A stretch of DNA of 64,000 nt. Source: Enterovibrio calviensis DSM 14347. Its GTDB lineage: Bacteria; Pseudomonadota; Gammaproteobacteria; Enterobacterales; Vibrionaceae. Position numbers and translations under genes: made by a program. The stretch lies in the NCBI RefSeq assembly GCF_000621165.1, contig NZ_JHZA01000017.1, positions 1 to 64,000 of the forward strand, read 5' to 3'. How positions within the stretch are numbered: the first letter of the stretch is position 1; the number at the start of each line of letters is the position of its first letter. A model generated the notes under the pieces. The model was not told where the DNA came from, ran no database searches, and saw only the letters and a program-made list of their open reading frames with translations. Below, one piece after another: positions 1 to 64,000 of this stretch.

Positions 1-53
1 GGTTTGTTTCTAAAGCGGGTTGGCGGCAAGCCGCGGAAGTGCGGAGCAAGGGC

Positions 54-166
54 TAACAAGCAAATCAACGCGGACGTTTACTCGTGGCGCATTTTTACAT
101 AAAAACGCTGTGATTAAGGCGCTTCAATCAGTTTGGGCTAGTAAACGCCCGTTATTAGAACGTTAT
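54..166 (+). repeat. attC site 1 of integron array (type A)
   Basis: Starts with TAACAAG and ends with GAACGTTAT. The two ends are complementary and enclose an imperfectly palindromic core (CGGACGTTTACTCGTGG on the left, GTAAACGCCCGTTATTAG on the right), as expected for a long Vibrio-type attC. It closes a cassette whose left part lies outside the window. The G/TT crossover point is at 162/163. Confidence 0.88.
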
Positions 167-430
167 CCCGTGTTCATAATGAATGCACTTTGCTTCGAGG
201 TTTGGATGGCTAAACCTACTTTCATAGCTAGTGATTTGTATCTGGTTTGGTCGTGATTGAAGCTCTATCGGTTTCTTTCTAAAGCGGGCTGGCGGCAAGC
301 CGCGAAAGTGCAGTGCAAGGGCTAACAAGCAAATCAACGCGGACGTTTACTCGTGGCGCATTTTTCATAGAAATACTGTGATTTAGGCGCTTCAATCAGT
401 TTGGGTTAGTAAACGCCCGTTATTAGAACG
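163..430 (+). other. ORF-less integron cassette, repeat copy 1
   Basis: Complete cassette between two G/TT crossover points. It holds no convincing gene; the longest sensible frame from the ATG at 177 is about 25 codons. Related sequence recurs in the cassettes at 431, 1340, 3499 and 4258, and its right end also matches bases 1-53. This copy lacks one T in a T run that other copies keep, which fits non-coding drift. A short GC-rich inverted repeat (GCGGC-AA-GCCGC) lies just before the attC in each copy. Confidence 0.75.
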
Positions 431-434
431 TTAT
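323..434 (+). repeat. attC site 2 (type A)
   Basis: TAACAAGC...GAACGTTAT, nearly identical to site 1 along its whole length. It ends the first complete ORF-less cassette. Confidence 0.88.
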
Positions 435-805
435 CCCGTGTTCATAATGAATGTATTTTGCTTCAAGGTTTAGTTGGCTAAACCTGCTTTTCATAGCTGG
501 TAATTTGTATCTGGTTTGGTCGCTATTGAAGCTTTATCGGTTTGTGTCCAATGTCGAAACGGTCACAGACTCAGTTGAATTCAAAGCCAAGCTGTTGTTT
601 CTTCTTTGTTTAAACAAGCAATTGTATCGACGTCTCGTACAGTGGTTTGTTTCTAGAGCGGGTTGGCGGCAAGCCGCGAAAGTGCGGAGCAAAGGCTAAC
701 AAGCAAATAAACGTGGACGTTTACTCGTGGCGCAATTTTTCACAGAAACCCAGTGATTTGGGCGCTTCAATCAATTTGGGTTAGTAAACGCCCGTTATTC
801 GAACG
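431..805 (+). other. Longer ORF-less cassette, repeat copy 2 with insertion
   Basis: Same family as the cassette at 163 but with about 105 extra bases near 541-650 inside the shared sequence. A frame of 82 codons (451-699, stop TAA inside the attC start) is open across it, but it uses a different frame from the short one in the other copies and has no good ribosome binding site. I treat it as probably non-coding. A small membrane peptide cannot be excluded. Confidence 0.6.
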
Positions 806-809
806 TTAT
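697..809 (+). repeat. attC site 3 (type A)
   Basis: TAACAAGCAAATAAACG...CGAACGTTAT. Type A with a few substitutions (ATAAACGTGG for ATCAACGCGG, TTCG for TTAG), preserving the palindromic core. Confidence 0.87.
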
Positions 810-834
810 ATGCCTTGTCAGTTCAGGAGAAGAA

Positions 835-1206
835 GTGGATATTTTAGTTGAACAAGAAACCGAGCTTCATTGGTATGAAGTTCGTCAAAGTCGAGCTGAT
901 GTTGAGCGATTGATCCATCCTAGTTTTTCTGAAGTTGGTAAGTCAGGAGTCAGTTTTGACTTCGCTTCAATCGTTAACATGATGAGCTCAGAGGAGCCTT
1001 CGGTCTGCAGAGTTCATTCGCAGAGTTATGAATGTGTTCAACTAGCGCCTTCGGTTCAGCTTCTTAAATATGAGACTGCTTTGGTCGCTCCGACAGGTGA
1101 AATCAGCGACTACGCTAAGCGTTGTTCAATTTGGGCTTTTACAGGTACTTGCTGGCAGTTGAAGTATCATCAAGGAACACCGTGTCCAGCTTTTGAACTG
1201 AGATAA
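835..1206 (+). CDS. NTF2-like / DUF4440 family cassette protein
   Basis: A 123-residue protein with a GTG start preceded by AGGAGAAG. It looks like a DUF4440/SnoaL member of the NTF2-like cone fold. The pattern includes an early Glu-rich helix with 'LHWYEVRQSRADVERLIHP', a central 'FSEVGKSG', and the near C-terminal 'SIWAFTG..WQLKYHQGTP', which is characteristic of the family. These proteins are usually small ligand-binding or enzyme-like cytosolic proteins with no fixed function. It is the only gene of its cassette (806-1339) and is followed 24 bases later by attC 4. Family call is good; substrate unknown. Confidence 0.8.
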   Translation: MDILVEQETELHWYEVRQSRADVERLIHPSFSEVGKSGVSFDFASIVNMMSSEEPSVCRVHSQSYECVQLAPSVQLLKYETALVAPTGEISDYAKRCSIWAFTGTCWQLKYHQGTPCPAFELR

Positions 1207-1230
1207 AAAGGGGCTTGGTGAACTGGCGTA

Positions 1231-1343
1231 TAACAAGAGCATGAACGAGGGACGTTTACTCGTGGCGCTTTTTTCGTAGAAACTCCGTGATTTAGGCGTT
1301 TCAAACAGTTTGGGCTAGTAAAAGCCCATTATGCTAACGTTAT
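1231..1343 (+). repeat. attC site 4 (type A variant)
   Basis: TAACAAGAGCATGAACGAGGGACG...ATGCTAACGTTAT. The left arm differs from the other type A sites (GAGCATGAACGAGG) while the right half is conserved, as expected when the gene and its attC travelled together. Confidence 0.86.
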
Positions 1344-1609
1344 CCCGTGTTCATAATGAATGTACTTTGCTTCGAGGATTGGATAGCTAAACCTGCTTTT
1401 CATCGCTGTTGATTTGTATCTGGTTTGGTCGTGATTGAAGCTTTATCGGTTTGTTTCTAAAGCGGATTGGCGGCAAGCCGCGAAGGTACGGAGCAAAGGC
1501 TAACAAGAAAATCAACGCGGACGTTTACTCGTGGCGCATTTTTACATAGAAACGCTGTGATTTAGGCGCTTCAATCAATTTTGGCTAGTAAACGCCCGTT
1601 ATTAGAACG
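1340..1609 (+). other. ORF-less integron cassette, repeat copy 3
   Basis: About 270 bases between crossover points, closely matching the cassettes at 163 and 3499 over their whole length. It has the same opening CCCGTGTTCATAATGAATG and the same GC-rich inverted repeat before the attC. No supported gene. Confidence 0.75.
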
Positions 1610-1613
1610 TTAT
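1501..1613 (+). repeat. attC site 5 (type A)
   Basis: TAACAAGAAAATCAACGCGG...GAACGTTAT, type A. Confidence 0.88.
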
Positions 1614-1976
1614 CCATCTGTTCTTTTCGTGTTTAGAAAGCGATGTTTGGCTGGCCAGTTCCTCTCTTCGTCGCAGGCTGTATAATCTCAAAACCCTCCT
1701 CAAACCAATCCCAGATTTGATGCAAAACCATGCGGCTATCTTTGCTAAGTTGAACTTAACGTCCTTGGTTTATTGAATGATTTTATCTTTAGGGTCGCAG
1801 TTGCATTCACAAAACGGTGCGTTCTTTGGGTGTTGGCGGCGAAGCCGCGAAAGCGCGGAGCAAGGGCTAACAAGCAAATCAACGCGGACGTTTACTCGTG
1901 GCGCATTTTTTCATAGAAACGCCGTGAATCAGGCGTTTCAATCAGTTTGGGTTAGTAAACGCCCGTTATTAGAACG
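1610..1976 (+). other. Gene-less cassette with unrelated 5' part
   Basis: About 367 bases. The first ~220 bases (1614-1835) are unlike the other cassettes, but the last ~30 bases before the attC share the GC-rich inverted repeat of the repeated cassette family (here GGCGGCGAAGCCGC). A TATAAT hexamer at 1681 is present without a well-spaced -35 box. I see no gene on either strand that I can support. Confidence 0.6.
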
Positions 1977-1980
1977 TTAT
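1868..1980 (+). repeat. attC site 6 (type A)
   Basis: TAACAAGCAAATCAACGCGG...GAACGTTAT, type A. Confidence 0.88.
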
Positions 1981-2019
1981 GTGGCCAATGTCCTACCAGA
2001 TTAATCACGGAGTTAAATC

Positions 2020-2970
2020 ATGGAAGATTCAGAAGTACGCATAAACCTTAAAGATGAGAAGATTCTCGAATACGTAATTTCCAGGTGCGTTGAAGAGGCT
2101 AATAGTAGGCAACTGGCAAGAGAGGAGCGAGCGCATCGGCGTTTTGTAATTACAAGTTCTATACTGGGTGTCGCGTTGCTTTCAGGTGCAATTACTCTGA
2201 CTAAGTACTTTGTATCTGACTCGGTTCGACTGGCTTTCGAGGCCGAGAAAAGCTCAATCGAAGATCGAGCGAGAGCTATTTCAGCCGAACTCGATAGCAC
2301 TTCGCAGAAGATTCAAGACCAAATAGCTTTGCAGTCACTGCGTGATGCAATCAGAGAATTAGAGCAATCAATTGGTTTTAGTAACGACGACAAAAAACGT
2401 ATTATGTCTCTTCTTGAAAATATTAAGAAGTCAAAAAACACGCAAAATTCTCCACAGTTGCCCGTATTGTTAGAGAGTCTACTTGAATCTTTTACATCGG
2501 CAGACCTACAGGAAGAAGTCAGTAAGATTGATACATTGTTTGAAGAACAGCTACTTTCAAATACAACTAGTTCATTCAGACTCTGTAATCACTACGGACA
2601 AAATGTCGTGGGTAGTGTTTCGCTAGCTGAGGCTGTTGTCGATATAGAGAGGATGAAGCTTTATTGCGGAAAGGTCGGAGTTAACGGATTCCCCGAACTA
2701 AAGCTTCTCTATGATCTCCTTTACGAATTTAAGGCGGCAAATCTTACGCCAACGAAATCGACAGACAAACTGGTTGCGGGCGTGGAATATCTGAAAAAAG
2801 CTGATCGAGAAGCATTTGTCGATCTATTGGCTAGATACTCAGATGCCAGCACTTGGACTGTAGAGCCAACTCAAGAGGCGCGAATAATACAGCAAGTGGC
2901 ACTAGAGTTGCTGGCAGCTTACCCAGATATCGCGCCCCACATAACAAGTCAAGGCAATGGGACGCGGTGA
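2020..2970 (+). CDS. Cassette-borne membrane-anchored coiled-coil protein, unknown function
   Basis: 316 residues, ATG start after an AGTTAAATC leader. The first ~43 residues are charged. One membrane segment follows at about 45-65 (SSILGVALLSGAITLTKYF). A long charged, probably coiled-coil region spans ~70-150, and then a helical C-terminal domain. The last residues and the stop run into the following short attC, showing that the gene fills its cassette. I recognise no family. One membrane anchor plus a soluble helical domain would suit a sensor or effector, but that is speculation. The next cassette also encodes a membrane protein. Confidence 0.7.
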   Translation: MEDSEVRINLKDEKILEYVISRCVEEANSRQLAREERAHRRFVITSSILGVALLSGAITLTKYFVSDSVRLAFEAEKSSIEDRARAISAELDSTSQKIQDQIALQSLRDAIRELEQSIGFSNDDKKRIMSLLENIKKSKNTQNSPQLPVLLESLLESFTSADLQEEVSKIDTLFEEQLLSNTTSSFRLCNHYGQNVVGSVSLAEAVVDIERMKLYCGKVGVNGFPELKLLYDLLYEFKAANLTPTKSTDKLVAGVEYLKKADREAFVDLLARYSDASTWTVEPTQEARIIQQVALELLAAYPDIAPHITSQGNGTR

Positions 2971-2995
2971 CCGGCGCCCTTGCTTGAGGCGTTAG
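2942..2995 (+). repeat. attC site 7, short form
   Basis: Only about 54 bases: TAACAAGTCAAGGCAATGGG, then an apical part, then CCCTTGCTTGAGGCGTTAGC. The arms pair as CAAGGCAA-GGG with CCC-TTGC-TTG. This is the compact attC architecture, quite different from the ~112-base sites around it, so this cassette probably came from another integron lineage. The crossover is at 2991/2992. Confidence 0.82.
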
Positions 2996-3018
2996 CTTTT
3001 CAATCAAGGATCGATATT

Positions 3019-3411
3019 ATGTCTGTGAGTTCAAATCTTGAAACATCAAAGTTACTATTTGAAGCAGTTAAAGTAATGGTTCCGGTTCTTACGGCTTTTT
3101 TAACTTTTTATGCTGGTGGTATTGGAAAGTTGTGGGAAAAAATTGGAACAGAATTTGATAGGCAGGATATAGTTTGGATTTCAGTGATTAGCTTTTTTTC
3201 TGTGTCATCTTTAGGTGCATGGGCATTAACTCTAGCTGGTGCAATCGTTTCTACATCAGGAGCTGAAGGGCTTACTATACCATTTTCGGCTAAAGAGGCT
3301 CTCATCGTTGCGCGAGTTTCAATGGGACTCGGTTACTGGTTATTTGTTTGTACACTGATATGCTCAGGATATTATTTTTTAAAATTATCGGTAAAGTTAA
3401 GGAAAAGCTAA
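3019..3411 (+). CDS. Cassette-borne three-helix membrane protein, unknown function
   Basis: I chose the ATG at 3019 (130 residues) because an upstream TTG at 2980 would start inside the attC of the previous cassette. Three hydrophobic segments are visible at about residues 14-32 (MVPVLTAFLTFYAGG), 50-77 and 92-122, and the tail ends in basic residues. The loop after helix 1 carries GKLWEKIG. No family recognised. Its stop overlaps the start of the next attC. Confidence 0.68.
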   Translation: MSVSSNLETSKLLFEAVKVMVPVLTAFLTFYAGGIGKLWEKIGTEFDRQDIVWISVISFFSVSSLGAWALTLAGAIVSTSGAEGLTIPFSAKEALIVARVSMGLGYWLFVCTLICSGYYFLKLSVKLRKS

Positions 3412-3502
3412 CAAGAACTTCAAACGGAAAAAATACAGTTGGCTGTTTTCACTCCGTTCAACATTTTAGCCAACTATATTTTTCCGCTTAAGTAGGCGTT
3501 AT
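3409..3502 (+). repeat. attC site 8, AT-rich divergent form
   Basis: TAACAAGAACTTCAAACGG ... TAAGTAGGCGTTAT. The arms CGGAAAAAATACAGTTGGCT and AGCCAACTATATTTTTCCG are near-perfect complements, giving a long hairpin. Ends and crossover are typical, but the core does not resemble type A or B sites. Confidence 0.82.
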
Positions 3503-3768
3503 CCCGTGTTCATAATGAATGTACTTTGCTTCGAGGTTTGACTAGCTAAACCTGCTTTTCATCGCTGTTGATTTGTATCTGGTTTGGTCGTGATTGAAGC
3601 TCTATCGGTTTGTTTCTAAAGCGGGTTGGCGGCAAGCCGCGAAAGTGCGGAGCAAGGGCTAACAAGCAAATTAACGCGGACGTTTACTCGTGGCGCTTTT
3701 TTTCATAGGAACGCTGTGATTCAGGTGTTTCAATCAGTTTGGGCTAGTAAACGCCCGTTATTCGAACG
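3499..3768 (+). other. ORF-less integron cassette, repeat copy 4
   Basis: About 270 bases, the closest match to the cassettes at 163 and 1340. Same opening, same T run and same pre-attC inverted repeat. No supported gene. Confidence 0.75.
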
Positions 3769-3772
3769 TTAT
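3660..3772 (+). repeat. attC site 9 (type A)
   Basis: TAACAAGCAAATTAACGCGG...CGAACGTTAT, type A. Confidence 0.88.
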
Positions 3773-3800
3773 ATGCTTTTTCAATTTCGGAGTTAGAAGC

Positions 3801-4148
3801 TTGAGTATTGAGTTAATCCAAAAGGAATGTTGTGAGCACTATCAAGCAATATATGCTCCTGTTGAGCTTACTCAGCTTGTTACTATTTCTAAAGGCATTT
3901 ATGAGGGCTCAACCCCGGTCGAAGGGGTTCGTTACCCATCACCAAACCATATGAGTGGTTGGTGGTTAACTACAGATGAATATGACGGTAACATCAGCTC
4001 ATTGGTTACTGTGCATTTTGAGCACATCATTGAAAAACGCCCTGAATTAGCAATATATATGGCTCTTCCTTTTGGGTATCGTTTTAACTTAGGCGGTGAG
4101 TCAGAGCATGTTTGGTTTGATCAAGCAGTTGCAGATGAAAGCCTATAA
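3801..4148 (+). CDS. Small cassette protein, possibly Imm33-like
   Basis: 115 residues with a TTG start eight bases after GGAGTTAG. The centre reads 'SPNHMSGWWLTTDEYDGNI', followed by 'HFEHIIEKRPELAIYMALPFGYRF'. I associate this layout with small immunity-type proteins (Imm33-like), a tentative family memory. No toxin gene lies beside it. It is soluble, with no membrane segment. The stop codon overlaps the first bases of attC 10, so it fills its cassette. Confidence 0.6.
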   Translation: MSIELIQKECCEHYQAIYAPVELTQLVTISKGIYEGSTPVEGVRYPSPNHMSGWWLTTDEYDGNISSLVTVHFEHIIEKRPELAIYMALPFGYRFNLGGESEHVWFDQAVADESL

Positions 4149-4261
4149 CAAAGCAATGAACGTGGACGCCTTGTCAACGCGGAAGCTTTTCAAAGTGTTG
4201 TGAATACAAAGGATTAAAGCAGTTTGGGTAGTTTGATAAGCGCCCGTTATTGCGACGTTAT
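4146..4261 (+). repeat. attC site 10 (type B)
   Basis: TAACAAAGCAATGAACGTGG ... CCGTTATTGCGACGTTAT. It shares a distinct core (TTTTCAAAGTGTTGTGAATA) with attC 13 but not with type A sites. Confidence 0.87.
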
Positions 4262-4526
4262 CCAATGTTCTCAATGAATATACTTTACTCCGAGGATTGG
4301 CTAGCTCGACTTGATTTTTATCGCTGTTGATTTGTATCTAGTTTGGTCGTGATTGAAGCTTTATCGGTTTGTTTCTAAAGCGGGCTGGCGGCAAGCCGCG
4401 GAAGTGCGGAGCAAGGGCTAACAAGCAAATCAACGCGGACGTTTACTCGTGGCGCATTTTTCATAGAAACGCTGTGATTTAGGCGCTTCAATCAGTTTGG
4501 GCTGGTAAACGCCCGTTATTAGAATG
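4258..4526 (+). other. ORF-less integron cassette, repeat copy 5 (most diverged)
   Basis: About 270 bases, aligned end to end with the cassettes at 163, 1340 and 3499 but with more substitutions in the first third (for example CCAATGTTCTCAATGAATAT). The second half is nearly unchanged. No supported gene. Confidence 0.72.
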
Positions 4527-4530
4527 TTAG
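4419..4530 (+). repeat. attC site 11 (type A)
   Basis: TAACAAGCAAATCAACGCGG...AGAATGTTAG. Type A with a changed right end (ATGTTAG). Confidence 0.86.
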
Positions 4531-4546
4531 TTTACACAGAGGCATT

Positions 4547-4912
4547 ATGAAGAAAGTATCCTTAACGCTAAACATACTTTTGATAGCAGCATCTTTCTAT
4601 GCATTATTTACTCTAGGTGAAATATCTTTTTTATTTATGATTGCAGTTTTAGTTGGTGGCGTGGTTTGCAGTTTTACAGTCCAAAGTAGACTCTTGGCTA
4701 GGCTTTCATATTTAGGAAATGTATTTTTTTCTTTTGGTGCGCTTGCGTTCAGTATTTTGTCATTTATGGGCCAGTTGCCTACGACTAAGACAATTACAGA
4801 CTCTTTGTTACTTGGAGTAGCAGTGTTTGTTTTCTTTGCCATTCCGACTGGGTTGAATGCATTTTACGTTAAGGTTAGATATTTCCCCAGAAAAATCAAA
4901 CCAGTAAACTAA
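4547..4912 (+). CDS. Cassette-borne four-helix membrane protein
   Basis: 121 residues from the ATG at 4547, 7 bases after CAGAGG. Four hydrophobic segments cover most of it: about 5-22, 25-46, 55-75 and 85-107, with a basic C-terminus (VRYFPRKIKP). No family recognised. Small multi-helix membrane proteins are common in Vibrio cassettes. The stop is inside the next attC. Confidence 0.68.
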   Translation: MKKVSLTLNILLIAASFYALFTLGEISFLFMIAVLVGGVVCSFTVQSRLLARLSYLGNVFFSFGALAFSILSFMGQLPTTKTITDSLLLGVAVFVFFAIPTGLNAFYVKVRYFPRKIKPVN

Positions 4913-5021
4913 CAAGCAAATCAACGGGACGTTTACTCGTGGCGCATTTTTACATAGAAACGCTGTGATTCAGGCACTTCAATCAGTTTGGGCTAGTAAA
5001 CGCCCGTTATTAGAACGTTAT
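4910..5021 (+). repeat. attC site 12 (type A)
   Basis: TAACAAGCAAATCAACGGGACG...AGAACGTTAT. Type A with a one-base shortening in CAACGCGGACG. Confidence 0.87.
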
Positions 5022-5035
5022 TTTTCAGGAGAGTC

Positions 5036-5374
5036 ATGGCTTTTACTAATTGCTCAATGTGCGGCGAATCATTTCATCTAAGATTCACCTCTTCCGAGTC
5101 AATTGAGGAATTGAAACGAAAAGAGGGTGCCGGCGAAGTCCTTTGTGTTAGCTGTTTCAGAACAATCAAAGAATATGATGTAGTCGAGATAATATCACTC
5201 AACAAAAACGTTCCAGAAGCTCAGATCGGCGATAGCGGTGCAGTTGTGATGGTACATGATAATCGAGCTTTTGAAATCGAATGTGTGCTCAGTGATGGCT
5301 CCACTAAATGGTTGGGGTCATTCGGTAGAGAACAAATAAAGTGGTTGCAATCACCCAATGAGCAAATTACATAA
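5036..5374 (+). CDS. Zinc-ribbon protein with DUF4926-like C-terminal domain
   Basis: 112 residues, ATG start after CAGGAGAGTC. Residues 6-10 (CSMC) and about 37-40 (CVSC) form a CxxC...CxxC zinc ribbon. The second half (EYDVVEIISLNKNVPEAQIGDSGAVV...) matches the small DUF4926 beta-barrel pattern of 'yDvV...GdxGtVv...yeVEf...G'. The C-terminal family usually stands alone in toxin-antitoxin-like or cassette settings; the zinc ribbon in front is an added element. The stop overlaps attC 13. Confidence 0.72.
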   Translation: MAFTNCSMCGESFHLRFTSSESIEELKRKEGAGEVLCVSCFRTIKEYDVVEIISLNKNVPEAQIGDSGAVVMVHDNRAFEIECVLSDGSTKWLGSFGREQIKWLQSPNEQIT

Positions 5375-5487
5375 CAAAGGCTATCAATAGGACACTTTGT
5401 CAACGCGGTAGCTTTTCAAAGTATTGTGAATACAAAGGATTAAAGCAGTTTGGGTCGTTTGGTAATCGCCCGTTATTGCGACGTTAT
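5372..5487 (+). repeat. attC site 13 (type B), last in array
   Basis: TAACAAAGGCTATCAATAGG ... CCGTTATTGCGACGTTAT. Shares most of its sequence with attC 10. No attC is seen to the right of it. Confidence 0.87.
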
Positions 5488-5499
5488 ATTTTGTAGGGT

Positions 5500-5868
5500 A
5501 TGCGAAAAGAAACGAAGGATCAGTTGGATAAGGAAATGGCTAAAGTGTGGCATCAGAAGTTTCGCCTGGTGTTGGTAGCTATTTTCTTTATTGCCGTTAG
5601 TGTTTGGTTGATGCTGAAAAATGAGACCAAGGATGCAACGAATGTTGTGGGAGTTGTCGAGTCACACCAAGCTTCTCTCCATGAAGCAGGGCATACCTTG
5701 CACCTGATGGTTCGACTAACAGATCGCGAAAAACTTGTTCGCGTCAAACTGCCTCAGCGCGAACCAATCAAGAAGGGAGATAAAGTCGAACTAAGAAGAC
5801 TTGGGAGAGCCTTATCTGGAACTGAAAGGCATCTATTCCTCAAATACGTTGACGAGCCAAAAATATAA
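5500..5868 (+). CDS. Single-pass membrane protein at the array end, unknown function
   Basis: 122 residues from ATG 5500 (AGGG 5 bases upstream). A charged N-terminus is followed by one membrane segment at about 22-39 (FRLVLVAIFFIAVSVWLML). Then comes a ~75-residue soluble domain with alternating beta-like stretches (LHLMVRLTDREKLVRVKLP, GDKVELRRLG), possibly an OB-like barrel. It begins at a cassette boundary but has no attC after it. It is either a terminal cassette that lost its site or a resident gene against which the array abuts. Confidence 0.65.
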   Translation: MRKETKDQLDKEMAKVWHQKFRLVLVAIFFIAVSVWLMLKNETKDATNVVGVVESHQASLHEAGHTLHLMVRLTDREKLVRVKLPQREPIKKGDKVELRRLGRALSGTERHLFLKYVDEPKI

Positions 5869-6165
5869 GAAACCAACTTACACAGGTGGCTCCGGACTGC
5901 ATTCAATCAGTTTGATTAAATGATCTTGTACGGAAGGAAGTTGACCACAAGCTATGTAACTATACATCTTGCGCTTAGCTTCAATTTTGAAGCGCGACAC
6001 TTAACTCCGAATTGTCCAAAAATCATTTAGCTGCGATCGCTAAAGACTGCTCTCTGTGTTGCGGGAATAGGGCTTCCAGTTAAGTAGAACAGGAACAGGC
6101 ACTTTGAGAAAACCACAAAACTATCACTTTAGATTTGTAAGCCATCTGATATATCTAGCCCACAA
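5869..6165. other. Intergenic stretch at the array/chromosome junction
   Basis: No attC, terminator or recognised gene. A minus-strand frame of 40 codons (GTG at 6000 to stop at 5878) is open and protein-like in composition, but it has no recognised relative. I do not call it. Confidence 0.4.
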
Positions 6166-6552
6166 TCACTCAATCGTTTCAAAGTGGAATTTGTATTCAC
6201 GAACACCGTCGATTTGAACGTCTTTTTCTCTCAGTTCAAGATACTGCTTAAGCTTAATGGTTCTGAAATCCATCGCCTTCAGGGCAAGGATTATTCGCAG
6301 TTCATCCATTGAGCGTGATTTAGCTTCAGAGCTACATGTGCTGCAGACAACGTGCGCTTTTTGCTTAAACCCCACCTTATCAAGCCAGTTCAGCTCTTTG
6401 GGTTCTTTGCGTGTGCCACAAAAGTAGCATTGATTATCTTGCTTCAATGCGGCCTGTTCCCTTAACGCTTTAGGGCTTGGCGATGTGGTTTCTGGGGTAT
6501 TGTTGGTCTTCTTACTACCACCGAACTTGGCGAACTGAACGACATTAGACAT
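6166..6552 (-). CDS. Small zinc-finger/HNH-like protein, unknown function
   Basis: 128 residues. A low-complexity Ser/Thr/Pro-rich N-terminus (15-35) precedes a treble-clef-like part with CYFCG near 42-46 and CSTCS near 70-74, spaced as in HNH-type metal sites (CxxC-x24-CxxC). I see no clear catalytic HNH histidine pair; HVVC just before the second CxxC is the only His there. Likely nucleic-acid binding. First resident minus-strand gene after the cassette array; not in an operon. Confidence 0.6.
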   Translation of the reverse strand: MSNVVQFAKFGGSKKTNNTPETTSPSPKALREQAALKQDNQCYFCGTRKEPKELNWLDKVGFKQKAHVVCSTCSSEAKSRSMDELRIILALKAMDFRTIKLKQYLELREKDVQIDGVREYKFHFETIE

Positions 6553-6706
6553 TGGGATTGCTCTTACTTATCAAGGTTAATGGCAAGTCACTGAACTTGA
6601 TTGCCATGTGCCTTTATACCCTATTTTTAGTGCATGCAATGAGTCAAATTATTCTAAACATGTTTGTTCTACGATAGCTGCGCTTGGATAGGCTAGCTCA
6701 TAGACA

Positions 6707-7387
6707 TCAATCAGATGGCAACTGCATCGGCGCTAAGTCGGGTGATATTTGAAGCGTTGCTTCAGTCGCGGCTTGAACGTCTTCGATAGAAAATTCAGGG
6801 GCAAGCTCAGTGAGCACCATGCCGCGTTCGTTGATTTCGAACACACCCATTTCCGTCACTATTAGGTTGACCTGATTCGCTGCAGTCAGTGGCAATGAGC
6901 AATGCTTCAACAGCTTAGGCTGGCCTTTCACAGTGTGCTCCATGGCGACAATGACCTTTTTGGCGCCGACGACCAAATCCATTGCGCCGCCCATGCCCGG
7001 AACCATTTTCCCCGGTATGATCCAGTTGGCGAGGTTACCCTGTTCGTCCACCTGTAGCGCACCCAATACGGTGGCATCAACATGACCGCCACGGATGATG
7101 GCGAAAGAGTCGGCGCTGTTGAAATAACATGCCCCTTGTACAGCAGTAATGTGCTGACCCCCCGCGTTCACCAGATCGGCATCGAGGGTGCTTTCATCCG
7201 CCAGTTGGTCAATGCCAAGCAAACCGTTTTCCCCTTGCAGTAATAACTCAACCTCTTTGTCGACATGGTTGGCGACAAGTGTTGGCAGGCCAATGCCAAG
7301 ATTGACCACATCGCCGTCTTTCATCTCGCGGGCAACACGCCATGCAATGCGGCGACGGATGGTGTCTTTATCTAATTGCGCTGTCAT
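6707..7387 (-). CDS. atoA: Acetoacetate/3-oxoacid CoA-transferase subunit B
   Basis: 226 residues, in the length range of AtoA/ScoB. Near the N-terminus it has DGDVVNLGIGLPT, then the catalytic glutamate in the motif GENGLLG (~residue 54), and later GKMVPGMGGAMDLV, all hallmarks of the beta subunit of type I CoA-transferases. With subunit A it moves CoA between acetoacetate and a short acyl-CoA in the cytosol. Its ATG overlaps the stop of the upstream subunit gene by four bases, so the two are translationally coupled. It is the last gene of a LysR-thiolase-CoA-transferase set. Confidence 0.93.
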   Translation of the reverse strand: MTAQLDKDTIRRRIAWRVAREMKDGDVVNLGIGLPTLVANHVDKEVELLLQGENGLLGIDQLADESTLDADLVNAGGQHITAVQGACYFNSADSFAIIRGGHVDATVLGALQVDEQGNLANWIIPGKMVPGMGGAMDLVVGAKKVIVAMEHTVKGQPKLLKHCSLPLTAANQVNLIVTEMGVFEINERGMVLTELAPEFSIEDVQAATEATLQISPDLAPMQLPSD

Positions 7388-8064
7388 TGCGTGTCCTCCA
7401 CCAGAATATGATCAACAAAGATGTGATCGACAAAAATACTGGGGGTATGAACCGCTTCAGGTGCAATGTCGCCAAGTTCAACAAGCTGTTCCGGCTCGAC
7501 AATGACTGTGTCTGCGGCGGTCGCCATTAATGGGTTAAAGTTCTGGGTGGTTTTGCTGTAAAACACATTGCCGCGACGGTCGACTTTCGAGCCGCGAATT
7601 AGGGCTACATCGGCTTTCAGGGGTGTTTCCAGCAAAAATTGTTGCCCATCGACTTCTATTACGCGTTTGTTTTCCGCGACGATAGTGCCAAGCCCTGTTG
7701 GTGTGAGAACACCGCCTAATCCTGCCCCCGCACTGCGAATGCGCTCCGCGAGTGTGCCTTGGGGAACCAGTTCCACCTCCAACGTGCCTTCGTTCATTTG
7801 CTTGCCCGTTTCGGGGTTAGTGCCAATGTGGGAGGCATACAGTTTCTTTACTCGTTTTTCGGCAATCAAACGGCTTGACCCGCGACCGGGAGATCCCGTG
7901 TCTGTGGTGATCAGCGTGATGTCTTTGATGTCTTTTTGGATTAAGAGATCGATTAGATGCTCTGGTGCGCCTGTCGCCATAAAGCCACCAATCATGATGG
8001 TCATGTCATCATGTAAAAGGCTTTCAATCTGTTGGGCGGTCGCAGCTTTTTTCATGTTGTTCAT
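7384..8064 (-). CDS. atoD: Acetoacetate/3-oxoacid CoA-transferase subunit A
   Basis: 226 residues with the alpha-subunit signatures GGFMATGAPEHLIDLL near the start, SHIGTNPETG in the middle, GAGLGGVLTPTGLGT around residue 115, and NFNPLMATAADTVIVEPE. AGGAA lies too near the first ATG and about ten bases before an in-frame ATG at 8055, so the true start may be residue 4. It forms the heteromeric transferase with the subunit encoded next. Four bases separate it from the thiolase stop. The order thiolase-A-B differs from the E. coli order atoDAEB. Confidence 0.93.
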   Translation of the reverse strand: MNNMKKAATAQQIESLLHDDMTIMIGGFMATGAPEHLIDLLIQKDIKDITLITTDTGSPGRGSSRLIAEKRVKKLYASHIGTNPETGKQMNEGTLEVELVPQGTLAERIRSAGAGLGGVLTPTGLGTIVAENKRVIEVDGQQFLLETPLKADVALIRGSKVDRRGNVFYSKTTQNFNPLMATAADTVIVEPEQLVELGDIAPEAVHTPSIFVDHIFVDHILVEDTQ

Positions 8065-8068
8065 TTCC

Positions 8069-9274
8069 TCAGCAACGTTTCAGAATTAACGCGGTGCCCA
8101 TGCCGCCGCCAATGCACAGCGACGCCAAACCGTAATCTTGTTGCGTGCGTTGCAGTTGGTATACCAGCGTGGTGACAATACGGTTGCCAGATGCGCCGAT
8201 AGGGTGACCAAGTGCAATCGCGCCGCCGCTCAGGTTGCTTCGCTCTAACAGCCAGTCTTGTTCGATCTGATGTTCTTCGGCGACTTCTTTGATCACGCCA
8301 AGGGCTTGTGCGGCAAAGGCTTCGTTCAGTTCGAATACGTTGATGTCTTCGATGGCCATTCTTGCCTTGGTTAAGGTGTTGGCGATGGCTGAAACAGGGC
8401 CAAGTCCCATCACTTCAGGCGCAATGGCACCTTGTCCGTATTCCACCAATTCTGCCAATGGCGTCAAGTTGTGGTGTTTCACTGCGCTTTCTGATGCCAG
8501 CAAGATTGCCGAAGCGCCATCGTTAATACCGGACGCGTTGCCCGCCGTCACGCTGCCTTGTTTGTCGAAAGCTGGGAGCAGTGCATGTAGCCCTTCAAAG
8601 GTGGCGTTTGATTTTGGGTATTCATCGTCTTTGACGTCGAACTGGCGTTTGCGCTCAGTGACGGTGATTGGCGCAATTTCCGCCTCGAAGTGACCGTTCT
8701 CAATGGCATTCACGGCTTTTTGTTGGCTTTGTAGGGCAAACTTGTCCTGCGCTTCGCGGCTGATATTGCATTGTTTGGCGATATTCTCAGCGGTGACGCC
8801 CATGTGGTAGTGATGGAAGGCATCGGTTAAGCCGTCTTTAATGATGCTGTCTTCCTGCATTTGATGACCCATGCGAACTCCACGGCGAATTTGTCCGGAG
8901 GTCACATAGGGCGCATTGGACATGCTCTCCATGCCGCAAGTGAGGACGATTTGAGCATCGCCAGCGCGGATATGGCTGGCACCGTCCATGATGACTTTCA
9001 TGCCGCTGCCGCAAATCATGTTCAGGGTGTAGGCTGGCACAGTATCAGGAACGCCGGCTTTGATGGCAGCTTGACGACCTGGCCCCATGCCTGCGCCGCC
9101 CGTTAGCACATTGCCCACAATGACTTCATCGATAAGGTGAGGGGTGATGTTTACTTGCTCAAGTGCGGCTTTCATCGCGTGTGCGCCAAGATCAACGCCT
9201 GACAATGGCGCGAGAGAACCGTTAAAGCTGCCGATTGGCGTGCGCTTAGCCGCCACAATATAGATGCGTTCCAT
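8069..9274 (-). CDS. atoB: Acetyl-CoA C-acetyltransferase (thiolase II)
   Basis: 401 residues, the usual length of biosynthetic/degradative type II thiolases. It has the acyl-accepting Cys in LNMICGSGMK (~90), the GHPIGASG histidine motif (~356) and the second catalytic Cys in CIGGGMGTA (~386). It splits acetoacetyl-CoA into two acetyl-CoA, the step after CoA transfer to acetoacetate. It is the first gene after the LysR regulator and lies in the same direction as both transferase genes, forming a three-gene ketone-body operon. Confidence 0.93.
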   Translation of the reverse strand: MERIYIVAAKRTPIGSFNGSLAPLSGVDLGAHAMKAALEQVNITPHLIDEVIVGNVLTGGAGMGPGRQAAIKAGVPDTVPAYTLNMICGSGMKVIMDGASHIRAGDAQIVLTCGMESMSNAPYVTSGQIRRGVRMGHQMQEDSIIKDGLTDAFHHYHMGVTAENIAKQCNISREAQDKFALQSQQKAVNAIENGHFEAEIAPITVTERKRQFDVKDDEYPKSNATFEGLHALLPAFDKQGSVTAGNASGINDGASAILLASESAVKHHNLTPLAELVEYGQGAIAPEVMGLGPVSAIANTLTKARMAIEDINVFELNEAFAAQALGVIKEVAEEHQIEQDWLLERSNLSGGAIALGHPIGASGNRIVTTLVYQLQRTQQDYGLASLCIGGGMGTALILKRC

Positions 9275-9371
9275 GTCACCAGTACTCCCATGCTTGCGAT
9301 TTGTTATTTGCTAACTGCTTTTCAGCTTACGGAAGGGGAGCGGGAGTCGATATAGACAGAAATTCAAAGTG

Positions 9372-9391
9372 GCTTTGCAAAAATGCAAAGC
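9372..9391. promoter_or_regulatory. Perfect 8-bp inverted repeat, candidate LysR operator
   Basis: GCTTTGCA-AAAA-TGCAAAGC lies about 100 bases upstream of the thiolase start and 40 bases after the LysR stop. No T run follows on the minus strand, so a binding site for the neighbouring LysR protein is more likely than a terminator. This is inference. Confidence 0.5.
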
Positions 9392-9432
9392 AGGAAAATT
9401 AGGCGAGTGGAGGCTCTATAAACAAGATTTTG

Positions 9433-10323
9433 TCAGCAAGGATTATCCAGTAAGAAATCTTTAAATTTACTGGCGACGGGCGAGGCGACACTGGCAGGGT
9501 GGTAGTAGAGGTTCAGGCTCCAAGTGCTGGTGTTAAAGTCTTGCAGCAAGGGAATTAGCGCGCCGCTTTCGACCGCTTCTTGGGTGACAAACTGAGGCAG
9601 GTACGCGACCCCAGCCCCTTGGGAGACGCCACGTAGCAAGAGGTCGCTGTCGTTCACTTCAATGGTTTTTGGCACTTTCAGTACGATGTTTTCAACGCCT
9701 TTTTGGAAGATCCATTCGTTGCTGCCAGTGAGTGTGGTGGCGACAAGACAAGCGTGTTCGTGTAAATCTTCTGGCTGGGTTGGCAGGCCTTGTTGCTCTG
9801 TGTATTGCGGTGAAGCCACCACCACAAACGGAGAAGCCAACAGTTCCCTTTTTACCAGCAGCAAATCCTTTTCACGGTAGCCTTGAAAGCGGGCGTTGGC
9901 GCTGATCATCAAATCGCTGGTGCTGGCATGGTCGAGTGCCCAAGGCGTGACGTTGATGTTGAACGTCACTTTTGGGTTGAGTCGTGTGTACTCGGTGATT
10001 TTGTCCATCAAATAGTGGTTGGCATAAACCGGTGTACAGGCAATGTTGATGTGGCCTTTTTCATGATCCTGAAAGCCCGCCAGCTTTTGACTAATGCGCT
10101 CGGCTTTGTCGACAATCGGAGAAAATTCTTCATAGAGGGTTTGGCCTGCCTGTGTGGCTTCCAATAGGCGGTTTGAACGATGGCACAGCGTGGTGCCGAA
10201 ATGTTGTTCCAACTCTTGAAGCCAGCGGCTTCCCGCAGAGACGGAGACATTGAACTGACGCGCCGCAGAAGAGATAGAACCTGTACGGATCACGTAGATA
10301 AAGAATGCCATTTTATCGAGCAT
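9433..10323 (-). CDS. LysR-family transcriptional regulator of the ketone-body operon
   Basis: 296 residues. The N-terminal winged HTH (MAFFIYVIRTGSISSAARQFNVSVSAGSRWLQELEQHFG) is of CrgA/YafC-like LysR type, followed by the periplasmic-binding-protein-like effector domain (from ~90). It lies upstream of and in the same direction as the thiolase/CoA-transferase genes, unlike the more usual divergent arrangement, with a 158-base gap holding a palindrome. Probably senses a short-chain acid or CoA derivative; the ligand is not visible from sequence. Confidence 0.88.
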   Translation of the reverse strand: MLDKMAFFIYVIRTGSISSAARQFNVSVSAGSRWLQELEQHFGTTLCHRSNRLLEATQAGQTLYEEFSPIVDKAERISQKLAGFQDHEKGHINIACTPVYANHYLMDKITEYTRLNPKVTFNINVTPWALDHASTSDLMISANARFQGYREKDLLLVKRELLASPFVVVASPQYTEQQGLPTQPEDLHEHACLVATTLTGSNEWIFQKGVENIVLKVPKTIEVNDSDLLLRGVSQGAGVAYLPQFVTQEAVESGALIPLLQDFNTSTWSLNLYYHPASVASPVASKFKDFLLDNPC

Positions 10324-10621
10324 GAAATCTCTCCGAGGTTGAGTCAGAACACGAGTGTGAGTGAATTCCCTTTGTAAAATATTCGCTTAACTTTTGCACG
10401 TGCGCCACGGGCAGTTTTCAGATTTGGTCAGCGTTTATCGCGGATATTGCAGTATTTCGAAAACTTTCGGTACATGTCGATGTCGCATGGCATCACCTAC
10501 AAAGGCGGTTCGACACTGGATAATCCTGAAAACACCGCACAGTGCTAGACGAGATCAACGTGAGGCAGCAAATGGTATTCGTTTTCGGGAAGGGCTTAAA
10601 ACGCAACAGTAACGTGACAAC
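10324..10621. other. Intergenic region upstream of LysR gene
   Basis: About 300 bases. It must hold the LysR promoter on the minus strand. Two overlapping plus-strand frames of 72 codons are open but have no ribosome binding site or recognisable sequence. Nothing else seen. Confidence 0.4.
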
Positions 10622-10649
10622 AAAAAAGCGCCTTATAAACGGCGCTTTC
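10622..10649 (-). terminator. Rho-independent terminator of the aspartoacylase gene
   Basis: AAAGCGCC-loop-GGCGCTTT stem with a run of A on the plus strand, i.e. T6 after the stem on the minus strand, about 35 bases past the stop of the gene. Confidence 0.8.
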
Positions 10650-10683
10650 TCTCTTTTTCTTCCCAATTCAACCAGTCACATGC

Positions 10684-11574
10684 TTATTGAATCACATCAA
10701 TCTCGACTTTCTTACCGAGCGACATGGCAAGGTTGTTGTCGTAATACGCGGCTTCATTGATGAAGTGCGGGTAAGCGTCGTAATCACCTTCCCAGCATAT
10801 TTCGGTGCCATCAAATAGCGTATAAATTGGGTCGCCGTTGCGCAGTACGGTGAAGTCGGCATCTTGGACGTTTTTGTGCACCATGCCAATACGTTCGCCG
10901 TTTTCATCTTCTGGCAGTTTTAGTGTTTCTTCATAGCGATAAGCCAATACGCTTTTCGGTAGTGGCGGTACCGCGTTGGTGTTGAATAATTCCACGAAAT
11001 CCAGAATATGGGCAGTCATGATATCCATCCATTCCAGCACATCTTGTCGGATAACGGATTGAGGCTGAGGGCCAACTTCAATGATGATGCCTTGGTCGGC
11101 AATCGAACATAAGAAGAAGTGTTCTTCGACAGTGCATTGATCTTCAAACAGGATAACCGCGTTATCCATTTTCTCAGCCACGTAAGCAGCAAGCTGAGTA
11201 TTGAAGGCATCACATTTGAGCAGAATGAGCGTAGGGCCCATGTTGCTGGTGGTGTTGTGCAGGTCGATAACCAGATCGGTTCGTGCATTGCCTTTCGGGC
11301 CTAGCTGCGCATTGATGACCTTTGCACGGCTTTGCTCGTAATTGCTTAATTCAGTGTTCGCGAGATCGGCAGGAATGAACTGGCGGTTGAGATCGCAATC
11401 AAGATAACGTTTGTTGTCTCGATAGGCATTGGGGTTGGCAAAAAGGGTTTCTGTTTCAAAGCTATCGCGTTGAATAAGTGCTGGTGCATCTTGCCACTTC
11501 TTGAGCAGGTAAATACCACTGAATTCATTACCATGGGTTCCACCAACAACGGCTACCCGCTTAAATATGCTCAT
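10684..11574 (-). CDS. Aspartoacylase (M14-type zinc amidohydrolase)
   Basis: 296 residues. Zinc-ligand motif GGTHGNE at ~11-17, substrate-binding DCDLNRQF (~60), a second zinc-histidine motif DLHNTTSNMG (~105) and the catalytic-glutamate motif EVGPQPQ (~168), in the order known for aspartoacylase/AstE proteins. Expected reaction: N-acetyl-L-aspartate to aspartate and acetate, in the cytosol. Single gene with its own terminator. Substrate by family only; another N-acyl amino acid is possible. Confidence 0.88.
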   Translation of the reverse strand: MSIFKRVAVVGGTHGNEFSGIYLLKKWQDAPALIQRDSFETETLFANPNAYRDNKRYLDCDLNRQFIPADLANTELSNYEQSRAKVINAQLGPKGNARTDLVIDLHNTTSNMGPTLILLKCDAFNTQLAAYVAEKMDNAVILFEDQCTVEEHFFLCSIADQGIIIEVGPQPQSVIRQDVLEWMDIMTAHILDFVELFNTNAVPPLPKSVLAYRYEETLKLPEDENGERIGMVHKNVQDADFTVLRNGDPIYTLFDGTEICWEGDYDAYPHFINEAAYYDNNLAMSLGKKVEIDVIQ

Positions 11575-11623
11575 CCTTGTCCTCTCCTGATCGACGAAAA
11601 TTCAATATATCAGGGAGATGGAG

Positions 11624-11655
11624 ATTCCCCAAGAGGCAAACGCCGCTTGGGGGAT
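11624..11655 (-). terminator. Strong hairpin after the flavin split-barrel gene
   Basis: ATTCCCCAAG ... CTTGGGGGAT, a nearly perfect 10-bp stem 7 bases past the stop of the minus-strand gene. It lacks a long T run, so termination strength is uncertain. Confidence 0.55.
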
Positions 11656-11661
11656 GAATTT

Positions 11662-12318
11662 CTATTCGTACCAGCGATTAGGGTATGCCGCTGAATAGTC
11701 AGGTTCCGTACTGACTTTATTGTCAGACGTTGCTTCTAGTGGACCCACGACGGTACGAAACGGCAAAATACCCGCCCACACATCGATGTCCATGTCTGCC
11801 AAATCATCATTCACACCGTGACGTCCAATTTTCACCGAGGTTTCATCCAGGGGCATCACCAGCATTCCTGTGGCGGTAAGCTCTTTTTCATTGCCGGGGC
11901 GAGCTTCTTTGCTTCGTCCTGGGGTGATTTGTTCTAGGAAGGCGTCGAGCGCAATGGATTTTTCTTCGTTGTCTTCCACCACTGAAAAGCGACCAAATAC
12001 CATGGCGCAGCGATAGTGCGCACTGTGATGAAACGCTGATCGCGCCAATACCCATGCATCAAGAATGCTGAACGTCATGCTGCACGGCTCACCATTTTTT
12101 AGGTGCTTCAACATCTGGCTGTTTTTTGCGCCATGAATGTAGACGTTGTTGCCGATGCGCCAAGCAAGCATAGGGATGACTGTTGGGCCGCGTTTGTCAT
12201 TGAACGCAACGTGCGCCAGTTTGGATTCATCGATAATGCTGTATAGCGCCTCTTGGTCTTTCACGGCTTTGTGTGCGCCTTTTCTCACGCGTGTTCTTTC
12301 GGTTGTTCCTACTGTCAT
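11662..12318 (-). CDS. Pyridoxamine 5'-phosphate oxidase-like flavoprotein
   Basis: 218 residues; ATG 6 bases after AAGGAG. Residues ~20-150 follow the FMN-binding split-barrel of the Pyridox_ox_2 type (LAHVAFNDKRGPTVIPMLAWRIGNNVYIHGAKNSQML..., then YRCAMVFGRFSVV). Such proteins bind FMN or heme, and a few oxidise pyridoxamine phosphate; the precise substrate cannot be read. It is transcribed away from a MocR-type regulator that uses a PLP fold, with a shared operator between them, so regulation by that protein and a vitamin B6 link are likely. Confidence 0.82.
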   Translation of the reverse strand: MTVGTTERTRVRKGAHKAVKDQEALYSIIDESKLAHVAFNDKRGPTVIPMLAWRIGNNVYIHGAKNSQMLKHLKNGEPCSMTFSILDAWVLARSAFHHSAHYRCAMVFGRFSVVEDNEEKSIALDAFLEQITPGRSKEARPGNEKELTATGMLVMPLDETSVKIGRHGVNDDLADMDIDVWAGILPFRTVVGPLEATSDNKVSTEPDYSAAYPNRWYE

Positions 12319-12382
12319 GACATTCTCCTTTGCTAGTGCATTTTTGTCTTTTTGTTCGTCCGTTAACTTGTAATTTACGTGG

Positions 12383-12410
12383 AAACTGGCACCTTAAATA
12401 GAGCCAGTTT
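12383..12410. promoter_or_regulatory. 8-bp inverted repeat, candidate MocR operator
   Basis: AAACTGGC-N12-GCCAGTTT lies in the 113-base divergent intergenic region, 22 bases before the MocR start and 65 before the flavoprotein start. Position and symmetry suit autoregulation and control of the divergent gene. Confidence 0.6.
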
Positions 12411-12431
12411 AATCAAGTTTATGGATCCAAT

Positions 12432-13925
12432 ATGCAGTTGATCGATGTCGGCGACTTATCGTTGAACCCCACCATGCCCTCCAAGCAAAGTGCTTTGTAT
12501 TCAGCGATTCAGGAGAAAATATTGAGCGGTCAATGGCCGACGAAAGCCAAGTTGCCGTCGTCGCGTTTACTGGCGCAAGAATTGATGGTTAGCCGAAATA
12601 CGGTCACCGCGGTTTATGAGCAGCTTAAAGCGGAAGGTTATATTGAAAGTCGGCGTGGGGCAGGGTTCTTCATTCAGCTGGTGAATCCAGAATCGTACTT
12701 GCTGACGCAGCCGCTCGACGCCGCGAATACAGCCGCGCAGGCAAGTCAGACCAAGCAAACCGTTCACGCTAAGCTTACCAAAACCACCCACACCCTGAAT
12801 GTGAGAGAGAAGAACCGTCCGTTTGCGACGGGTGTCCCTGATCTGGTTGCGTTTCCTTATCGAAAATGGACGAGAGCCTTGCAATCTCACGCTGATCGTC
12901 TGGCGATAGCGGGTCAAAACGACATTCAGGGAAGCCATAATTTACGCGCAGCGTTGAGCGAGTATTTGTCCATTAGCCGTTCGGTTGATGCGCCTTCGCA
13001 TCGCATTATCACCACCTTGGGCGCGCAGCAAGCGCTGTATATTGCCATGAGTGCGGTACTTGAACGTGGTGATGAAGTCATGATGGAAAACCCCGGCTAT
13101 GTTCAGATGCGTAAAGTGCTGAATCGTTGCGATGCCACCTTGTCGTATTTGCCATTCTCGATCGAAAACGGCGTCGATATCTCTCCGCTAGAGACGTTTG
13201 AAGGGAAAGCCATTTACCTCACACCAAGCAACCAATACCCAATGGGGACCAGCATTGATACCAATCGCCGTAAGCAATGTATTGATTGGGCTGTGCGCAA
13301 ACAGCGCTGGGTGATTGAAGATGACTATGACAGTGAGTTCCAATTTGCTAATCGACCGTATCCTTCCTTACAGGGGTTAGCGGCCAAGTTTTATGGTGCC
13401 GAAGCCAATGTAATTTACATCGGCACATTCAGTAAAACGCTACTGCCAGCGATACGCGTCGGCTATATGGTGGTACCGGAATCACTCGTAGAAAAATGCC
13501 TAAACATTAAAGATGCCATTGGTGGGGATACACCCATTCATGTGGAAGAAGCGTTGGCAGAATTTATTCGAAGCGGCGACTATTTGCGCCACATACGGCG
13601 TATGCGCAATCTGTACCAAGGTAAGCAGCAGTTCTTTGTTGAACAGCTCCGTGAGAAGTTTGGGGATCACGTTGAAGTGTTGAGTCAGGATGCGGGTCTA
13701 CACGTCACATTTCGTTGGAAAAGTGGGCCTGACGCCATAACGGTGAAGCACGCATTAGCGGAGCAAGGTATCACGATTCGCACTTTGGATTACTATTGTG
13801 ATCCGAAGGCGATGAACACCATGGAGGAATGGATTCATCGCGCGTTGGTCGCAGGCTTTGGCAACAGCTCTCGTGAAGACATTGTCACGGGTATTAACGC
13901 ATTGGCCGAGTGCATGAAAGCTTAG
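12432..13925 (+). CDS. MocR/PdxR-type regulator (GntR HTH fused to aminotransferase fold)
   Basis: 497 residues. A GntR winged HTH occupies ~20-90 (KLPSSRLLAQELMVSRNTVTAVYEQLKAEGYIESRRGAGFF). A linker follows, then a type I aminotransferase domain from ~130, with the PLP-binding lysine in GTFSKTLLPAIRVGY (~337) and the Asp of IEDDYDSEF (~296). Proteins of this class sense PLP or amino-acid adducts and control B6 or amino-acid genes. Diverges from the flavin split-barrel gene. Confidence 0.92.
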   Translation: MQLIDVGDLSLNPTMPSKQSALYSAIQEKILSGQWPTKAKLPSSRLLAQELMVSRNTVTAVYEQLKAEGYIESRRGAGFFIQLVNPESYLLTQPLDAANTAAQASQTKQTVHAKLTKTTHTLNVREKNRPFATGVPDLVAFPYRKWTRALQSHADRLAIAGQNDIQGSHNLRAALSEYLSISRSVDAPSHRIITTLGAQQALYIAMSAVLERGDEVMMENPGYVQMRKVLNRCDATLSYLPFSIENGVDISPLETFEGKAIYLTPSNQYPMGTSIDTNRRKQCIDWAVRKQRWVIEDDYDSEFQFANRPYPSLQGLAAKFYGAEANVIYIGTFSKTLLPAIRVGYMVVPESLVEKCLNIKDAIGGDTPIHVEEALAEFIRSGDYLRHIRRMRNLYQGKQQFFVEQLREKFGDHVEVLSQDAGLHVTFRWKSGPDAITVKHALAEQGITIRTLDYYCDPKAMNTMEEWIHRALVAGFGNSSREDIVTGINALAECMKA

Positions 13926-13952
13926 CTGATCGAGCTAATTGGGTTAATCGAG

Positions 13953-14552
13953 CTAATCAACCAGTTCAATGCCGAGCGCTTCTAACAGACCCAGAGCTTC
14001 ATAGCGGGAAAATTTGGCGGCGCTAATATTGTTATCGAGCACACTAAGGAACACATTGGCGGACTCGGTGAAATCTGCATTTTGTAAGTTGGTGCGCATA
14101 AACACGCTGTTGGTGAAATCACAGTAAGTCATCGAGGCATCACTGAAATCCCCTTCCCGAAAATCTGCGTCATGAAGCTTACATTCTTTGAGTGTTAACC
14201 CTCTCAAGGTTAATCCGAAGAACGAGTTGTCGTTCATGATGCATTGGCGAAACGACATGTCAGCATCAGCGCGATAACTTGGCCAATCCGCAAACGTCCA
14301 ATCGATACCCACGAGCTTACACTCAACGAATGAGATGTCAGAGAAGCGAGAATAGGGGATTTTCATCAAGCTCAAGTTGCAGCGAGTAAACGTGCAGTTG
14401 ATGAATTTACACTGCCGAAATGTGGCTTCAGAAAAGTGGCAATCACGGAACTCACACTCTTCAAATTCGATAGATTCGACGCTCTGTCCGGCTAGCTCAA
14501 TTCGCTCGAAAATAAGGTCATAGTATTCCGCGTGGCTCTCTATTTTTTTCAT
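13953..14552 (-). CDS. Pentapeptide-repeat protein of Qnr/McbG type
   Basis: 199 residues made largely of A(D/N)LXX-like repeats from ~25 to ~178 (FEECEFRDCHFSEATFRQCK, LQNADFTESA), which fold as a right-handed quadrilateral beta-helix. Size, the break near residues 85-100 (DWTFADWPSYRADADMSF) and the C-terminal helix ending in LLEALGIELVD recall Qnr and McbG, which mimic B-form DNA and protect gyrase. It is shorter than Qnr (218) and not clearly one of them. Single gene with a palindrome just upstream. Confidence 0.8.
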   Translation of the reverse strand: MKKIESHAEYYDLIFERIELAGQSVESIEFEECEFRDCHFSEATFRQCKFINCTFTRCNLSLMKIPYSRFSDISFVECKLVGIDWTFADWPSYRADADMSFRQCIMNDNSFFGLTLRGLTLKECKLHDADFREGDFSDASMTYCDFTNSVFMRTNLQNADFTESANVFLSVLDNNISAAKFSRYEALGLLEALGIELVD

Positions 14553-14570
14553 GGTGTTCTCGTCGGCAGT

Positions 14571-14591
14571 AATAGGGCATCGCGCCCTATT
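14571..14591. promoter_or_regulatory. Perfect palindrome upstream of the pentapeptide gene
   Basis: AATAGGGC-ATCGC-GCCCTATT, 19 bases before the ATG of the minus-strand gene. It could act as an operator or as a 5'-UTR hairpin near the ribosome binding site. Confidence 0.45.
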
Positions 14592-15322
14592 CTAGGCAGG
14601 TAATCCCACCATTATACCCACTAAAACCCGTGAGTTTTGTGCGTAATTTGTTGTGCAGATCGCCATTCAAGATCAAAGAATGTGCCTAGGAAATAAGAAT
14701 TAAATGTAATTCCAAATTTTGCGCAATGCGATGTCAATCCGCGCTGCTAGAGTGACTAACGAGTATTAGAGATCACGCGGATACTAAAAGGTTAGACGCG
14801 GCCAAGCATCACAATTGGCGGCGGGTGGATACCTTTCAAGGAGCAAAAAGCTTCAGGAAAGAGCAATAGATTCTTTCTGGATATTCATGTGATTAATGAG
14901 ACTAAGTGCCTATCGTGCGCAACACAAACTCGGAGCTGTGTTGCATTAGATTCTGAGTGATTAGTCTCGATCTAGATGCTCTTCGACGTTATCGCAGTGA
15001 CAGTCAGAAACGTGGTTTCATCAAAGAATATTTCTGATTATCGCTGTTTTCACTTTATCGATTCCTATCGATTTCTAGTTTTTACGACGTAACACCTGTG
15101 ACTTTAATAAAACCGACGGAGTAATCAAAACAATAACTCAAGGCGATTGGAAAGTAGTGTGTAGTTTGATTCCGTAGCCAGATTTACTCCAATGGGTTTG
15201 ATGCGCCAAAAAGGCAAAAAACACGGATATCGTGTTGCTTCCGAATGTGAATGCTTCCATGCGTTTGCACTTGGCCTGAGGCCTTTCACACATAAGGTGT
15301 TAGTACCCATAAGGGGAGAACC
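14592..15322. other. 730-base non-coding region before the VpsR-like gene
   Basis: Longest gene-free stretch of the window. No open frame I can support on either strand, yet the base composition is ordinary. The only ribosome binding site is AAGGGGAG next to the regulator start. A long leader, promoter region or small RNA is possible; no known riboswitch class was recognised. Confidence 0.4.
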
Positions 15323-16678
15323 ATGGTTGATGCTCATCAGGGTTTGGCTTCTCAGTTACATGAAGCGCTTCTAATTGTAGAGGATGACCCAGAAGTACAA
15401 AGAAAATATAGCCAAGCGCTGGAAGGCGAAGGCTCCTTACTCACTGCTAATTCTTTGGGTGTGTCTGCATCTTTGCAGCAGTTTTTGACCGCCGTTGTCC
15501 TGATTGGACGGTGTGACGCAAATACCTTGTCTTTGATGAAAGAGATGTTGTCTTATGCGCCGCGCACGAAAATCGTGGTTGTGGTCGAAAATGATAAAAA
15601 CAGCGATGCAGTGCTTGCTTTAGAGGCAGGCGCATTTGATGTGATTGAACGACCATTTAGTGACGAATACTTAAGGTTGCTGGTGCGTCGAGCGCGTCAT
15701 GTTGGCAGGCTCGAACAAGAAGTCTATCGCCTTAAAAGCTATGAGCGCCGACAAGATTCCATTGTTGGCGGAAGCCCACAGATGATGCAGTTACTGCGAA
15801 TGGCTGATCGTGTGTCGTTAACGGACATCAACACGCTCATTATTGGTGAAAGTGGGACGGGAAAAGGCCTGCTCGCGAGAGCAATTCATGATCGCAGCCC
15901 TCGCAGCGAGAAACCGTTTATTACGATCAACTGCGCGTCTATCCCAGAAGCTTTGCTCGAAAATGAGTTATTTGGTGTTGAAAGTGACACCTCCGGTGTT
16001 CATCGCGTGAAACTCGGTAAAATCGAATCTGCGCATGGTGGAACCCTGTTCTTGGATGAAATTGGCGACATGCCAGTGCATATTCAAGGCAAAATTTTGC
16101 GATTTTTACAGAACAGGCTCGTTGACCGCGTTTCAGGTAGCCGTGCCATTCCTGTCGATGTGAAAATTGTCTGCGCGACACATCAGGACTTAAGACAAAA
16201 AAGCTCAGAAAAACGTTTTCGAGATGATTTGTTGAATGTCATTGGTGAAGTGGCGATTTCCATTCCCCCTCTAAGAGAGCGTAGTGACGATATTCTCCTG
16301 CTCGCCAAAACCTTCTTGCTTCAGTTTAATCAGTCAATGAATCGTAATGTCGCTGGCTATACGGAAGACGCGTTGGAAGCCTTGCAAGCGCATGTGTGGC
16401 CGGGGAATGTGAGAGAGCTTCAAAACAAGATCAAATCTGCGGTGATTATGGCCGATGGGCACCACATTACCGCTTCTGATCTGGCTCTGACGAAGGAGCA
16501 CAAGAAGGATTCGGGCTTACCACTAAACATACGTCAGGTGAGAGAAGAGGCTGAAAGGCAAGCGGTGACACGTGCTCTTGCACGCGCTGAAGGCAATATG
16601 TCTCAAACGGCAAACCTGTTGGGTGTTTCTCGTCCGACGTTGTACACATTGATTGATAAATATGCATTGCAGCGTTAG
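15323..16678 (+). CDS. VpsR/PrsR-like sigma54-type regulator with degenerate receiver and no GAFTGA
   Basis: 451 residues, ATG 5 bases after AAGGGGAG. A receiver-like domain (~15-130) keeps the acidic pair EDD, but the phosphoacceptor strand reads AVVLIGRC (no Asp), the Thr/Ser position is Glu (VVVVEN) and the Lys position is Arg (IERPF). The AAA+ domain has Walker A GESGTGKG (~173), Walker B GGTLFLDEIGDM, sensor I and two arginines, but VESDTSGVH stands where GAFTGA should be (~217). A Fis-type HTH ends it (SQTANLLGVSRPTLY). VpsR, the Vibrio c-di-GMP-dependent biofilm regulator, also lacks GAFTGA and works with sigma70, so similar action is inferred. Confidence 0.88.
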   Translation: MVDAHQGLASQLHEALLIVEDDPEVQRKYSQALEGEGSLLTANSLGVSASLQQFLTAVVLIGRCDANTLSLMKEMLSYAPRTKIVVVVENDKNSDAVLALEAGAFDVIERPFSDEYLRLLVRRARHVGRLEQEVYRLKSYERRQDSIVGGSPQMMQLLRMADRVSLTDINTLIIGESGTGKGLLARAIHDRSPRSEKPFITINCASIPEALLENELFGVESDTSGVHRVKLGKIESAHGGTLFLDEIGDMPVHIQGKILRFLQNRLVDRVSGSRAIPVDVKIVCATHQDLRQKSSEKRFRDDLLNVIGEVAISIPPLRERSDDILLLAKTFLLQFNQSMNRNVAGYTEDALEALQAHVWPGNVRELQNKIKSAVIMADGHHITASDLALTKEHKKDSGLPLNIRQVREEAERQAVTRALARAEGNMSQTANLLGVSRPTLYTLIDKYALQR

Positions 16679-17020
16679 TCGGCGCGATACCAACGCATAT
16701 TCAGATTGCTTGGCATATGCCATAAGTTGGTTACCGTTGTTTGGTTCAATAGTGAGACTGGGGGTGAAATAGGCGTTCCTTTTACGTTGGCTTTATTGTG
16801 GAGCATATACAGTGAATATAGGTATGGGGTGATTGCAACGTTTGATGGATGATTTGGCCGCAGGCATGTTGGGCTAATAACGTTGAAGGGAATTGAGCAA
16901 CTCCTCCTACTGTTCTTGAAAGAAAAGTTCTTGTAACAACAAGCGGTGTTTCCGCAACTCTGACTTGTTGATGTTTCCCTTATTTGTGGCGTCTTGGCGA
17001 TAGCGATATGGAGTAACAGG
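16679..17020. other. Intergenic region between the VpsR-like and PqqD-like genes
   Basis: About 340 bases. Contains a 12-bp perfect palindrome TGGCATATGCCA at 16709-16720, possibly an operator. A minus-strand frame of 124 codons crosses it but has no ribosome binding site and runs into the next gene; rejected. Confidence 0.4.
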
Positions 17021-17335
17021 ATGAGAGTGGCTGAATTAGTAGATAGCAATTTGGTTCTGAAAGCTGAAGTCGATGTATCTCTTTCTGAAAATTTTTCACT
17101 TGATGTGTGTAGCTATGAATCAGGCGATCAGCTTGTTCTGTTTAGCCCTAACACGGATGATGTGATGATTTGTGATAGCGCAACCAGCGTGTTTTTGTCA
17201 CTAATAGAAAAGAACCTCCCTCTTGGTGCGGCGTTGTCTGCATTGTCTGTGTGTGAAGCGCAATATGCACGGCGTTTGCTTCATGAGTTAGAGCGTATGG
17301 AAATTATCCGGCTTAATGGTGTTCGTGAGAGTTAA
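17021..17335 (+). CDS. Small PqqD-like protein
   Basis: 104 residues from ATG 17021, 8 bases after GGAG; an upstream TTG would add nine residues. The centre (DQLVLFSPNTDDVMICDSATSVFLSLI) and the following helices (ALSALS...ARRLLHELERMEIIRLNG) follow the PqqD layout: a beta-hairpin, a 'no residue left empty' helix, then a winged-helix part. PqqD folds present precursor peptides or act in HPr-related/exopolysaccharide systems. No peptide, radical SAM or HPr-kinase partner is nearby, so the role is open. Confidence 0.5.
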   Translation: MRVAELVDSNLVLKAEVDVSLSENFSLDVCSYESGDQLVLFSPNTDDVMICDSATSVFLSLIEKNLPLGAALSALSVCEAQYARRLLHELERMEIIRLNGVRES

Positions 17336-17412
17336 CAACCCTTTCTTGCGAACGTCCCATCTCCCATAGCTGTATTCTGCCTGTGGCTGCGGTATGCTAA
17401 AACTATTGTTAA

Positions 17413-18141
17413 TTGTTGAGCGAAATCGCGACCTTGCAATACATCAAAATTAAAAATGCCATCAAAGAGCAAATTCAAAGCGGTCAATTGGCGGCTGGAA
17501 CAAAGCTTCCGTCAGAAAGAAAACTGTCTGAATCTTTCAAAACTACACGGGTCACGTTAAGAGAATCGCTTTCACTGCTTGAAGCTGATGGTTTGATTTA
17601 TCGTGAAGACAGGCGTGGTTGGTTTATTGCTCACCAAGCCCTGCGCATTAACTTGTCCGTTCCTTTCGCATTTTCGTCAGTAGCGAAGGCTCAAGGTCGT
17701 TCTACCATGACCGAGTTGGACTTTGCTGACAGTGTCATGGGCAATAAAGAAAGCACGCAATATCTGTCCCTTCCTCCTTTTACGGAAGTGTTCACGTTTG
17801 GGCGTATTCACTATCTCGATGGGAAGGCCGTGATGTATGCCGAGCACTATGTGCGAGCGGATCGTGTTCCCAACTTACTTCAGTACCCTTTGGATGGCGA
17901 TCTATCGTCTCTCTATCGCGAACATTGGCAGCTTAATACAGCATCATGCCAATATTCAGTGCGCTCTTCGACCTTTGATGATGAGATTGCAAGCAAGATA
18001 AAAGCAACAATGGGCGCGCCCGCTTTGCGTATTTCTAAGGTGAATATTGACGAAGCAGGTATCGCGCAAGAATATGTGGTAGAGCATTGGCGTCATAATG
18101 CCGTGACTTTGGATATGGCAGTTGCATTCACGGCATTGTGA
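17413..18141 (+). CDS. GntR/UTRA regulator resembling PhnR of phosphonate use
   Basis: 242 residues with a TTG start; no good ribosome binding site. Winged HTH at ~10-75 (KLPSERKLSESFKTTRVTLRESLSLLEADGLIYREDRRGWF) and a UTRA ligand domain from ~95. The strings YREDRRGWF and VVEHWRHNAV closely match Salmonella PhnR, the regulator of 2-aminoethylphosphonate uptake and breakdown. No phn genes lie within the window, so either the target is elsewhere or the ligand has changed. Confidence 0.78.
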   Translation: MLSEIATLQYIKIKNAIKEQIQSGQLAAGTKLPSERKLSESFKTTRVTLRESLSLLEADGLIYREDRRGWFIAHQALRINLSVPFAFSSVAKAQGRSTMTELDFADSVMGNKESTQYLSLPPFTEVFTFGRIHYLDGKAVMYAEHYVRADRVPNLLQYPLDGDLSSLYREHWQLNTASCQYSVRSSTFDDEIASKIKATMGAPALRISKVNIDEAGIAQEYVVEHWRHNAVTLDMAVAFTAL

Positions 18142-18207
18142 TTGTGACTGTTTTGAAGACCTAGGGTGGGTCAGTGGTGATGGAGTGCCGTAAGGCGTTA
18201 ATGCAAC

Positions 18208-18594
18208 TTACTTATTGGCCTTTATCTGCATCTGACGTTCTATACGTTGGATCTGCTTTTGTAACGTTGCCGCGTTGAATGGTTTTACCACAAACCCGTT
18301 AACCCCATGCTGTATGAGTTCTTTGACGCGTTCCTTGTCTTGCTCGCTGGAAACGACCAGAACCGGCGTGTGTTTGAGTTTTTCGTCAGTGCGAATTTCC
18401 TTGAGCAACTCTCGCCCATCCATCTTGGGCATATTCAAATCGGTGATAACCAAGTCATAGCGATTCTTTTTGACCATTTGCAAGGCTTGCCAACCATTGG
18501 TCGCTTCCTCTAGATCAATATAATTGATACTTCTGAGCAAATTCAACATGACATGTCTGATGGATGTCATGTCATCCACGACCAGAATTTTCAT
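18208..18594 (-). CDS. CheY-like single-domain response regulator
   Basis: 128 residues, one receiver domain only. Acidic pair DD at 7-8, phosphoacceptor in VITDLNMPKMDG (~52), Ser in LVVSSEQD (~82) and Lys in FVVKPFN (~104), so phosphorylation should work. No output domain and no kinase beside it. Position between the regulator cluster and a glycosyltransferase does not identify a partner. Confidence 0.9.
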   Translation of the reverse strand: MKILVVDDMTSIRHVMLNLLRSINYIDLEEATNGWQALQMVKKNRYDLVITDLNMPKMDGRELLKEIRTDEKLKHTPVLVVSSEQDKERVKELIQHGVNGFVVKPFNAATLQKQIQRIERQMQIKANK

Positions 18595-18779
18595 CGATGA
18601 GGATTACCTTAAATTCAGCTGCCTGAATAAAATATAGCCTAAACCTCAGTAACTTCGAGTTGTGTTGGCGGTGACTCTGTCAAGAAATCGGTGCTATGCA
18701 GCGAGATATTATCCAATGTCGCTAGCGGAAGTGGCGTATTTGAAGGCGTTGCGCGGTGAGGGTTTGCTAGGACAAGTGA

Positions 18780-19994
18780 TTAATTCCGCGAAGAATGCGT
18801 TTGCCTAAAAGCGCTGACAGCAACTTGCGGCGTGTTTGGTGATTCGTTGCGTTCAAACAGAGCGCGATATTGGGATTCATACACTTCTGGATGATGCTTA
18901 TCTTGAACATAGCGTCGCGACGCTCGACCTAACATCAAACGTTTATTACTTTTCAAAAACAATTCTAAAAGTTGGTCTCGAAGCGGGTCATTATCTGCAT
19001 CTGTTGACCAATAAACAGGGTGACCTTTTTTATTGGTTGAAGATTGATGGGGCAGGCGAGTAGACGCAATGGGTAAGCCCATAGACATGGCTTCAAGCAA
19101 GGAAACTGACTGCTCCTGAGGCTGCAGGTAAACGTAGATGTCTATGTGCTTGTAAAAGAGAGACAGGTTGTTCAAATGGCCAGTGAAACTGACCTGTTTT
19201 TCAGAGACGCCACGATTGTCGAGCTCCTGTTGTAGCTTGCTTAGGTGCGGCGTGTTACCTACCACAAGCAGCAACGTCTGTTGCACAAACATGGGAGATC
19301 GTAAGCACGCAGCAAAATACTCATCAAAAAAATCGACAATAACCTGCTTGCTTAGGCCGGAGACGTTTAAACCCATAACTAAACGATGCGATGGAACAGC
19401 CACACTGCCAACAAGGTTTTCGGTGATTGTGCTTTCAACAGCGCGCAATGGCGGGCATAACTTTTGGCTATCGATTCCATGGCGGATCAACTTGATCTTG
19501 GCGTTTGGGATCTTTGCATGTTGATTTAGCCATGCCTGCGCCATATCTGATGGGGCGACGACCAAGTCAGACGAATGTGAGAGTGTTCGGTGTACCCACT
19601 CATGAAACCATTTGCTAAGTGCATTGCGTTGCGTGTTTTCTTGACGGTGAACATGCAGTTTCACTGGCACATTCAGCCTTTTGGCTACCCACTGCATGGG
19701 GTAGACTTTGCTTCCGTAGGTTAAACAGACATCAGGCTTAAGCGCCGTGAGTGCTTTCTTGCACTCCAGAAACTGGCCGAAACGCGAGTCTCCAACGTTC
19801 AATTCCAAACAACTGACATTGGCGGGTAAGTGCTTTGTCGACAATATCTTCGATCGTTTGAGCACTATCAAAGTGTGCTCGAATTCGGGCTGTCGAAACT
19901 GACGGATGTTAGAAAAGACCTGATCATCCTGCATCGCGTCGGCCATAGAGCCCACGATGTGGCAGATATGAATAGGTGAAGGTCTCGCTAACAT
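18780..19994 (-). CDS. Family 4 (GT-B) glycosyltransferase
   Basis: 404 residues from the ATG at 19994; a GTG 12 codons upstream (20030) is possible. Starts with PIHICHIVGSM like other GT4 enzymes. The acceptor half has LKPDVCLTYG, the donor half GHLNNLSLFYKHIDIYVYLQPQEQSVSLLEAMSMGLPIAST, i.e. the EX7E-like region (~300-330) that binds the nucleotide sugar. Cytosolic; probably builds a surface polysaccharide. No other polysaccharide genes adjoin it. Confidence 0.8.
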   Translation of the reverse strand: MLARPSPIHICHIVGSMADAMQDDQVFSNIRQFRQPEFEHTLIVLKRSKILSTKHLPANVSCLELNVGDSRFGQFLECKKALTALKPDVCLTYGSKVYPMQWVAKRLNVPVKLHVHRQENTQRNALSKWFHEWVHRTLSHSSDLVVAPSDMAQAWLNQHAKIPNAKIKLIRHGIDSQKLCPPLRAVESTITENLVGSVAVPSHRLVMGLNVSGLSKQVIVDFFDEYFAACLRSPMFVQQTLLLVVGNTPHLSKLQQELDNRGVSEKQVSFTGHLNNLSLFYKHIDIYVYLQPQEQSVSLLEAMSMGLPIASTRLPHQSSTNKKGHPVYWSTDADNDPLRDQLLELFLKSNKRLMLGRASRRYVQDKHHPEVYESQYRALFERNESPNTPQVAVSAFRQTHSSRN

Positions 19995-20209
19995 TTCGTT
20001 GGCTCTTACACAAAGGAAAACAATGGACACATAGTCGCATGGTTGCGCAAGGCTACTTTTCTGAATTCAGAGACAAATGCGAAAAAAGATGGCGGAAAGT
20101 AAGTGGAAACTACGCAGGAACTGCGCAGAAACTAAGCGGAAAGTAAGGTGCACCGACGTTTAGAGGAAGTGTGTCGGTGCGAATCGGTATCAATGGCAAA
20201 GGGCTAGAG

Positions 20210-22051
20210 TTAGTGTTTATCTAATTCAAAGTAAGGTTGCATAACCGCGCGATTTCGACCTGCATGTTTGGCTTTGTATAAACATTGGTCGGCAGACTCC
20301 AACAGCTCATTGGGCTTAGTACTGCCATGTGGCTCACAAGCGACACCGCCAATACTGATGGTGATGATCCCGCTGTTCATGCTGCCTTGGTGTGAAATAC
20401 ACTGGTCTCGGACGGTTTGGCACAACTGCCACGCAATTTTTTGCGCTTTATCTATGTCACAGTTAGGCACTAAAACAGAAAACTCTTCGCCGCCGAACCT
20501 AGCGATCGGCGCTTTCCACTCTTTTGCTACACGGCTCATGGCGTTTGCAACGCAGGACAAGACATTATCGCCTTGCAGATGGCCGTAAATGTCGTTGTAG
20601 GCTTTAAAGTGATCAATATCAATCATCATCACGGCGACGCTTGATGCATCATCCACCGCATCATATAAGGCAGCGCTTAACTGACGGCTAAAAGGTCGAC
20701 GGTTTAGCAAATTCGTCAGTTCATCCGTTTCCGCTTCGACGCGCAGTCTCTCATTGGCCATGATGAGTTCTTCTTGCAGCTCAGTCATTGCGTAGTGGTC
20801 GCGCTCTCGAATGGTCAGTTCACTGAGCATGGTGGCAAAGCGCGTCAACAGTAGGCTTTTGTTCTCGTTCCAATCGAGTGACGTGTAATTGTTGGTTGCG
20901 GCAAGTAACCCAAAGCTCTTTCGACCATCAGTGAGAGGGAACATGGCCAAGCTGTGAATACCGACATCTTCAAGAAAATCACGCTCTGCCAATGCGTTGC
21001 TTCCAAGGTTGTCGATATCAACCACGGCCACACTCTGCGCTTCCATTAACCATCGCTTCACTTTGTACATGTTGCTGAAATCAATGGTGGGTTGATCACT
21101 GTCTTCGGGATAGGAGGCACGATAGATAATCATGTCTTGTTCAAATGACAACCAGAAAACGTGGTCAGAGCGCAGTAACTCCGCCAATCTTGGCATGCTG
21201 CAGCGAACATCATGCTCGATGTTGGTTTTGTGGCCCTTTAACAATCTTAGTGATAAATCCGCCAGTAATTGATTGGCGAGATATTGCCACTCGACAGTCT
21301 GAGTGCGTGCGTTGACTTCTTCTAACAGCAGCGATTTATGTTGCTTCAATGTGCGTTCATTTAGTCGCTTTTCAATAGCATCGGCACGAATGCGCATATA
21401 CAGCTCTTGCACAGACCTCGCGACTTGCCCAATTTCATCTTCATGACGAGTGAGAGACTTTGGGATCGCGAACTTGTTAACGCGGTGGAGATCAATCTTA
21501 TCGATGCTTCTCACGAGGGCTTTAACAGGTTTTATGTATGTTTTTCTCAGCGTAACCAGCAATAGCAACGCAATGGCTAACGCTTCGATGAGGTAGATCA
21601 TCGCGGAAGGCAAAGCATGATTGAAGGCATCGTCTTCTATCGTATTAAGCGCTAAGTAAATACTGAGCTTGCCGACGCCATCCTCTTCGACTGAGATAGG
21701 GCGCTCTTTAAGCTGCCCCTCTTGACCCATCCTAGTCACATTGTCAGCCCAGAACTCTTCACCCTCACTGGTGATGAAGTGAACGTTAGACACATAGGGC
21801 ATGTCTGCAAGGCTAATCAATTGATGAAGAAGCAAAGACGTATCTTGTTTCTTCAGCGAATAGTGAATGGTCGACAAGGTGTCTTCTGCGCGATTTTCCA
21901 GAGCAGTGACAGTGAGCGAATGGATGCCGGTATAATTGAGGTGAAGTTGCACGGAAATAGAAACGACAGCGAATGTGAGGCTTAACCCAAGGACTATTGC
22001 AGTAATTTTTGATTGGATACTTTGGCGCAATGTTGAAAAAGGATTTTGCAT
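20210..22051 (-). CDS. Membrane diguanylate cyclase with HAMP and GAF domains
   Basis: 613 residues. Two membrane segments (~15-37 and ~146-166) frame a periplasmic sensor of about 110 residues. HAMP (~168-225), a coiled coil, a GAF-like domain (~265-420) and a C-terminal GGDEF domain follow, with the active motif GGEEF near 519. No RxxD inhibitory site is seen five residues before it, so product feedback is probably absent. Makes c-di-GMP from two GTP. It adjoins a glycosyltransferase and lies 3.5 kb from the VpsR-like regulator. Confidence 0.9.
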   Translation of the reverse strand: MQNPFSTLRQSIQSKITAIVLGLSLTFAVVSISVQLHLNYTGIHSLTVTALENRAEDTLSTIHYSLKKQDTSLLLHQLISLADMPYVSNVHFITSEGEEFWADNVTRMGQEGQLKERPISVEEDGVGKLSIYLALNTIEDDAFNHALPSAMIYLIEALAIALLLLVTLRKTYIKPVKALVRSIDKIDLHRVNKFAIPKSLTRHEDEIGQVARSVQELYMRIRADAIEKRLNERTLKQHKSLLLEEVNARTQTVEWQYLANQLLADLSLRLLKGHKTNIEHDVRCSMPRLAELLRSDHVFWLSFEQDMIIYRASYPEDSDQPTIDFSNMYKVKRWLMEAQSVAVVDIDNLGSNALAERDFLEDVGIHSLAMFPLTDGRKSFGLLAATNNYTSLDWNENKSLLLTRFATMLSELTIRERDHYAMTELQEELIMANERLRVEAETDELTNLLNRRPFSRQLSAALYDAVDDASSVAVMMIDIDHFKAYNDIYGHLQGDNVLSCVANAMSRVAKEWKAPIARFGGEEFSVLVPNCDIDKAQKIAWQLCQTVRDQCISHQGSMNSGIITISIGGVACEPHGSTKPNELLESADQCLYKAKHAGRNRAVMQPYFELDKH

Positions 22052-22306
22052 GCACGACTCATAGTGGTGAACAGAACACTGTCTTTTGGTTAGTTTACCT
22101 CAACAAGCGCTTAATTCAGGTGAAATTAATCGTTGAGCTGTTGGTTTTTGTGCTAATTGAGCATATTGCCAGCATCTATTAAAATGATGTGACATTCAAG
22201 GGGTTATCTTTAACGAAAAAGATCATTTTATAGGATTAGTGGTGATGAGATGTCGACCTTTGACCGCTAGATTGGCCTTTCACTTCATATGGATGTGAGC
22301 CAACAT

Positions 22307-22480
22307 TCACTCAGGCTGCTGGTCTTGCAGCACACAGATTCGATGACTACCCACTTGGCTTTTCTCACCCATGTCGAGACAAGCATCTAGGTAGGTGAAT
22401 TTTTGATACTCGACGCCAAGAATGAAAGCACCAAAAACCAGTACGACGACAATAACCCATCGGAAAATCTTTAATTTCAT
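22307..22480 (-). CDS. Small single-pass membrane protein
   Basis: 57 residues starting at ATG 22480, 8 bases after GGCGGAG; the longer frame upstream has no such site. MKLKIFRWVIVVVLVFGAFILGVEY is a signal-anchor. Two cysteines (YLDACLDMG, HRICVLQ) lie in the exported part and may form a disulfide. No family recognised. Confidence 0.6.
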   Translation of the reverse strand: MKLKIFRWVIVVVLVFGAFILGVEYQKFTYLDACLDMGEKSQVGSHRICVLQDQQPE

Positions 22481-22836
22481 GTAAAATCTCCGCCCTTTGT
22501 TAAACGCCATTGCCCTGATTGATAACAGAGTATCGTTTATCCCACATTGAGTATACCCACACCCTTGGAACCTGTGTTTCAAAAAAGAGCGAGGCCATTG
22601 AAGTGTGCTCGGTGTACTTGGTTACCCTTGATCGGGGGAGGAATATATCGAGGTGTTATTGGGGTCTGTTTCATTAGCACATTATGCTGAGTCATTAGAC
22701 CCAGATCTGCTGAAAATAAAGTATAGATTTCAATTAAAACAATAATTTATTTTAGTGATTTTATGACGTGCCCAAAATCACACTCTATACTCAAACCTTG
22801 TACACCTCGGTTTTCACATGGAAAAGAGATACGACA

Positions 22837-23184
22837 TTGAAAACTAAAAAACGAATCCGAAAGTTCTTCCCGTTAGACTTTTATGGTGCAGATAGAGGGT
22901 GGCGATTCGTCATTCGAGCCTACAGCACTTCAGAAGTATTTGATGCGTTGATGTGGCGCTCTTATCTTTCTGTACGCAGAAAAGATTTCAACTTGCTGCA
23001 TCTCGCCATAGAAACATTTTCCTACGAGAGTGATTACTCCGAAGGGCATGTTGCAGAAATCTCGGGATCACATGGCGCATTGATGCGCGTCAAAATGCTA
23101 GGGCCTGTTGTTGAAGTCAATGCGCTGAATAACGCTTACTTGGAAAAGCAGCGCGAATGCGCGGAATTGTGCCCAGTGGTATAG
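22837..23184 (+). CDS. Hypothetical protein, unknown function
   Basis: 115 residues from a TTG at 22837, preceded by GGAAAAGAGA; a GTG at 22768 would add 23 residues but has no ribosome binding site. Basic N-terminus (KTKKRIRKFFPLDFYGADRGW), no membrane segment, three cysteines including ECAELC at the end. Not recognised. Followed by a bidirectional terminator, which supports a real transcript. Confidence 0.5.
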   Translation: MKTKKRIRKFFPLDFYGADRGWRFVIRAYSTSEVFDALMWRSYLSVRRKDFNLLHLAIETFSYESDYSEGHVAEISGSHGALMRVKMLGPVVEVNALNNAYLEKQRECAELCPVV

Positions 23185-23210
23185 CTAATAAAGTATTGGT
23201 CTATCGATGA

Positions 23211-23241
23211 AAAAATGCCGAGCATATTGCTCGGCATTTTT
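23211..23241. terminator. Bidirectional rho-independent terminator
   Basis: AAAAATGCCGAGC-loop-GCTCGGCATTTTT between two converging genes: an eight-pair GC-rich stem with A and T tracts on either side. Confidence 0.9.
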
Positions 23242-23279
23242 GTGTCTGTTCTCTACGTGGGGCTAGGTGAGCCGCCAAA

Positions 23280-24518
23280 TTACATGCGGGACGAAGAATT
23301 CGACACCTTTTGGCTGCCCGTGGGTAACCAGTATGAGATGACACAAGTGATGGCAAGCAGAAGACTAGAAGCCCACAAACACGCCACCAGGCCATGTTCT
23401 TGGTATATCCACCCTGATAGCAGTGTTCCAAGTAGACGACCCATGGCATTAGCCATGTAGTAAAACCCAACGTCGAGCGATACCCCGTCTTCACGCGCAT
23501 AACTCACAATGAGGTAGCTGTGAAACGACGAGTTGACCGCGAATATTCCCCCGAAAATCAGCAATCCAATCACGACGCTAAATACGGGGGCAATATCATT
23601 AGCCAGTGCTAACGCAATCAGTGCGGGTACCACGGTTAACATGCCAGCCCATGTCATTGCTACGCGTCCATCAGGTACTTTGCCTGAGGCTTTTCCTGTG
23701 ATGCTAGGCGCGAAGCCCTGCACGATGCCATAGCCAATCACCCAACTGGCAAGGAAACCGCCGACATACCAATGATCCCAACCTAGTTGGCTGGCAAGAA
23801 ACACTGGAAGCGCGACAACGAACCAAACATCTCGTGCACCAAACAAGCACATACGCGCAGCAGACAGCACATTGATAGGCGTACTTTTTGAGAACAGCTG
23901 GGTGAACTTAGGCTTGTTCTTGGCCTGTCCAATATCAGCATGAAGGAAAAACATGCTGCTTACCCAAACAATGGCCAACATGCCCGCCATTAGCCCAACC
24001 GCACCTTGAAAACCAAACAACGAAAGCAATGCGCCACCAAGGAAAAATCCAGCGCCTTTGAGCGCATTTTTTGACCCAGTGAGCACGGCGACCCATTGAT
24101 AGAGCTTACCTTCAGCATTGGCGGGCACGAGTGTTTTCACTGCGCTCTTAGCACTCATTTTATTGAGGTCTTTTGCAATGCCTGAAACGGCTTGTGCAGC
24201 CATCACCCATCCGACAGATAACAAAGATGTCGGCACTAACAGCATGCCCAATGCAATGATTTGCAAGCCTAAGCCAATGTTCATGGTGCGGTTTAAGCCA
24301 ATGTGCGCGCCGAGCCAGCCGCCCACAAGGTTGGTGACGACACCAAACAGTTCGTAGAACAAAAACAGCAATGCAATATCTAGCGGGCTGTACCCCAAAC
24401 TATGAAAGTGAAGGACAACCAGCATTCTTAAGGCGCCATCAGTCAGCGTGAATGCCCAATAGTTGCCAGTAACAATGAGATACTGTTTAAGTTCTGACGA
24501 GAGAGAGGCCAATGCCAT
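23280..24518 (-). CDS. arsJ: Organoarsenical efflux MFS transporter
   Basis: 412 residues with about 12 membrane segments. The N-terminus (NYWAFTLTDGALRMLVVLHFHSLG) and SGIAKDLNKMSAKSAVK are typical of ArsJ, and it directly follows the GAPDH partner (13 bases). ArsJ exports 1-arseno-3-phosphoglycerate, the unstable ester formed by the dehydrogenase with arsenate, so arsenate leaves the cell and is released outside. Confidence 0.92.
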   Translation of the reverse strand: MALASLSSELKQYLIVTGNYWAFTLTDGALRMLVVLHFHSLGYSPLDIALLFLFYELFGVVTNLVGGWLGAHIGLNRTMNIGLGLQIIALGMLLVPTSLLSVGWVMAAQAVSGIAKDLNKMSAKSAVKTLVPANAEGKLYQWVAVLTGSKNALKGAGFFLGGALLSLFGFQGAVGLMAGMLAIVWVSSMFFLHADIGQAKNKPKFTQLFSKSTPINVLSAARMCLFGARDVWFVVALPVFLASQLGWDHWYVGGFLASWVIGYGIVQGFAPSITGKASGKVPDGRVAMTWAGMLTVVPALIALALANDIAPVFSVVIGLLIFGGIFAVNSSFHSYLIVSYAREDGVSLDVGFYYMANAMGRLLGTLLSGWIYQEHGLVACLWASSLLLAITCVISYWLPTGSQKVSNSSSRM

Positions 24519-24531
24519 GAGTCGCTATCTC

Positions 24532-25548
24532 CTATTGTGCCGCTTTATCTTTGCGACCAACCATCAGTGCGAGTTCTGCGGTGCGGTTTGCGTAACCCCA
24601 CTCATTGTCGTACCACACGTAAAGCTTAACCTGAGTGCCGTTGATCACCATGGTAGATAGCGCGTCGATGATGCCTGAGCGTGGGTCTGTACGATAATCG
24701 ATAGACACCAATGGGCGTTCCTCGTATCCCATAATCCCTTTAAGAGGGCCGTCTGCCGCTTCTTTGAGCATTTGGTTAACTTCCTGCTCCGTGGTCGGGC
24801 GGCTGACTTCAAAAACGCAGTCAGTCAGTGATGCATTCGTCAGCGGAATACGAACTGCATGGCCGTTAAGTTTGCCTTTCAGTTCAGGGAAAATGTGCGT
24901 AATCGCAGTTGCAGAACCTGTGGTGGTAGGGATGAGTGAGCTTCCGCAGGCACGTGCACGACGAAGGTCTTTGTGAGGCGCATCAATGATGGTCTGTGTG
25001 TTAGTAATGTCATGAATGGTGGTCATTGAACCATGGACAATACCCAACTGCTCGTGAATGACCTTAACAACAGGAGCCAAGCAGTTTGTTGTGCATGATG
25101 CGGCGGTAACAATCGGATGGTTTTCTGGCTCGTAGTCTTCGTGGTTAACACCCATAACCACGTTAAGTACGCCGTCTTCTTTGACAGGAGCAGTTACTAC
25201 TACGCGTTTTACCCCTTGCTCGAGGTAAGCATTTAGCAGTGCTTTGGTTTTCATTTTGCCTGAAGCTTCGATAACGATGTCGCAACCGGACCAATCGGTA
25301 TCTTCAATGGCACGATTTTGGCTACAGGTGATCACAGTATCGTTGACGGTGATTTGATTTCCTTCTGCACGAGCTTCGTGATGCCAGCGGCCATGTACAG
25401 AGTCGAAGTTCGCCAGATGCGCGAGTGTCGCTGCATCGCCTTCAGGGTCATTGATCGCGATAAACTCTACATCTTTTTGATCGAAGGCTGCACGAAACGT
25501 GAGGCGGCCCATTCTTCCAAATCCATTGATGCCAATTTTGATTGTCAT
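24532..25548 (-). CDS. gapdh: ArsJ-associated glyceraldehyde-3-phosphate dehydrogenase
   Basis: 338 residues. NAD-binding Rossmann start [13 protein letters not shown], catalytic Cys in [11 protein letters not shown] (~155) and a C-terminal [11 protein letters not shown]. The fold is standard GAPDH, but the gene sits directly before arsJ. Its established role there is to react glyceraldehyde-3-phosphate with arsenate, giving 1-arseno-3-phosphoglycerate for export. Single two-gene operon; no arsR, arsC or arsB in the window. Confidence 0.92.
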
Positions 25549-25595
25549 GCTTGATCCTTACTTATCTTTTCGTGAAAACGGAATGCGTTGAAAAA

Positions 25596-25634
25596 TTCAT
25601 ATGCGGAAAATCATATATATGAAATAACATATGT
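25596..25634. promoter_or_regulatory. AT-rich nested palindromes, candidate ArsR operator
   Basis: TTCATATG, TCATATATATGA and ACATATGT occur within 39 bases, 48-86 bases upstream of the GAPDH start. ArsR/SmtB-family repressors bind AT-rich inverted repeats of this appearance. The repressor gene is not in the window. Confidence 0.5.
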
Positions 25635-26017
25635 AAAGTGAAACTTCGTTGACAGTGAACAGAATGATGAACAATGTCAGCAAATTCGGATAGCAAGGCC
25701 GAGATATTTAGGCCATGCCAAGGCAAAAAAATGGCGCACGGAGAACGGTAACAGTAGCTGTGTCGCAAATAAATTAATCTAAATCGTAACAATATGTTTC
25801 CATGGGTAACAAAACAACAAATTATTAACGCGCCTTTTTGATGCTAACTCGAAGATAAATAGATGTTTCATGATATCCAAGGGTATGAATTAGAGAATAA
25901 ATGTTACGAGAATGTAATATTTGCAACTTTAGCAACTGGCTACAAAGTGTGCAAAAATACGCATCAACGAGCAAAAATTGCTCAATACGTTCATTGTTTC
26001 TTGTTGTAGGAGTTGAG

Positions 26018-26392
26018 ATGGCCTTCTTTGCGGTTATTTTTCTTTCGGTTGTTGGCGGCATTCTAGCTGGTGATCATTTCCACTCGTACATGGTGGGATT
26101 CTCACTAGCGACCTTAGCGGTAGGTTGTTGTTACTGGCTGAGTTTTCGCCATACAAAATACCCTCAATTGGCGCTCCTCATGCTTATTTCGGGTTTCGCA
26201 GTTAAGATGGGCATCACAGTATTTGGTGTGATGTGGAGTGTTGAACGAGATTTGCTGACATCACCGTTTATTTTTGCATTGTCTTACTTGTTCTTTTCTT
26301 TGGTCGCCACTTACGGCTACTTCAAGTACAGAGAATACATGGGCAAGCGTATCGACGCTGTGAAAGCTAAGCTGCAATCAAACGAAGGCTAA
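26018..26392 (+). CDS. Four-helix small membrane protein
   Basis: 124 residues from ATG 26018, placed 7 bases after AGGAG; an upstream frame of 39 codons has no such site. Hydrophobic segments at about 3-18, 24-42, 50-73 and 85-106, ending in a basic tail. Helix 3 (LMLISGFAVKMGITVFGVMW) recalls AtpI-like proteins, but no ATP-synthase genes adjoin it, so I leave it unnamed. Ends at a terminator. Confidence 0.6.
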   Translation: MAFFAVIFLSVVGGILAGDHFHSYMVGFSLATLAVGCCYWLSFRHTKYPQLALLMLISGFAVKMGITVFGVMWSVERDLLTSPFIFALSYLFFSLVATYGYFKYREYMGKRIDAVKAKLQSNEG

Positions 26393-26446
26393 GTGGCGTT
26401 TGATTTCTTCGCATAGCAACGCATAACAACGCGTAACTGAATTTAA

Positions 26447-26472
26447 GAGGTGGCTAAGGCCACCTTTTTTGT
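26447..26472 (+). terminator. Rho-independent terminator
   Basis: GAGGTGGC-TAAG-GCCACC followed by T6, 55 bases past the stop of the four-helix gene. Confidence 0.85.
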
Positions 26473-26711
26473 TTTTGTGCGTCGGTGCTTGGTTTTGATG
26501 TGGGGCGTTGATTCCCACCTGGTCTGATCGTTTCTTTTCTCAATTCCGCTCTGCTCATCGTCATCCCATTTTGTTACAGAATCAGTTTTCAATTTCAGTT
26601 TGCTGCATCTGATTGTGGTGATGCGTCGCACTCTGCTGTGTAAAAAAACATGGTTCCATTCTCTCTACTAAACTTCATATGGTTAAAAAATAAGATAATT
26701 TGCTGGAAGCC

Positions 26712-28238
26712 ATGTCGAACAGAAACCTCAATATTACGCTCGCTGTTTTATGCATCGCCATGTTGGCGATTTCCATTGCCTATACCGTTAATCAATCTAA
26801 CTACGTTGAAACGCTGAACGAAGAGTGGCATTCAGAATCACAAGAACAGGTGAATGTGGCCCTTGAGTTGGCGGCATTGGAGAGGAGTTTCGGCTATTTG
26901 GGGTTTATTCATCATTTCAAAAACTATGTATTGAGAAGAACTGATTATTACTATGTCGAGGCCACCGATAGCTATTGGGAAGCTAACGATGCACTGCTCA
27001 AATTATTGCTCTCGGATCTGTCAGAAGCCCATGTTAACGACCTCATCATTGTTCAAGGTACGTTGAATGAGTACTTTAAACAGCTCAATCAGATCTATTT
27101 GGAGTTGAAGTTTGCACCTGCAGTCGATGTTGATAAGCAGGTTAGGGTCGATGATACTCGTGCTCGGGATGCCCTTACTCGCCTTCGTTCGGATTTACTA
27201 TCAAATGTTTTCTCGAAATATGAGAAGGTCAATGACAGTAATGAAAAGAACCAATTTTGGCTCTACATCTCCTCCTCATTTCCCTTACTGGTTATCCTGA
27301 TCCTTGCGATGTCTGTGTCGGTCATCGCGAGGCGTTTGTTCTATCGACTCCGAGAGACGGATGCCATTTTTGACTCTTCTCCTGACGGGTGCCTATACGT
27401 CGACGAAACGGGCATCATTCTGCGCGCCAATCATGCGGTGACAGCAATTTTTGGCTACAGCGAAAGTGAATTGAAGGGGATGACCGTAGAAAGCTTAATG
27501 GATGATTCTCTGCGCAAAGATCATGTTACATATCGCGAATCATTCTCTGATTCAGATAGGACAAGACTGATGTCCGATTCGTCCACAGAAGTACGAGGCC
27601 TGTCTAAGACGGGTCATACCATGCCGCTGTCTATCGCTATTGCCTCTTTCCAATACAAAAAAACGTATCGAAATATCGCCATTGTCCGCGACCTATCCCA
27701 ACACAAAAAGCTTGAAAAAGAGTCTCAGTACGACCTATTGACGAATCTTCGAAATCGCCGCTCGATGGAGCAATTGTTCGATGTTGAAGTGAAACGCGCC
27801 AAGCGATATGGCCGGGATTTGTCGGTGCTACTTATCGACCTTGACCACTTCAAAGTTCTCAACGATAGCGAAGGTCATACTGCGGGAGATGAGGGGCTAG
27901 TGATGACGGCTGACCATCTTCGCAATGTCTTCAGAAAGGTGGATCATATTGGGCGATGGGGTGGTGATGAGTTTTTGATTGTTTGCCCTGAATTAAGCGC
28001 CGAGGATGCAGTGTGTCTTGCCGATCGTGTGTGTATGAGGTTTACCAAATTACCGTTTCCTTGGAATGCCGGGCTGACGATGAGTATTGGTATCGCTTCG
28101 ATGTCACCTAATCGAGCATCAGGTTCTCTCGAAACCCTGTTTGAAGAAGCAGATAAAGCGCTTTATGCAGCCAAAGCGCAAGGCCGAAACCGACAGCAAC
28201 ATTTCAGAGAGTTACGTCGGCCTAAATTGGTTAACTAG
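26712..28238 (+). CDS. Membrane diguanylate cyclase with PAS domain
   Basis: 508 residues from ATG 26712, 4 bases after GGA; a TTG at 26700 would add four. Membrane segments at ~8-26 and ~190-210 enclose a helical periplasmic sensor. A PAS domain (~215-335, FDSSPDGCLYVDETGIILRAN) and GGDEF domain (~345-505) follow. The active motif GGDEF near 416 is preceded by RKVD exactly five residues upstream, an intact inhibitory I-site, in contrast to the other cyclase. The phosphate-binding region is normal, so it should be active. Confidence 0.9.
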   Translation: MSNRNLNITLAVLCIAMLAISIAYTVNQSNYVETLNEEWHSESQEQVNVALELAALERSFGYLGFIHHFKNYVLRRTDYYYVEATDSYWEANDALLKLLLSDLSEAHVNDLIIVQGTLNEYFKQLNQIYLELKFAPAVDVDKQVRVDDTRARDALTRLRSDLLSNVFSKYEKVNDSNEKNQFWLYISSSFPLLVILILAMSVSVIARRLFYRLRETDAIFDSSPDGCLYVDETGIILRANHAVTAIFGYSESELKGMTVESLMDDSLRKDHVTYRESFSDSDRTRLMSDSSTEVRGLSKTGHTMPLSIAIASFQYKKTYRNIAIVRDLSQHKKLEKESQYDLLTNLRNRRSMEQLFDVEVKRAKRYGRDLSVLLIDLDHFKVLNDSEGHTAGDEGLVMTADHLRNVFRKVDHIGRWGGDEFLIVCPELSAEDAVCLADRVCMRFTKLPFPWNAGLTMSIGIASMSPNRASGSLETLFEEADKALYAAKAQGRNRQQHFRELRRPKLVN

Positions 28239-28321
28239 CCAACCCGTTTTTCTATGAGGAGGCGGCTCGCGGAGCGTTGTCTGAGTGGGTGAGCGCTAAA
28301 GGATACAACGCTTCGAGGGCG

Positions 28322-29491
28322 TTAAGACTCCACACGATAGGGTAGGTGTGCTTTGGCATCTTCTAAATACTGCTGAATCAAACCATGCTCTCGCTGCAAG
28401 TAATCCCCAATAGCTTGGTGGAAGCCTTGGTGTTCTAAGTAGTGGGCAGAGTAGGTGAGGATGGGTTCAAACCCGCGCATCAATTTATGCTCTCCCTGTG
28501 CCCCTGCGTCAAAACGCTGAAGACCATGTTGAATGCAATAAGCAATACCTTGGTAATAACAAAGCTCGAAATGGAGATTTTCGTACTCCGCTAAGCATCC
28601 CCAATACCTCCCATAAAGGGTATCACTCGATTTAAAATACAGCGCGCCCGCGACGGGTTCTTCGTCGACAAAAGCCAGTGTGAGAACGAGGCTGTCACTC
28701 AGCGATGCGCCTAGTTGTTCAAAGAAATCTTGATTGAGATATCCAGAATGCCCCGACCGTTTTAAATAGGTTCTCTGATAAAAACGATAGAAGGTTTGCC
28801 AGTCTGATGGACAAATATCACTGCCTTCTCGGATTTGAATATTGATGTCCTGCGCCACGATGCTCTTTCGCTCTTTGCGAATGTTCTTCCGTCGGCGTGA
28901 CGTCAATGTGGCTAGAAAATCGTCGAACGTCTTATAGTCCCGATTGAACCAATGAAACTGCACAGCACGTCGTTCTAAATACCCACGATGGGTCATGGAT
29001 GAGAGTGACGTTTTGGTTGGGAATAGGATGTGCGTACCTGAACAGCCCAATTGATCGGCGAGTGAACGCATGCCGCCGAGCAGATAGGTGATCACCGTGC
29101 GTTGATCATGCATCTTTGAAACAAAAAGACGCTCGCCAGAAGCGGGGGTAAAGGGAATCGCACAAATTAGCTTGGGGTAGTATTCAATGCCTGCATCTTC
29201 ATAGGCTTCAGCCCACGACCAATCAAACACATACTCACCATAGGGGTGCGTTTTTAAGAAGCAAGGCATGGCGCCAACAAGTTCATCTTGATGGTAAACA
29301 GCTAAATACTGAGGCAGCCAACCGCTTTTACGACCTATGACTTCACTCTGTTCTAGGGTGGCGAAAAATGCATGACGAGCAAACGGATAATCATCGGGCA
29401 GAAGTGCATTCCATTCGTTTTCCGCAATCGCAGTGATCGTAGAGAACACGTGGCATGTTAATTCGTCTGTGTCGTTTTGCTGCTTACTCAT
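28322..29491 (-). CDS. FemAB/GNAT-like acyltransferase (COG3146/DUF482)
   Basis: 389 residues. N-terminal part has RHAFFATLEQSEVIG and a central FDWSWAEAYEDAGIEYYPKLICAIPFTPASGER; the second half HWFNRDYKTFDDFLATLTSRRRKNIRKERK and GRYWGCLAEYENLHFELCYYQGI is characteristic of COG3146 proteins, which have a double GNAT fold like FemX. The substrate is unknown; an amino-acyl transfer is possible. Single gene. Confidence 0.83.
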   Translation of the reverse strand: MSKQQNDTDELTCHVFSTITAIAENEWNALLPDDYPFARHAFFATLEQSEVIGRKSGWLPQYLAVYHQDELVGAMPCFLKTHPYGEYVFDWSWAEAYEDAGIEYYPKLICAIPFTPASGERLFVSKMHDQRTVITYLLGGMRSLADQLGCSGTHILFPTKTSLSSMTHRGYLERRAVQFHWFNRDYKTFDDFLATLTSRRRKNIRKERKSIVAQDINIQIREGSDICPSDWQTFYRFYQRTYLKRSGHSGYLNQDFFEQLGASLSDSLVLTLAFVDEEPVAGALYFKSSDTLYGRYWGCLAEYENLHFELCYYQGIAYCIQHGLQRFDAGAQGEHKLMRGFEPILTYSAHYLEHQGFHQAIGDYLQREHGLIQQYLEDAKAHLPYRVES

Positions 29492-29582
29492 TCTTGATTT
29501 GTTTCCTTTGCTTTACTGCCAGCGCGTCCAACTCGCATATTGATTGAGCATTGGCTAAATAACAACCCACAGAATTGAGGGG

Positions 29583-29632
29583 TATATACCCAAGCAACCG
29601 GAGTCCTGCATCTTTAGTTTACTTAGGTATAA
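29583..29632. repeat. Dispersed palindromic intergenic repeat, copy 1 (degenerate)
   Basis: TATACCCAAGCAACCGGAGT ... ATCTTTAGTTTACTTAGGTATA. The two arms are complementary with several mismatches. Same family as the elements at 51777, 53296 and 63884. Confidence 0.7.
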
Positions 29633-29883
29633 GTAACAGAAGGAGCAGTTTGACCCCCTGTATCTTGAGGTTGGTTGAGCCGCTTTCTAAGCGTGGTACA
29701 AAATGCCAGTGGCAGAAGCAAAACTATCGGAATATGTCATGCTTACTCATATGTGACATTTAATACTGGATTATCAAACTATATTGGCTTTTTGAGCTTG
29801 ATATGTGACTGTTAGGTGGCATAAGATTTCTTTAACAATCTGATAACAGGTTGGGTTCTGCTACGGTTCTCAAGGAATGAAAG

Positions 29884-30519
29884 ATGCAAAATAAATTTCT
29901 GATCGAAGCTTTCCAAACACCGGAAGAAGTATCGTCAACATTGCTTCCTTACTTTGCCAAACTGAGTAAAGACCCCTATGTCGACAGTGATGTTCGCTTT
30001 AGAAGCTATGCGCGCTTTGCGCTAAACGATAGCGGCGAAATATCACGCTTACCTCATCAATCATTTATACAGTCTTCAGATGTGAATCGGGTTGTTGGGG
30101 ACGTTGAGCGTCACTTTGCACCGATGGATGATGACATGGTGGCGCTTCCTGAATTTGTTCACCTATTGCGATCATTTGCGTCGGCAACAGGTTTGGATGT
30201 GACGAGTGGCGATGTAGATGTTCACCAAATCCGCGTAACCTGCTCCGCACAAGATACCAGTGCCCCCGCGCCAGAAGGCATTCATCAAGACGGATTCCGT
30301 TTCGTCGGTATTTTCTGTGTACAGCGCCAAAATATCGCGGGTGGATTTACGCAAATCTATACCTCTCCGGTTGAACAGCATCCGCACTTAAACACTGTAT
30401 TAGAGCCTAATCAATTCGTTATCCTCGATGATCAGCGCTATTACCACCATATTTCAGAAACGCTGTCGAGCGAGGCAGGCAAAGAGGGAGTCCGCGATGT
30501 CTTCGTATTCACCGCTTAA
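29884..30519 (+). CDS. 2-oxoglutarate/Fe(II) dioxygenase family protein
   Basis: 211 residues. The iron motif HxD is IHQDGF (~137-140) and the distal His lies in YYHHIS (~184-186); the sequence fits the PF10014 family (2OG-Fe_dioxy_2). Characterised members hydroxylate free amino acids such as L-isoleucine. The next gene begins inside this one (30497), so the two are coupled. Product of the pair is unknown; see findings. Confidence 0.85.
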   Translation: MQNKFLIEAFQTPEEVSSTLLPYFAKLSKDPYVDSDVRFRSYARFALNDSGEISRLPHQSFIQSSDVNRVVGDVERHFAPMDDDMVALPEFVHLLRSFASATGLDVTSGDVDVHQIRVTCSAQDTSAPAPEGIHQDGFRFVGIFCVQRQNIAGGFTQIYTSPVEQHPHLNTVLEPNQFVILDDQRYYHHISETLSSEAGKEGVRDVFVFTA

Positions 30520-31759
30520 TCAAGACAATGTAAAACAACTGCGCGGAATGTTTCCGGCATTGCAGCGAACAGTTAATGGTGTTTCTCCTGTATACCTTGA
30601 TGGCCCAGGTGGCACCCAGCTTCCTGATTCGGTGATTGATGCATTTGGTGCTTATCTTCGTAGCGGGAACTCGAACTTAGGCGGTAAGTTTCAGGTCAGT
30701 CAGGAAACGGTATCGCTGGTGGATCGTGCGCGTGCCAGTGCAGCTGCGTTGCTGGGTGCTTCTTCGACAGATAGCATTTTCTTTGGCGCAAATATGACGT
30801 CGGTGACCTTCTCTTTTAGCCGCGCACTTAGCCAAGAATGGCAAGCGGGCGATGAAGTGATTGTCTCTATGGCTGACCATGGTGCCAACCGATCAAGCTG
30901 GATCATGGCGGCGCAAGACAGGGGGGTAACTGTTCATTATCTTCCTGTTGTCGATAACACCAGCACCTTAGATTTAGATGCGTTGGCAGCCTTACTCAAT
31001 AGCCGCACTCGACTGGTGGCGGTGACGGCCGCAAGCAACATCACGGGCACCCTGACAGATCTGGAAACCGTGATTGCAATGAGCCACGACGTGGGCGCGA
31101 AAGTGTTTGTGGATGCGGTGCATCTATTGCCTCATGAGCTGGTGGATGTGCACGCGTTAGATGTTGATTTTTTAGCGGGCTCTGCATACAAATTCTATGG
31201 TCCTCACCTTGGCTTTTTGTACGGAAAGCATGAATGGCTCTCATCAATTCGTCCTTACAAAGTCGAGCCTGCGCCGACACAAGCGCCTAATTGCTGGGAA
31301 ACTGGCACACTGAACTTTGAAGCACTGAGCGCATTTGTCGCCGCGGTGGAATACTTAGCGTCGCTGGGCGATGAAGGCGAAGATAAAACACTTCGCGAAC
31401 GATTGGCGTCGGGCTATGACAATATTCAGCAGTATGAAATGACCTTATCAGCCTACTTCTTGGCGCAGTTAAAGCAGCTAGATAATGTGCAATTATATGG
31501 TGTCGATCAGGTGGAAGGACGCACGGCGACGTTTGCGCTGAGATTTGGTGATTGTGACCCAACGGTGGTTGCCGAAGCCTTAGGTCGTCGACAAATCTAT
31601 GTTTGGAGCGGTCACCTCTATGCCGATAGACTCACAGACGCATTTGGCGTGACAGCGAAAGGCGGCATCTTGCGCGTGGGCTTGATGCACTACAACACAG
31701 TAGAAGAGATCGATGTTTTCTTCGATGCACTAAAAGACGTTTTATCAACAGTGGCCTGA
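30497..31759 (+). CDS. Class V aminotransferase, cysteine-desulfurase-like
   Basis: 420 residues from ATG 30497, 6 bases after GAGGGAG inside the dioxygenase gene. N-terminus VYLDGPGGTQLPDSV, PLP-region FVDAVHLLPHELVDV and the lysine motif GSAYKFYGPHLGFLYG (~234) mark it as class V, of the cysteine-desulfurase-like subfamily (TIGR01976) with no known physiological substrate. It may act on the product of the dioxygenase. Ends in a terminator. Confidence 0.88.
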   Translation: MSSYSPLNQDNVKQLRGMFPALQRTVNGVSPVYLDGPGGTQLPDSVIDAFGAYLRSGNSNLGGKFQVSQETVSLVDRARASAAALLGASSTDSIFFGANMTSVTFSFSRALSQEWQAGDEVIVSMADHGANRSSWIMAAQDRGVTVHYLPVVDNTSTLDLDALAALLNSRTRLVAVTAASNITGTLTDLETVIAMSHDVGAKVFVDAVHLLPHELVDVHALDVDFLAGSAYKFYGPHLGFLYGKHEWLSSIRPYKVEPAPTQAPNCWETGTLNFEALSAFVAAVEYLASLGDEGEDKTLRERLASGYDNIQQYEMTLSAYFLAQLKQLDNVQLYGVDQVEGRTATFALRFGDCDPTVVAEALGRRQIYVWSGHLYADRLTDAFGVTAKGGILRVGLMHYNTVEEIDVFFDALKDVLSTVA

Positions 31760-31792
31760 ACACAGGCAAGTCGGAATGTCTCCGATGATGAT

Positions 31793-31822
31793 TCGCCGAC
31801 CATTGTGTCGGCGTTATTTTTT
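31793..31822 (+). terminator. Rho-independent terminator of the dioxygenase/aminotransferase operon
   Basis: CGCCGAC-CATTGT-GTCGGCG followed by TTATTTTTT. Overlaps the stop of the converging cytochrome gene. Confidence 0.85.
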
Positions 31823-32353
31823 GGTGTGTATCTTAAACGCTCCAGTTACGTGGAGAGCGATTAACAGGCAAAGCACAATCGCGAAATCTTTATGATAGTG
31901 AGCGGCGTGACCTGCCAGTGCAAAGTCGGGATCACCTTTCATAAGTAGCGCGTCGCTCACTGCATTCGGTAAGTAGTTAACAACATAGACCCCGAAAAAT
32001 TGAATCCCATAAGGGTGTGAGGTCAAATAACCAGAGATAGGTAGGGCAAGCATTAAGAGGTAGAAGCTCCCATGCACCGAGCGTGATAGTGCGGCGATAT
32101 AAGATGTCGAGTAGGTGTTCCAATCTGGCGTTGTCGCACTCAGGCGAAACCAGCACCTCATCATGAACAAAGGGAATAGCAATAATCCGATGGATTCATG
32201 GGTATCACGTATCCACCATTTGACGGCGCTCATGTCTGACAGTTGAGGGCTAATAAATCCAGTGATTAGCATCACCGTTAGCATGGCTGCCATTACCCAA
32301 TGCAGCACACGTAAGCGCTCGACGTAGCCTTCCATTTCAGGAAGCAAGACCAT
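31814..32353 (-). CDS. Cytochrome b561 family protein
   Basis: 179 residues from ATG 32353, 6 bases after GAGGAG; a longer frame exists upstream. Four membrane segments, with heme-ligand histidines in VLHWVM (~14), DTHESIG (~47), RSVHGSF (~90) and ALHVTGAF (~170). Transfers electrons from the quinone pool in the inner membrane, often to periplasmic oxidants. Single gene. Confidence 0.87.
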   Translation of the reverse strand: MVLLPEMEGYVERLRVLHWVMAAMLTVMLITGFISPQLSDMSAVKWWIRDTHESIGLLLFPLFMMRCWFRLSATTPDWNTYSTSYIAALSRSVHGSFYLLMLALPISGYLTSHPYGIQFFGVYVVNYLPNAVSDALLMKGDPDFALAGHAAHYHKDFAIVLCLLIALHVTGAFKIHTKK

Positions 32354-32460
32354 GTTCGCTCCTCTATCTGACCCAAGCAATCTCAGTGTATCTCCTTTCC
32401 TTTTTAAGCCGAATGGCGCATGCGGAAGGGAGGTGCGTGTTTGTACATCGGCTTACAAAT

Positions 32461-32490
32461 GAAAAGACCCGCCAAAGGGCGGGTCTCTTT
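32461..32490 (-). terminator. Rho-independent terminator of yqfB
   Basis: AGACCCGCC-AAAG-GGCGGGTCT stem with TTTTC on the minus strand, 21 bases past the stop. Confidence 0.85.
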
Positions 32491-32510
32491 CGTTATGTGG
32501 CGAGAGGGGC

Positions 32511-32834
32511 TTATTCGCTCACTAACGTATAGGTGATCACGTAGAAATCTTCGTCGTTCGGGTAGATTTCGCGGATCAGCGGCTTGAGCTCATCCAGCGC
32601 GATGAACTCTTGAGCTGCGTGTTCTTCGTTGATGTCATCAAAGCCAATCTTTTCGACCGATACGATGTCAATTTGGCAGACGTAAGCATCTTGCTCTAGC
32701 GTATGAACATCAACGCGTGTGCCGGGAACGTAATGAGATTCAGATTCATCTCTGATCGTGATGGTTTTCTTACCTGACGCAACAAGCGGCGTCAGCCATT
32801 CAAAGAAGGTAATTTTAGTGGGTGCTTGGCTCAC
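32511..32834 (-). CDS. yqfB: N4-acetylcytidine amidohydrolase (ASCH domain)
   Basis: 107 residues from GTG 32834 (TTGAGG 8 bases upstream); E. coli YqfB has 103. The signature KKTITIRDESESHY and the C-terminal IREIYPNDEDFYVI match YqfB. It hydrolyses N4-acetylcytidine to cytidine, a nucleoside-recycling role. Single gene with its own terminator. Confidence 0.9.
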   Translation of the reverse strand: MSQAPTKITFFEWLTPLVASGKKTITIRDESESHYVPGTRVDVHTLEQDAYVCQIDIVSVEKIGFDDINEEHAAQEFIALDELKPLIREIYPNDEDFYVITYTLVSE

Positions 32835-33135
32835 AGTGATTGCCTCAAATAAGTGAGATGACAATGGCTGCGCATTAAAGCACAGAGTCGGGAAATTGCA
32901 TCAGATTTTTAGAGAATCGCACACACTTTTTGGTGATAAACGACACGAGGGTGGGTGGTTAAGGCGATTGGAACAGATAAAAGCCTGTATCCCGCTATCT
33001 TGCAGGGTTTGGTTTAACGTATAATTAGCGGTTATACCCGTGTCAGCCACCGAAAAGCTTTGCCATTGCGCATGGCAGAAGTGAGTAGGTAGTTTGGCTG
33101 TGCGAGAACAGTACTATTTGAGATAAGAAACGTTT

Positions 33136-34449
33136 GTGAACACAAGTAGCGGAATACGTCTAAATAAATTCATCAGTGATTCTGGTTTTTGCTCGCGTCG
33201 CGAAGCAGACAAATTCATTGAGCAGCAAAAAGTCACCATCAACGGTATTGTCCCTGAGCTTGGCACGAAAGTGTTGCCGGGCGATGAAGTCATGGTGAAC
33301 AACAAACGCATCGATAAAGTGCCTGAAAGCAAAGCCGATCGCGTTTACATTGCTTACAACAAGCCAATCGGTATTACCTGTACGACGGCGCGAAATGTGC
33401 GCGGAAATATTGTGGAAGCGATTGGCCACCCAAAACGTATTTTCCCTATCGGACGTTTAGATAAGCCCTCGGAAGGTTTGATCTTCCTGACGAGTGATGG
33501 CGATATCGTGAACAAGATTCTTCGTGCGGGCAACAACCACGAGAAAGAATACCTTGTAACCGTGGATCGCCCAATCACACCGAAGTTTGTTGAGTTGATG
33601 TCAAACGGCATTCCAATCCTCGACACGGTAACCAAACCTTGTGTGGTAGAAAGACAAAGTAAATTTGTTTTCAAAATCATTCTAACGCAGGGTTTGAACC
33701 GCCAAATTCGCCGCATGTGTGAATATTTAGGGTTTGAAGTGACCAAGCTTAAGCGTATTCGCATCATGAATGTGCGCTTGGGAACATTGAAGCTGGGCGA
33801 ATGGCGTGAACTGACCGCAGAAGAAATGGACGAGATTAATACCGCTGTTGTTGATTCAAAAAGCACCTTTGAACCTGATGCTGCGTTTTCTGAGGAAGGC
33901 ATTGGCAACGGCGATGTAAAAAGTGCAGCTAGCGAAGCGGCAAAACAGAACTTGAGTTCCGGCAAAATTTCATTCGCAAAGCCGAAGCCTGCTGCTCGCA
34001 GCGGTCGTGGCGACAAACGTTCATTCTCGAAAGATGGCGCGCGACAGGGTGGTCAGCGTAATGACGGTGGGCGCACAAACAGCTCACGTCCGGGCTCTTC
34101 TCGCCAAGATGGGCCTCGCCAAGACCGCGATCGCTCAGGTGGCGAGCGTTCAGGCGACGCACGTCGTGATGGTCGCCGCGACGGTCGTAGAGATGACAAC
34201 CGTAACGACAAACCGAAGCGTGACAACGCGAGAAATGACGGAAGATCGCGTAACGAAGACGCGCGTCCGAGTGGTTCTGGCCGTGATGATTCTCATAAGC
34301 AGCGTCCTCGCCCGAGTGGTCGCCCACAGAATGATCGTTCACGTAATGATGGCTCTCGAAATGATAGTTCTCGTAAAGACGGCTCTCGCAAAGACGGCAA
34401 TCGCAGCGGTGGTGCTCCGAATGGCCGCAAGCCAAAGGATCGCCGTTAA
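33136..34449 (+). CDS. rluF: 23S rRNA pseudouridine synthase RluF with long Arg/Asp-rich tail
   Basis: 437 residues from GTG 33136; E. coli RluF has 290. The S4-type domain occupies 1-60 (RLNKFISDSGFCSRREADKFI), the synthase domain 75-235 with the catalytic Asp in GRLDKPSEGLIFLTSDG (~109). Residues 236-437 form an unstructured tail rich in R, D, G, S and N with repeated units like RNDGSR and RKDGSR. RluF makes pseudouridine 2604 in 23S rRNA; the tail may bind RNA. Ends at a strong terminator. Confidence 0.9.
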   Translation: MNTSSGIRLNKFISDSGFCSRREADKFIEQQKVTINGIVPELGTKVLPGDEVMVNNKRIDKVPESKADRVYIAYNKPIGITCTTARNVRGNIVEAIGHPKRIFPIGRLDKPSEGLIFLTSDGDIVNKILRAGNNHEKEYLVTVDRPITPKFVELMSNGIPILDTVTKPCVVERQSKFVFKIILTQGLNRQIRRMCEYLGFEVTKLKRIRIMNVRLGTLKLGEWRELTAEEMDEINTAVVDSKSTFEPDAAFSEEGIGNGDVKSAASEAAKQNLSSGKISFAKPKPAARSGRGDKRSFSKDGARQGGQRNDGGRTNSSRPGSSRQDGPRQDRDRSGGERSGDARRDGRRDGRRDDNRNDKPKRDNARNDGRSRNEDARPSGSGRDDSHKQRPRPSGRPQNDRSRNDGSRNDSSRKDGSRKDGNRSGGAPNGRKPKDRR

Positions 34450-34479
34450 AGAGACGTTGAGCAGATAAGTTCAGTACTG

Positions 34480-34510
34480 AAAAAGGAGTGACGATGTCAC
34501 TCCTTTTTTT
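34480..34510 (+). terminator. Rho-independent terminator of rluF
   Basis: AAAAAGGAGTGAC-GAT-GTCACTCCTTTTTTTT, a ten-pair stem, 31 bases past the stop. Confidence 0.9.
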
Positions 34511-34743
34511 TGGGCGAAAACCCTTACCTACATCCTAAAACGGGTTACGGTTACAGGCCGTCTTAAAAGCAACAATGAACAATGTGCCTCTGAGAAGAAA
34601 ACAAATAGTTGAGGAGTGAGGGCACTGTTTTGATGGCGGTATTGAAGCAGAACGTGCTTCGTAGAACAAAAAACGGGGAAGGCAATGTGGGGTGTCGAGA
34701 GTATGCATCCTTGCATTCTCTCTGATGTGTTTGGTCGCGAGCG

Positions 34744-35274
34744 CTAAAAGGGACTCTCTTTGTTCAGCTCATTGCAGATTTCTACAATGGCCAGAGAAAG
34801 CCCAGACACAATCATCTGCTGCTGACGTTTAAGCTGAAGTTGGTAGAACTCCAAGTCAATGTCATCATCGGGTTGTGTCTCATCTAATTTCACCATTCCC
34901 ATTTTCTCAGATAAGTGAAGCTTCTTAATGGCATTGAGAATGAACGGATGGGTGAACGTGTACTCCTCACCATCGCTGTTGAGTTGATTACGCAACTTAA
35001 TAATATCATTGATGTCTTGGTAGGCTGCGTCTGGCAGCACGCCCAATCCATAAAGTAGTTTTAAGCGCACAGAAAGATCGCCGAGCGGACCAGTGCTATC
35101 TAGTAAAGGGCCGACGACGGATGTCACCGCAAAATCATCTTTGCGAAAAATCCGTTGTACCAAGGAATCGATAGCATCATTAAAGACCTCGACAGAGGCA
35201 ATAAAAAAGCCGCGCACAGACAGTGCACTATTCAGCCTCTCTAAAATTTGAGTTTCATCTATTGGTGCGACCAT
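34744..35274 (-). CDS. mtlR: Mannitol operon repressor MtlR
   Basis: 176 residues from ATG 35274; a TTG at 35376, inside mtlD, would add 34 Lys/Arg/Pro-rich residues. Core signature VQRIFRKDDFAVTSVVGPLLDSTGPLGDLSVRLKLLYGLGV matches MtlR. The protein has no HTH; it limits expression of the mannitol genes. Last gene of the mtlA-mtlD-mtlR operon, as in other vibrios. Confidence 0.9.
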   Translation of the reverse strand: MVAPIDETQILERLNSALSVRGFFIASVEVFNDAIDSLVQRIFRKDDFAVTSVVGPLLDSTGPLGDLSVRLKLLYGLGVLPDAAYQDINDIIKLRNQLNSDGEEYTFTHPFILNAIKKLHLSEKMGMVKLDETQPDDDIDLEFYQLQLKRQQQMIVSGLSLAIVEICNELNKESPF

Positions 35275-35301
35275 TCTCGGTTCGGTGTTCTTCCTTGGTA
35301 T

Positions 35302-35319
35302 CGGGAGCTTTCGCTCCCG
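35302..35319 (-). promoter_or_regulatory. Hairpin between mtlD and mtlR
   Basis: CGGGAGC-TTTC-GCTCCCG, seven GC-rich pairs in the 76-base gap. No T run follows on the minus strand, so it may stabilise or process the mRNA, lowering mtlR relative to mtlD. Confidence 0.55.
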
Positions 35320-35350
35320 TTTGTCATTGTCCGGACTTGGACGTTTGACG

Positions 35351-36499
35351 CTATAGCTGGTGGTAGATTGACTCAATGCTTTGCGCCTCTTTGCTCGTTT
35401 CTTCTAGGCCACAATAATGCGCAAGCGTTTTGACTACACCGTGTTCTTGCAAATAAGTTTGAAGCTCTACAGCTTGCGGATCTGAGCTATTGGTGTATTT
35501 CAATGCAGCTGCAATGCCCTTCAATAGCGCTTGATTGTCCGTGCTGTATTCCATTGTACCGAGTAACGGCCTGATTAATCTATCGTTAGGGCCTAATTTT
35601 CTGATGGGCTCACGACCAACTCGTCCAACTTCGTCAACAAGGAAGGGATTTGCAAAGCGCTCGATGATTTTATCGATGTAGGCATAGTGCTTATCGCGAT
35701 CAAATCCATACCGTTGAATAAGGACTTCGCCGCTCTCCATCATAGCTTGTGTCACTTCTGTGCGAATGACCGCGTCACTGATGGATTCACGAATGGTACT
35801 GTAACCAGAAAGGCAACCAAGGTATGCCGTAATACAATGCCCAGTGTTCAACGTGAACAACTTGCGCTCGACATACGCCATAAGGTTACTGGTACGCTCC
35901 ATGCCGATAATCGCAGGTATCTCACCTTTGAACTGTTGGTCATCAACAATCCATTCGCTAAAGCTCTCAACCGTGACTTCAAGTGGGTCGTCGTTCGCCG
36001 CATCCATCGGGGGAACGATACGGTCTACGGCAGAATCGACGAACCCAACGTACTCTTCAGCTTTCGCTTGTTCTTCTTCGCTCAAATGCAGGTAAACCTC
36101 AGTTTTTAGGTGAGTGCTACCACGCACCATGTTCTCGCAAGCAATGATGTTTAGCGGAGATTCATTGCCATCGGTAAAGCGCTTCTTTAAGCCTTCGGCA
36201 ATGGTGCGAGCAATCTTGTCGAGGACATTTGCGCCTACGGCTGTGGTCACCATGTCAGTGGTTGCAATGCGGTCTATCACATCTGAACTCATCGAGTTAA
36301 CCGCTGAAATGTGGCTAACTGACTCAATTTTGCTTTCAGTGCCTACCACGCGCACGTTGTATTTCTGTTCATGGCTTAATTGATCAATGAGTGGTTCATT
36401 GACATCGGCAAACGTGACGGCGACGTTCGAATCGGCAAGTAGTTTACCGATAAAGCCGCGTCCAATGTTGCCAGCACCAAAATGTACTGCTTTTTTCAT
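35351..36499 (-). CDS. mtlD: Mannitol-1-phosphate 5-dehydrogenase
   Basis: 382 residues, exactly the usual length, from ATG 36499 (KKAVHFGAGNIGRGFIGKLL, the NAD-binding start). Contains VDSAVDRIVPP and the later GRVGREPIRKLGPNDRLI. Oxidises mannitol-1-phosphate from the PTS to fructose-6-phosphate. Directly follows mtlA by 73 bases. Confidence 0.96.
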   Translation of the reverse strand: MKKAVHFGAGNIGRGFIGKLLADSNVAVTFADVNEPLIDQLSHEQKYNVRVVGTESKIESVSHISAVNSMSSDVIDRIATTDMVTTAVGANVLDKIARTIAEGLKKRFTDGNESPLNIIACENMVRGSTHLKTEVYLHLSEEEQAKAEEYVGFVDSAVDRIVPPMDAANDDPLEVTVESFSEWIVDDQQFKGEIPAIIGMERTSNLMAYVERKLFTLNTGHCITAYLGCLSGYSTIRESISDAVIRTEVTQAMMESGEVLIQRYGFDRDKHYAYIDKIIERFANPFLVDEVGRVGREPIRKLGPNDRLIRPLLGTMEYSTDNQALLKGIAAALKYTNSSDPQAVELQTYLQEHGVVKTLAHYCGLEETSKEAQSIESIYHQL

Positions 36500-36572
36500 T
36501 GTTATTACCTCACCAACATCTTGTTCTAAATGAGAAGCCAGCAATTGCTGGCTTCATTTGGTTCTACTGGCC

Positions 36573-38522
36573 TTATGCAGCCTCAGAAGCCGATAGAATT
36601 TCCAGAACTTCGTTTACGCTGCTCGTTGAAGCGAGACGTTCGATAGCATCAGGGTCATCTAACGCGTTGGTGATTGCGGTAATAACTTGGATGTGTTCGT
36701 CGTTTTTCGCCGCGATGCCAATAACGAGTCTTGCAACATCGTCTTCGTCATCAGTGAACTGAACACCTGCCGGGTATTGGCAAATAACGATACCGGTTTT
36801 CTTCACCTTATCTTTCGCTTCAATCGTGCCGTGCGGCACGGCGATTGATTCGCCAAGGTAGGTAGAAACCAGCTTCTCGCGTTCGAACATTGCGTCCACA
36901 TACTCTGGCTCAACGTAACCCAGTTCAACCAAACGCTCGCCCGCAAAGCGAATCGCTTCTTCTTTGCTATCAGCGCGAAGCGCTAAATGGACGTTTTGTT
37001 TCTCTAGTTGGAACGCTGGCACTGGCTCTGGTTGCAGTGTTGGTTCATTCGCCGCGAGTAGAGGTTTTTTGATGTACTCAGCATCATTTGCCGCCTTTGG
37101 GCCTTGGGCCGCCAGCAGTTGCGTCACCAAGTTGTTGTAAACGTCACCGTCGAGGAAGTTCTTCAACGAAATGTGGTGTGCGTGTTCTGCATGTTTACGA
37201 GCACGGTCAGTCAAATCTGAGTGCGTGATAACCACGTCAACATCTGCAGGCAGATTGTTGATGGCGACGTTGGTAACAGAGATTTCGAGGCCGGCTTCAG
37301 CAACTTTCTTACGGAGCAGACCTGCGCCCATGGCACTGGAGCCCATACCCGCATCACATGCGACGATAATGCTTTTCACATCAGCCATGTTCACGTTGCC
37401 GCTCGATTTTTGAGCAACTGCTGCGCCTTTAGACGTCGCTTTCATGTCCTTCATTTGTGATGTGGCTTTGTTGAGTGCGTCCTCATCACCGTCTTCATCA
37501 GTCTCACCCTGTGCTTTCAGCAATACGGAGGCAACAAAGAAAGAAACGGCGGTAGAAGCGGCAACAGAAAGCAGCACACCAACCAGTGAACTCTTAGGCG
37601 TCATCAACAGAATCGCGAAGATAGAACCTGGCGATGCAGGTGATACTAGGCCAGCGTTGAAGACGGTCAGAATGAACACACCTGTCATACCGCCAGCAAT
37701 CGCAGCAATAAGAAGACGTGGGTTCATCAATACGTATGGGAAGTAGATTTCGTGGATACCACCGAAGATCTGAATGATAGATGCGCCGCCAGCGGTTTGT
37801 TTCGCCATGCCTTTACCGAAGAACATGTAAGCCAGAAGAATACCAAGACCTGGGCCTGGGTTTGCTTCAATCAGGAAGAAGATAGACTTACCCGTTTCCG
37901 CAGCTTGCTGAATACCCAACGGGGAGAAGATACCGTGGTTAATCGCATTGTTGAGGAACAGAATCTTCGCTGGCTCTACAAGAATGGAAGTCAGAGGGAG
38001 GAGATTAGCTTCTACAAGGAAGTTAACGCCAGAAGCCAGCATGTCAGAAACGACTTTAACAAATGGACCAATCAGGAAGAATGCGACAATCGCACACAAC
38101 ATACCGATGATGCCGGATGAGAAGTTGTTAACCAACATCTCAAAGCCGCTTTTGACTTTGCCTTCCATTTTCTTATCGAATGTTTTGATTGCTAGGCCGC
38201 CCATAGGACCAACAATCATCGCGCCCATAAACATAGGGATGTCTGAACCAACGATAACGCCCATCGTGGTGACTGCACCTACTACAGCGCCTCGATCGCC
38301 ACCAACCAACTTACCACCGGTATAACCGATAAGAAGAGGGAGTAGGTAGGTGATCATTGGGCCAACCATTGCGGCCAATGTTTCGTTAGGCCACCAACCG
38401 GTTGGGATGAAAAGTGCAGTGATTATGCCCCACGCGATAAATGCGCCAATGTTAGGCATAACCATATTTGAGAGAAACCGACCAAAATTTTGTACTTTGA
38501 TCTTCACATCTGGTGATATCAT
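36573..38522 (-). CDS. mtlA: PTS mannitol transporter subunit IICBA
   Basis: 649 residues. The IIC membrane domain spans ~1-345 (NMVMPNIGAFIAWGIITALF at the start), IIB ~378-470 with the phosphorylated Cys in ACDAGMGSSAMGAG, and IIA ~500-649 with the active His in AVPHGTIEAKD. Imports and phosphorylates mannitol. The ~590-base upstream region holds two CRP-like sites and a possible antisense RNA. Confidence 0.97.
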   Translation of the reverse strand: MISPDVKIKVQNFGRFLSNMVMPNIGAFIAWGIITALFIPTGWWPNETLAAMVGPMITYLLPLLIGYTGGKLVGGDRGAVVGAVTTMGVIVGSDIPMFMGAMIVGPMGGLAIKTFDKKMEGKVKSGFEMLVNNFSSGIIGMLCAIVAFFLIGPFVKVVSDMLASGVNFLVEANLLPLTSILVEPAKILFLNNAINHGIFSPLGIQQAAETGKSIFFLIEANPGPGLGILLAYMFFGKGMAKQTAGGASIIQIFGGIHEIYFPYVLMNPRLLIAAIAGGMTGVFILTVFNAGLVSPASPGSIFAILLMTPKSSLVGVLLSVAASTAVSFFVASVLLKAQGETDEDGDEDALNKATSQMKDMKATSKGAAVAQKSSGNVNMADVKSIIVACDAGMGSSAMGAGLLRKKVAEAGLEISVTNVAINNLPADVDVVITHSDLTDRARKHAEHAHHISLKNFLDGDVYNNLVTQLLAAQGPKAANDAEYIKKPLLAANEPTLQPEPVPAFQLEKQNVHLALRADSKEEAIRFAGERLVELGYVEPEYVDAMFEREKLVSTYLGESIAVPHGTIEAKDKVKKTGIVICQYPAGVQFTDDEDDVARLVIGIAAKNDEHIQVITAITNALDDPDAIERLASTSSVNEVLEILSASEAA

Positions 38523-38529
38523 AAATGTT

Positions 38530-38646
38530 ACCCGTTTGAAGTTTCTTTAAATTGTGTAAAGCGGTTCGCCAAAACCGCTGGTTTGTTTGTCGTCAACATC
38601 AAATTACCACACAAACGCTTAAAGACGCCGATGACGGGTTTTTTTT
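38530..38646 (+). ncRNA. Candidate MtlS-like antisense small RNA
   Basis: In V. cholerae a ~120-nt RNA, MtlS, is encoded opposite the mtlA 5' untranslated region and represses mtlA. The same place here has, on the plus strand, the hairpin AGCGGTT-N6-AACCGCT (38560-38579) and a T8 tract at 38639-38646, giving a ~117-base span. No homology search could be run, and the terminator stem is weak (CCG-ATGA-CGG), so this is positional inference. Confidence 0.4.
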
Positions 38647-38814
38647 GATCAATGTCACGTTATTTACTCCGTACCCTCCGAAAAAAGTGAGACCTCTCTC
38701 GCATTTGATGTGTAATTTTATTCCAAATTAAAAATTAACAAAAAGTCAACATTTGGGCGGGGATTTAAAGATGACTCTTGTCACAGTTTTAGCTTCTCTC
38801 CGAGTGATATTTAT

Positions 38815-38830
38815 TGTGACAAATATCACT
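38815..38830. promoter_or_regulatory. CRP-like site upstream of mtlA
   Basis: TGTGA-CAAATA-TCACT matches the CRP consensus except for the last base. Fits catabolite control of mtlA or of the divergent DUF5062 gene. Confidence 0.6.
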
Positions 38831-38865
38831 AAAATGAATGTTTCATGTCTTTATTAGAAAATTAA

Positions 38866-38881
38866 AGTGATCTATATCACT
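38866..38881. promoter_or_regulatory. Second CRP-like site
   Basis: AGTGAT-CTAT-ATCACT, symmetric, with the GTGA-N6-TCAC core, 51 bases from the first site (about five helical turns). Confidence 0.55.
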
Positions 38882-39109
38882 ATTTATTTGTTAATTTTCT
38901 TAATCAATAAAGCGATGACTCTCTCTAAAAGCCGTTTTGTAGTTTTTTGACATTATGTTAACGACCACTTCCGATGTCATCAGCCAGTTGCGACCCATCA
39001 TTTCCTATTCCCTAATCGTTATTACTTAGATGCACACCTCTCTTGAGTCTGTTTGAGTATAGTTATGTCTCTGATATGCTGGTTCGAGGAATTACGCTGG
39101 AGTGAAAGA

Positions 39110-39373
39110 ATGAAAAAAATTAAGCACGAGGCTCAGTTACTGAAAAAGGCGCTAAGCATTGGCGAACAGTACGCCAAAACAAGGGGGTACATTACCTTCG
39201 ATGAGGGGACGTCTAATAAGATAAAAATTGAATGCATCTACCGCCTGTTGGTGGATGATAAAGTGATTGTTCCCCTTGCGTCTGATAAAGAAGATGGCCC
39301 AAACATGAAGCACAAGTTGGTGCTTTGGATTCAAAAACAGCTCCCCGAAGGTCATCCACTTCTCCTTGATTGA
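39110..39373 (+). CDS. DUF5062 family protein
   Basis: 87 residues from ATG 39110, 6 bases after GGAGTG; a longer frame upstream lacks this. Starts KKIKHEAQLLKKALSIGEQYAKTRGY, the pattern I associate with DUF5062, a small family in vibrios. Function unknown. Diverges from the mtl operon. Confidence 0.72.
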   Translation: MKKIKHEAQLLKKALSIGEQYAKTRGYITFDEGTSNKIKIECIYRLLVDDKVIVPLASDKEDGPNMKHKLVLWIQKQLPEGHPLLLD

Positions 39374-39432
39374 TAAACCAAAGGCGTGATCTCACGTAGA
39401 CCGACTGCGTAACCAACATGAGAGTTCTGAAC

Positions 39433-39897
39433 ATGAAAAAGACAGCACTTATCTATGGCGCAATGGGACTGGTCCCATTTATAGCTTTCGGCGTTTTGCT
39501 GCCCATATGGCCGACTGACTGGCAGGGCGCTTTGATCCATACCTTCTTGAGTTATAGCGCGGTGATTCTGGCGTTTCTTTCTGGTGCGGTATGGGGAATG
39601 ACGATCAGTGGAGCAAAACCAGATAAACCCACAAATGGTCTCACCGTGGGGATTGTTTTCTCCTTGGTGGCGGTCGGTGCATTGCTGATGCCTTATCCCT
39701 ATTCCCTCTACTTACTGATCGCTTCTTTTGTGGTGTTGTTTGCGTTGGAAGTCGGACTGATGTTTAAGGGGATATATCCGTTTTGGTACACATTAATGCG
39801 CGCTGTGCTAACCGCCGTTGTGGTGGTTTGTCATGTGTTCCTGCTTTACTGGTTGGAAGGTAATGGTATGAGTGGATTGCCTGTCCAGACGGTCTAA
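39433..39897 (+). CDS. DUF3429 family membrane protein
   Basis: 154 residues from ATG 39433 (ATG 39418 is an alternative). Five hydrophobic segments cover nearly the whole chain; SYSAVILAFLSGAVWGM in the first half is typical of DUF3429. Function unknown. Ends 55 bases before a terminator. Confidence 0.78.
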   Translation: MKKTALIYGAMGLVPFIAFGVLLPIWPTDWQGALIHTFLSYSAVILAFLSGAVWGMTISGAKPDKPTNGLTVGIVFSLVAVGALLMPYPYSLYLLIASFVVLFALEVGLMFKGIYPFWYTLMRAVLTAVVVVCHVFLLYWLEGNGMSGLPVQTV

Positions 39898-39951
39898 TAC
39901 CAATCTGATTAAATATGGGCCGGAAACAGGCGGCATAGAACAAGAAACAGT

Positions 39952-39977
39952 AAAAAAGCGCCCTTGGGCGCTTTTTT
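39952..39977. terminator. Bidirectional rho-independent terminator
   Basis: AAAAAAGCGCCC-TT-GGGCGCTTTTTT between converging genes. Confidence 0.9.
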
Positions 39978-39988
39978 AATTGTGATTG

Positions 39989-40258
39989 TTAGTCTTCTAA
40001 ATCATCTTGCCATGGCATTTCTGGCAGCATATCCAAATGCTCTTGGTAGCGCTTAAGGTTGAATTCACCGCCACCTTTTGCCACATCATAGACTTCGACC
40101 ATTAACGCACACGCAATGTATTCAATGGCTTCTTCTTGTGAAGAACCTGTCATACGAAGACGCATCAATGTTTCTTTTACTTTTTTCGGATGATTGTCGT
40201 TGAGCTGGTTTTCAACGATCTCTAAAAGATGTTCGCTGGTGAGGATATCGTCGTCATT
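39989..40258 (-). CDS. Small acidic helical protein, unknown function
   Basis: 89 residues from ATG 40258, with AAGG ten bases upstream. Acidic and helical, with no membrane segment or cysteine pair. The text NHPKKVKETLMRLRMTGSSQEEAIEYIACAL suggests a conserved small cytosolic family, but I cannot name it. Single gene sharing a terminator with the converging DUF3429 gene. Confidence 0.6.
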   Translation of the reverse strand, partial: NDDDILTSEHLLEIVENQLNDNHPKKVKETLMRLRMTGSSQEEAIEYIACALMVEVYDVAKGGGEFNLKRYQEHLDMLPEMPWQDDLED

Positions 40259-40538
40259 CATGAATTTTCGCCTTGCGCTCGCTGTGAGTATTTTTGCTGC
40301 TGTATGGTACGGCAAAAAGAAGGCTTATCGCTACCGAGACAATACATTTTTTACTCTTTCACCTGACCTTTTGTTTAAGTAGATACCAAGGTTGCGCCGA
40401 AAACCCTTCGCCAAGTGATATTTAAAGACAAAACTGGACCAAAAAAGCAACGAACGGCCGATGTGTCGATTCTTTGCTTGGTTTGCTCAGGGTTACCTGA
40501 GACAATTCAGAGGTAATTTTTATATCAGACGGCTTAAT

Positions 40539-40778
40539 ATGAAACTTTTAGTTCGCAACCTAGCGCGCACCATGACTGAACATGAACTTCGTGTTCTTTT
40601 CTCTGCACACGGTTCAGTGGGAGAATGTACGCTTGTTCTAGACCAAGAGACGGGTCTATCGAAAGGATTTGCGTTTGTTGAAATGCCAAATGAAGATGAA
40701 GCAAAAGCAGCGATTGCTAGCCTGAATCTCAGCGATGTTGCGAAGAGCAAGATCCGCGTAAAGAAAGCTGATCGTTAA
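40539..40778 (+). CDS. RRM-type RNA-binding protein
   Basis: 79 residues from ATG 40539; a longer upstream frame has no relation to the family. RNP-2 is LLVRNLA (3-9) and RNP-1 is KGFAFVEM (~43-50), so it is a single RRM. Bacterial members are often cold-induced RNA chaperones. The ~155 bases before it may be a long leader. Ends at a strong terminator. Confidence 0.88.
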   Translation: MKLLVRNLARTMTEHELRVLFSAHGSVGECTLVLDQETGLSKGFAFVEMPNEDEAKAAIASLNLSDVAKSKIRVKKADR

Positions 40779-40800
40779 TTCAGCCTTTCTCTAAAACCTC

Positions 40801-40833
40801 AAAAGCCAGCCCGATGTCGGGCTGGCTTTTTTG
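40801..40833. terminator. Bidirectional rho-independent terminator
   Basis: AAAAGCCAGCCCGA-TG-TCGGGCTGGCTTTTTT, 23 bases after the RRM gene stop and 28 before the msrB stop. Confidence 0.92.
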
Positions 40834-40861
40834 TTATTACGCCTTTGTTGGCACAGGCTTG

Positions 40862-41305
40862 TTAGTCTTCTTTGTTCATCGCGATAGCATTAATGCAGTA
40901 GCGAAGTCTGGTGGGCTCGGGGCCGTCAGGGAAAACATGTCCAAGGTGTGCGTCGCACACATTGCACGTGACTTCAATCCGCGTCATGCCATGTGAGATA
41001 TCCATGGTATATGCCACGACATTTTCCTCGAGTGGCGCAGTGAAAGAAGGCCAGCCAGTGCCAGAATCGAACTTCTCTTGGGCATCGAAAAGGCGAGTGT
41101 TGCAACATGCACAGGCGTAAATGCCGGGCTGGAAAATCCCGCACATTTCCGAGCTAAATGGTCGTTCTGTGCCGTGCTTACGCGTGACATAGAATTGTTC
41201 TTCGCTTAGCTCGGCCTGCCATTCCACTTCTGTTTTTTCAACCCGACGTGGAGGGGTAGGGTTACCATGTTTCGCTGTGGTTAATACAGACTCCCAGTTA
41301 AGCAT
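40862..41305 (-). CDS. msrB: Peptide-methionine (R)-S-oxide reductase
   Basis: 147 residues. Zinc-site cysteines in YACACCN (~60) and VTCNVCDAH (~108), substrate motif SGTGWPSF (~77) and the catalytic Cys in LRYCINAIAM near the C-terminus. Repairs methionine-R-sulfoxide in proteins; cytosolic (no signal peptide). AAGGTG lies six bases before the ATG. Confidence 0.95.
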   Translation of the reverse strand: MLNWESVLTTAKHGNPTPPRRVEKTEVEWQAELSEEQFYVTRKHGTERPFSSEMCGIFQPGIYACACCNTRLFDAQEKFDSGTGWPSFTAPLEENVVAYTMDISHGMTRIEVTCNVCDAHLGHVFPDGPEPTRLRYCINAIAMNKED

Positions 41306-41447
41306 TGTGTCACCTTCCTATCTATTGATATTGATAACCCACAATTGTGATTTCACATATGTGGTGAATGAAAAGACCGTCGAGGTTCATTGTTTATTTC
41401 ATTGCAATGTGATCTCGGTACGTGGTGATTTGTACTAAGGTTGAACG

Positions 41448-42107
41448 ATGGCGCATTATCTTCGTTCATTCACCCGACAGTTGTTTTCCTTGTCCGTGCT
41501 TCGCTCGTGGCTGGTCTTGTTGGTTGTGGCAGCAGGAGGATGCTCGTCCTCAAACTCTACGACAGATACGTTGATGGATTTCTCTCAGATCAAAGATGAT
41601 GAGGTTGTTCTTGTCGGTCGTATCTCTGTGCTCCCTGCCGTTATTGGTGCTTCGCTGAAAAAAGAAACCGATACCTTCATGCCATTTGATGGTGAGCGAG
41701 TGCTCGTTTGGGTAGATGCTAATGTCTCCGACTCCCTGAATAAAGCACGAGAATTATCCACATCGGACAGTCAACTTGGACTGTTGGCTGACTGGAACGT
41801 CCCGTTTTATATTGCGATTCCCAAGCAAACCCATGTTTTGACGGGGTTAGAGCGCGCACTGCGTGAAGAGGGCGATTTACGTTATGTGACCTTGGCACTT
41901 CCAGAGTGGTTCACCGTATTAGTGCGTGTTGATGACCAAACTGTCTACATTGGTAATCTACGCGTATATGTCGATGAATTTGATGAGGTTGTTGCGGTTG
42001 AAGTCGTTGATGAATCGGAGCACGCACGCCAGCGTGTTAGCCAGAGATTCGGGGAACACGTTCGGTTCCGCGTGTCGCTGCTTGCACTGTCCCACCATTT
42101 GCAATAG
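41448..42107 (+). CDS. Putative lipoprotein, unknown function
   Basis: 219 residues. Basic N-terminus, hydrophobic stretch, then the lipobox-like VVAAGGC (Cys ~32) followed by a Ser/Thr-rich linker, so probably anchored in a membrane facing the periplasm. The mature part has beta-like strands (VLVRVDDQTVYIGNLRVYVDEF) and no recognised domain. Lies just before the TGGCT repeat. Confidence 0.65.
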   Translation: MAHYLRSFTRQLFSLSVLRSWLVLLVVAAGGCSSSNSTTDTLMDFSQIKDDEVVLVGRISVLPAVIGASLKKETDTFMPFDGERVLVWVDANVSDSLNKARELSTSDSQLGLLADWNVPFYIAIPKQTHVLTGLERALREEGDLRYVTLALPEWFTVLVRVDDQTVYIGNLRVYVDEFDEVVAVEVVDESEHARQRVSQRFGEHVRFRVSLLALSHHLQ

Positions 42108-42150
42108 CGCCACTCTTTCCACGCTATGGCGGTGTGCTGACACAATTTCT

Positions 42151-42204
42151 TGGCTTGGCTTGGCTTGGCTTGGCTTGGCTTGGCTTGGCTTGGCTTGGCT
42201 TGGC
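42151..42204. repeat. (TGGCT)n pentanucleotide microsatellite
   Basis: Ten perfect units of TGGCT plus TGGC, without a mismatch, in the 125-base gap between two converging genes. It starts 44 bases past the lipoprotein stop and ends 28 bases before the foldase stop. No gene crosses it. Such tracts change length by slippage. Confidence 0.97.
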
Positions 42205-42232
42205 GACACACCCGCGTAAGTTATCTCGCAGA

Positions 42233-43096
42233 CTAGTTGTCTTGATCGTTTATGATCTCTAACGCTTCAACGCGGCGGATATCTTCTGGCGAGAAATGTG
42301 TTTGTCTAAGCGCTGCGAGTGCCTGATCTTGTTCATATCGAGATGCGGAAGACTGTTGCAGTATGTCACCGCGTTCGACAAGATACTGCTCAAACGTTTG
42401 TTTAAACGCGGCTTCTTCGGCCTCAAGTGCTTCAAGGCGTATCGCTGCTTCTTCTCCCACTAGATTGCGAATTTGCTCAGACTTGGTTGTGTCGTCGAGT
42501 GAAAATACACGGTTTAGCTGCCCGACGAGTGCTGCGTTTTCATAGCTTTCTTTCATATCAGGTGTTAGCTGATCTAGCTCAGCTTGCCATTGCGCTTGGT
42601 AGCTGTCTTCATCCAGCCCCAGTAGTGCTATTTCTAGCCGCTTAATTGCCAATTCTCGTGTCAGGTTTTGTTCATAGAACAGGCGCTTTTGCTCTTCTTC
42701 ACTGAAATGCTCAGATTGCATTAACAGACTTTGAAGATGGATATACTGCAAATAATCGATGCCAGACAGTGATTGAGGCGGTGTGATAAGAGCGAGTGAT
42801 TGGCGATAGGCTTGATATTTTTCAAACAAAACTTTTTGGCGTTCACCAAAACTCAATGTAGCTGAAAATTCGGCGTAGGACTCATTAAGTTGCGCCAGAT
42901 TTTGTTCGCCTAACGTCGAGAGGAAATATTCGAACGTGTCGCGATCCGAAGAGATATCAACCTCTGTCCCTAAGTGAGATTGAACCTGCGCCTGCTCTTC
43001 GCCTTCATCGTCGGAGTACACCAATACAAGCACGGCAAAGATGATACCGACCACGAGCAGTAGAAGAATCTTGTAAGTCGTAAAGCTAATGCGCAT
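42233..43096 (-). CDS. lif: Lipase-specific foldase (lipase chaperone)
   Basis: 287 residues. One N-terminal membrane segment (TYKILLLLVVGIIFAVLVLVY), a variable linker, then the helical foldase domain from ~50. It keeps the lipase-binding motif region FEYFLSTLGEQ (~56), the RxxFDY(F/C)LSALGE-type box of foldases. Membrane-anchored in the periplasm, it folds the lipase encoded 31 bases upstream before type II secretion. Confidence 0.9.
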   Translation of the reverse strand: MRISFTTYKILLLLVVGIIFAVLVLVYSDDEGEEQAQVQSHLGTEVDISSDRDTFEYFLSTLGEQNLAQLNESYAEFSATLSFGERQKVLFEKYQAYRQSLALITPPQSLSGIDYLQYIHLQSLLMQSEHFSEEEQKRLFYEQNLTRELAIKRLEIALLGLDEDSYQAQWQAELDQLTPDMKESYENAALVGQLNRVFSLDDTTKSEQIRNLVGEEAAIRLEALEAEEAAFKQTFEQYLVERGDILQQSSASRYEQDQALAALRQTHFSPEDIRRVEALEIINDQDN

Positions 43097-43127
43097 GGCG
43101 TACTCCTATTTTGATGCTGCTCTATTT

Positions 43128-44084
<957 letters not shown>

Positions 44085-44218
44085 TCAGTCCTCTGATGTC
44101 GATTACATATTAGCCACCTGTTGAGCATGGTTTTTGTCTCATTGGTGAGATGTTTATAAAATGTTAAATTCTGATGTGCGGAAACTGAGGGAGAACGCGG
44201 GGTGTCGGCAAGGAGCAG

Positions 44219-44254
44219 GCAAAAAAAAGAGCTGCGTGAGAACGACAGCTCTTT
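44219..44254 (-). terminator. Rho-independent terminator of the RimK operon
   Basis: AAAGAGCTG-N11-CAGCTCTTT with a run of eight A on the plus strand, i.e. a T tract on the minus strand. A second inverted repeat (CAGGATAA...TTATCCTG) lies between it and the gene. Confidence 0.8.
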
Positions 44255-44316
44255 CATGCAGGATAACTTGTCAGAAACGAGGTTATCCTGAAGTGTTCAA
44301 TCAATGATGGGATGGC

Positions 44317-45381
44317 TTATTGAACGCCAATACCAAACTTGATTTCATTACTTGCATCGTCGGTCACTTCATCCAAGTAATGTTCTACTTGTTGTTCTAC
44401 CAAGCGATCAGGTTCTTCGAAGTAAGCGATATGGAAAATCGCGTCACCTTCGTTAACCAACGGCAACGTTTGCTGACCAATGATGATGCCACCTAGCGGG
44501 GCAATGGTCTGGATTTCTTCGCTGCCGCCTGGGCTGCTGATTGACGCTAACAACTGGCCTTTGCTAACACGCTGACCTAGGGAAACATGTGAGCGTAAAA
44601 TACCGTCTGACTCTGCACGCAACCAACGCGTAGCACGAGCAATAACCGGCTCCACTTTTGACTTGCGAGCACTTTTACGAATCATACCCAGATGTTGCAT
44701 AACGCGTTTAACGCCATTAACACCTGCAGTGATCGCGTAAGGTTCAAAACGTAGTGCTTCACCTGCTTCATAGGTAATAACCGGAATACCGATATTTTCC
44801 GCTTCTGAGCGCAGTGAGCCTTCACGAAGTGCAGCATCGATAACCACAGGGGTACCGAAAGCAACCGCCATTTCGTTGGTTTCTTCATTGGCCAGATTAG
44901 CGCGGATTTGAGGCAAATTTGTACGGTAAATCGCTGCCGTGTGCAGGTCGATAATGTGGGTGCATCGGCGTACGATCTGTTCGAAGATCTGGTATGCCAT
45001 GCGACCTGCAATCGAACCGCGCTCAGAGCCTGGGAAACAGCGGTTGAGATCTCGGCGATCAGGAAGGTAACGTGACTTGTGAATGAAACCAAACACGTTC
45101 ACCACAGGAATGGCAATAACAGTGCCTTTCAGTGTGGCTGGGTTTAGGCGTTCTAGCGTCTGACGAACAACTTCAACACCATTTAACTCGTCACCATGAA
45201 TCGCCGCGTTAATCATAAGAACGGGGCCGGGCTTTTTGCCATGGATGACTTCCGCTGTCACCGACAGCGGAGAGTGTGTGTAAAGCTTTGCAACTTCAAA
45301 TTCAACGCTTGCACGTTCGCCTGGCGGGATGGTTACCCCGCCAATTTCGAATGCTTTATTTTTATTATTGGCTTTTGACAC
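44317..45381 (-). CDS. Succinylglutamate desuccinylase/aspartoacylase-like (M14) protein
   Basis: 354 residues. M14-type zinc motif [11 protein letters not shown] (~55), [11 protein letters not shown] (~105) and [16 protein letters not shown] (~140), followed by a C-terminal beta domain with a biotinyl/sandwich-like region (~255-330). Third gene of the RimK operon, overlapping rimK by 17 bases. Family members cleave amide bonds of N-acyl or poly-glutamyl groups; the exact substrate is unknown. Confidence 0.83.
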
Positions 45382-46273
45382 GTGTCCTTGTCCTCGGAGA
45401 AGAGACTATTTTCTCTATATGTTCTATGACCAAACTTGCAACGTCTTTACCGGTTGCAGTTTCGATCCCTTCTAGACCTGGCGACGAGTTAACTTCCATC
45501 ACCAGGGGGCCGCGCTCAGAGCGCAGTAAATCAACGCCTGCGACGTGTAGGCCCATGGCCTTCGCTGCAGCAACCGCTGTTTTACGTTCTTCAGGTGTAA
45601 TGCGAACAAGTGACGCACTACCACCACGGTGAAGGTTTGAACGGAATTCGCCTGGCAGAGCTTGACGTTTCATCGCCGCGATGACTTTGTCACCGATAAC
45701 GAAACAACGGATGTCAGCACCGCCTGCTTCTTTGATGTATTCCTGCACCATGATGTTGGCTTTCAGACCCATAAACGCTTCGATAACACTCTCAGCCGCT
45801 TTACGTGTTTCAGCCAAAACCACACCAATACCTTGCGTGCCTTCCAACAGTTTGATAACAACAGGCGTGCCACCAACCATGCTAAGAAGGTCTTTAATAT
45901 CGCCTGGTTTGCTCGCAAAACCTGTGATGGGCATACCAATATTTTTACGAGACAGCAATTGAAGCGAACGTAGCTTGTCACGTGAACGTGAGATAGCGAC
46001 AGAATCGTTCACTGTGTAGATGCCTAGCATTTCGAATTGGCGCAACACAGCACAACCATAAAAGGTGACTGAAGCGCCGATACGTGGAATAACCGCATCA
46101 AAACCAACCAGATCTTCACCCATTAGATGAATTGAAGGTTGTGTTGAGTTGATATTCATATAACAGCGCAGTGCGTCAATGATTTTGTATTCGTGCCCAC
46201 GTGCTTCACACGCTTCGATCAGGCGACGGGTCGAGTAAAGGTTTGCGTTGCGAGATAGAATTCCAATTTTCAT
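45365..46273 (-). CDS. rimK: RimK-type L-glutamate ligase
   Basis: 302 residues from ATG 46273; the longer frame would add eight. ATP-grasp domain with [19 protein letters not shown] (~138), [17 protein letters not shown] (~180) and the metal-binding end [14 protein letters not shown] (~265). Adds glutamates to the C-terminus of ribosomal protein S6 in E. coli. Sits between a zinc protease gene and an M14 hydrolase gene. Confidence 0.92.
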
Positions 46274-46277
46274 AAAC

Positions 46278-46772
46278 TTAACCTTGTGGCGCTTCAACGA
46301 TGAATGATGCTTCTGAATCGACCAATAGTCGGCCTTCCATAGCGGTTCGTCCCAGTAACATTCTAAATTGCATGTTATCGCGTGCTGTCAATGTCATCTC
46401 AATTGGGTAGCGCATCTTCCCAATAATTAATGTTGTTAGGATGACATAACGGAAGGTCTCATGACCGCCCGAATCGCGAACTGTTCGCATGTCGATGACT
46501 TTCGCGTGGCATTCTTGCTCTGTTACGCTGTCATCTTGAATTGGGTGAACCCAAAATTTCACCCATTTTTCGTCATTTTTTTCGTATTCTTCAATACCAA
46601 AAGTGTGTAGGCACGACGTTCTTGCCCCTGTGTCCACTTTGGCTTTAATTGCAGAGATGTTTAGCTCTGGAAGGCCCACCCATTCACGCCAGCCGACAGT
46701 CGTCATTGCATTTGCTTGAGGTTGGTTTGATTCTTCGACCTGTGCTGGTCGAGCTGCTTTGTTGTCAGTCAT
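46278..46772 (-). CDS. RimK-associated putative ATP-dependent zinc protease (RimB-like)
   Basis: 164 residues from ATG 46772; a GTG at 46835 would add 21. Retropepsin-like core with [17 protein letters not shown] (~45-60), where DTGA is the acidic-protease-type motif, and [17 protein letters not shown] near the end. Pfam Zn_protease (PF05618) family. In Pseudomonas such a protein, RimB, modulates S6 glutamylation together with RimK. First gene of the operon. Confidence 0.85.
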
Positions 46773-46835
46773 CTCTGTCAATGCCCCGGATAGTGTATTT
46801 CGGTATGATGGAGTGAGCGCGCCAGTCGTTGACAC

Positions 46836-47266
46836 TAACTCAAGTAAAACGATAGCTGCTCTGCGAATTTTTTCCGCTCACATTTATAAGAACCGATTGA
46901 ATAATCAACACTATCGTTACAGCTCCGGCGGCACAATTATCGCATCCACATTGACAGCACCGCACTAAGGAGGGCGCAAGTTACAGCTTTGCCCTGTGGT
47001 CGACAAGTCAATCTTTAACTCGTGACGATGAATAATTTTTATCGAAGTTATGTGTCAGTTTATTGCATAGAAATGAGAACGGCTAGAAAGGTATGGCAGT
47101 GGCGAAATCGGGATGAGTTTAACGCCAAACCGAAGGTGCGAGGAGGCCCGATATTGCTTGAAGTAACAGGGTGATATGTGGATTAAATTAGGCGATATTT
47201 TAGCTTAAAAATATCGCCATTTTCCTCGTTCAATCTGGGATTAATCACGAAAGTATTGGGGCAGAA
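46836..47266. other. Intergenic region upstream of the RimK operon
   Basis: About 430 bases. Should hold the operon promoter on the minus strand. No gene or strong hairpin recognised. Confidence 0.4.
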
Positions 47267-47749
47267 CTAGGCGTAGTTGAGGTTACCGTATGCCGCCTCA
47301 TTACGCCATTCACAAAGAATATCGACTAACCCTTCCTCATTATGGTGCTGGCCAACTTGGCATTCAACAAAACCGTGCTTTTGCCAGAAGCAACGAGCAC
47401 CATGGTTAATTTTGAAAGTATAAAGTTTAAGATCGCCTTGGCTTGTGTCTTTGATTAACTGCACGAGCAAGGAACCAAAGCCCATTCTTTGAGAGCCGGG
47501 AGCAATATAAAGCTGCGTAATAAAGTCATCGTTGGCGGCTATCATTCCTAATACCCGCCCCGTTCTGCGTTCAATAGCAAGGTAGACTCGGTTGGTTGCT
47601 GCAAGAATTCTGTTTAAATAGTAGCGATGGGCATCAAGGTCATGTACCTCAGGAATGCCTAACGCTCTTTCTTTACTCAAGCGCCACATTTCAATGGTTT
47701 GTTCGGTATATCGGGGATGGTAGTCAACAATCTCAATTCTTGGGTTCAT
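47267..47749 (-). CDS. GNAT acetyltransferase
   Basis: 160 residues. Acetyl-CoA motif A is QLYIAPGSQRMGFGSLL (~88-104, Q/RxxGxG/A-like) and the C-terminal part is WQKHGFVECQVG. Substrate unknown. Next to a second GNAT in the same direction (35 bases upstream), perhaps an operon. Confidence 0.85.
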   Translation of the reverse strand: MNPRIEIVDYHPRYTEQTIEMWRLSKERALGIPEVHDLDAHRYYLNRILAATNRVYLAIERRTGRVLGMIAANDDFITQLYIAPGSQRMGFGSLLVQLIKDTSQGDLKLYTFKINHGARCFWQKHGFVECQVGQHHNEEGLVDILCEWRNEAAYGNLNYA

Positions 47750-47784
47750 AGGCTCTTCTGAATCAAACGTCTATTTTGCTGAAT

Positions 47785-48261
47785 TTAGAGGGCTGGACTG
47801 AACTGCTGAAGTGCTCGTGTATAAAAGGCGCTATTAGGGTCTTCCACGTAGTCAGCAAACGGCGAACAGATTTCGAAACCAAAGCGTTCATATAGCTTTC
47901 TCGCTGGTTCAAACTCAGTTTCAGTGCCCGTCTCTAAACTTAGACGCGAGTATTGGCGTCTGCGTGACTCTTGAAGAATATGTGCGAGCAAGTTCGCAGC
48001 GACGCCTCGACGAATAAAATTTTCTGAGGTACGCATCGACTTGATTTCGCCATGATTAGGGCTGATTTGTTTAAGTGCGCCGCAGCCTGCAAGTTGGCCT
48101 TCAATCCATGCACTCCAAAGCGTCACGTCGGGGCTTTGTAACCCAGACAAGTCAAGAGCATGAACGCTTTCTGCTGGGCTAATTTCATGCATTCGTTTCA
48201 GATGTTGCTGGAGGAGAGCTTGAATGTCTTTGCCCGTTAAATCATCTATCCGTATTTCCAT
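47785..48261 (-). CDS. GNAT acetyltransferase
   Basis: 158 residues from ATG 48261, eight bases after AGGAGG; an ATG two codons upstream is too near. Motif A reads RRGVAANLLAHIL (~75-90), followed by LSLETGTETEFEPARKLYERFGFE. YsnE-like GNAT family; substrate unknown. Cotranscribed with the next GNAT gene. Confidence 0.87.
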   Translation of the reverse strand: MEIRIDDLTGKDIQALLQQHLKRMHEISPAESVHALDLSGLQSPDVTLWSAWIEGQLAGCGALKQISPNHGEIKSMRTSENFIRRGVAANLLAHILQESRRRQYSRLSLETGTETEFEPARKLYERFGFEICSPFADYVEDPNSAFYTRALQQFSPAL

Positions 48262-48582
48262 GATCATTTCCTCCTAAAACTAAAAACAATCTGCATTTAG
48301 CACTGTGTTTCGGTGCTGTTCAAGTTTGCTATGTTGGAGAATAAGGAATGGCATTCGGTGTAAGTGGGTGATAATCAACCTTGGTATCTTTTAATGCTGA
48401 TGTTATTCACTGAGTTGCACTTGATTTATGGAGGAATGATTCAAGCGCGGGGCAGTTGTTGATGTATGCATGCGAGCGTTGATTTCTGAGGTTGGTCACA
48501 CAACTAGCGTGTTTTGTTTGGGAGTTATCTTAAATTTGTGTCGCTCTAGCGGCCCATTGGCATTGGCATTGGCTGTGAGCTG
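48262..48582. other. Intergenic region upstream of the GNAT pair
   Basis: About 320 bases without a supported gene or clear element. Presumably holds the GNAT promoter (minus strand). Confidence 0.4.
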
Positions 48583-48615
48583 AAGAGAAAAGCCGCTCAA
48601 GGGCTTTTCCTCTTC
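48583..48615 (-). terminator. Rho-independent terminator of the DMT transporter gene
   Basis: AAGAGAAAAGCC-GCTCAA-GGGCTTTTCCTCTT, a long stem with one mismatch, 23 bases past the stop on the minus strand. Confidence 0.7.
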
Positions 48616-48637
48616 GTGAGTTATGCATTGTTGACGT

Positions 48638-49498
48638 TTAGGCAGAGCAAAGCTTTGCAGCGCGTGCTGCTTTTTGTTTCATCTTTACCATCAACATCAG
48701 GCTGATTATCACCACACCAATTCCCATCCACTGATAAGGACCTAGCACCTCGCCAACGAGCAGAATACCTAAACTAACCGCTGCGACAGGGTTTAGCATG
48801 CTGATCATGGCCATGGCGTCGGGGCCAATTTTTTTGATGGAACGTGAGAACGCCCAATAGGCAAACGAACTGTTTAGCAAGATAACCCACAATAGACCTG
48901 GCAATTCATGATAGGTAATCGCTTTTGGCATGCCTTCAACCATAAACGCAATGGGGATCAAGATCAGCCCACCGAGCGTGAGTTGCCATGCGGTTAGCCT
49001 AAAAATGTCAGTGACAGGCCAGTTCTTGAGCCATAACGACGATCTTGCTACCAACGCGGTCGCGGTGAGAGCCGCTGCAGCGCCAATGGGGTCGATATCC
49101 GCACTCGGGTTGAGTATCAGCACAACACCACCAAGACCTATGATGGCTAATAGCAGCATTGTAAGTTCGGGTTTTTTCCCCTCTATTAACCACTGCATGA
49201 ACATGAGTTGAAGGGGAAGTGTTGCACCGAGGGTACCTGCAACAGAACCAGGCAGTTTATATGCGGCAATAAAGAGTAATGGAAAGAAAGCCGCAATATT
49301 GAACACGCTAAGCAGTGTCATTCGTCCCCAAGGGAGAGGGGGCTTACCAGGTTTTAGCAACAATAGAAGCAAACCCGCTGGCAATGCCCGCCAAACTGCG
49401 ACCCAAAAAGGTGATAAATCTTGTAAGAAAAGGCTGACTGCTGCGTAGGTGCTTCCCCAAAGTAAAGGGACGAGTGCCGCGAGTAAGTAGTTTGCCAC
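48638..49498 (-). CDS. EamA/DMT family exporter
   Basis: 286 residues, GTG start after GAGGAG. Ten membrane segments in two EamA halves (LVPLLWGSTYAAVSLFL at the start; GLLWVILLNSSFAYWAFSRSIKKIGPDAMAMISMLNPVAA in the second). Exports small metabolites, perhaps an amino acid or drug. Diverges from a MarR regulator with a shared pair of operators. Confidence 0.88.
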   Translation of the reverse strand: MANYLLAALVPLLWGSTYAAVSLFLQDLSPFWVAVWRALPAGLLLLLLKPGKPPLPWGRMTLLSVFNIAAFFPLLFIAAYKLPGSVAGTLGATLPLQLMFMQWLIEGKKPELTMLLLAIIGLGGVVLILNPSADIDPIGAAAALTATALVARSSLWLKNWPVTDIFRLTAWQLTLGGLILIPIAFMVEGMPKAITYHELPGLLWVILLNSSFAYWAFSRSIKKIGPDAMAMISMLNPVAAVSLGILLVGEVLGPYQWMGIGVVIISLMLMVKMKQKAARAAKLCSA

Positions 49499-49546
49499 GT
49501 TGAGCTCCTCAGCTTTCCTATTGGTTAAGGGTTTCTTATTAAAAAG

Positions 49547-49564
49547 TATCTTTTCTAAAAGATA
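49547..49564. promoter_or_regulatory. MarR-type operator 1
   Basis: TATCTTTT-CT-AAAAGATA, a perfect 8-bp inverted repeat in the 140-base divergent region, close to the exporter start. Confidence 0.78.
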
Positions 49565-49593
49565 AACTATTCGCTTTTTAACTTTTGTTCAAG

Positions 49594-49611
49594 TATCTTT
49601 TGTAAAAGATA
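49594..49611. promoter_or_regulatory. MarR-type operator 2
   Basis: TATCTTTT-GT-AAAAGATA, the same arms as operator 1 with the centre 47 bases away, 28 bases before the MarR ATG. The repetition argues for a real regulatory unit. Confidence 0.78.
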
Positions 49612-49638
49612 TTTCGGTGAGTGGTAGATGAGTAGTCA

Positions 49639-50118
49639 ATGATGGATCATGTAGAAACAATATTGGGGCAATGGAAGAAACAAAGGCCCGATTTAGATTG
49701 CGCACCAATGGGCGTAATTGGACGAGTTGGACGCGCCAGACATTTGATGACGCTAAAACTTGAAGAGGTCTATAAACGGCATGAATTGAGCAGCATAGAG
49801 TTTGATATTCTTGCTTCGTTGAGGCGAGTAGGTGAAGCCGTGACGCCCACTGAGCTATATCAAACATTGATGTTATCGTCTGGTGCAATGAGCACACGTG
49901 TAGATGGTTTGGTAAAACGTGGGTTGGTAGAGCGACAAGCGAGTGAAGCTGACCGAAGAAGCTGTCTCGTGACGCTGACTGCGGAAGGGTTGGCATTAAT
50001 CGACAACGTGGTGGAAGCGCATGTGGAAAATGAACGCCAGATGCTTCTCGCGTTGACGGAAGAAGAACAAGCACAATTGGCGATGCTGCTTAAGAAGTGG
50101 CTTGTTGCGAACGAATAG
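49639..50118 (+). CDS. MarR-family transcriptional repressor
   Basis: 159 residues (an ATG ATG pair opens the gene). Winged helix around 50-115: ELSSIEFDILASLRRVGEAVTPTELYQTLMLSSGAMSTRVDGLVKRGLVERQASEADRRSCLVTLT, with the conserved wing Asp-Arg (ADRRS). Most likely represses the divergent exporter and itself via the two palindromes. Confidence 0.93.
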   Translation: MMDHVETILGQWKKQRPDLDCAPMGVIGRVGRARHLMTLKLEEVYKRHELSSIEFDILASLRRVGEAVTPTELYQTLMLSSGAMSTRVDGLVKRGLVERQASEADRRSCLVTLTAEGLALIDNVVEAHVENERQMLLALTEEEQAQLAMLLKKWLVANE

Positions 50119-50194
50119 CTTTTTCTCACTATTAACTGACACTGTGATGCGTATGCGCGTCATACTGTGTTGACTGAGTGAATAAGGAGAGCAC

Positions 50195-50458
50195 ATGGAA
50201 TTCATTCCTGTCAGTGAGATTATAAAGATGGATCTCCACTGGTTGCGCGGCGAAGATAGTCGATTCAAATCCGTGTTAAAAAGCCTTAAACAAGGTGAAG
50301 GGATCAATGAGGCGATTCAGTTGATTCGGTGTGCTTGTGGCAAAACGTATATCCTGCAAGATGGCGGTCATCGTATTTCGGCGGCATTCAAGCTATTTGA
50401 GCAAACCGGCAAAGATTTGCGTATCCCTGTGTCGATTTTTCAGTCAGATATTCCCTAG
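50195..50458 (+). CDS. Small ParB/Srx-fold protein
   Basis: 87 residues, ATG 8 bases after AAGGAGA. The C-terminal half has KTYILQDGGHRISAAFKLFEQTG, the G-G-H-R motif of ParB N-terminal/sulfiredoxin-fold nuclease domains. No DNA-binding domain is attached and no parA lies nearby. Role unknown; it follows the MarR gene by 76 bases. Confidence 0.72.
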   Translation: MEFIPVSEIIKMDLHWLRGEDSRFKSVLKSLKQGEGINEAIQLIRCACGKTYILQDGGHRISAAFKLFEQTGKDLRIPVSIFQSDIP

Positions 50459-50637
50459 TCCTTCTGCGATTACGATTGCGCTTTCGCGTATACCTCCTAT
50501 TAGATTCTTACCAACTGCTACACTCAATGGATAACTATAAATCACATATTTAACAGTATGATATGCCCAATCCGGTTCAAGATGCTGGTTTCCGGCAAGT
50601 TGAAATTGTTGGGTATAGTTGCATTTTGGAGGTTTGA

Positions 50638-51054
50638 ATGATTCGTTTGATCTATGCAAGCGCAGCAACCGGTGAGTTCTCTGAGTCTAAGTTGATGCAG
50701 TTGTTGGGCAAAGCGAGATCTAACAATGAGAGCGTTAACGTCGGTGGACTATTACTTTATGCGAAAGGCAATTTCTTTCAGATATTGGAAGGCGAAAAGG
50801 ACACGGTAGAAACGTTGTTCTGCAAAATACAACAAGATGAACGCCACTCAAGCGTCGTGGTACTTGATAGGAGTGAAATCACGAAACGTAACTTTCCAGA
50901 TTGGTCCATGGGTTTTAAAAACCTAGAGCAATTTGATAGGAAGAAACTGCGTGGTTACAACGACTTTCTTGACCATAAATTAGATGAGAAGGACTTTGGC
51001 GAAATTGGCCCTGATGTCATCTATCTTATCGAGCAATTCAAAAGTATTTGGTAA
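50638..51054 (+). CDS. Stand-alone BLUF blue-light sensor
   Basis: 138 residues. BLUF signature: flavin-interacting Tyr in IRLIYASAA (~6), NESVNVGGLLLYAKGNFFQILEG (~30-52) with the conserved Asn and Gln, then the Trp/Met region FPDWSMGF (~90). Binds FAD and responds to blue light. No output domain, so it must act through a partner. No obvious partner next to it. Confidence 0.92.
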   Translation: MIRLIYASAATGEFSESKLMQLLGKARSNNESVNVGGLLLYAKGNFFQILEGEKDTVETLFCKIQQDERHSSVVVLDRSEITKRNFPDWSMGFKNLEQFDRKKLRGYNDFLDHKLDEKDFGEIGPDVIYLIEQFKSIW

Positions 51055-51431
51055 GGGTAAATGAGATCGAGTCGGCGACTGTCCTTCGTTCTACTTTGGT
51101 CTCATCTTACTCAACCGTATTTTTATTTGAACTTCATTCATCAACGAAACCAATACGCTATAAGAAACTGTTTGCACTTCTCATCGTTGAGTCATTTCTG
51201 ACTGCAGCGCCTGCATTACAATTCTCTCCAAGTAGCAGACCTTAACCTCCCTGAGGTGTAGGTAATTCGACTACTCGAATTTGGCTTTTTATTCAGCAGT
51301 TTGTCGTGCGCACGCACGTCTTTACTCAAACTGTTTGGGTATCCCGCCAAGTAAAGCATTTTGTCAGTGGCTTGATCATGATGTCGCTTTTTGGCTGCGA
51401 CCATCGTTACTCTGCGTAGAGGAAAGAGATC
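51055..51431. other. Gap between the BLUF and DUF1428 genes
   Basis: About 375 bases. A minus-strand frame of 62 codons (51404-51216) is open but unrecognised. No terminator seen. Confidence 0.35.
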
Positions 51432-51767
51432 GTGCTTTATGTTGATGGCTTAGTTACTGCCTTGCCCGTAACGAATAAAGAAATATACCGACGACTCGTT
51501 CAGTCTGTCATTCCGTTGATGAGAGCATACGGTGCGTTGAACGTGGTGCATTGCGAAGATGGCGATGTCACTCGATCAAGGGCGAGCCATCCATTAACGG
51601 CGTCCGTCGTTTTGTTTTCTTGGATTGTGTGGCCATCAAGAGAGATTCGTGATCAAGGCATGGAGAAAATGCTGTCTGATCCACGTTTTGATGATGTGAT
51701 GAATCCTGCTTCTTTGAACGGAGAGAGAATCGAACTTGATGCTTCGTTTTTTCCTCAATTACATTGA
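51432..51767 (+). CDS. DUF1428 family protein
   Basis: 111 residues, GTG start 6 bases after GAGGAAAG. YVDGLVTALP at the start, ALNVVHCEDGDV, VVLFSWIVWPSREIRDQGM and the C-terminal MLSDPRFDDV match DUF1428, a ferredoxin-like (dimeric alpha/beta barrel) family. Function unknown. Confidence 0.85.
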   Translation: MLYVDGLVTALPVTNKEIYRRLVQSVIPLMRAYGALNVVHCEDGDVTRSRASHPLTASVVLFSWIVWPSREIRDQGMEKMLSDPRFDDVMNPASLNGERIELDASFFPQLH

Positions 51768-51776
51768 ATTCTTGCT

Positions 51777-51836
51777 TATACCCAAGCAATCTGAAGATGC
51801 TCGCTGAATCCTGCATCTTCAGGTTGTTTGGGGATA
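51777..51836. repeat. Dispersed palindromic repeat, copy 2
   Basis: CCCAAGCAATCTGAAGATGC ... GCATCTTCAGGTTGTTTGGG, two ~20-base complementary arms separated by 12 bases, directly after the DUF1428 gene. Confidence 0.85.
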
Positions 51837-52034
51837 ATACTCTTCAACTATCCTGCCCCAAAACGTGAGGATTTCACGTGTCCACCTCTTTTCGTGGACT
51901 CGTCGGTGTTCTCGCTTCGATATGAGTCGCACTTTATCCTTCTGCGATGACGTAAGTTCTTCTTATTGCCTGTTCATTACTTCGCCAGTATTGATATGCT
52001 GGAGACAATAACGTGCGACAACTGGAGAGTGGTG

Positions 52035-52514
52035 ATGAGCGACTATATCGTAAAAAAAGAAACCATTGAGGCCATGGAAGGGATAACGAAAACTCACTTT
52101 TTAAACCCTAACGCCATAAGGACGAATAAATCGCTCGGTGACTTGGCAGGGTTAACGGGCCTTGGCTTCCACATCGTTGAGATAGAACCCTCCTATGAGT
52201 CGACGCAATTCCACGTTCATTACTTTGAAGATGAATGTGTATACGTGCTTTCTGGGAACGCAGAAGTGACCATTGGGGAAGAGACTTATCCGGTGTCTGA
52301 GGGTGACTTTATTGGTTATCCGGCGGGCGGGCTGCCGCATACCATGGTCAATAATGGCGACAGTACATTGCGCTGCATCGTTGTAGGACAGCGTCTTGCC
52401 CATGATGAGGCGGACTATCCGCGACTCAACAAGCGAATTTTCCGAAACCAAGGGCGACCTTGGCAAGTTGTAGATATTGAATCGATCGATTTTCCAAATT
52501 CAGGGAAGAAATAA
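52035..52514 (+). CDS. Cupin-domain protein
   Basis: 159 residues from ATG 52035, six bases after GGAGAG; the frame upstream (TTG) is not supported. Cupin motif 1: QFHVHYFEDECVYVLSGNAEV (~56-77, HxH plus E); motif 2: GDFIGYPAGGLPHTMVN (~93-109). A metal-binding small barrel; substrate unknown. Its stop is directly followed by the SDR start (0 bases), so they are one transcript. Confidence 0.86.
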   Translation: MSDYIVKKETIEAMEGITKTHFLNPNAIRTNKSLGDLAGLTGLGFHIVEIEPSYESTQFHVHYFEDECVYVLSGNAEVTIGEETYPVSEGDFIGYPAGGLPHTMVNNGDSTLRCIVVGQRLAHDEADYPRLNKRIFRNQGRPWQVVDIESIDFPNSGKK

Positions 52515-53273
52515 GTGAGTCGTACGCATCAATCAATCGCACTCGTAACAGGGGCAAGCCGTGGCATTGGCGCGGCAACAGCACGTCAGCTTAGCGCTCA
52601 AGGATATATTGTTTGTGTAAACTTTCATGCCAGAGAAGACGCAGCGCTTGCCGTCGTTAAATCAATTACTGAGGCGGGTGGGAGAGCTTTCGCTGTTCAA
52701 GCCGATGTTTCACAAGAAGCCGATGTACTTAAGCTCTTTGCCCGTATTGATGAGGTCGGTTTACCTCTGACGCAGCTAGTGAATAATGCAGGCATTTTAT
52801 TCACACAAAGCAAGCTGGTCGACATGAGCGCCGAGCGCATCAATCGCGTGCTGCTCGCCAATGTGACGGGCACCTTGCTCTGTGCGCGAGAAGCGGTAAA
52901 ACGTATGGGACGGTCGTATGGCGGCATGGGTGGATCGATTGTGAATGTCTCTTCTGGGGCATCTCGATTAGGCTCGCCTAACGAGTATGTTGATTACGCG
53001 GCAAGTAAAGGTGCGGTGGATACATTTACCATTGGTCTATCTAAAGAGGTTGCAGGGGAAGGTGTTCGAGTGAATGGCGTTCGCCCGGGGTTAATTCATA
53101 CCGATATCCATGCAGATGGCGGGGAACCAAACCGTATTGAGCGCCTTCAAGACAGAATTCCGTTGCAACGTGGTGGCCTTCCAGAAGAAGTGGCTGAGGC
53201 TATTTGTTTTCTTTTGTCTGATGCATCGTCATTTACGACAGGAAGCATCATAGATGTCACTGGCGGAATTTGA
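52515..53273 (+). CDS. SDR-family oxidoreductase
   Basis: 252 residues, GTG start immediately after the cupin stop. Nucleotide-binding TGASRGIGAA (~13-22), NNAG (~91), catalytic Ser (NVSSGAS, ~145) and YxxxK (YAASKGAVD, ~160). Uses NAD(P)H. Substrate presumably related to the cupin partner. Confidence 0.9.
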   Translation: MSRTHQSIALVTGASRGIGAATARQLSAQGYIVCVNFHAREDAALAVVKSITEAGGRAFAVQADVSQEADVLKLFARIDEVGLPLTQLVNNAGILFTQSKLVDMSAERINRVLLANVTGTLLCAREAVKRMGRSYGGMGGSIVNVSSGASRLGSPNEYVDYAASKGAVDTFTIGLSKEVAGEGVRVNGVRPGLIHTDIHADGGEPNRIERLQDRIPLQRGGLPEEVAEAICFLLSDASSFTTGSIIDVTGGI

Positions 53274-53295
53274 TTTGCTTTAGACTTTCGGGTCC

Positions 53296-53342
53296 TATAC
53301 CCAAGCAACCTGAAATCGTCCATCTTCAGGTTGCTGGGTATA
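53296..53342. repeat. Dispersed palindromic repeat, copy 3
   Basis: TATACCCAAGCAACCTGAAATCGTCCATCTTCAGGTTGC-TGGGTATA: arms complementary over about 18 bases, 23 bases past the SDR stop; may also terminate transcription. Confidence 0.85.
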
Positions 53343-53396
53343 AACAATCACGCGCATTTATGGAATAATGCTGAACATCATAAATGGCTGATAAGT

Positions 53397-53801
53397 ATGA
53401 TGTTGTTTCTTATTCGACCTTTCTCTATCTCGCTTGCTGCATGTTTGTTCACTTTGGGTGCGCCTGAAGCATTTTCCGCTGAGTACTTAACCAGCTCAAG
53501 AGTTGGGTTCAGCACTGACAAATATGTTCATCAACAGGTGAATACCAGTGAACCTGTTTGCCGCGATAAACTTCGAACACAATTACTACAACAACAAATC
53601 GTATTCAGTGATAGTCGACAATCGATGGAAGAAAGGCGGCTGGCTGAAGAGGGTATAGACGTTGCGCGAGCGGTGTTTTCTGAAAAACAGAGCTATTGTG
53701 ATGCCAGCATCGCTTTAACTCGATTCCTCGAAAATGGAAATCTGGAAAAAGCACAGATACCCAAAACTGGCCAGATCCAGAGTTTCAATGAGCACCCATA
53801 G
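53397..53801 (+). CDS. Small exported protein, unknown function
   Basis: 134 residues from ATG 53397. Signal peptide ending in APEAFSA before EYL. The mature part is charged with two cysteines (EPVCRDK, QSYCDAS), possibly a disulfide. No family recognised. An upstream frame of 22 codons overlaps the repeat and is unlikely to be translated. Confidence 0.6.
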   Translation: MMLFLIRPFSISLAACLFTLGAPEAFSAEYLTSSRVGFSTDKYVHQQVNTSEPVCRDKLRTQLLQQQIVFSDSRQSMEERRLAEEGIDVARAVFSEKQSYCDASIALTRFLENGNLEKAQIPKTGQIQSFNEHP

Positions 53802-53855
53802 ACGCACCTTTTTGTATGCTCAACGCCAGTAGTGGCATCGATAAAGTATCATTGA

Positions 53856-54752
53856 CTAAGACAAGTCTAGGTTAACGCCGCGAGTTTGAGATGCATGTTT
53901 CTTGCGGTAAGCCAAGGGGCTAAGCCCGTTGATGCGGCGGAACTGTCGGCTGAAGTTGGCAAGATTATGGAAACCAACAGTTTGGCTAATATCAGCGATG
54001 GTGTCACTCGTGTCACTTAACAAGACGCAGGCTCGCTGGATTCGAACGCGGTTGACGAAATCGGTGAATCGGTGTCCAGATGATTGGTGAAAAAAACGAG
54101 AGAAATACGATTCTGACATTCCCAATTTATCGGCCAGTGTTTTTAAACGAAGTGGTTGTTGGTAGTTTTGCATGACATAGTTCACCACTTCGTTTATTCG
54201 ACTTTGCAAGGTACCCGCATCTTTTACTTCCGACGCTGGCATATTTGAAAGTAAGCGCGTATTGCTTTGGCTCAGGTAGTTGATAAAAGAAAGAAAGTGA
54301 ATTAATCGCGTGACACCTTGGCTTTCTTTCACCTTCATGAAGTGTTCCACTGCGGTGTCAAACGGCACATTTAAAAACTCGATACCCATTTTTGCTTGTT
54401 CCAAAAGCGGACCAAACTGGACGAGTTCTGGGAACGACTTTGCCGCCGTGTAAAACAAGTCGGGTTTGAACAATATCACCATGTCACGAAGTTCGTGAGT
54501 TTCCCCTGGTGTTAACTGGCTTTCCCAATTATGGGGTAACCAAGGTCCAACCAGCGTCAGTTGACCGGGTGAGAAAGGGCCAAGATGGTTTCCAATCATG
54601 GCTTTACCATTGGTTTTTACGATGAGATGCAATTCATATTGCTCATGAACATGCCAGTGGATGCTGTGATGAGGCACCCCATGTTCTTTGTAGAACACCG
54701 ACTTATCTTCAATCTGAATAAATTCCCAAACTGGATCTTTTTCAGCTGACAT
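53856..54752 (-). CDS. AraC-family regulator of the polyol operon
   Basis: 298 residues from ATG 54752, 6 bases after AAGGAAGGAA; the frame starts seven codons earlier at a TTG. N-terminal cupin sensor (HSIHWHVHEQYELHLIV, ~30-45) and C-terminal double HTH (~200-298; SESYFSRFFHQSSGHRFTDFVNRVRI). Last gene of the polyol operon, 14 bases after xylB, likely an activator. Confidence 0.93.
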   Translation of the reverse strand: MSAEKDPVWEFIQIEDKSVFYKEHGVPHHSIHWHVHEQYELHLIVKTNGKAMIGNHLGPFSPGQLTLVGPWLPHNWESQLTPGETHELRDMVILFKPDLFYTAAKSFPELVQFGPLLEQAKMGIEFLNVPFDTAVEHFMKVKESQGVTRLIHFLSFINYLSQSNTRLLSNMPASEVKDAGTLQSRINEVVNYVMQNYQQPLRLKTLADKLGMSESYFSRFFHQSSGHRFTDFVNRVRIQRACVLLSDTSDTIADISQTVGFHNLANFSRQFRRINGLSPLAYRKKHASQTRGVNLDLS

Positions 54753-54766
54753 TAGGGTTTCCTTCC

Positions 54767-56242
54767 TTACCAAGTTGTGTGTCCATAGGTGGGCAGCAAT
54801 GCTTGGTACAGTTTGCTAAAGTGTGCATGCTTCTCTAAATAAACACGGTGCCGACTTTGGTTCGGAACAAATGTTCTCTCGATATTAGGTGTTGCGCATA
54901 TCGCTTCAATATCTTGCTGAGTATGCCCCAGTATGGCAAGCCTAGCTGCCCCCATAGCGGGCCCTGTTTCTGAGCCTTGATACTTGTGTATCGATACATT
55001 CAATACATCAGCAAGAATTTGAAGCCAGAAAGTACTTTTTGTTCCACCACCAATCGCACCGAGCGCAGTCAAAGGGCGATCGCTTTGGTTGAGTGCTTCT
55101 ATGCAATCTCGAAAACTAAAAGCGATGCCTTCCAAAACCGCTGCGGCCATGTCATCCCGCCGAGTGTGAGCAGTTAGGCCATCGAAAGTGCCTGTCGCAA
55201 AAGGATTATTGTGGGGGGTGCGCTCTCCAGTGAGATAGGGGAGAAAATAAACGGTTTGATGTATGTTGTAATGAGCTTCTGCTTCTTCAAGCAGGGTCGC
55301 AATGGGCGTTGATGTGATTGACGCGAACCAACTCAACGGACTTGCTCCATTAAGTAGGCACGCCATATGACACCATCGTTTTGGTAGGGCATGCGCAAAC
55401 GCATGGATGTATGCTTCTGGGTTGGCGGTGTGTTGCTCTTTAGCGACAAATATTTGCCCAGACGTACCCAGAGATAGAAACGCGTCCCCTTCATTGATCG
55501 CGCCAATACCAATACCGCCAGCGGATGCATCGCCCGCACCACCTACAACGATGACATCAGCGCAAAGCCCAAGCTCTTCTGCAATGTTATCTAATAGCGA
55601 CCCGCTGCTTTCATTGCCCTCTATGAGTTGCGGCATTTGCGATCGCTTCAGGTAACAGGCTTGAAGGATGTCATCATCCCAGTCACGTTTGGCTTCATCG
55701 AGCCATAATGTTCCCGCGGCGTCACTGACATCGGTGTAGTAAGTGCCCGTGAGCTGAAGGCGAACGTAGTCTTTCGGTAAAATCACTTTGTGGATTCGCT
55801 GGAATAATTCGGGTTCATGCTCATGTAGCCAAAGTAACTTAGGCGCAGTGAATCCCGGCATTGCAGGCACACCGGCAATGTGGCCGATGTTAGGACATTG
55901 ACGATTAAGTGTTTGGCTCTGTTCGAACGCCCGTCCGTCGTTCCAAAGGATTGCGGGTCGTAAAGGCCGACCTTGTTGATCTAAGCATACGGCACCGTGC
56001 ATTTGTCCTGACAACCCGATGGCAGCGACGCCTTGCCAAGCTGCGGTATTTCGCGCTTTCAGTGAATGCATTGACGAGCAGGTAGCGTGCCACCATACGT
56101 CGGGATTTTGCTCATTCCACATCGGTTGAGGAGAGTCGATGCCGTACGCTTCTGAGTGGCTATCTAGAACACTGCCATGTTGATCAACGAGAAGGACTTT
56201 GACCGCAGAGGTGCCAATATCAATACCAAGGTATGTTGTCAT
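54767..56242 (-). CDS. xylB: Xylulokinase
   Basis: 491 residues, FGGY family: phosphate-binding start GIDIGTSAVKVLLVD, adenosine motif GGAGDASAGGIG (~236) and a second GAIGGGTKSTFWLQILADVL (~395). Phosphorylates D-xylulose, the oxidation product of D-arabinitol; with the sorbitol dehydrogenase the product is D-fructose, so arabinitol is probably also a substrate of this operon. Confidence 0.92.
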   Translation of the reverse strand: MTTYLGIDIGTSAVKVLLVDQHGSVLDSHSEAYGIDSPQPMWNEQNPDVWWHATCSSMHSLKARNTAAWQGVAAIGLSGQMHGAVCLDQQGRPLRPAILWNDGRAFEQSQTLNRQCPNIGHIAGVPAMPGFTAPKLLWLHEHEPELFQRIHKVILPKDYVRLQLTGTYYTDVSDAAGTLWLDEAKRDWDDDILQACYLKRSQMPQLIEGNESSGSLLDNIAEELGLCADVIVVGGAGDASAGGIGIGAINEGDAFLSLGTSGQIFVAKEQHTANPEAYIHAFAHALPKRWCHMACLLNGASPLSWFASITSTPIATLLEEAEAHYNIHQTVYFLPYLTGERTPHNNPFATGTFDGLTAHTRRDDMAAAVLEGIAFSFRDCIEALNQSDRPLTALGAIGGGTKSTFWLQILADVLNVSIHKYQGSETGPAMGAARLAILGHTQQDIEAICATPNIERTFVPNQSRHRVYLEKHAHFSKLYQALLPTYGHTTW

Positions 56243-56246
56243 ACAG

Positions 56247-57056
56247 CTAGCTCATGACGTTGCCGCCGTCGACATTGTATGTCTGGGCAGTGATGTAATC
56301 CGATAGGGGTGAAGCGAGAAACAACGCGGTGCCAGCAATGTCATTGGGCACGCCCATACGTTTGAGAGGAACTTCTTCACCAACGAGTTTCTTCTTTTCG
56401 CCTAACTTGCGGTGCTCATATTTAGCAAACAACGCATCAACGTTGTCCCACATGGGCGTATCAACCACGCCGGGGGAAATACCGTTCACCGTGATACCGT
56501 GTTCAGCCAACGCTAAGGCGGCAGATTGAGTATAATTGATCACTGCAGCCTTGGTTGCGCAGTAATGCGCCACTAGCGCTTCACCGCGACGGCCTGCTTG
56601 TGACGCCATATTAATGATTTTCCCCCCGTTACCCGCTTGTACCATTTCCTTTGCGACGTCTTGCATCAAAAAGAACATGGCTTTGACGTTGACGTCAAAA
56701 AGTAGATCAAACTGAGCCTCCGTCGCTTCAAGCAATGGTCCCATGTCAAACACGGCGGCATTGTTGAACAGCACATCAATAGCGCCAAACTGAGACACCG
56801 TCGAACTGACCAAGTGGCGGCGTGCATCGGCGTCGGTAATGTCGGCATGCAAGTAACAAAGGCTGTCACCGTATTGGTCAAGCAACGCTGACACACCTGT
56901 TGACGGTTCTTTGGGTAAATCAGCAATCACACATTTTGCGCCGCTGGCGAGATACGCATAGGCGACAGCAAGACCAATACCGCCATTGGCGCCGGTTAAC
57001 AGCGCCACTTTTCCTTGAAGTATGGGTTTTCCATGTTGCTCAATGGCGAGTGTCAT
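56247..57056 (-). CDS. smoS: SmoS-type sorbitol dehydrogenase (SDR)
   Basis: 269 residues from ATG 57056, overlapping the stop of mtlK. The body is close to Rhodobacter SmoS: ALLTGANGGIG, the block KIINMASQAGRRGEALV, YCATKAAVI (catalytic Tyr-Lys) and AQTYNVDGGNVMS at the end. Oxidises sorbitol to D-fructose with NAD; other polyols possible. Confidence 0.88.
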   Translation of the reverse strand: MTLAIEQHGKPILQGKVALLTGANGGIGLAVAYAYLASGAKCVIADLPKEPSTGVSALLDQYGDSLCYLHADITDADARRHLVSSTVSQFGAIDVLFNNAAVFDMGPLLEATEAQFDLLFDVNVKAMFFLMQDVAKEMVQAGNGGKIINMASQAGRRGEALVAHYCATKAAVINYTQSAALALAEHGITVNGISPGVVDTPMWDNVDALFAKYEHRKLGEKKKLVGEEVPLKRMGVPNDIAGTALFLASPLSDYITAQTYNVDGGNVMS

Positions 57057-58453
57057 GGGTAGCGCTCCTCGTAGCTGTCTAAGGTTTGCTGGATCTGGCT
57101 TGCAAGGGCTTGGTGGAACATTGGAAAACGCGAGGTTAGTCCCTGCCAAATGTCTGGGTCACTGAGAAATGCTTCGATAGGCTCAGGGCTTTCCATCCAA
57201 CGTTGTGCGACCGAGAGGTAAGGGTCTTTATAGTTGAACGTAAAACGGCCACTGAGATTGAGGTGAAGGAAGCAGTACCAGTGAGCGATCAAGTTAACCG
57301 CTGCTGTTGGCATGTAGTCGCGATCGAGGTTGAGTTTCACCGTAGGCAAAATGAACTGCGGAAACTTACTGATACTGTCCATCGCGATACGCTCAATGGA
57401 ATCTGCAATGTAGCTATTGCTAAAACGGGAAATGATAATTGCGCGATATTCCTCGAGATCAAACGGGCGATCGTAAATGGTCGGTATCACTTCGTTTTGG
57501 TGATACTGCTTGAGCCATTCATTGAGTTCTGAATCACGAATATTCTCGTCATAGGTTATGTACCCTCGCAAAGCCCCAACATAGGAAAGCAAGAAATGAC
57601 CGCCATTGAGAATGCGAATTTTCGCTTCTTCAAAGGCATGAACATTGTTGGTGAAAGTCACGCCTACTTTTTCTAGCGGCGGGAAAGTCGTGGCAAAATT
57701 GTCTTCTATGACCCACTGTTCAAAATCCTCCCCCATGATGGGACACGCATCGTCCATGCCCGTGTGCAGTTTTACGTCTTCAAGCAATGAAGCAGGAGGG
57801 ACGGGGGTAATTCTGTCTACCATGGAACACGGGAAGGTCACGTTATCATCAAGCCAAGTTTCAAGCTCAGTGAGTTGTGCGGCTTGAACAAACTGATAGA
57901 ACACTTTCTTGAGCCTATTACCGTTATCGCGCAGGTTATCGCAAGTCGCAACGGTGATGGCACCGTGCGGCATTTTTTGGCGTGCTAATAACGCCAATGC
58001 GAGAAAACCAAATAGTGTTTTAGGTTGACCGTGTTGTTGGCGTATTACTTCAACATCATGGGCGATTTCAGCATGGGTGAGATTAAGGTCATCACTGTCC
58101 GTTAAATAGTAACCGCCTTCGGTCACCGTAATGGTAATGGCTTTGACTTTGTCATCATTGAGCACATGGGCAATGACACCTGCGTTTTCAGATGCATCTT
58201 CAACGGCATTGATACTGCGTATTTTAATGAATTGTGCCGACCCGTCTGGCGCAATACGTTTAAAGTGGTAACTGCCGTTTTGTTTTTTCAGTGCCGTTGG
58301 GATCGCTCGTGTTTCCTGCCGAAGATTGATGTCCGTGTAATACCAGCGCTCGTCTTCTGGTAGCGTATCGTTCAGCAATTGGAGGTAATAGGCCTGATGG
58401 CCTCGGTGAAAAGCACCGATGCCAAAATGGACGAGACGATTGTTTTCAGACAT
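57053..58453 (-). CDS. mtlK: Mannitol/arabinitol 2-dehydrogenase family protein
   Basis: 466 residues. Rossmann start LVHFGIGAFHRGHQAYY; the signature KIRILNGGHFLLSY (~275) holds the catalytic Lys, Asn and His of the polyol-specific long-chain dehydrogenases. Probably oxidises free D-mannitol or D-arabinitol to fructose or xylulose. It lies between the ABC transporter and the sorbitol dehydrogenase. The name mtlK is by analogy with the Rhodobacter polyol operon. Confidence 0.88.
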   Translation of the reverse strand: MSENNRLVHFGIGAFHRGHQAYYLQLLNDTLPEDERWYYTDINLRQETRAIPTALKKQNGSYHFKRIAPDGSAQFIKIRSINAVEDASENAGVIAHVLNDDKVKAITITVTEGGYYLTDSDDLNLTHAEIAHDVEVIRQQHGQPKTLFGFLALALLARQKMPHGAITVATCDNLRDNGNRLKKVFYQFVQAAQLTELETWLDDNVTFPCSMVDRITPVPPASLLEDVKLHTGMDDACPIMGEDFEQWVIEDNFATTFPPLEKVGVTFTNNVHAFEEAKIRILNGGHFLLSYVGALRGYITYDENIRDSELNEWLKQYHQNEVIPTIYDRPFDLEEYRAIIISRFSNSYIADSIERIAMDSISKFPQFILPTVKLNLDRDYMPTAAVNLIAHWYCFLHLNLSGRFTFNYKDPYLSVAQRWMESPEPIEAFLSDPDIWQGLTSRFPMFHQALASQIQQTLDSYEERYP

Positions 58454-59549
58454 GGCTTACCTCACCGTAGATGTTGGTGGCTTTATCATCACTATCAAAT
58501 AAGTACACTTTTTCTGAATCGAGCTTTATACCGATGGTTTCACGCAGTTTCGGTGTGTGGATTGGATCGGCACGCACCACGATGGTTTCTCCGCTTAATG
58601 TGCGGACATAGGTCAGTGTTTCACTGCCTAGTTGCTCGATAACTTCCACGTCGCCCTTTAAGTCGCCGTCTTCGGGGCCGCAAAGAGTTAGCGATTCAGG
58701 ACGAAAACCAATGCTGGCAGAAGACACTGCACGATCTTCATAGGCAGATTTGGACAACTGAATGTTAGCGTCATCGTTAAATTGAACAGTGAGTTTGTCA
58801 CCATCCACAACCTTATTTACTGGCAAGACATTCATCTTAGGCGTACCGATAAATGTCGCCACAAAGCGACTCGCTGGCTGATGGTACAGTTCCAACGGCG
58901 TGCCGATTTGTGCAACTTCACCTTGGCTCATGATCACCACTTTGTCAGCGAGGGTCATGGCTTCGATTTGGTCGTGTGTCACGTAGATCATGGTGCTCTC
59001 TAACTCTTGATGCAGACGCGAAAGCTCAATACGCATTTCGACACGCAGCGCCGCATCAAGGTTAGACAAGGGCTCATCAAACAAGAAAACTTTCGGGTTT
59101 CGCACAATGGCACGGCCAATGGCGACACGCTGGCGTTGACCGCCAGAGAGCGCTTTTGGCTTACGATCGAGTAGGGCTTCCAGCTTAAGTGCTTTCGCCA
59201 CTTTCCCGACTTTTTCTTCGATCTCTTGCTGAGGTCGCTTTGCTAACTTCAGCGCAAAAGACATGTTGTCTTTGACCGACATGTGGGGGTACAGCGCATA
59301 GCTTTGAAACACCATAGCCACGTCGCGTTTTGACGGATGGGTTTCAATGATGGATTCCCCGTCAAGATGAATGTCGCCATCAGATGACGATTCAAGCCCT
59401 GCAATGGTGCGAAGTAAGGTGGATTTTCCGCAGCCTGATGGGCCAACAAATACCACAAATTCGCCTTTCTTGATTTCAAAATCAATGTTCTTAAGTGCCA
59501 GCGTTTCGCCGTATTTTTTGTATAAATTTTTGACTTGTAAGTAACTCAT
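58446..59549 (-). CDS. smoK: Polyol ABC transporter ATP-binding subunit
   Basis: 367 residues from ATG 59549, which overlaps the preceding permease stop; a 68-residue extension upstream is out of family. Walker A GPSGCGKST (~38), signature LSGGQRQRV (~134), Walker B VFLFDEPLSN, and a C-terminal TOBE domain of the MalK/UgpC type. Energises the transporter. Confidence 0.94.
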   Translation of the reverse strand: MSYLQVKNLYKKYGETLALKNIDFEIKKGEFVVFVGPSGCGKSTLLRTIAGLESSSDGDIHLDGESIIETHPSKRDVAMVFQSYALYPHMSVKDNMSFALKLAKRPQQEIEEKVGKVAKALKLEALLDRKPKALSGGQRQRVAIGRAIVRNPKVFLFDEPLSNLDAALRVEMRIELSRLHQELESTMIYVTHDQIEAMTLADKVVIMSQGEVAQIGTPLELYHQPASRFVATFIGTPKMNVLPVNKVVDGDKLTVQFNDDANIQLSKSAYEDRAVSSASIGFRPESLTLCGPEDGDLKGDVEVIEQLGSETLTYVRTLSGETIVVRADPIHTPKLRETIGIKLDSEKVYLFDSDDKATNIYGEVSHV

Positions 59550-60379
59550 TTCACAGCCCCGAAGGTTAATCCTTGAACCAGTTGTTTCTGACAGAACCAA
59601 CCAAGAATGACGATAGGCGCACACGCGAGTGTGGACGCAGCAGACAACTTCGCCCAGAACAAACCTTCCGGACTTGAGTACGTCGAAATCATGGTGGCGA
59701 GGGTTCCAGCATTGGCTGACGTCAGGTTGATTGACCAGAATGCTTCGTTCCAACTCAGCACGATAGATAGCAGCGCCGTTGATGCAATTCCGCCTAGCGA
59801 CAATGGCAGCAGTACATGGCGAATCTCGCCCAGTGTGTCTGCGCCATCAAGACGAACGGCTTCAAGGATGTCACGCGGGATGTCCTTGAAATAAGAGAAC
59901 AACATCCAGACCACGATGGGCAAATTGATCAAGGTGTAGATAATCGTCAGTGCAAAGGTGGTATCTAACAGCCCTGTTTTCTGACACAAGACGTAGATAG
60001 GAACCAGAACGCCGACTGCCGGCAACATCTTGGTGGAAAGCATCCACAACAGCATATCTTTGGTGCGTTTTTGAGGATAAAACGCCATCGAGTATGCGGC
60101 AGGAATAGCGATTATCAGTGCCAAAATGGTCGAACCGAAAGCGGTGATTACGGAGTTAATGGCAAACTTCATGTAGTCACTGCGCTCTTGAACAATGCCA
60201 AAGTTCTCAGCCGTTGGTTCAAAAATGAACGTTGGAGGAACAGAAATCGCCTGTTGCTCAGTTTTGAATGCCGTAATAAGCATCATGAAAATCGGGAAGA
60301 ACACCAGCAGTGCTAACGCCCAGCAAATAATCGGCCTGAGCCATCCCGTTTGATCAATAAGTGAAACATTTTTAGCCAT
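59546..60379 (-). CDS. smoG: Polyol ABC transporter permease (MalG type)
   Basis: 277 residues, six membrane segments, with the EAA loop near DILEAVRLDGADTLGEIRHVLLPLSLGG (~170-197). Forms the inner-membrane channel with the other permease. Confidence 0.92.
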   Translation of the reverse strand: MAKNVSLIDQTGWLRPIICWALALLVFFPIFMMLITAFKTEQQAISVPPTFIFEPTAENFGIVQERSDYMKFAINSVITAFGSTILALIIAIPAAYSMAFYPQKRTKDMLLWMLSTKMLPAVGVLVPIYVLCQKTGLLDTTFALTIIYTLINLPIVVWMLFSYFKDIPRDILEAVRLDGADTLGEIRHVLLPLSLGGIASTALLSIVLSWNEAFWSINLTSANAGTLATMISTYSSPEGLFWAKLSAASTLACAPIVILGWFCQKQLVQGLTFGAVK

Positions 60380-60388
60380 GATGCCTCC

Positions 60389-61249
60389 TTAAGCGACCAA
60401 GTTTTTGCCGATTGCTCGGATAAGAAAGAACGCCACAATGTTGGCAAGAATGACCGCAATCAAACCGCCAGCCGAAGCGACACCCACATCAAACTGCATC
60501 AACGCTTGTGCGAAGATCAGATAGGCGAGGTTGGTTGATTCATAGCCCGGACCACCACCGGTAGTCACAAATATCTCTGCAAAGATGGATAGCATGAAGA
60601 TGGTTTCAATCATCATGACGACGGCGATTGGACGCGCTAGGTGCGGCAATGTGAGGTAACGGAATACTTGCCAGCCCGTTGCGCCATCAAGCAATGCTGC
60701 TTCTTTTTGTTCATGGTCCATCGATTGCAACGAGGTAATGAATATCAACAGAGCAAAGGGCATCCATTGCCAACTTATCATGGCGATAATCGACCCCAGC
60801 GGGAACTGGGTGAGCCAGTCTATGGGCTCCAATCCTACGCTTTCCCAAAGTGATGCGAGAACACCGTACACCGGGTGCATCATCATGTTTTTCCATATCA
60901 GTGCATTCACTGTGGGCATGATGAAGAAAGGTGAAATCAATAAAACGCGCGCTATCCCGCGGCCAAAAAAGGGTTTGTCGAGTGCAATAGCAATCAACAA
61001 AGCGCCGAGTACGGTGACCACCAATACCATGCCTACCAAGGTCAAGGTATTGAACAATGCCGGCCAGAAAGCGTCATCTGTGTAGAAGAAATCGAAATTC
61101 ATCCATCCGACGAACTCGTTCTCTCCGGGGTAAAGCAGGTTATATCTGATGGTTGAGAAATAAATCGTCATAGAGAGCGGGACGATCATCCATAGCAGCA
61201 AGCTGATAAAGGATGGGGCAACCAACAGTCGAGGCAACCATTTTTGCAT
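60389..61249 (-). CDS. smoF: Polyol ABC transporter permease (MalF/UgpA type)
   Basis: 286 residues, six membrane segments. EAA loop at EQKEAALLDGATGWQVFRYLTLPHLARP (~178-205). Nine bases from the next permease gene. Confidence 0.92.
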   Translation of the reverse strand: MQKWLPRLLVAPSFISLLLWMIVPLSMTIYFSTIRYNLLYPGENEFVGWMNFDFFYTDDAFWPALFNTLTLVGMVLVVTVLGALLIAIALDKPFFGRGIARVLLISPFFIMPTVNALIWKNMMMHPVYGVLASLWESVGLEPIDWLTQFPLGSIIAMISWQWMPFALLIFITSLQSMDHEQKEAALLDGATGWQVFRYLTLPHLARPIAVVMMIETIFMLSIFAEIFVTTGGGPGYESTNLAYLIFAQALMQFDVGVASAGGLIAVILANIVAFFLIRAIGKNLVA

Positions 61250-61314
61250 GAGCGACTACCAATAAACGGAAGATGAAGCCGGGCAGAGGGCTGCCCGGCA
61301 AAGGGAGGTGCGTA

Positions 61315-62631
61315 TTACTTGTAGTAGCCAGACTTACGCATTTCGCGATCCGCTGACTTGTTAGCACTTTGAAGCGCTTTTTCTACTGTGGTTTTTCCTG
61401 CTAGGGCAGAAGACAACTGTTGTCCTGCTGCAATACCAATCGCTTGGAATTCAGGGATCGCAGCAAACTGAACACCAATATACGGGCTTGGGTTCTGCGT
61501 GCTGTTTGATGGGTCTGCTGAGTTAATGGCAGCCAGTTCCGCTTCAGCAAATGATGCTGCGTCTAGGAATGCTTGCGTGTCATACGTTGATTGGCGTGTA
61601 CCTGTCGGTACGCTTGCCCAACCGTTCTTCTCAGCCACAAGTTTGATGTAGTCTTTTGACGTTGCCCAAGTCACGAACTTCTGCGCAGCATCGACATTCT
61701 TCGTTGCTGCAGGTACTGCCAACGCCCATGCCCATAACCAGTTAGCGCCGCGGTCGGTAACGGCAACAGGGGACTGAGCGAAAGCGACTTTGTCGTGTAC
61801 CTTGCTCTGACTTGGGTCTGTGATAAATGACGCAGCGATAGTCGCATCAATCCACATGCCACATTTGCCTTCGTTAAACAGCGCAAGGATTTCGTTGAAG
61901 CTGTTAGAGCTTGAACCTGGAGGACCATACGTGCTGAGAAGGTCTACATAGAAGCTAACTGCATGGTTCCATTCAGGTGAGTTTAATTGTGGCTTCCAAT
62001 CTTCATCAAACCATTGGGCACCAAATGAGTTCGCCATGGTTGTGACAAATGCTGTGTTGTCACCCCAGCCTGGCTTACCACGGAGACAAATTCCGTAAAC
62101 GCCGTTGTCTGGATCATGGATGGCAGCTGCAACGTCTTGGATATGTCCCCATGAGGCGCGATCAGGTACTGTCATGCCCGCTTTGTCGACTAAGTCTTTG
62201 CGGTACATCACCATCGAGCTTTCACCATAAAATGGCACCGCAAACAGTTTGTTGTCTACCGAGAGGCCTGCGCGCATGGCAGGTAAAAGATCATCGACAT
62301 CATAAGCATCGTCTGTTTCGATTTCTTTTAACCAACCTTTCTTGCCCCAGATTGGCGTTTCGTACATACCGATAGTCATCACGTCAAACTGCCCACCCTT
62401 GGTGGCAATGTCAGTCGTGACGCGTTGGCGAAGTACACCTTCTTCCAGTGTTACCCAGTTGAGTTTTATATCGGGATTTTGTTTTTCGAACTCTTCGCTA
62501 AGTTTCTGCATTTCAATCATGTGACCGTTGTTGACCGTTGCAATGGTCAACTCAGTCGCTGCGTATGCAGACATTGAGAAAGCGGTACAGCATGCAGCAA
62601 AGGCAGTTAACGTTTTCCTTGTAGACAGCAT
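61315..62631 (-). CDS. smoE: Polyol ABC transporter substrate-binding protein
   Basis: 438 residues from ATG 62631, 6 bases after GAGGAAC; a longer frame has no role. Signal peptide ends at SAYAA. Family 1 extracellular solute-binding protein: EEFEKQNPDIKLNW, GMYETPIWGKKGWL, then NAAGFRYN-like ends. Binds sorbitol, mannitol or arabinitol in the periplasm. First gene of the operon. Confidence 0.92.
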   Translation of the reverse strand: MLSTRKTLTAFAACCTAFSMSAYAATELTIATVNNGHMIEMQKLSEEFEKQNPDIKLNWVTLEEGVLRQRVTTDIATKGGQFDVMTIGMYETPIWGKKGWLKEIETDDAYDVDDLLPAMRAGLSVDNKLFAVPFYGESSMVMYRKDLVDKAGMTVPDRASWGHIQDVAAAIHDPDNGVYGICLRGKPGWGDNTAFVTTMANSFGAQWFDEDWKPQLNSPEWNHAVSFYVDLLSTYGPPGSSSNSFNEILALFNEGKCGMWIDATIAASFITDPSQSKVHDKVAFAQSPVAVTDRGANWLWAWALAVPAATKNVDAAQKFVTWATSKDYIKLVAEKNGWASVPTGTRQSTYDTQAFLDAASFAEAELAAINSADPSNSTQNPSPYIGVQFAAIPEFQAIGIAAGQQLSSALAGKTTVEKALQSANKSADREMRKSGYYK

Positions 62632-62818
62632 TTTTAGTTCCTCATGGTTATTAAGATGAACATCGGTTGTTGTTAACATCTGTTTAACAATGTAAGTACA
62701 AAAAAAGGCGCCTGTGAATAAAAGCAGTGAATAAAAGTACTTTTTAGTATGAGGAATGATGATTTTTTTACTTAGAAAGTGTGCATTGCAGCAGGTTTGA
62801 CAGGTAAACAAGACACAG

Positions 62819-62842
62819 TGCTGTCTGTTATATCAGACAGCA
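62819..62842 (-). terminator. Hairpin after the mechanosensitive channel gene
   Basis: TGCTGTCTG-TTATAT-CAGACAGCA, a perfect 9-bp stem 22 bases past the stop. No T run, so it could separate the channel gene from the polyol promoter imperfectly. Confidence 0.55.
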
Positions 62843-62864
62843 TTGTGAGGTGTATTAGCGAGAA

Positions 62865-63764
62865 TTAGCAGTGAAGAGCGTTTGAATCGAGTTCAGATAG
62901 GAGATCATCAGCGATCGCAACCGGAGCTTGTTTTAGAATTCGTTCGCAATAAAGCGTCATGAAATCTTCCCTGATCATCTGCTCTAATTCTGGCGCACGT
63001 TCGGTCGGGCAGAATAAGCGTATGTGAACTTGTGGGTCGCCAAGATCGGTTGATGTGACGTGGATATGAGGATCTGCACCGGGTAAATCCACACCAGCGT
63101 GACGCTCAATCATGTGGTTGTATCGTGTGGCGACTTCGTAGAAATCTTCACAATGATCGTCAATGCGTGCGAGCAAACTTGGGACCATTGGGTAGAGGTT
63201 TGCGGTCTCTTTTACGGTTATCTTAAATTCATGATAAACATAGCGTTTCATAAAGTTTAGGTTTTTCACTGGTGTCGTGAAAAACAAGCTGTTAGGAAAG
63301 GTGACGGTCTTGCCCGTGTAGGTGTAAGTGCCATGGTGAAGGTCAATCTCTTGAATTTTGGTTGCCATTAGATTGTGTTCGATCACTTCACCACACAGTG
63401 AGCCCACTTCAATCCATTCCCCTATCTGAAATGAGCGAGAACTTGCTCGTTGGATCGAACCTGTAAAGCAAAGAATGATTTCCTTTGAAGCCACGACAAC
63501 TGCGACTGCGATGGCGGTGAGTGACAATGCGAACTCGTTGATTTCTGATCGCCAAACCAAAAACATGACGATGAGAAGAATCGTAAAAGAGCCATTTTTT
63601 GTCTGTGATATCCATTTACGTTGCTCTTCACTAAGGAAGTTGGTCTCGCCCCATATGAGCTTGATCATGATGCGCCGAATGGTCCAGATAACGAAAATGA
63701 TCAGTAAGGTGAGGAGAAATTTGTGTTCAGTAAAGAACGTGATGAGCGACTGAAGTTGTTCCAC
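62865..63764 (-). CDS. MscS-type mechanosensitive channel family protein
   Basis: 299 residues. Three membrane segments: about 14-31, 58-73 and 78-106. The last is followed by SFQIGEWIEVGSLCGEVIEHNLMATKIQEI (beta domain of MscS, ~110-160). A cytosolic C-terminal domain of ~130 residues follows. Releases solutes on hypo-osmotic stress. Upstream of the polyol operon. Confidence 0.85.
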   Translation of the reverse strand: MEQLQSLITFFTEHKFLLTLLIIFVIWTIRRIMIKLIWGETNFLSEEQRKWISQTKNGSFTILLIVMFLVWRSEINEFALSLTAIAVAVVVASKEIILCFTGSIQRASSRSFQIGEWIEVGSLCGEVIEHNLMATKIQEIDLHHGTYTYTGKTVTFPNSLFFTTPVKNLNFMKRYVYHEFKITVKETANLYPMVPSLLARIDDHCEDFYEVATRYNHMIERHAGVDLPGADPHIHVTSTDLGDPQVHIRLFCPTERAPELEQMIREDFMTLYCERILKQAPVAIADDLLSELDSNALHC

Positions 63765-63883
63765 TGGCGTTTCCTGTTATACGAATATATTCAATAGGTA
63801 GAAACCTTTTTTGCCACACTACTGACTATATACTGTCTTATCAAGAGAGGGAGGCGACTGTTTTGAGATCAGCGTAATTACGC

Positions 63884-63932
63884 CTATATCCATGTAACCT
63901 GAATCCTGCATCTTCAGGTTACATGGGCATAG
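63884..63932. repeat. Dispersed palindromic repeat, copy 4
   Basis: TATATCCATGTAACCTGAAT ... ATCTTCAGGTTACATGGGCATA. Arms match over 14 bases around AACCTGAA/TTCAGGTT. Same family as copies 1-3. Confidence 0.8.
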
Positions 63933-64000
63933 GTTGTCGCATTCAATTAGCGTGTTCACCGAAGGTTTGCGGTGAGAGAGAGCCATCTCCTTTTCCACTG

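Follow-up and report, generated by a model that had tools for sequence, protein, structure and literature searches.

Gene-less integron cassettes of Enterovibrio calviensis: a Vibrionaceae superfamily with a positioned GC dyad and possibly MITE-like mobility

In this study, we analysed a window of 64,000 nucleotides of Enterovibrio calviensis DSM 14347 (contig NZ_JHZA01000017.1, here C12; C7 and C13 are other contigs of the same genome). A gene-less cassette repeated near its start (cassette A) and a more distant one (cassette B) are best explained, in a tentative reading to which we give a little less than an even chance, as an old superfamily of non-autonomous, MITE-like integron cassettes moved by the integrase, their function being deduced from sequence features. 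With a tiny hairpin near the recombination site that is mostly kept in relatives, the cassette resembles a small mobile DNA element more than a gene.

Five A cassettes, at 163-430, 431-805, 1340-1609, 3499-3768 and 4258-4526 of the forward strand, had been described in an earlier note on this DNA; the G^TTA boundaries read from the sequence confirm these positions, and the copies do align end to end, in the body as well as in the attC. The units are bounded by G^TTRRRY crossover points and end in an attC, as integron cassettes do (boundaries 163, 431, 806, 1340, 1610 and onward were assigned by eye). All are of a short form except 431-805, and the single-base deletion reported for 163-430 (268 nt, attC from about 322) is real and recurs at the same place in the short copy C7:276911. 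The contig start cuts another A cassette, whose 3' part lies at 1-162 (93% to positions 108-268 of the query 163-430; exact dyad core at 21-35, then the attC). In addition, the attC of the coding cassette 806-1339, at 1231-1332, is of the same type as that of A (84% to query 161-261).

With 163-430 as query, 38 matches were obtained in the own genome, attC-only matches included. Among them were 13 complete short copies of 268-270 nt (E from 8e-95 to 3e-137, which excludes chance) and four complete long copies of 374-375 nt (C12:431, C13:4779, C7:273008 and C7:276537). The repeated retention noted earlier is supported. Fragments were located at C12:1-162, C7:277785 to the contig end, C13:2967-3092 and C7:48795, the last of them outside the array. 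Among the 17 complete copies the head was the most divergent part (mean 10.2%), ahead of the tail (6.5%) and the attC (6.4%). Given this divergence of 6-10% and the relatives in other Vibrionaceae, simple recent duplication was rejected. Between 163 and 5483 there are 12 complete cassettes (boundaries judged by eye), and six are of the A or B kind, a count that includes the B cassette at 1610-1976 because it belongs to the same superfamily. An integrase gene (C7:271010-271951; TIGR02249, 448 bits) adjoins a piece of the array in which A and B abound; the window piece lies on a different contig and is thus linked to it by shared cassettes only. The breaks of the assembled array fall within or close to A copies. 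A bottom-strand attC hairpin was predicted for one A copy, in a stretch without folding stability beyond that of shuffles (z -0.43).

The extra stretch of about 105 bases in 431-805 (375 nt) is present at 539-643 as previously noted, but it is not an insertion: the long form is the ancestral state, since the four own long copies, Grimontia indica and relatives in other genomes carry homologous sequence at this unit. The short form lost 105 nt between two direct repeats of GGTTTGT, at 539-545 and 644-650, and multiplied afterwards. The base TTTCTAAAGCGG is common to 12 of the 13 short copies, the thirteenth having T at this position, whereas all four long copies of this genome, like G. indica, have TTTCTAGAGCGG.

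Cassette B was joined to the A superfamily by nhmmer (E 1.8e-13 over profile positions 12-271). The existence of relatives in other Vibrionaceae was confirmed, the body superfamily being detected in 16 of 329 genomes and four of 13 genera, G. indica among them, with five candidates scored per genome. Rescoring gave 28 body matches in genome G022 and 23 in G031, fragments included, and seven of nine loci tested for body alignment were well above shuffles (L065 and L070 were not). Genome G187 is borderline, with a full-model match (E 4.7e-7) and no body signal once the tail was removed. The contig scan of other genomes returned G. indica and two chance matches in unrelated phyla; one viral-contig match was also judged to be chance, and a plasmid search gave a single Salinivibrio match, confined to the attC, and none with the frame of subfamily X. 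In total 46 bodies were extracted, keeping only matches of at least 170 profile positions, and 38 of them made up the promoter, fold and coding sets (A 5, X 5, g6 14, B 14); the remaining eight contained N or fitted no subfamily rule. Similarity of the copies over their whole length, homologues in other species and no codon-like variation were found, which are the marks of paralogous non-coding cassettes (PMC1382264). Deletion derivatives have multiplied, and related bodies in several genera sit with different attC sites. Our literature searches found no earlier description of the A superfamily or of its positioned dyad.

The best conserved window of the body was a GC dyad of 15 nt, TGGCGGCAAGCCGCG, with its core at 290-304, 664-678, 1468-1482, 3627-3641 and 4386-4400 in the five A cassettes; the B version is GCGGC-N3-GCCGC (GCGGC-GAA-GCCGC at 1836-1848). 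Where measured, the distance from the dyad to the attC R'' box (TAACAA) downstream of it is 19-22 nt, and the intervening sequence varies. The exact 15-mer occurred 44 times in eight of 329 Vibrionaceae genomes (control 0), and the dyad plus R'' pattern gave 68 matches in 15 of 329 (reversed control 0). In the scanned stretches every dyad followed by TAACAA lay in a superfamily member, while seven looser dyad matches elsewhere had no TAACAA within reach. In an 18-sequence alignment the dyad formed a run of 15 invariant columns; the permutation test on this alignment is biased because its sequences were partly picked by the dyad string. A fairer test used a body model without the dyad and 45 distinct members from loci not fetched by dyad patterns: the exact 15-mer was found in 26, one mismatch in six and 2-11 mismatches in five. 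Among the 35 members with at most four dyad mismatches, the dyad ranked top of 225 windows of 15 (97%, with 79% across all columns and 90% in the second-ranked window). It was lost in the other eight of the 45, which run directly into the apparent attC end, and therefore the dyad is not needed for persistence of the body. These eight also seem to be without most of the attC. Uncompensated changes in the dyad were found in two own B cassettes and in C7:277785, and coding cassettes, none of which has the dyad, are still cassettes.

The dyad-attC module was also seen on unrelated bodies, within Vibrionaceae in G036/G136 and G218; outside it, three genomes from two families have the module (G652/G640 and G443). 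Homology of the A superfamily body to these other dyad-bearing cassettes was unsupported in 28 comparisons. The strongest were L183 and L198 against g6, equalled by 0 and 1 of 100 shuffles respectively, and L195 against X, equalled by 3; all the others stayed within the null. The dyad match in G219 was judged chance or terminator-like, as were those in G683, G560, G527 and G442, where the control gave two hits in 394 genomes. It is doubtful, but worth stating, that the dyad at 19-22 nt is a previously undescribed cis-acting recombination element, an accessory hairpin of the attC end, defining a class of selfish gene-less cassettes whose several bodies are unrelated and which extends from Vibrionaceae to other families of the same order.

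MITEs are short, gene-less and multi-copy elements that are moved in trans and whose internal-deletion derivatives multiply. Unlike them, cassette A would be moved, if at all, by the integron integrase via the attC. In the mechanism that we favour, the host integrase would excise and reinsert A and B cassettes, and the dyad would serve the attC end as a DNA element acting in cis, promoting mobility or retention; it might, for example, form a hairpin in the single-stranded bottom strand while the cassette is excised or integrated or its second strand is synthesised. Recombination between copies may further mix them. Many diverged copies of both kinds are interspersed with gene cassettes, with exact cassette boundaries. 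The distances of different parts of the copies were uncorrelated (Mantel r -0.10 to 0.02), linkage disequilibrium was higher among sites within 40 nt (r2 0.112 vs 0.077 overall, p 0.0005), and an incompatibility test for recombination among copies was not significant (p 0.31). The match between cassette start and R'' was slightly higher within a cassette than between groups (2.94 vs 2.44 of 5). Of the functions proposed before, a structural role appears to fit best as one of DNA, narrowed to the 15-nt GC dyad at its near-fixed distance from the attC, and efficient duplication fits too.

The long form might instead have coded once for a protein of about 82 amino acids, the copies being pseudogenes that drift and are duplicated neutrally. 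The 82-codon frame at 451-699 is open in 431-805, exceeding the 210-bp ORF limit that PMC11014356 sets for gene-less cassettes along with the lack of an annotated gene, and in G. indica; the other three of the four own long copies carry 1-3 stops in it, stops are listed in it for 11 of the 13 short copies, and the other two short copies have the one-base deletion. Its pairwise dN/dS among five long copies was 0.24-0.78 over ten pairs, stop codons omitted, but the pooled value, 0.59, was the same as in an antisense frame, and values across all sets and frames ranged from 0.47 to 1.47. One plus-strand frame was poorer in stops than the other two in each subfamily (A, 14 of 425 codons vs 22 and 21; X, 2 of 422 vs 25 and 27; g6, 32 of 1132 vs 71 and 57; B, 22 of 1177 vs 73 and 58), and a short translated stretch at the head is common to A and X; past this stretch the open frames diverge between A, X and B, and many indels between subfamilies have lengths not divisible by three. 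No ribosome-binding site was seen by eye, and Pfam and NCBIfam gave no match above cut-off; a small protein was rejected, the weak matches to Ago_MID_bact (E 0.17) and lipoyl synthase (E 0.06) being far under it. The longest ORF wholly inside the four short window copies has 42 amino acids, ORFs of 78 and 60 crossing a cassette boundary. None of the frames tested showed clear purifying selection, in agreement with the earlier statement that no reading frame is conserved; we judge the 82-codon frame incidental and a gene origin improbable.

Retention as a promoter for downstream cassettes, or against upstream ones, is unlikely but deserves some weight: sense-strand promoter activity was reported in most of 29 gene-less Vibrio cassettes (PMC11014356), as was detectable expression of non-coding cassettes (PMC2945992). 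Weak sites recurred at one position in X (plus strand at 92, 4 of 5), g6 (minus strand at 214-215, 8 of 14) and B (minus strand at 3, 6 of 14). Nevertheless, only four sigma-70-like sites were predicted in 6 kb vs 10.3 from shuffles, none within an A copy, and the mean best score was below the shuffled mean in all ten set-strand combinations (the shuffles preserve base composition only); the best conserved window, moreover, is the GC dyad. The sigma-70 promoter suggested previously is accordingly unsupported by computation, with the caveat that such prediction was reported to be unreliable and not to track measured activity (PMC11014356). A small or antisense RNA seems more improbable still. 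RNAalifold gave plus-strand z values of -2.7 for A and -3.4 for X (five sequences each; X minus strand -3.7), -2.1 for the 13 short copies, trimmed, and, in a mixed A and X set of ten with trimmed ends, -3.9 on the plus and -2.5 on the minus strand, whereas g6 (-1.5) and B (-0.3), the larger sets, gave little on the plus strand. The four mixed sets overlap; in those of g6 and A the consensus retains little beyond the small hairpin, which accounts for their minus-strand z of -3.0 and -4.5. In A a pairing of head and tail ahead of the dyad is predicted (mean duplex energy -15.8 kcal/mol for five long copies, 3% of shuffles as good; -15.3 for the 13 short copies, 9%), but this pairing is at shuffled level in X (-10.8 vs -10.3), g6 (-10.8 vs -9.6) and B (-9.6 vs -12.0). 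Of 585 cells in the short copies, two showed changes on both sides and 19 were broken. Rfam 15 had no match at gathering score in window 1-6000 or in L009, L010, L139, L126 and L034, the single match in 1-6000 (E 0.82) being chance. The check for compensatory changes proposed earlier found no larger fold common to all subfamilies, with some signal in A and X alone and none in g6 and B on the plus strand.

There are precedents both for non-coding cassettes in many copies (PMC1382264) and for gene-less cassettes with promoter activity (PMC11014356). Boucher et al. (2006; PMC1382264) described 45 copies of one non-coding cassette family in V. vulnificus CMCP6, for which selfish elements, promoters or RNA were suggested, and they reported no homologues of such cassettes outside vibrios. 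Like those, the A cassettes are multi-copy and gene-less, with whole-length similarity between copies and species; in contrast, their body superfamily spans four Vibrionaceae genera, and other bodies, as well as two other families, share the dyad-attC module. The cassettes of Blanco et al. (2024; PMC11014356) are likewise gene-less and from Vibrionaceae, some of them derived from degenerated genes; compared by description, they measure 491-666 nt vs 268-270 nt for short A, in which no promoter-like site was predicted, and we found no description of the dyad in the available part of that paper.

The question why arrays carry so many empty cassettes was posed in 2006 (PMC1382264) and remains under debate (PMC11014356). 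The A family offers a concrete handle on them, namely one short, conserved and positioned element. An effect of the dyad on mobility would mean that integrons have their own non-autonomous parasites, and an effect on transcription would make regulators of the empty cassettes. Either outcome bears on the growth and shuffling of large arrays.

The window starts in the interior of an integron cassette array, in which cassette starts were read from the sequence at 163, 431, 806, 1340, 1610, 1977, 2992, 3499, 3769, 4258, 4527, 5018 and 5484. The five gene-less cassettes (A) described in an earlier note, at 163-430, 431-805, 1340-1609, 3499-3768 and 4258-4526, proved to be real and mutually alignable over body and attC. 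With 163-430 as query, 38 matches were obtained in the same genome (contigs C7, C12, C13, C14, C21 and C1, attC-only matches counted), comprising 13 short (268-270 nt) and 4 long (374-375 nt) complete copies besides fragments. The integron integrase is located at C7:271010-271951, and beside it a first cassette is followed by consecutive A, A-long, A, B and A cassettes, B being the kind found at 1610-1976. Another small cassette of this contig (C7:277180-277514; locus L009:13181-13515) showed neither an obvious gene nor a match to the A superfamily. The head of a short A copy outside the array (C7:48795-48920; L013:2796-2921), preceded by GAGGCG^TTATCC, is possibly a secondary-site insertion or a moved fragment. 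In C13, the array is interrupted by two stretches (L011:1200-2240 and approximately 8900-9935) which we take to resemble IS110-type transposase genes.

The search of other Vibrionaceae arrays for the same cassette, proposed at the outset, retrieved relatives. Local alignment of the long form with cassettes of genomes G007, G014 and G031 gave scores of 80-138 (shuffles ≤43), and a sequence-only profile built from 18 bodies, with five candidates scored per genome, detected family members in 16 of the 329 Vibrionaceae genomes, belonging to 4 of the 13 genera (own genus, 10 of 18 genomes; g6, 2; g7, 1; g12, 3). When more candidates were scored, 11 of the 18 genomes of the own genus were positive at E ≤0.01, one of them weakly, and G022 and G031 yielded 28 and 23 matches, respectively, fragments counted. 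Cassette B of the window also matched the profile (E 1.8e-13), and its kind forms rows spaced approximately 370 nt in G005 and G012. The attC following the body varies from genome to genome.

The long copy at 431-805 carries an extra 105-nt unit (539-643) which had been regarded as an insertion, a view that must be reversed. Four long copies are present in the own genome and one, with 83% identity, in the sister genome G011, identical to a cassette of Grimontia indica AK16, while sequence homologous to the unit was aligned in relatives from other genomes. Therefore, the short form is the product of a deletion between GGTTTGT direct repeats that was multiplied afterwards. The base adjoining the junction is common to 12 of the 13 short copies and absent from every own long copy. 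Other deletion derivatives were a short B read near C7:276.3 kb, an A copy lacking part of attC (C13:2967-3092) and, from the profile search, a G. indica copy (L143; G011, contig C75) without profile positions 154-211. This copy, in which 3-153 is followed by 212-271, represents a separate short form of G. indica that arose by another internal deletion than the short A.

The alignment of the 18 bodies contained 15 consecutive invariant columns, TGGCGGCAAGCCGCG (permuted maximum, 10), a GC inverted repeat or dyad able to form a small hairpin before the R'' box of attC, in a set biased in that several bodies had been found through the dyad string itself. In a fairer test, a model without the dyad was applied to loci not fetched through dyad patterns. 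Among 45 distinct members, the dyad was exact in 26, had one mismatch in 6 and two to four in 3, and was lost in 10; in the 35 members keeping it, none of the other 225 windows compared was as well conserved (97%, the runner-up reaching 90% and the average being 79%). In eight of the ten dyad-less members (L173, L175, L168, L172, L167, L174, L162 and L135, from G022, G031 and G007) the body directly abuts the apparent attC end; these copies seem to lack most of attC too and may be immobile relics. There were 44 occurrences of the exact 15-mer, spread over 8 of the 329 genomes (control, 0), and the dyad followed after 16-26 nt by TAACAA, the R'' box, gave 68 matches in 15 of the 329 (reversed control, 0). 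The distance to TAACAA is 19-22 nt, with intervening bases varying by subfamily (A, X, g6 and B); the B dyad has a three-base loop.

The dyad-TAACAA pattern was also found in G036, G136 and G218 on bodies that could not be aligned with A. In L188 of G218, a genome with three matches, the body that carries it is unrelated and has no long open frame. The membership of G187 is borderline, and the G219 match looks like chance. Among 394 genomes of the order, 8 carried the pattern, the own one included. Those of G652, G640 and G443, from two families outside Vibrionaceae, look like cassettes with full complementarity to R'' over the first nine bases. A further four matches look like chance, and the control gave 2 hits in the 394 genomes. 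The G652 and G640 bodies (L195, L197) are homologous to each other (score 216 vs. ≤44), and the body comparison revealed no homology to A. The G443 cassette (L198) has a 102-codon open plus frame and may be coding.

The absence of a conserved reading frame from A was corroborated. Of the four own long copies, one keeps an 82-codon frame (451-699) open, as does G. indica, and three have 1 to 3 stops in it. Pairwise dN/dS across the five long copies ranged from 0.24 to 0.78. Pooled dN/dS was 0.59 both in this frame and in an antisense frame, and 0.47-1.47 over all sets and frames, so none of the frames is distinguished. Nevertheless, stops are scarcer in one plus frame per subfamily, most strongly in X (2 in 422 codons vs. 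25 and 27), and the translations of A and X agree in a few head residues before the frames diverge. A protein family search gave no match above the cut-off. We judge the A family non-coding, although it may have originated from an ancient gene.

Promoter and RNA roles, both raised in the earlier note, are options already given, together with selfish elements, for the highly paralogous non-coding cassettes of Vibrio arrays in PMC1382264. Promoter activity and degenerated genes have been demonstrated in gene-less cassettes (PMC11014356), and expression of non-coding cassettes is described in PMC2945992. In our scan of the window, four sigma-70-like sites were found in 6 kb vs. 10.3 in shuffles, none of them in A copies. 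In a matrix scan of 51 sequences in five sets, with shuffles preserving base composition only, the mean best score fell short of the mean for shuffled sequences in all 10 combinations of set and strand, although a small number of weak sites are repeated inside X, g6 and B. Because predicted and measured activity did not correspond in gene-less cassettes (PMC11014356), these low scores only weaken the promoter reading, making it less likely. For RNA, RNAalifold gave -6.9 kcal/mol for the 18 bodies, and z values (plus/minus strand) of -2.7/-0.2 for A (5), -3.4/-3.7 for X (5), -1.5/-0.6 for g6 (14) and -0.3/-0.6 for B (14). Larger sets with trimmed ends, which overlap one another, gave -3.9 on the plus strand for A+X (n=10), -0.8/-3.0 for mixed g6 (24), -1.0/-4.5 for mixed A (17), and -0.4 and -1.1 for B (19), the minus-strand values of the mixed g6 and A sets being due to the small hairpin. 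A single A copy had z -1.27 and the 13 short copies -1.0 (trimmed, -2.1), with both-side changes in 2 of 585 cells vs. 19 broken. Head-tail pairing was strong only in A; thus, on these models, A may fold as RNA, and a larger fold common to the whole family appears to be absent.

Among the 17 own copies, the mean difference was highest for the head (10.2%), against 6.5% for the tail and 6.4% for attC. Distances were uncorrelated between copy parts (Mantel r -0.10 to 0.02), linkage between near sites was elevated (p 0.0005) and an incompatibility test was non-significant (p 0.31), a pattern compatible with either recombination between copies or a star-like origin. In the open-licence literature we found no recognisable earlier description of the cassette family or the dyad, and no occurrence of a 13-mer string of the dyad. 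The dyad may be the 3' hairpin of a transcript, that is, have a transcriptional role. Its near-constant distance to the R'' box while the bases between change suggests that geometry relative to attC matters, which would point to a role as DNA, with the dyad acting in recombination or in the copying of the single strand. The hairpin-attC end is the best conserved piece and is common also to otherwise unrelated cassettes. In behaviour, the cassettes of this family resemble non-autonomous mobile elements of the integron.
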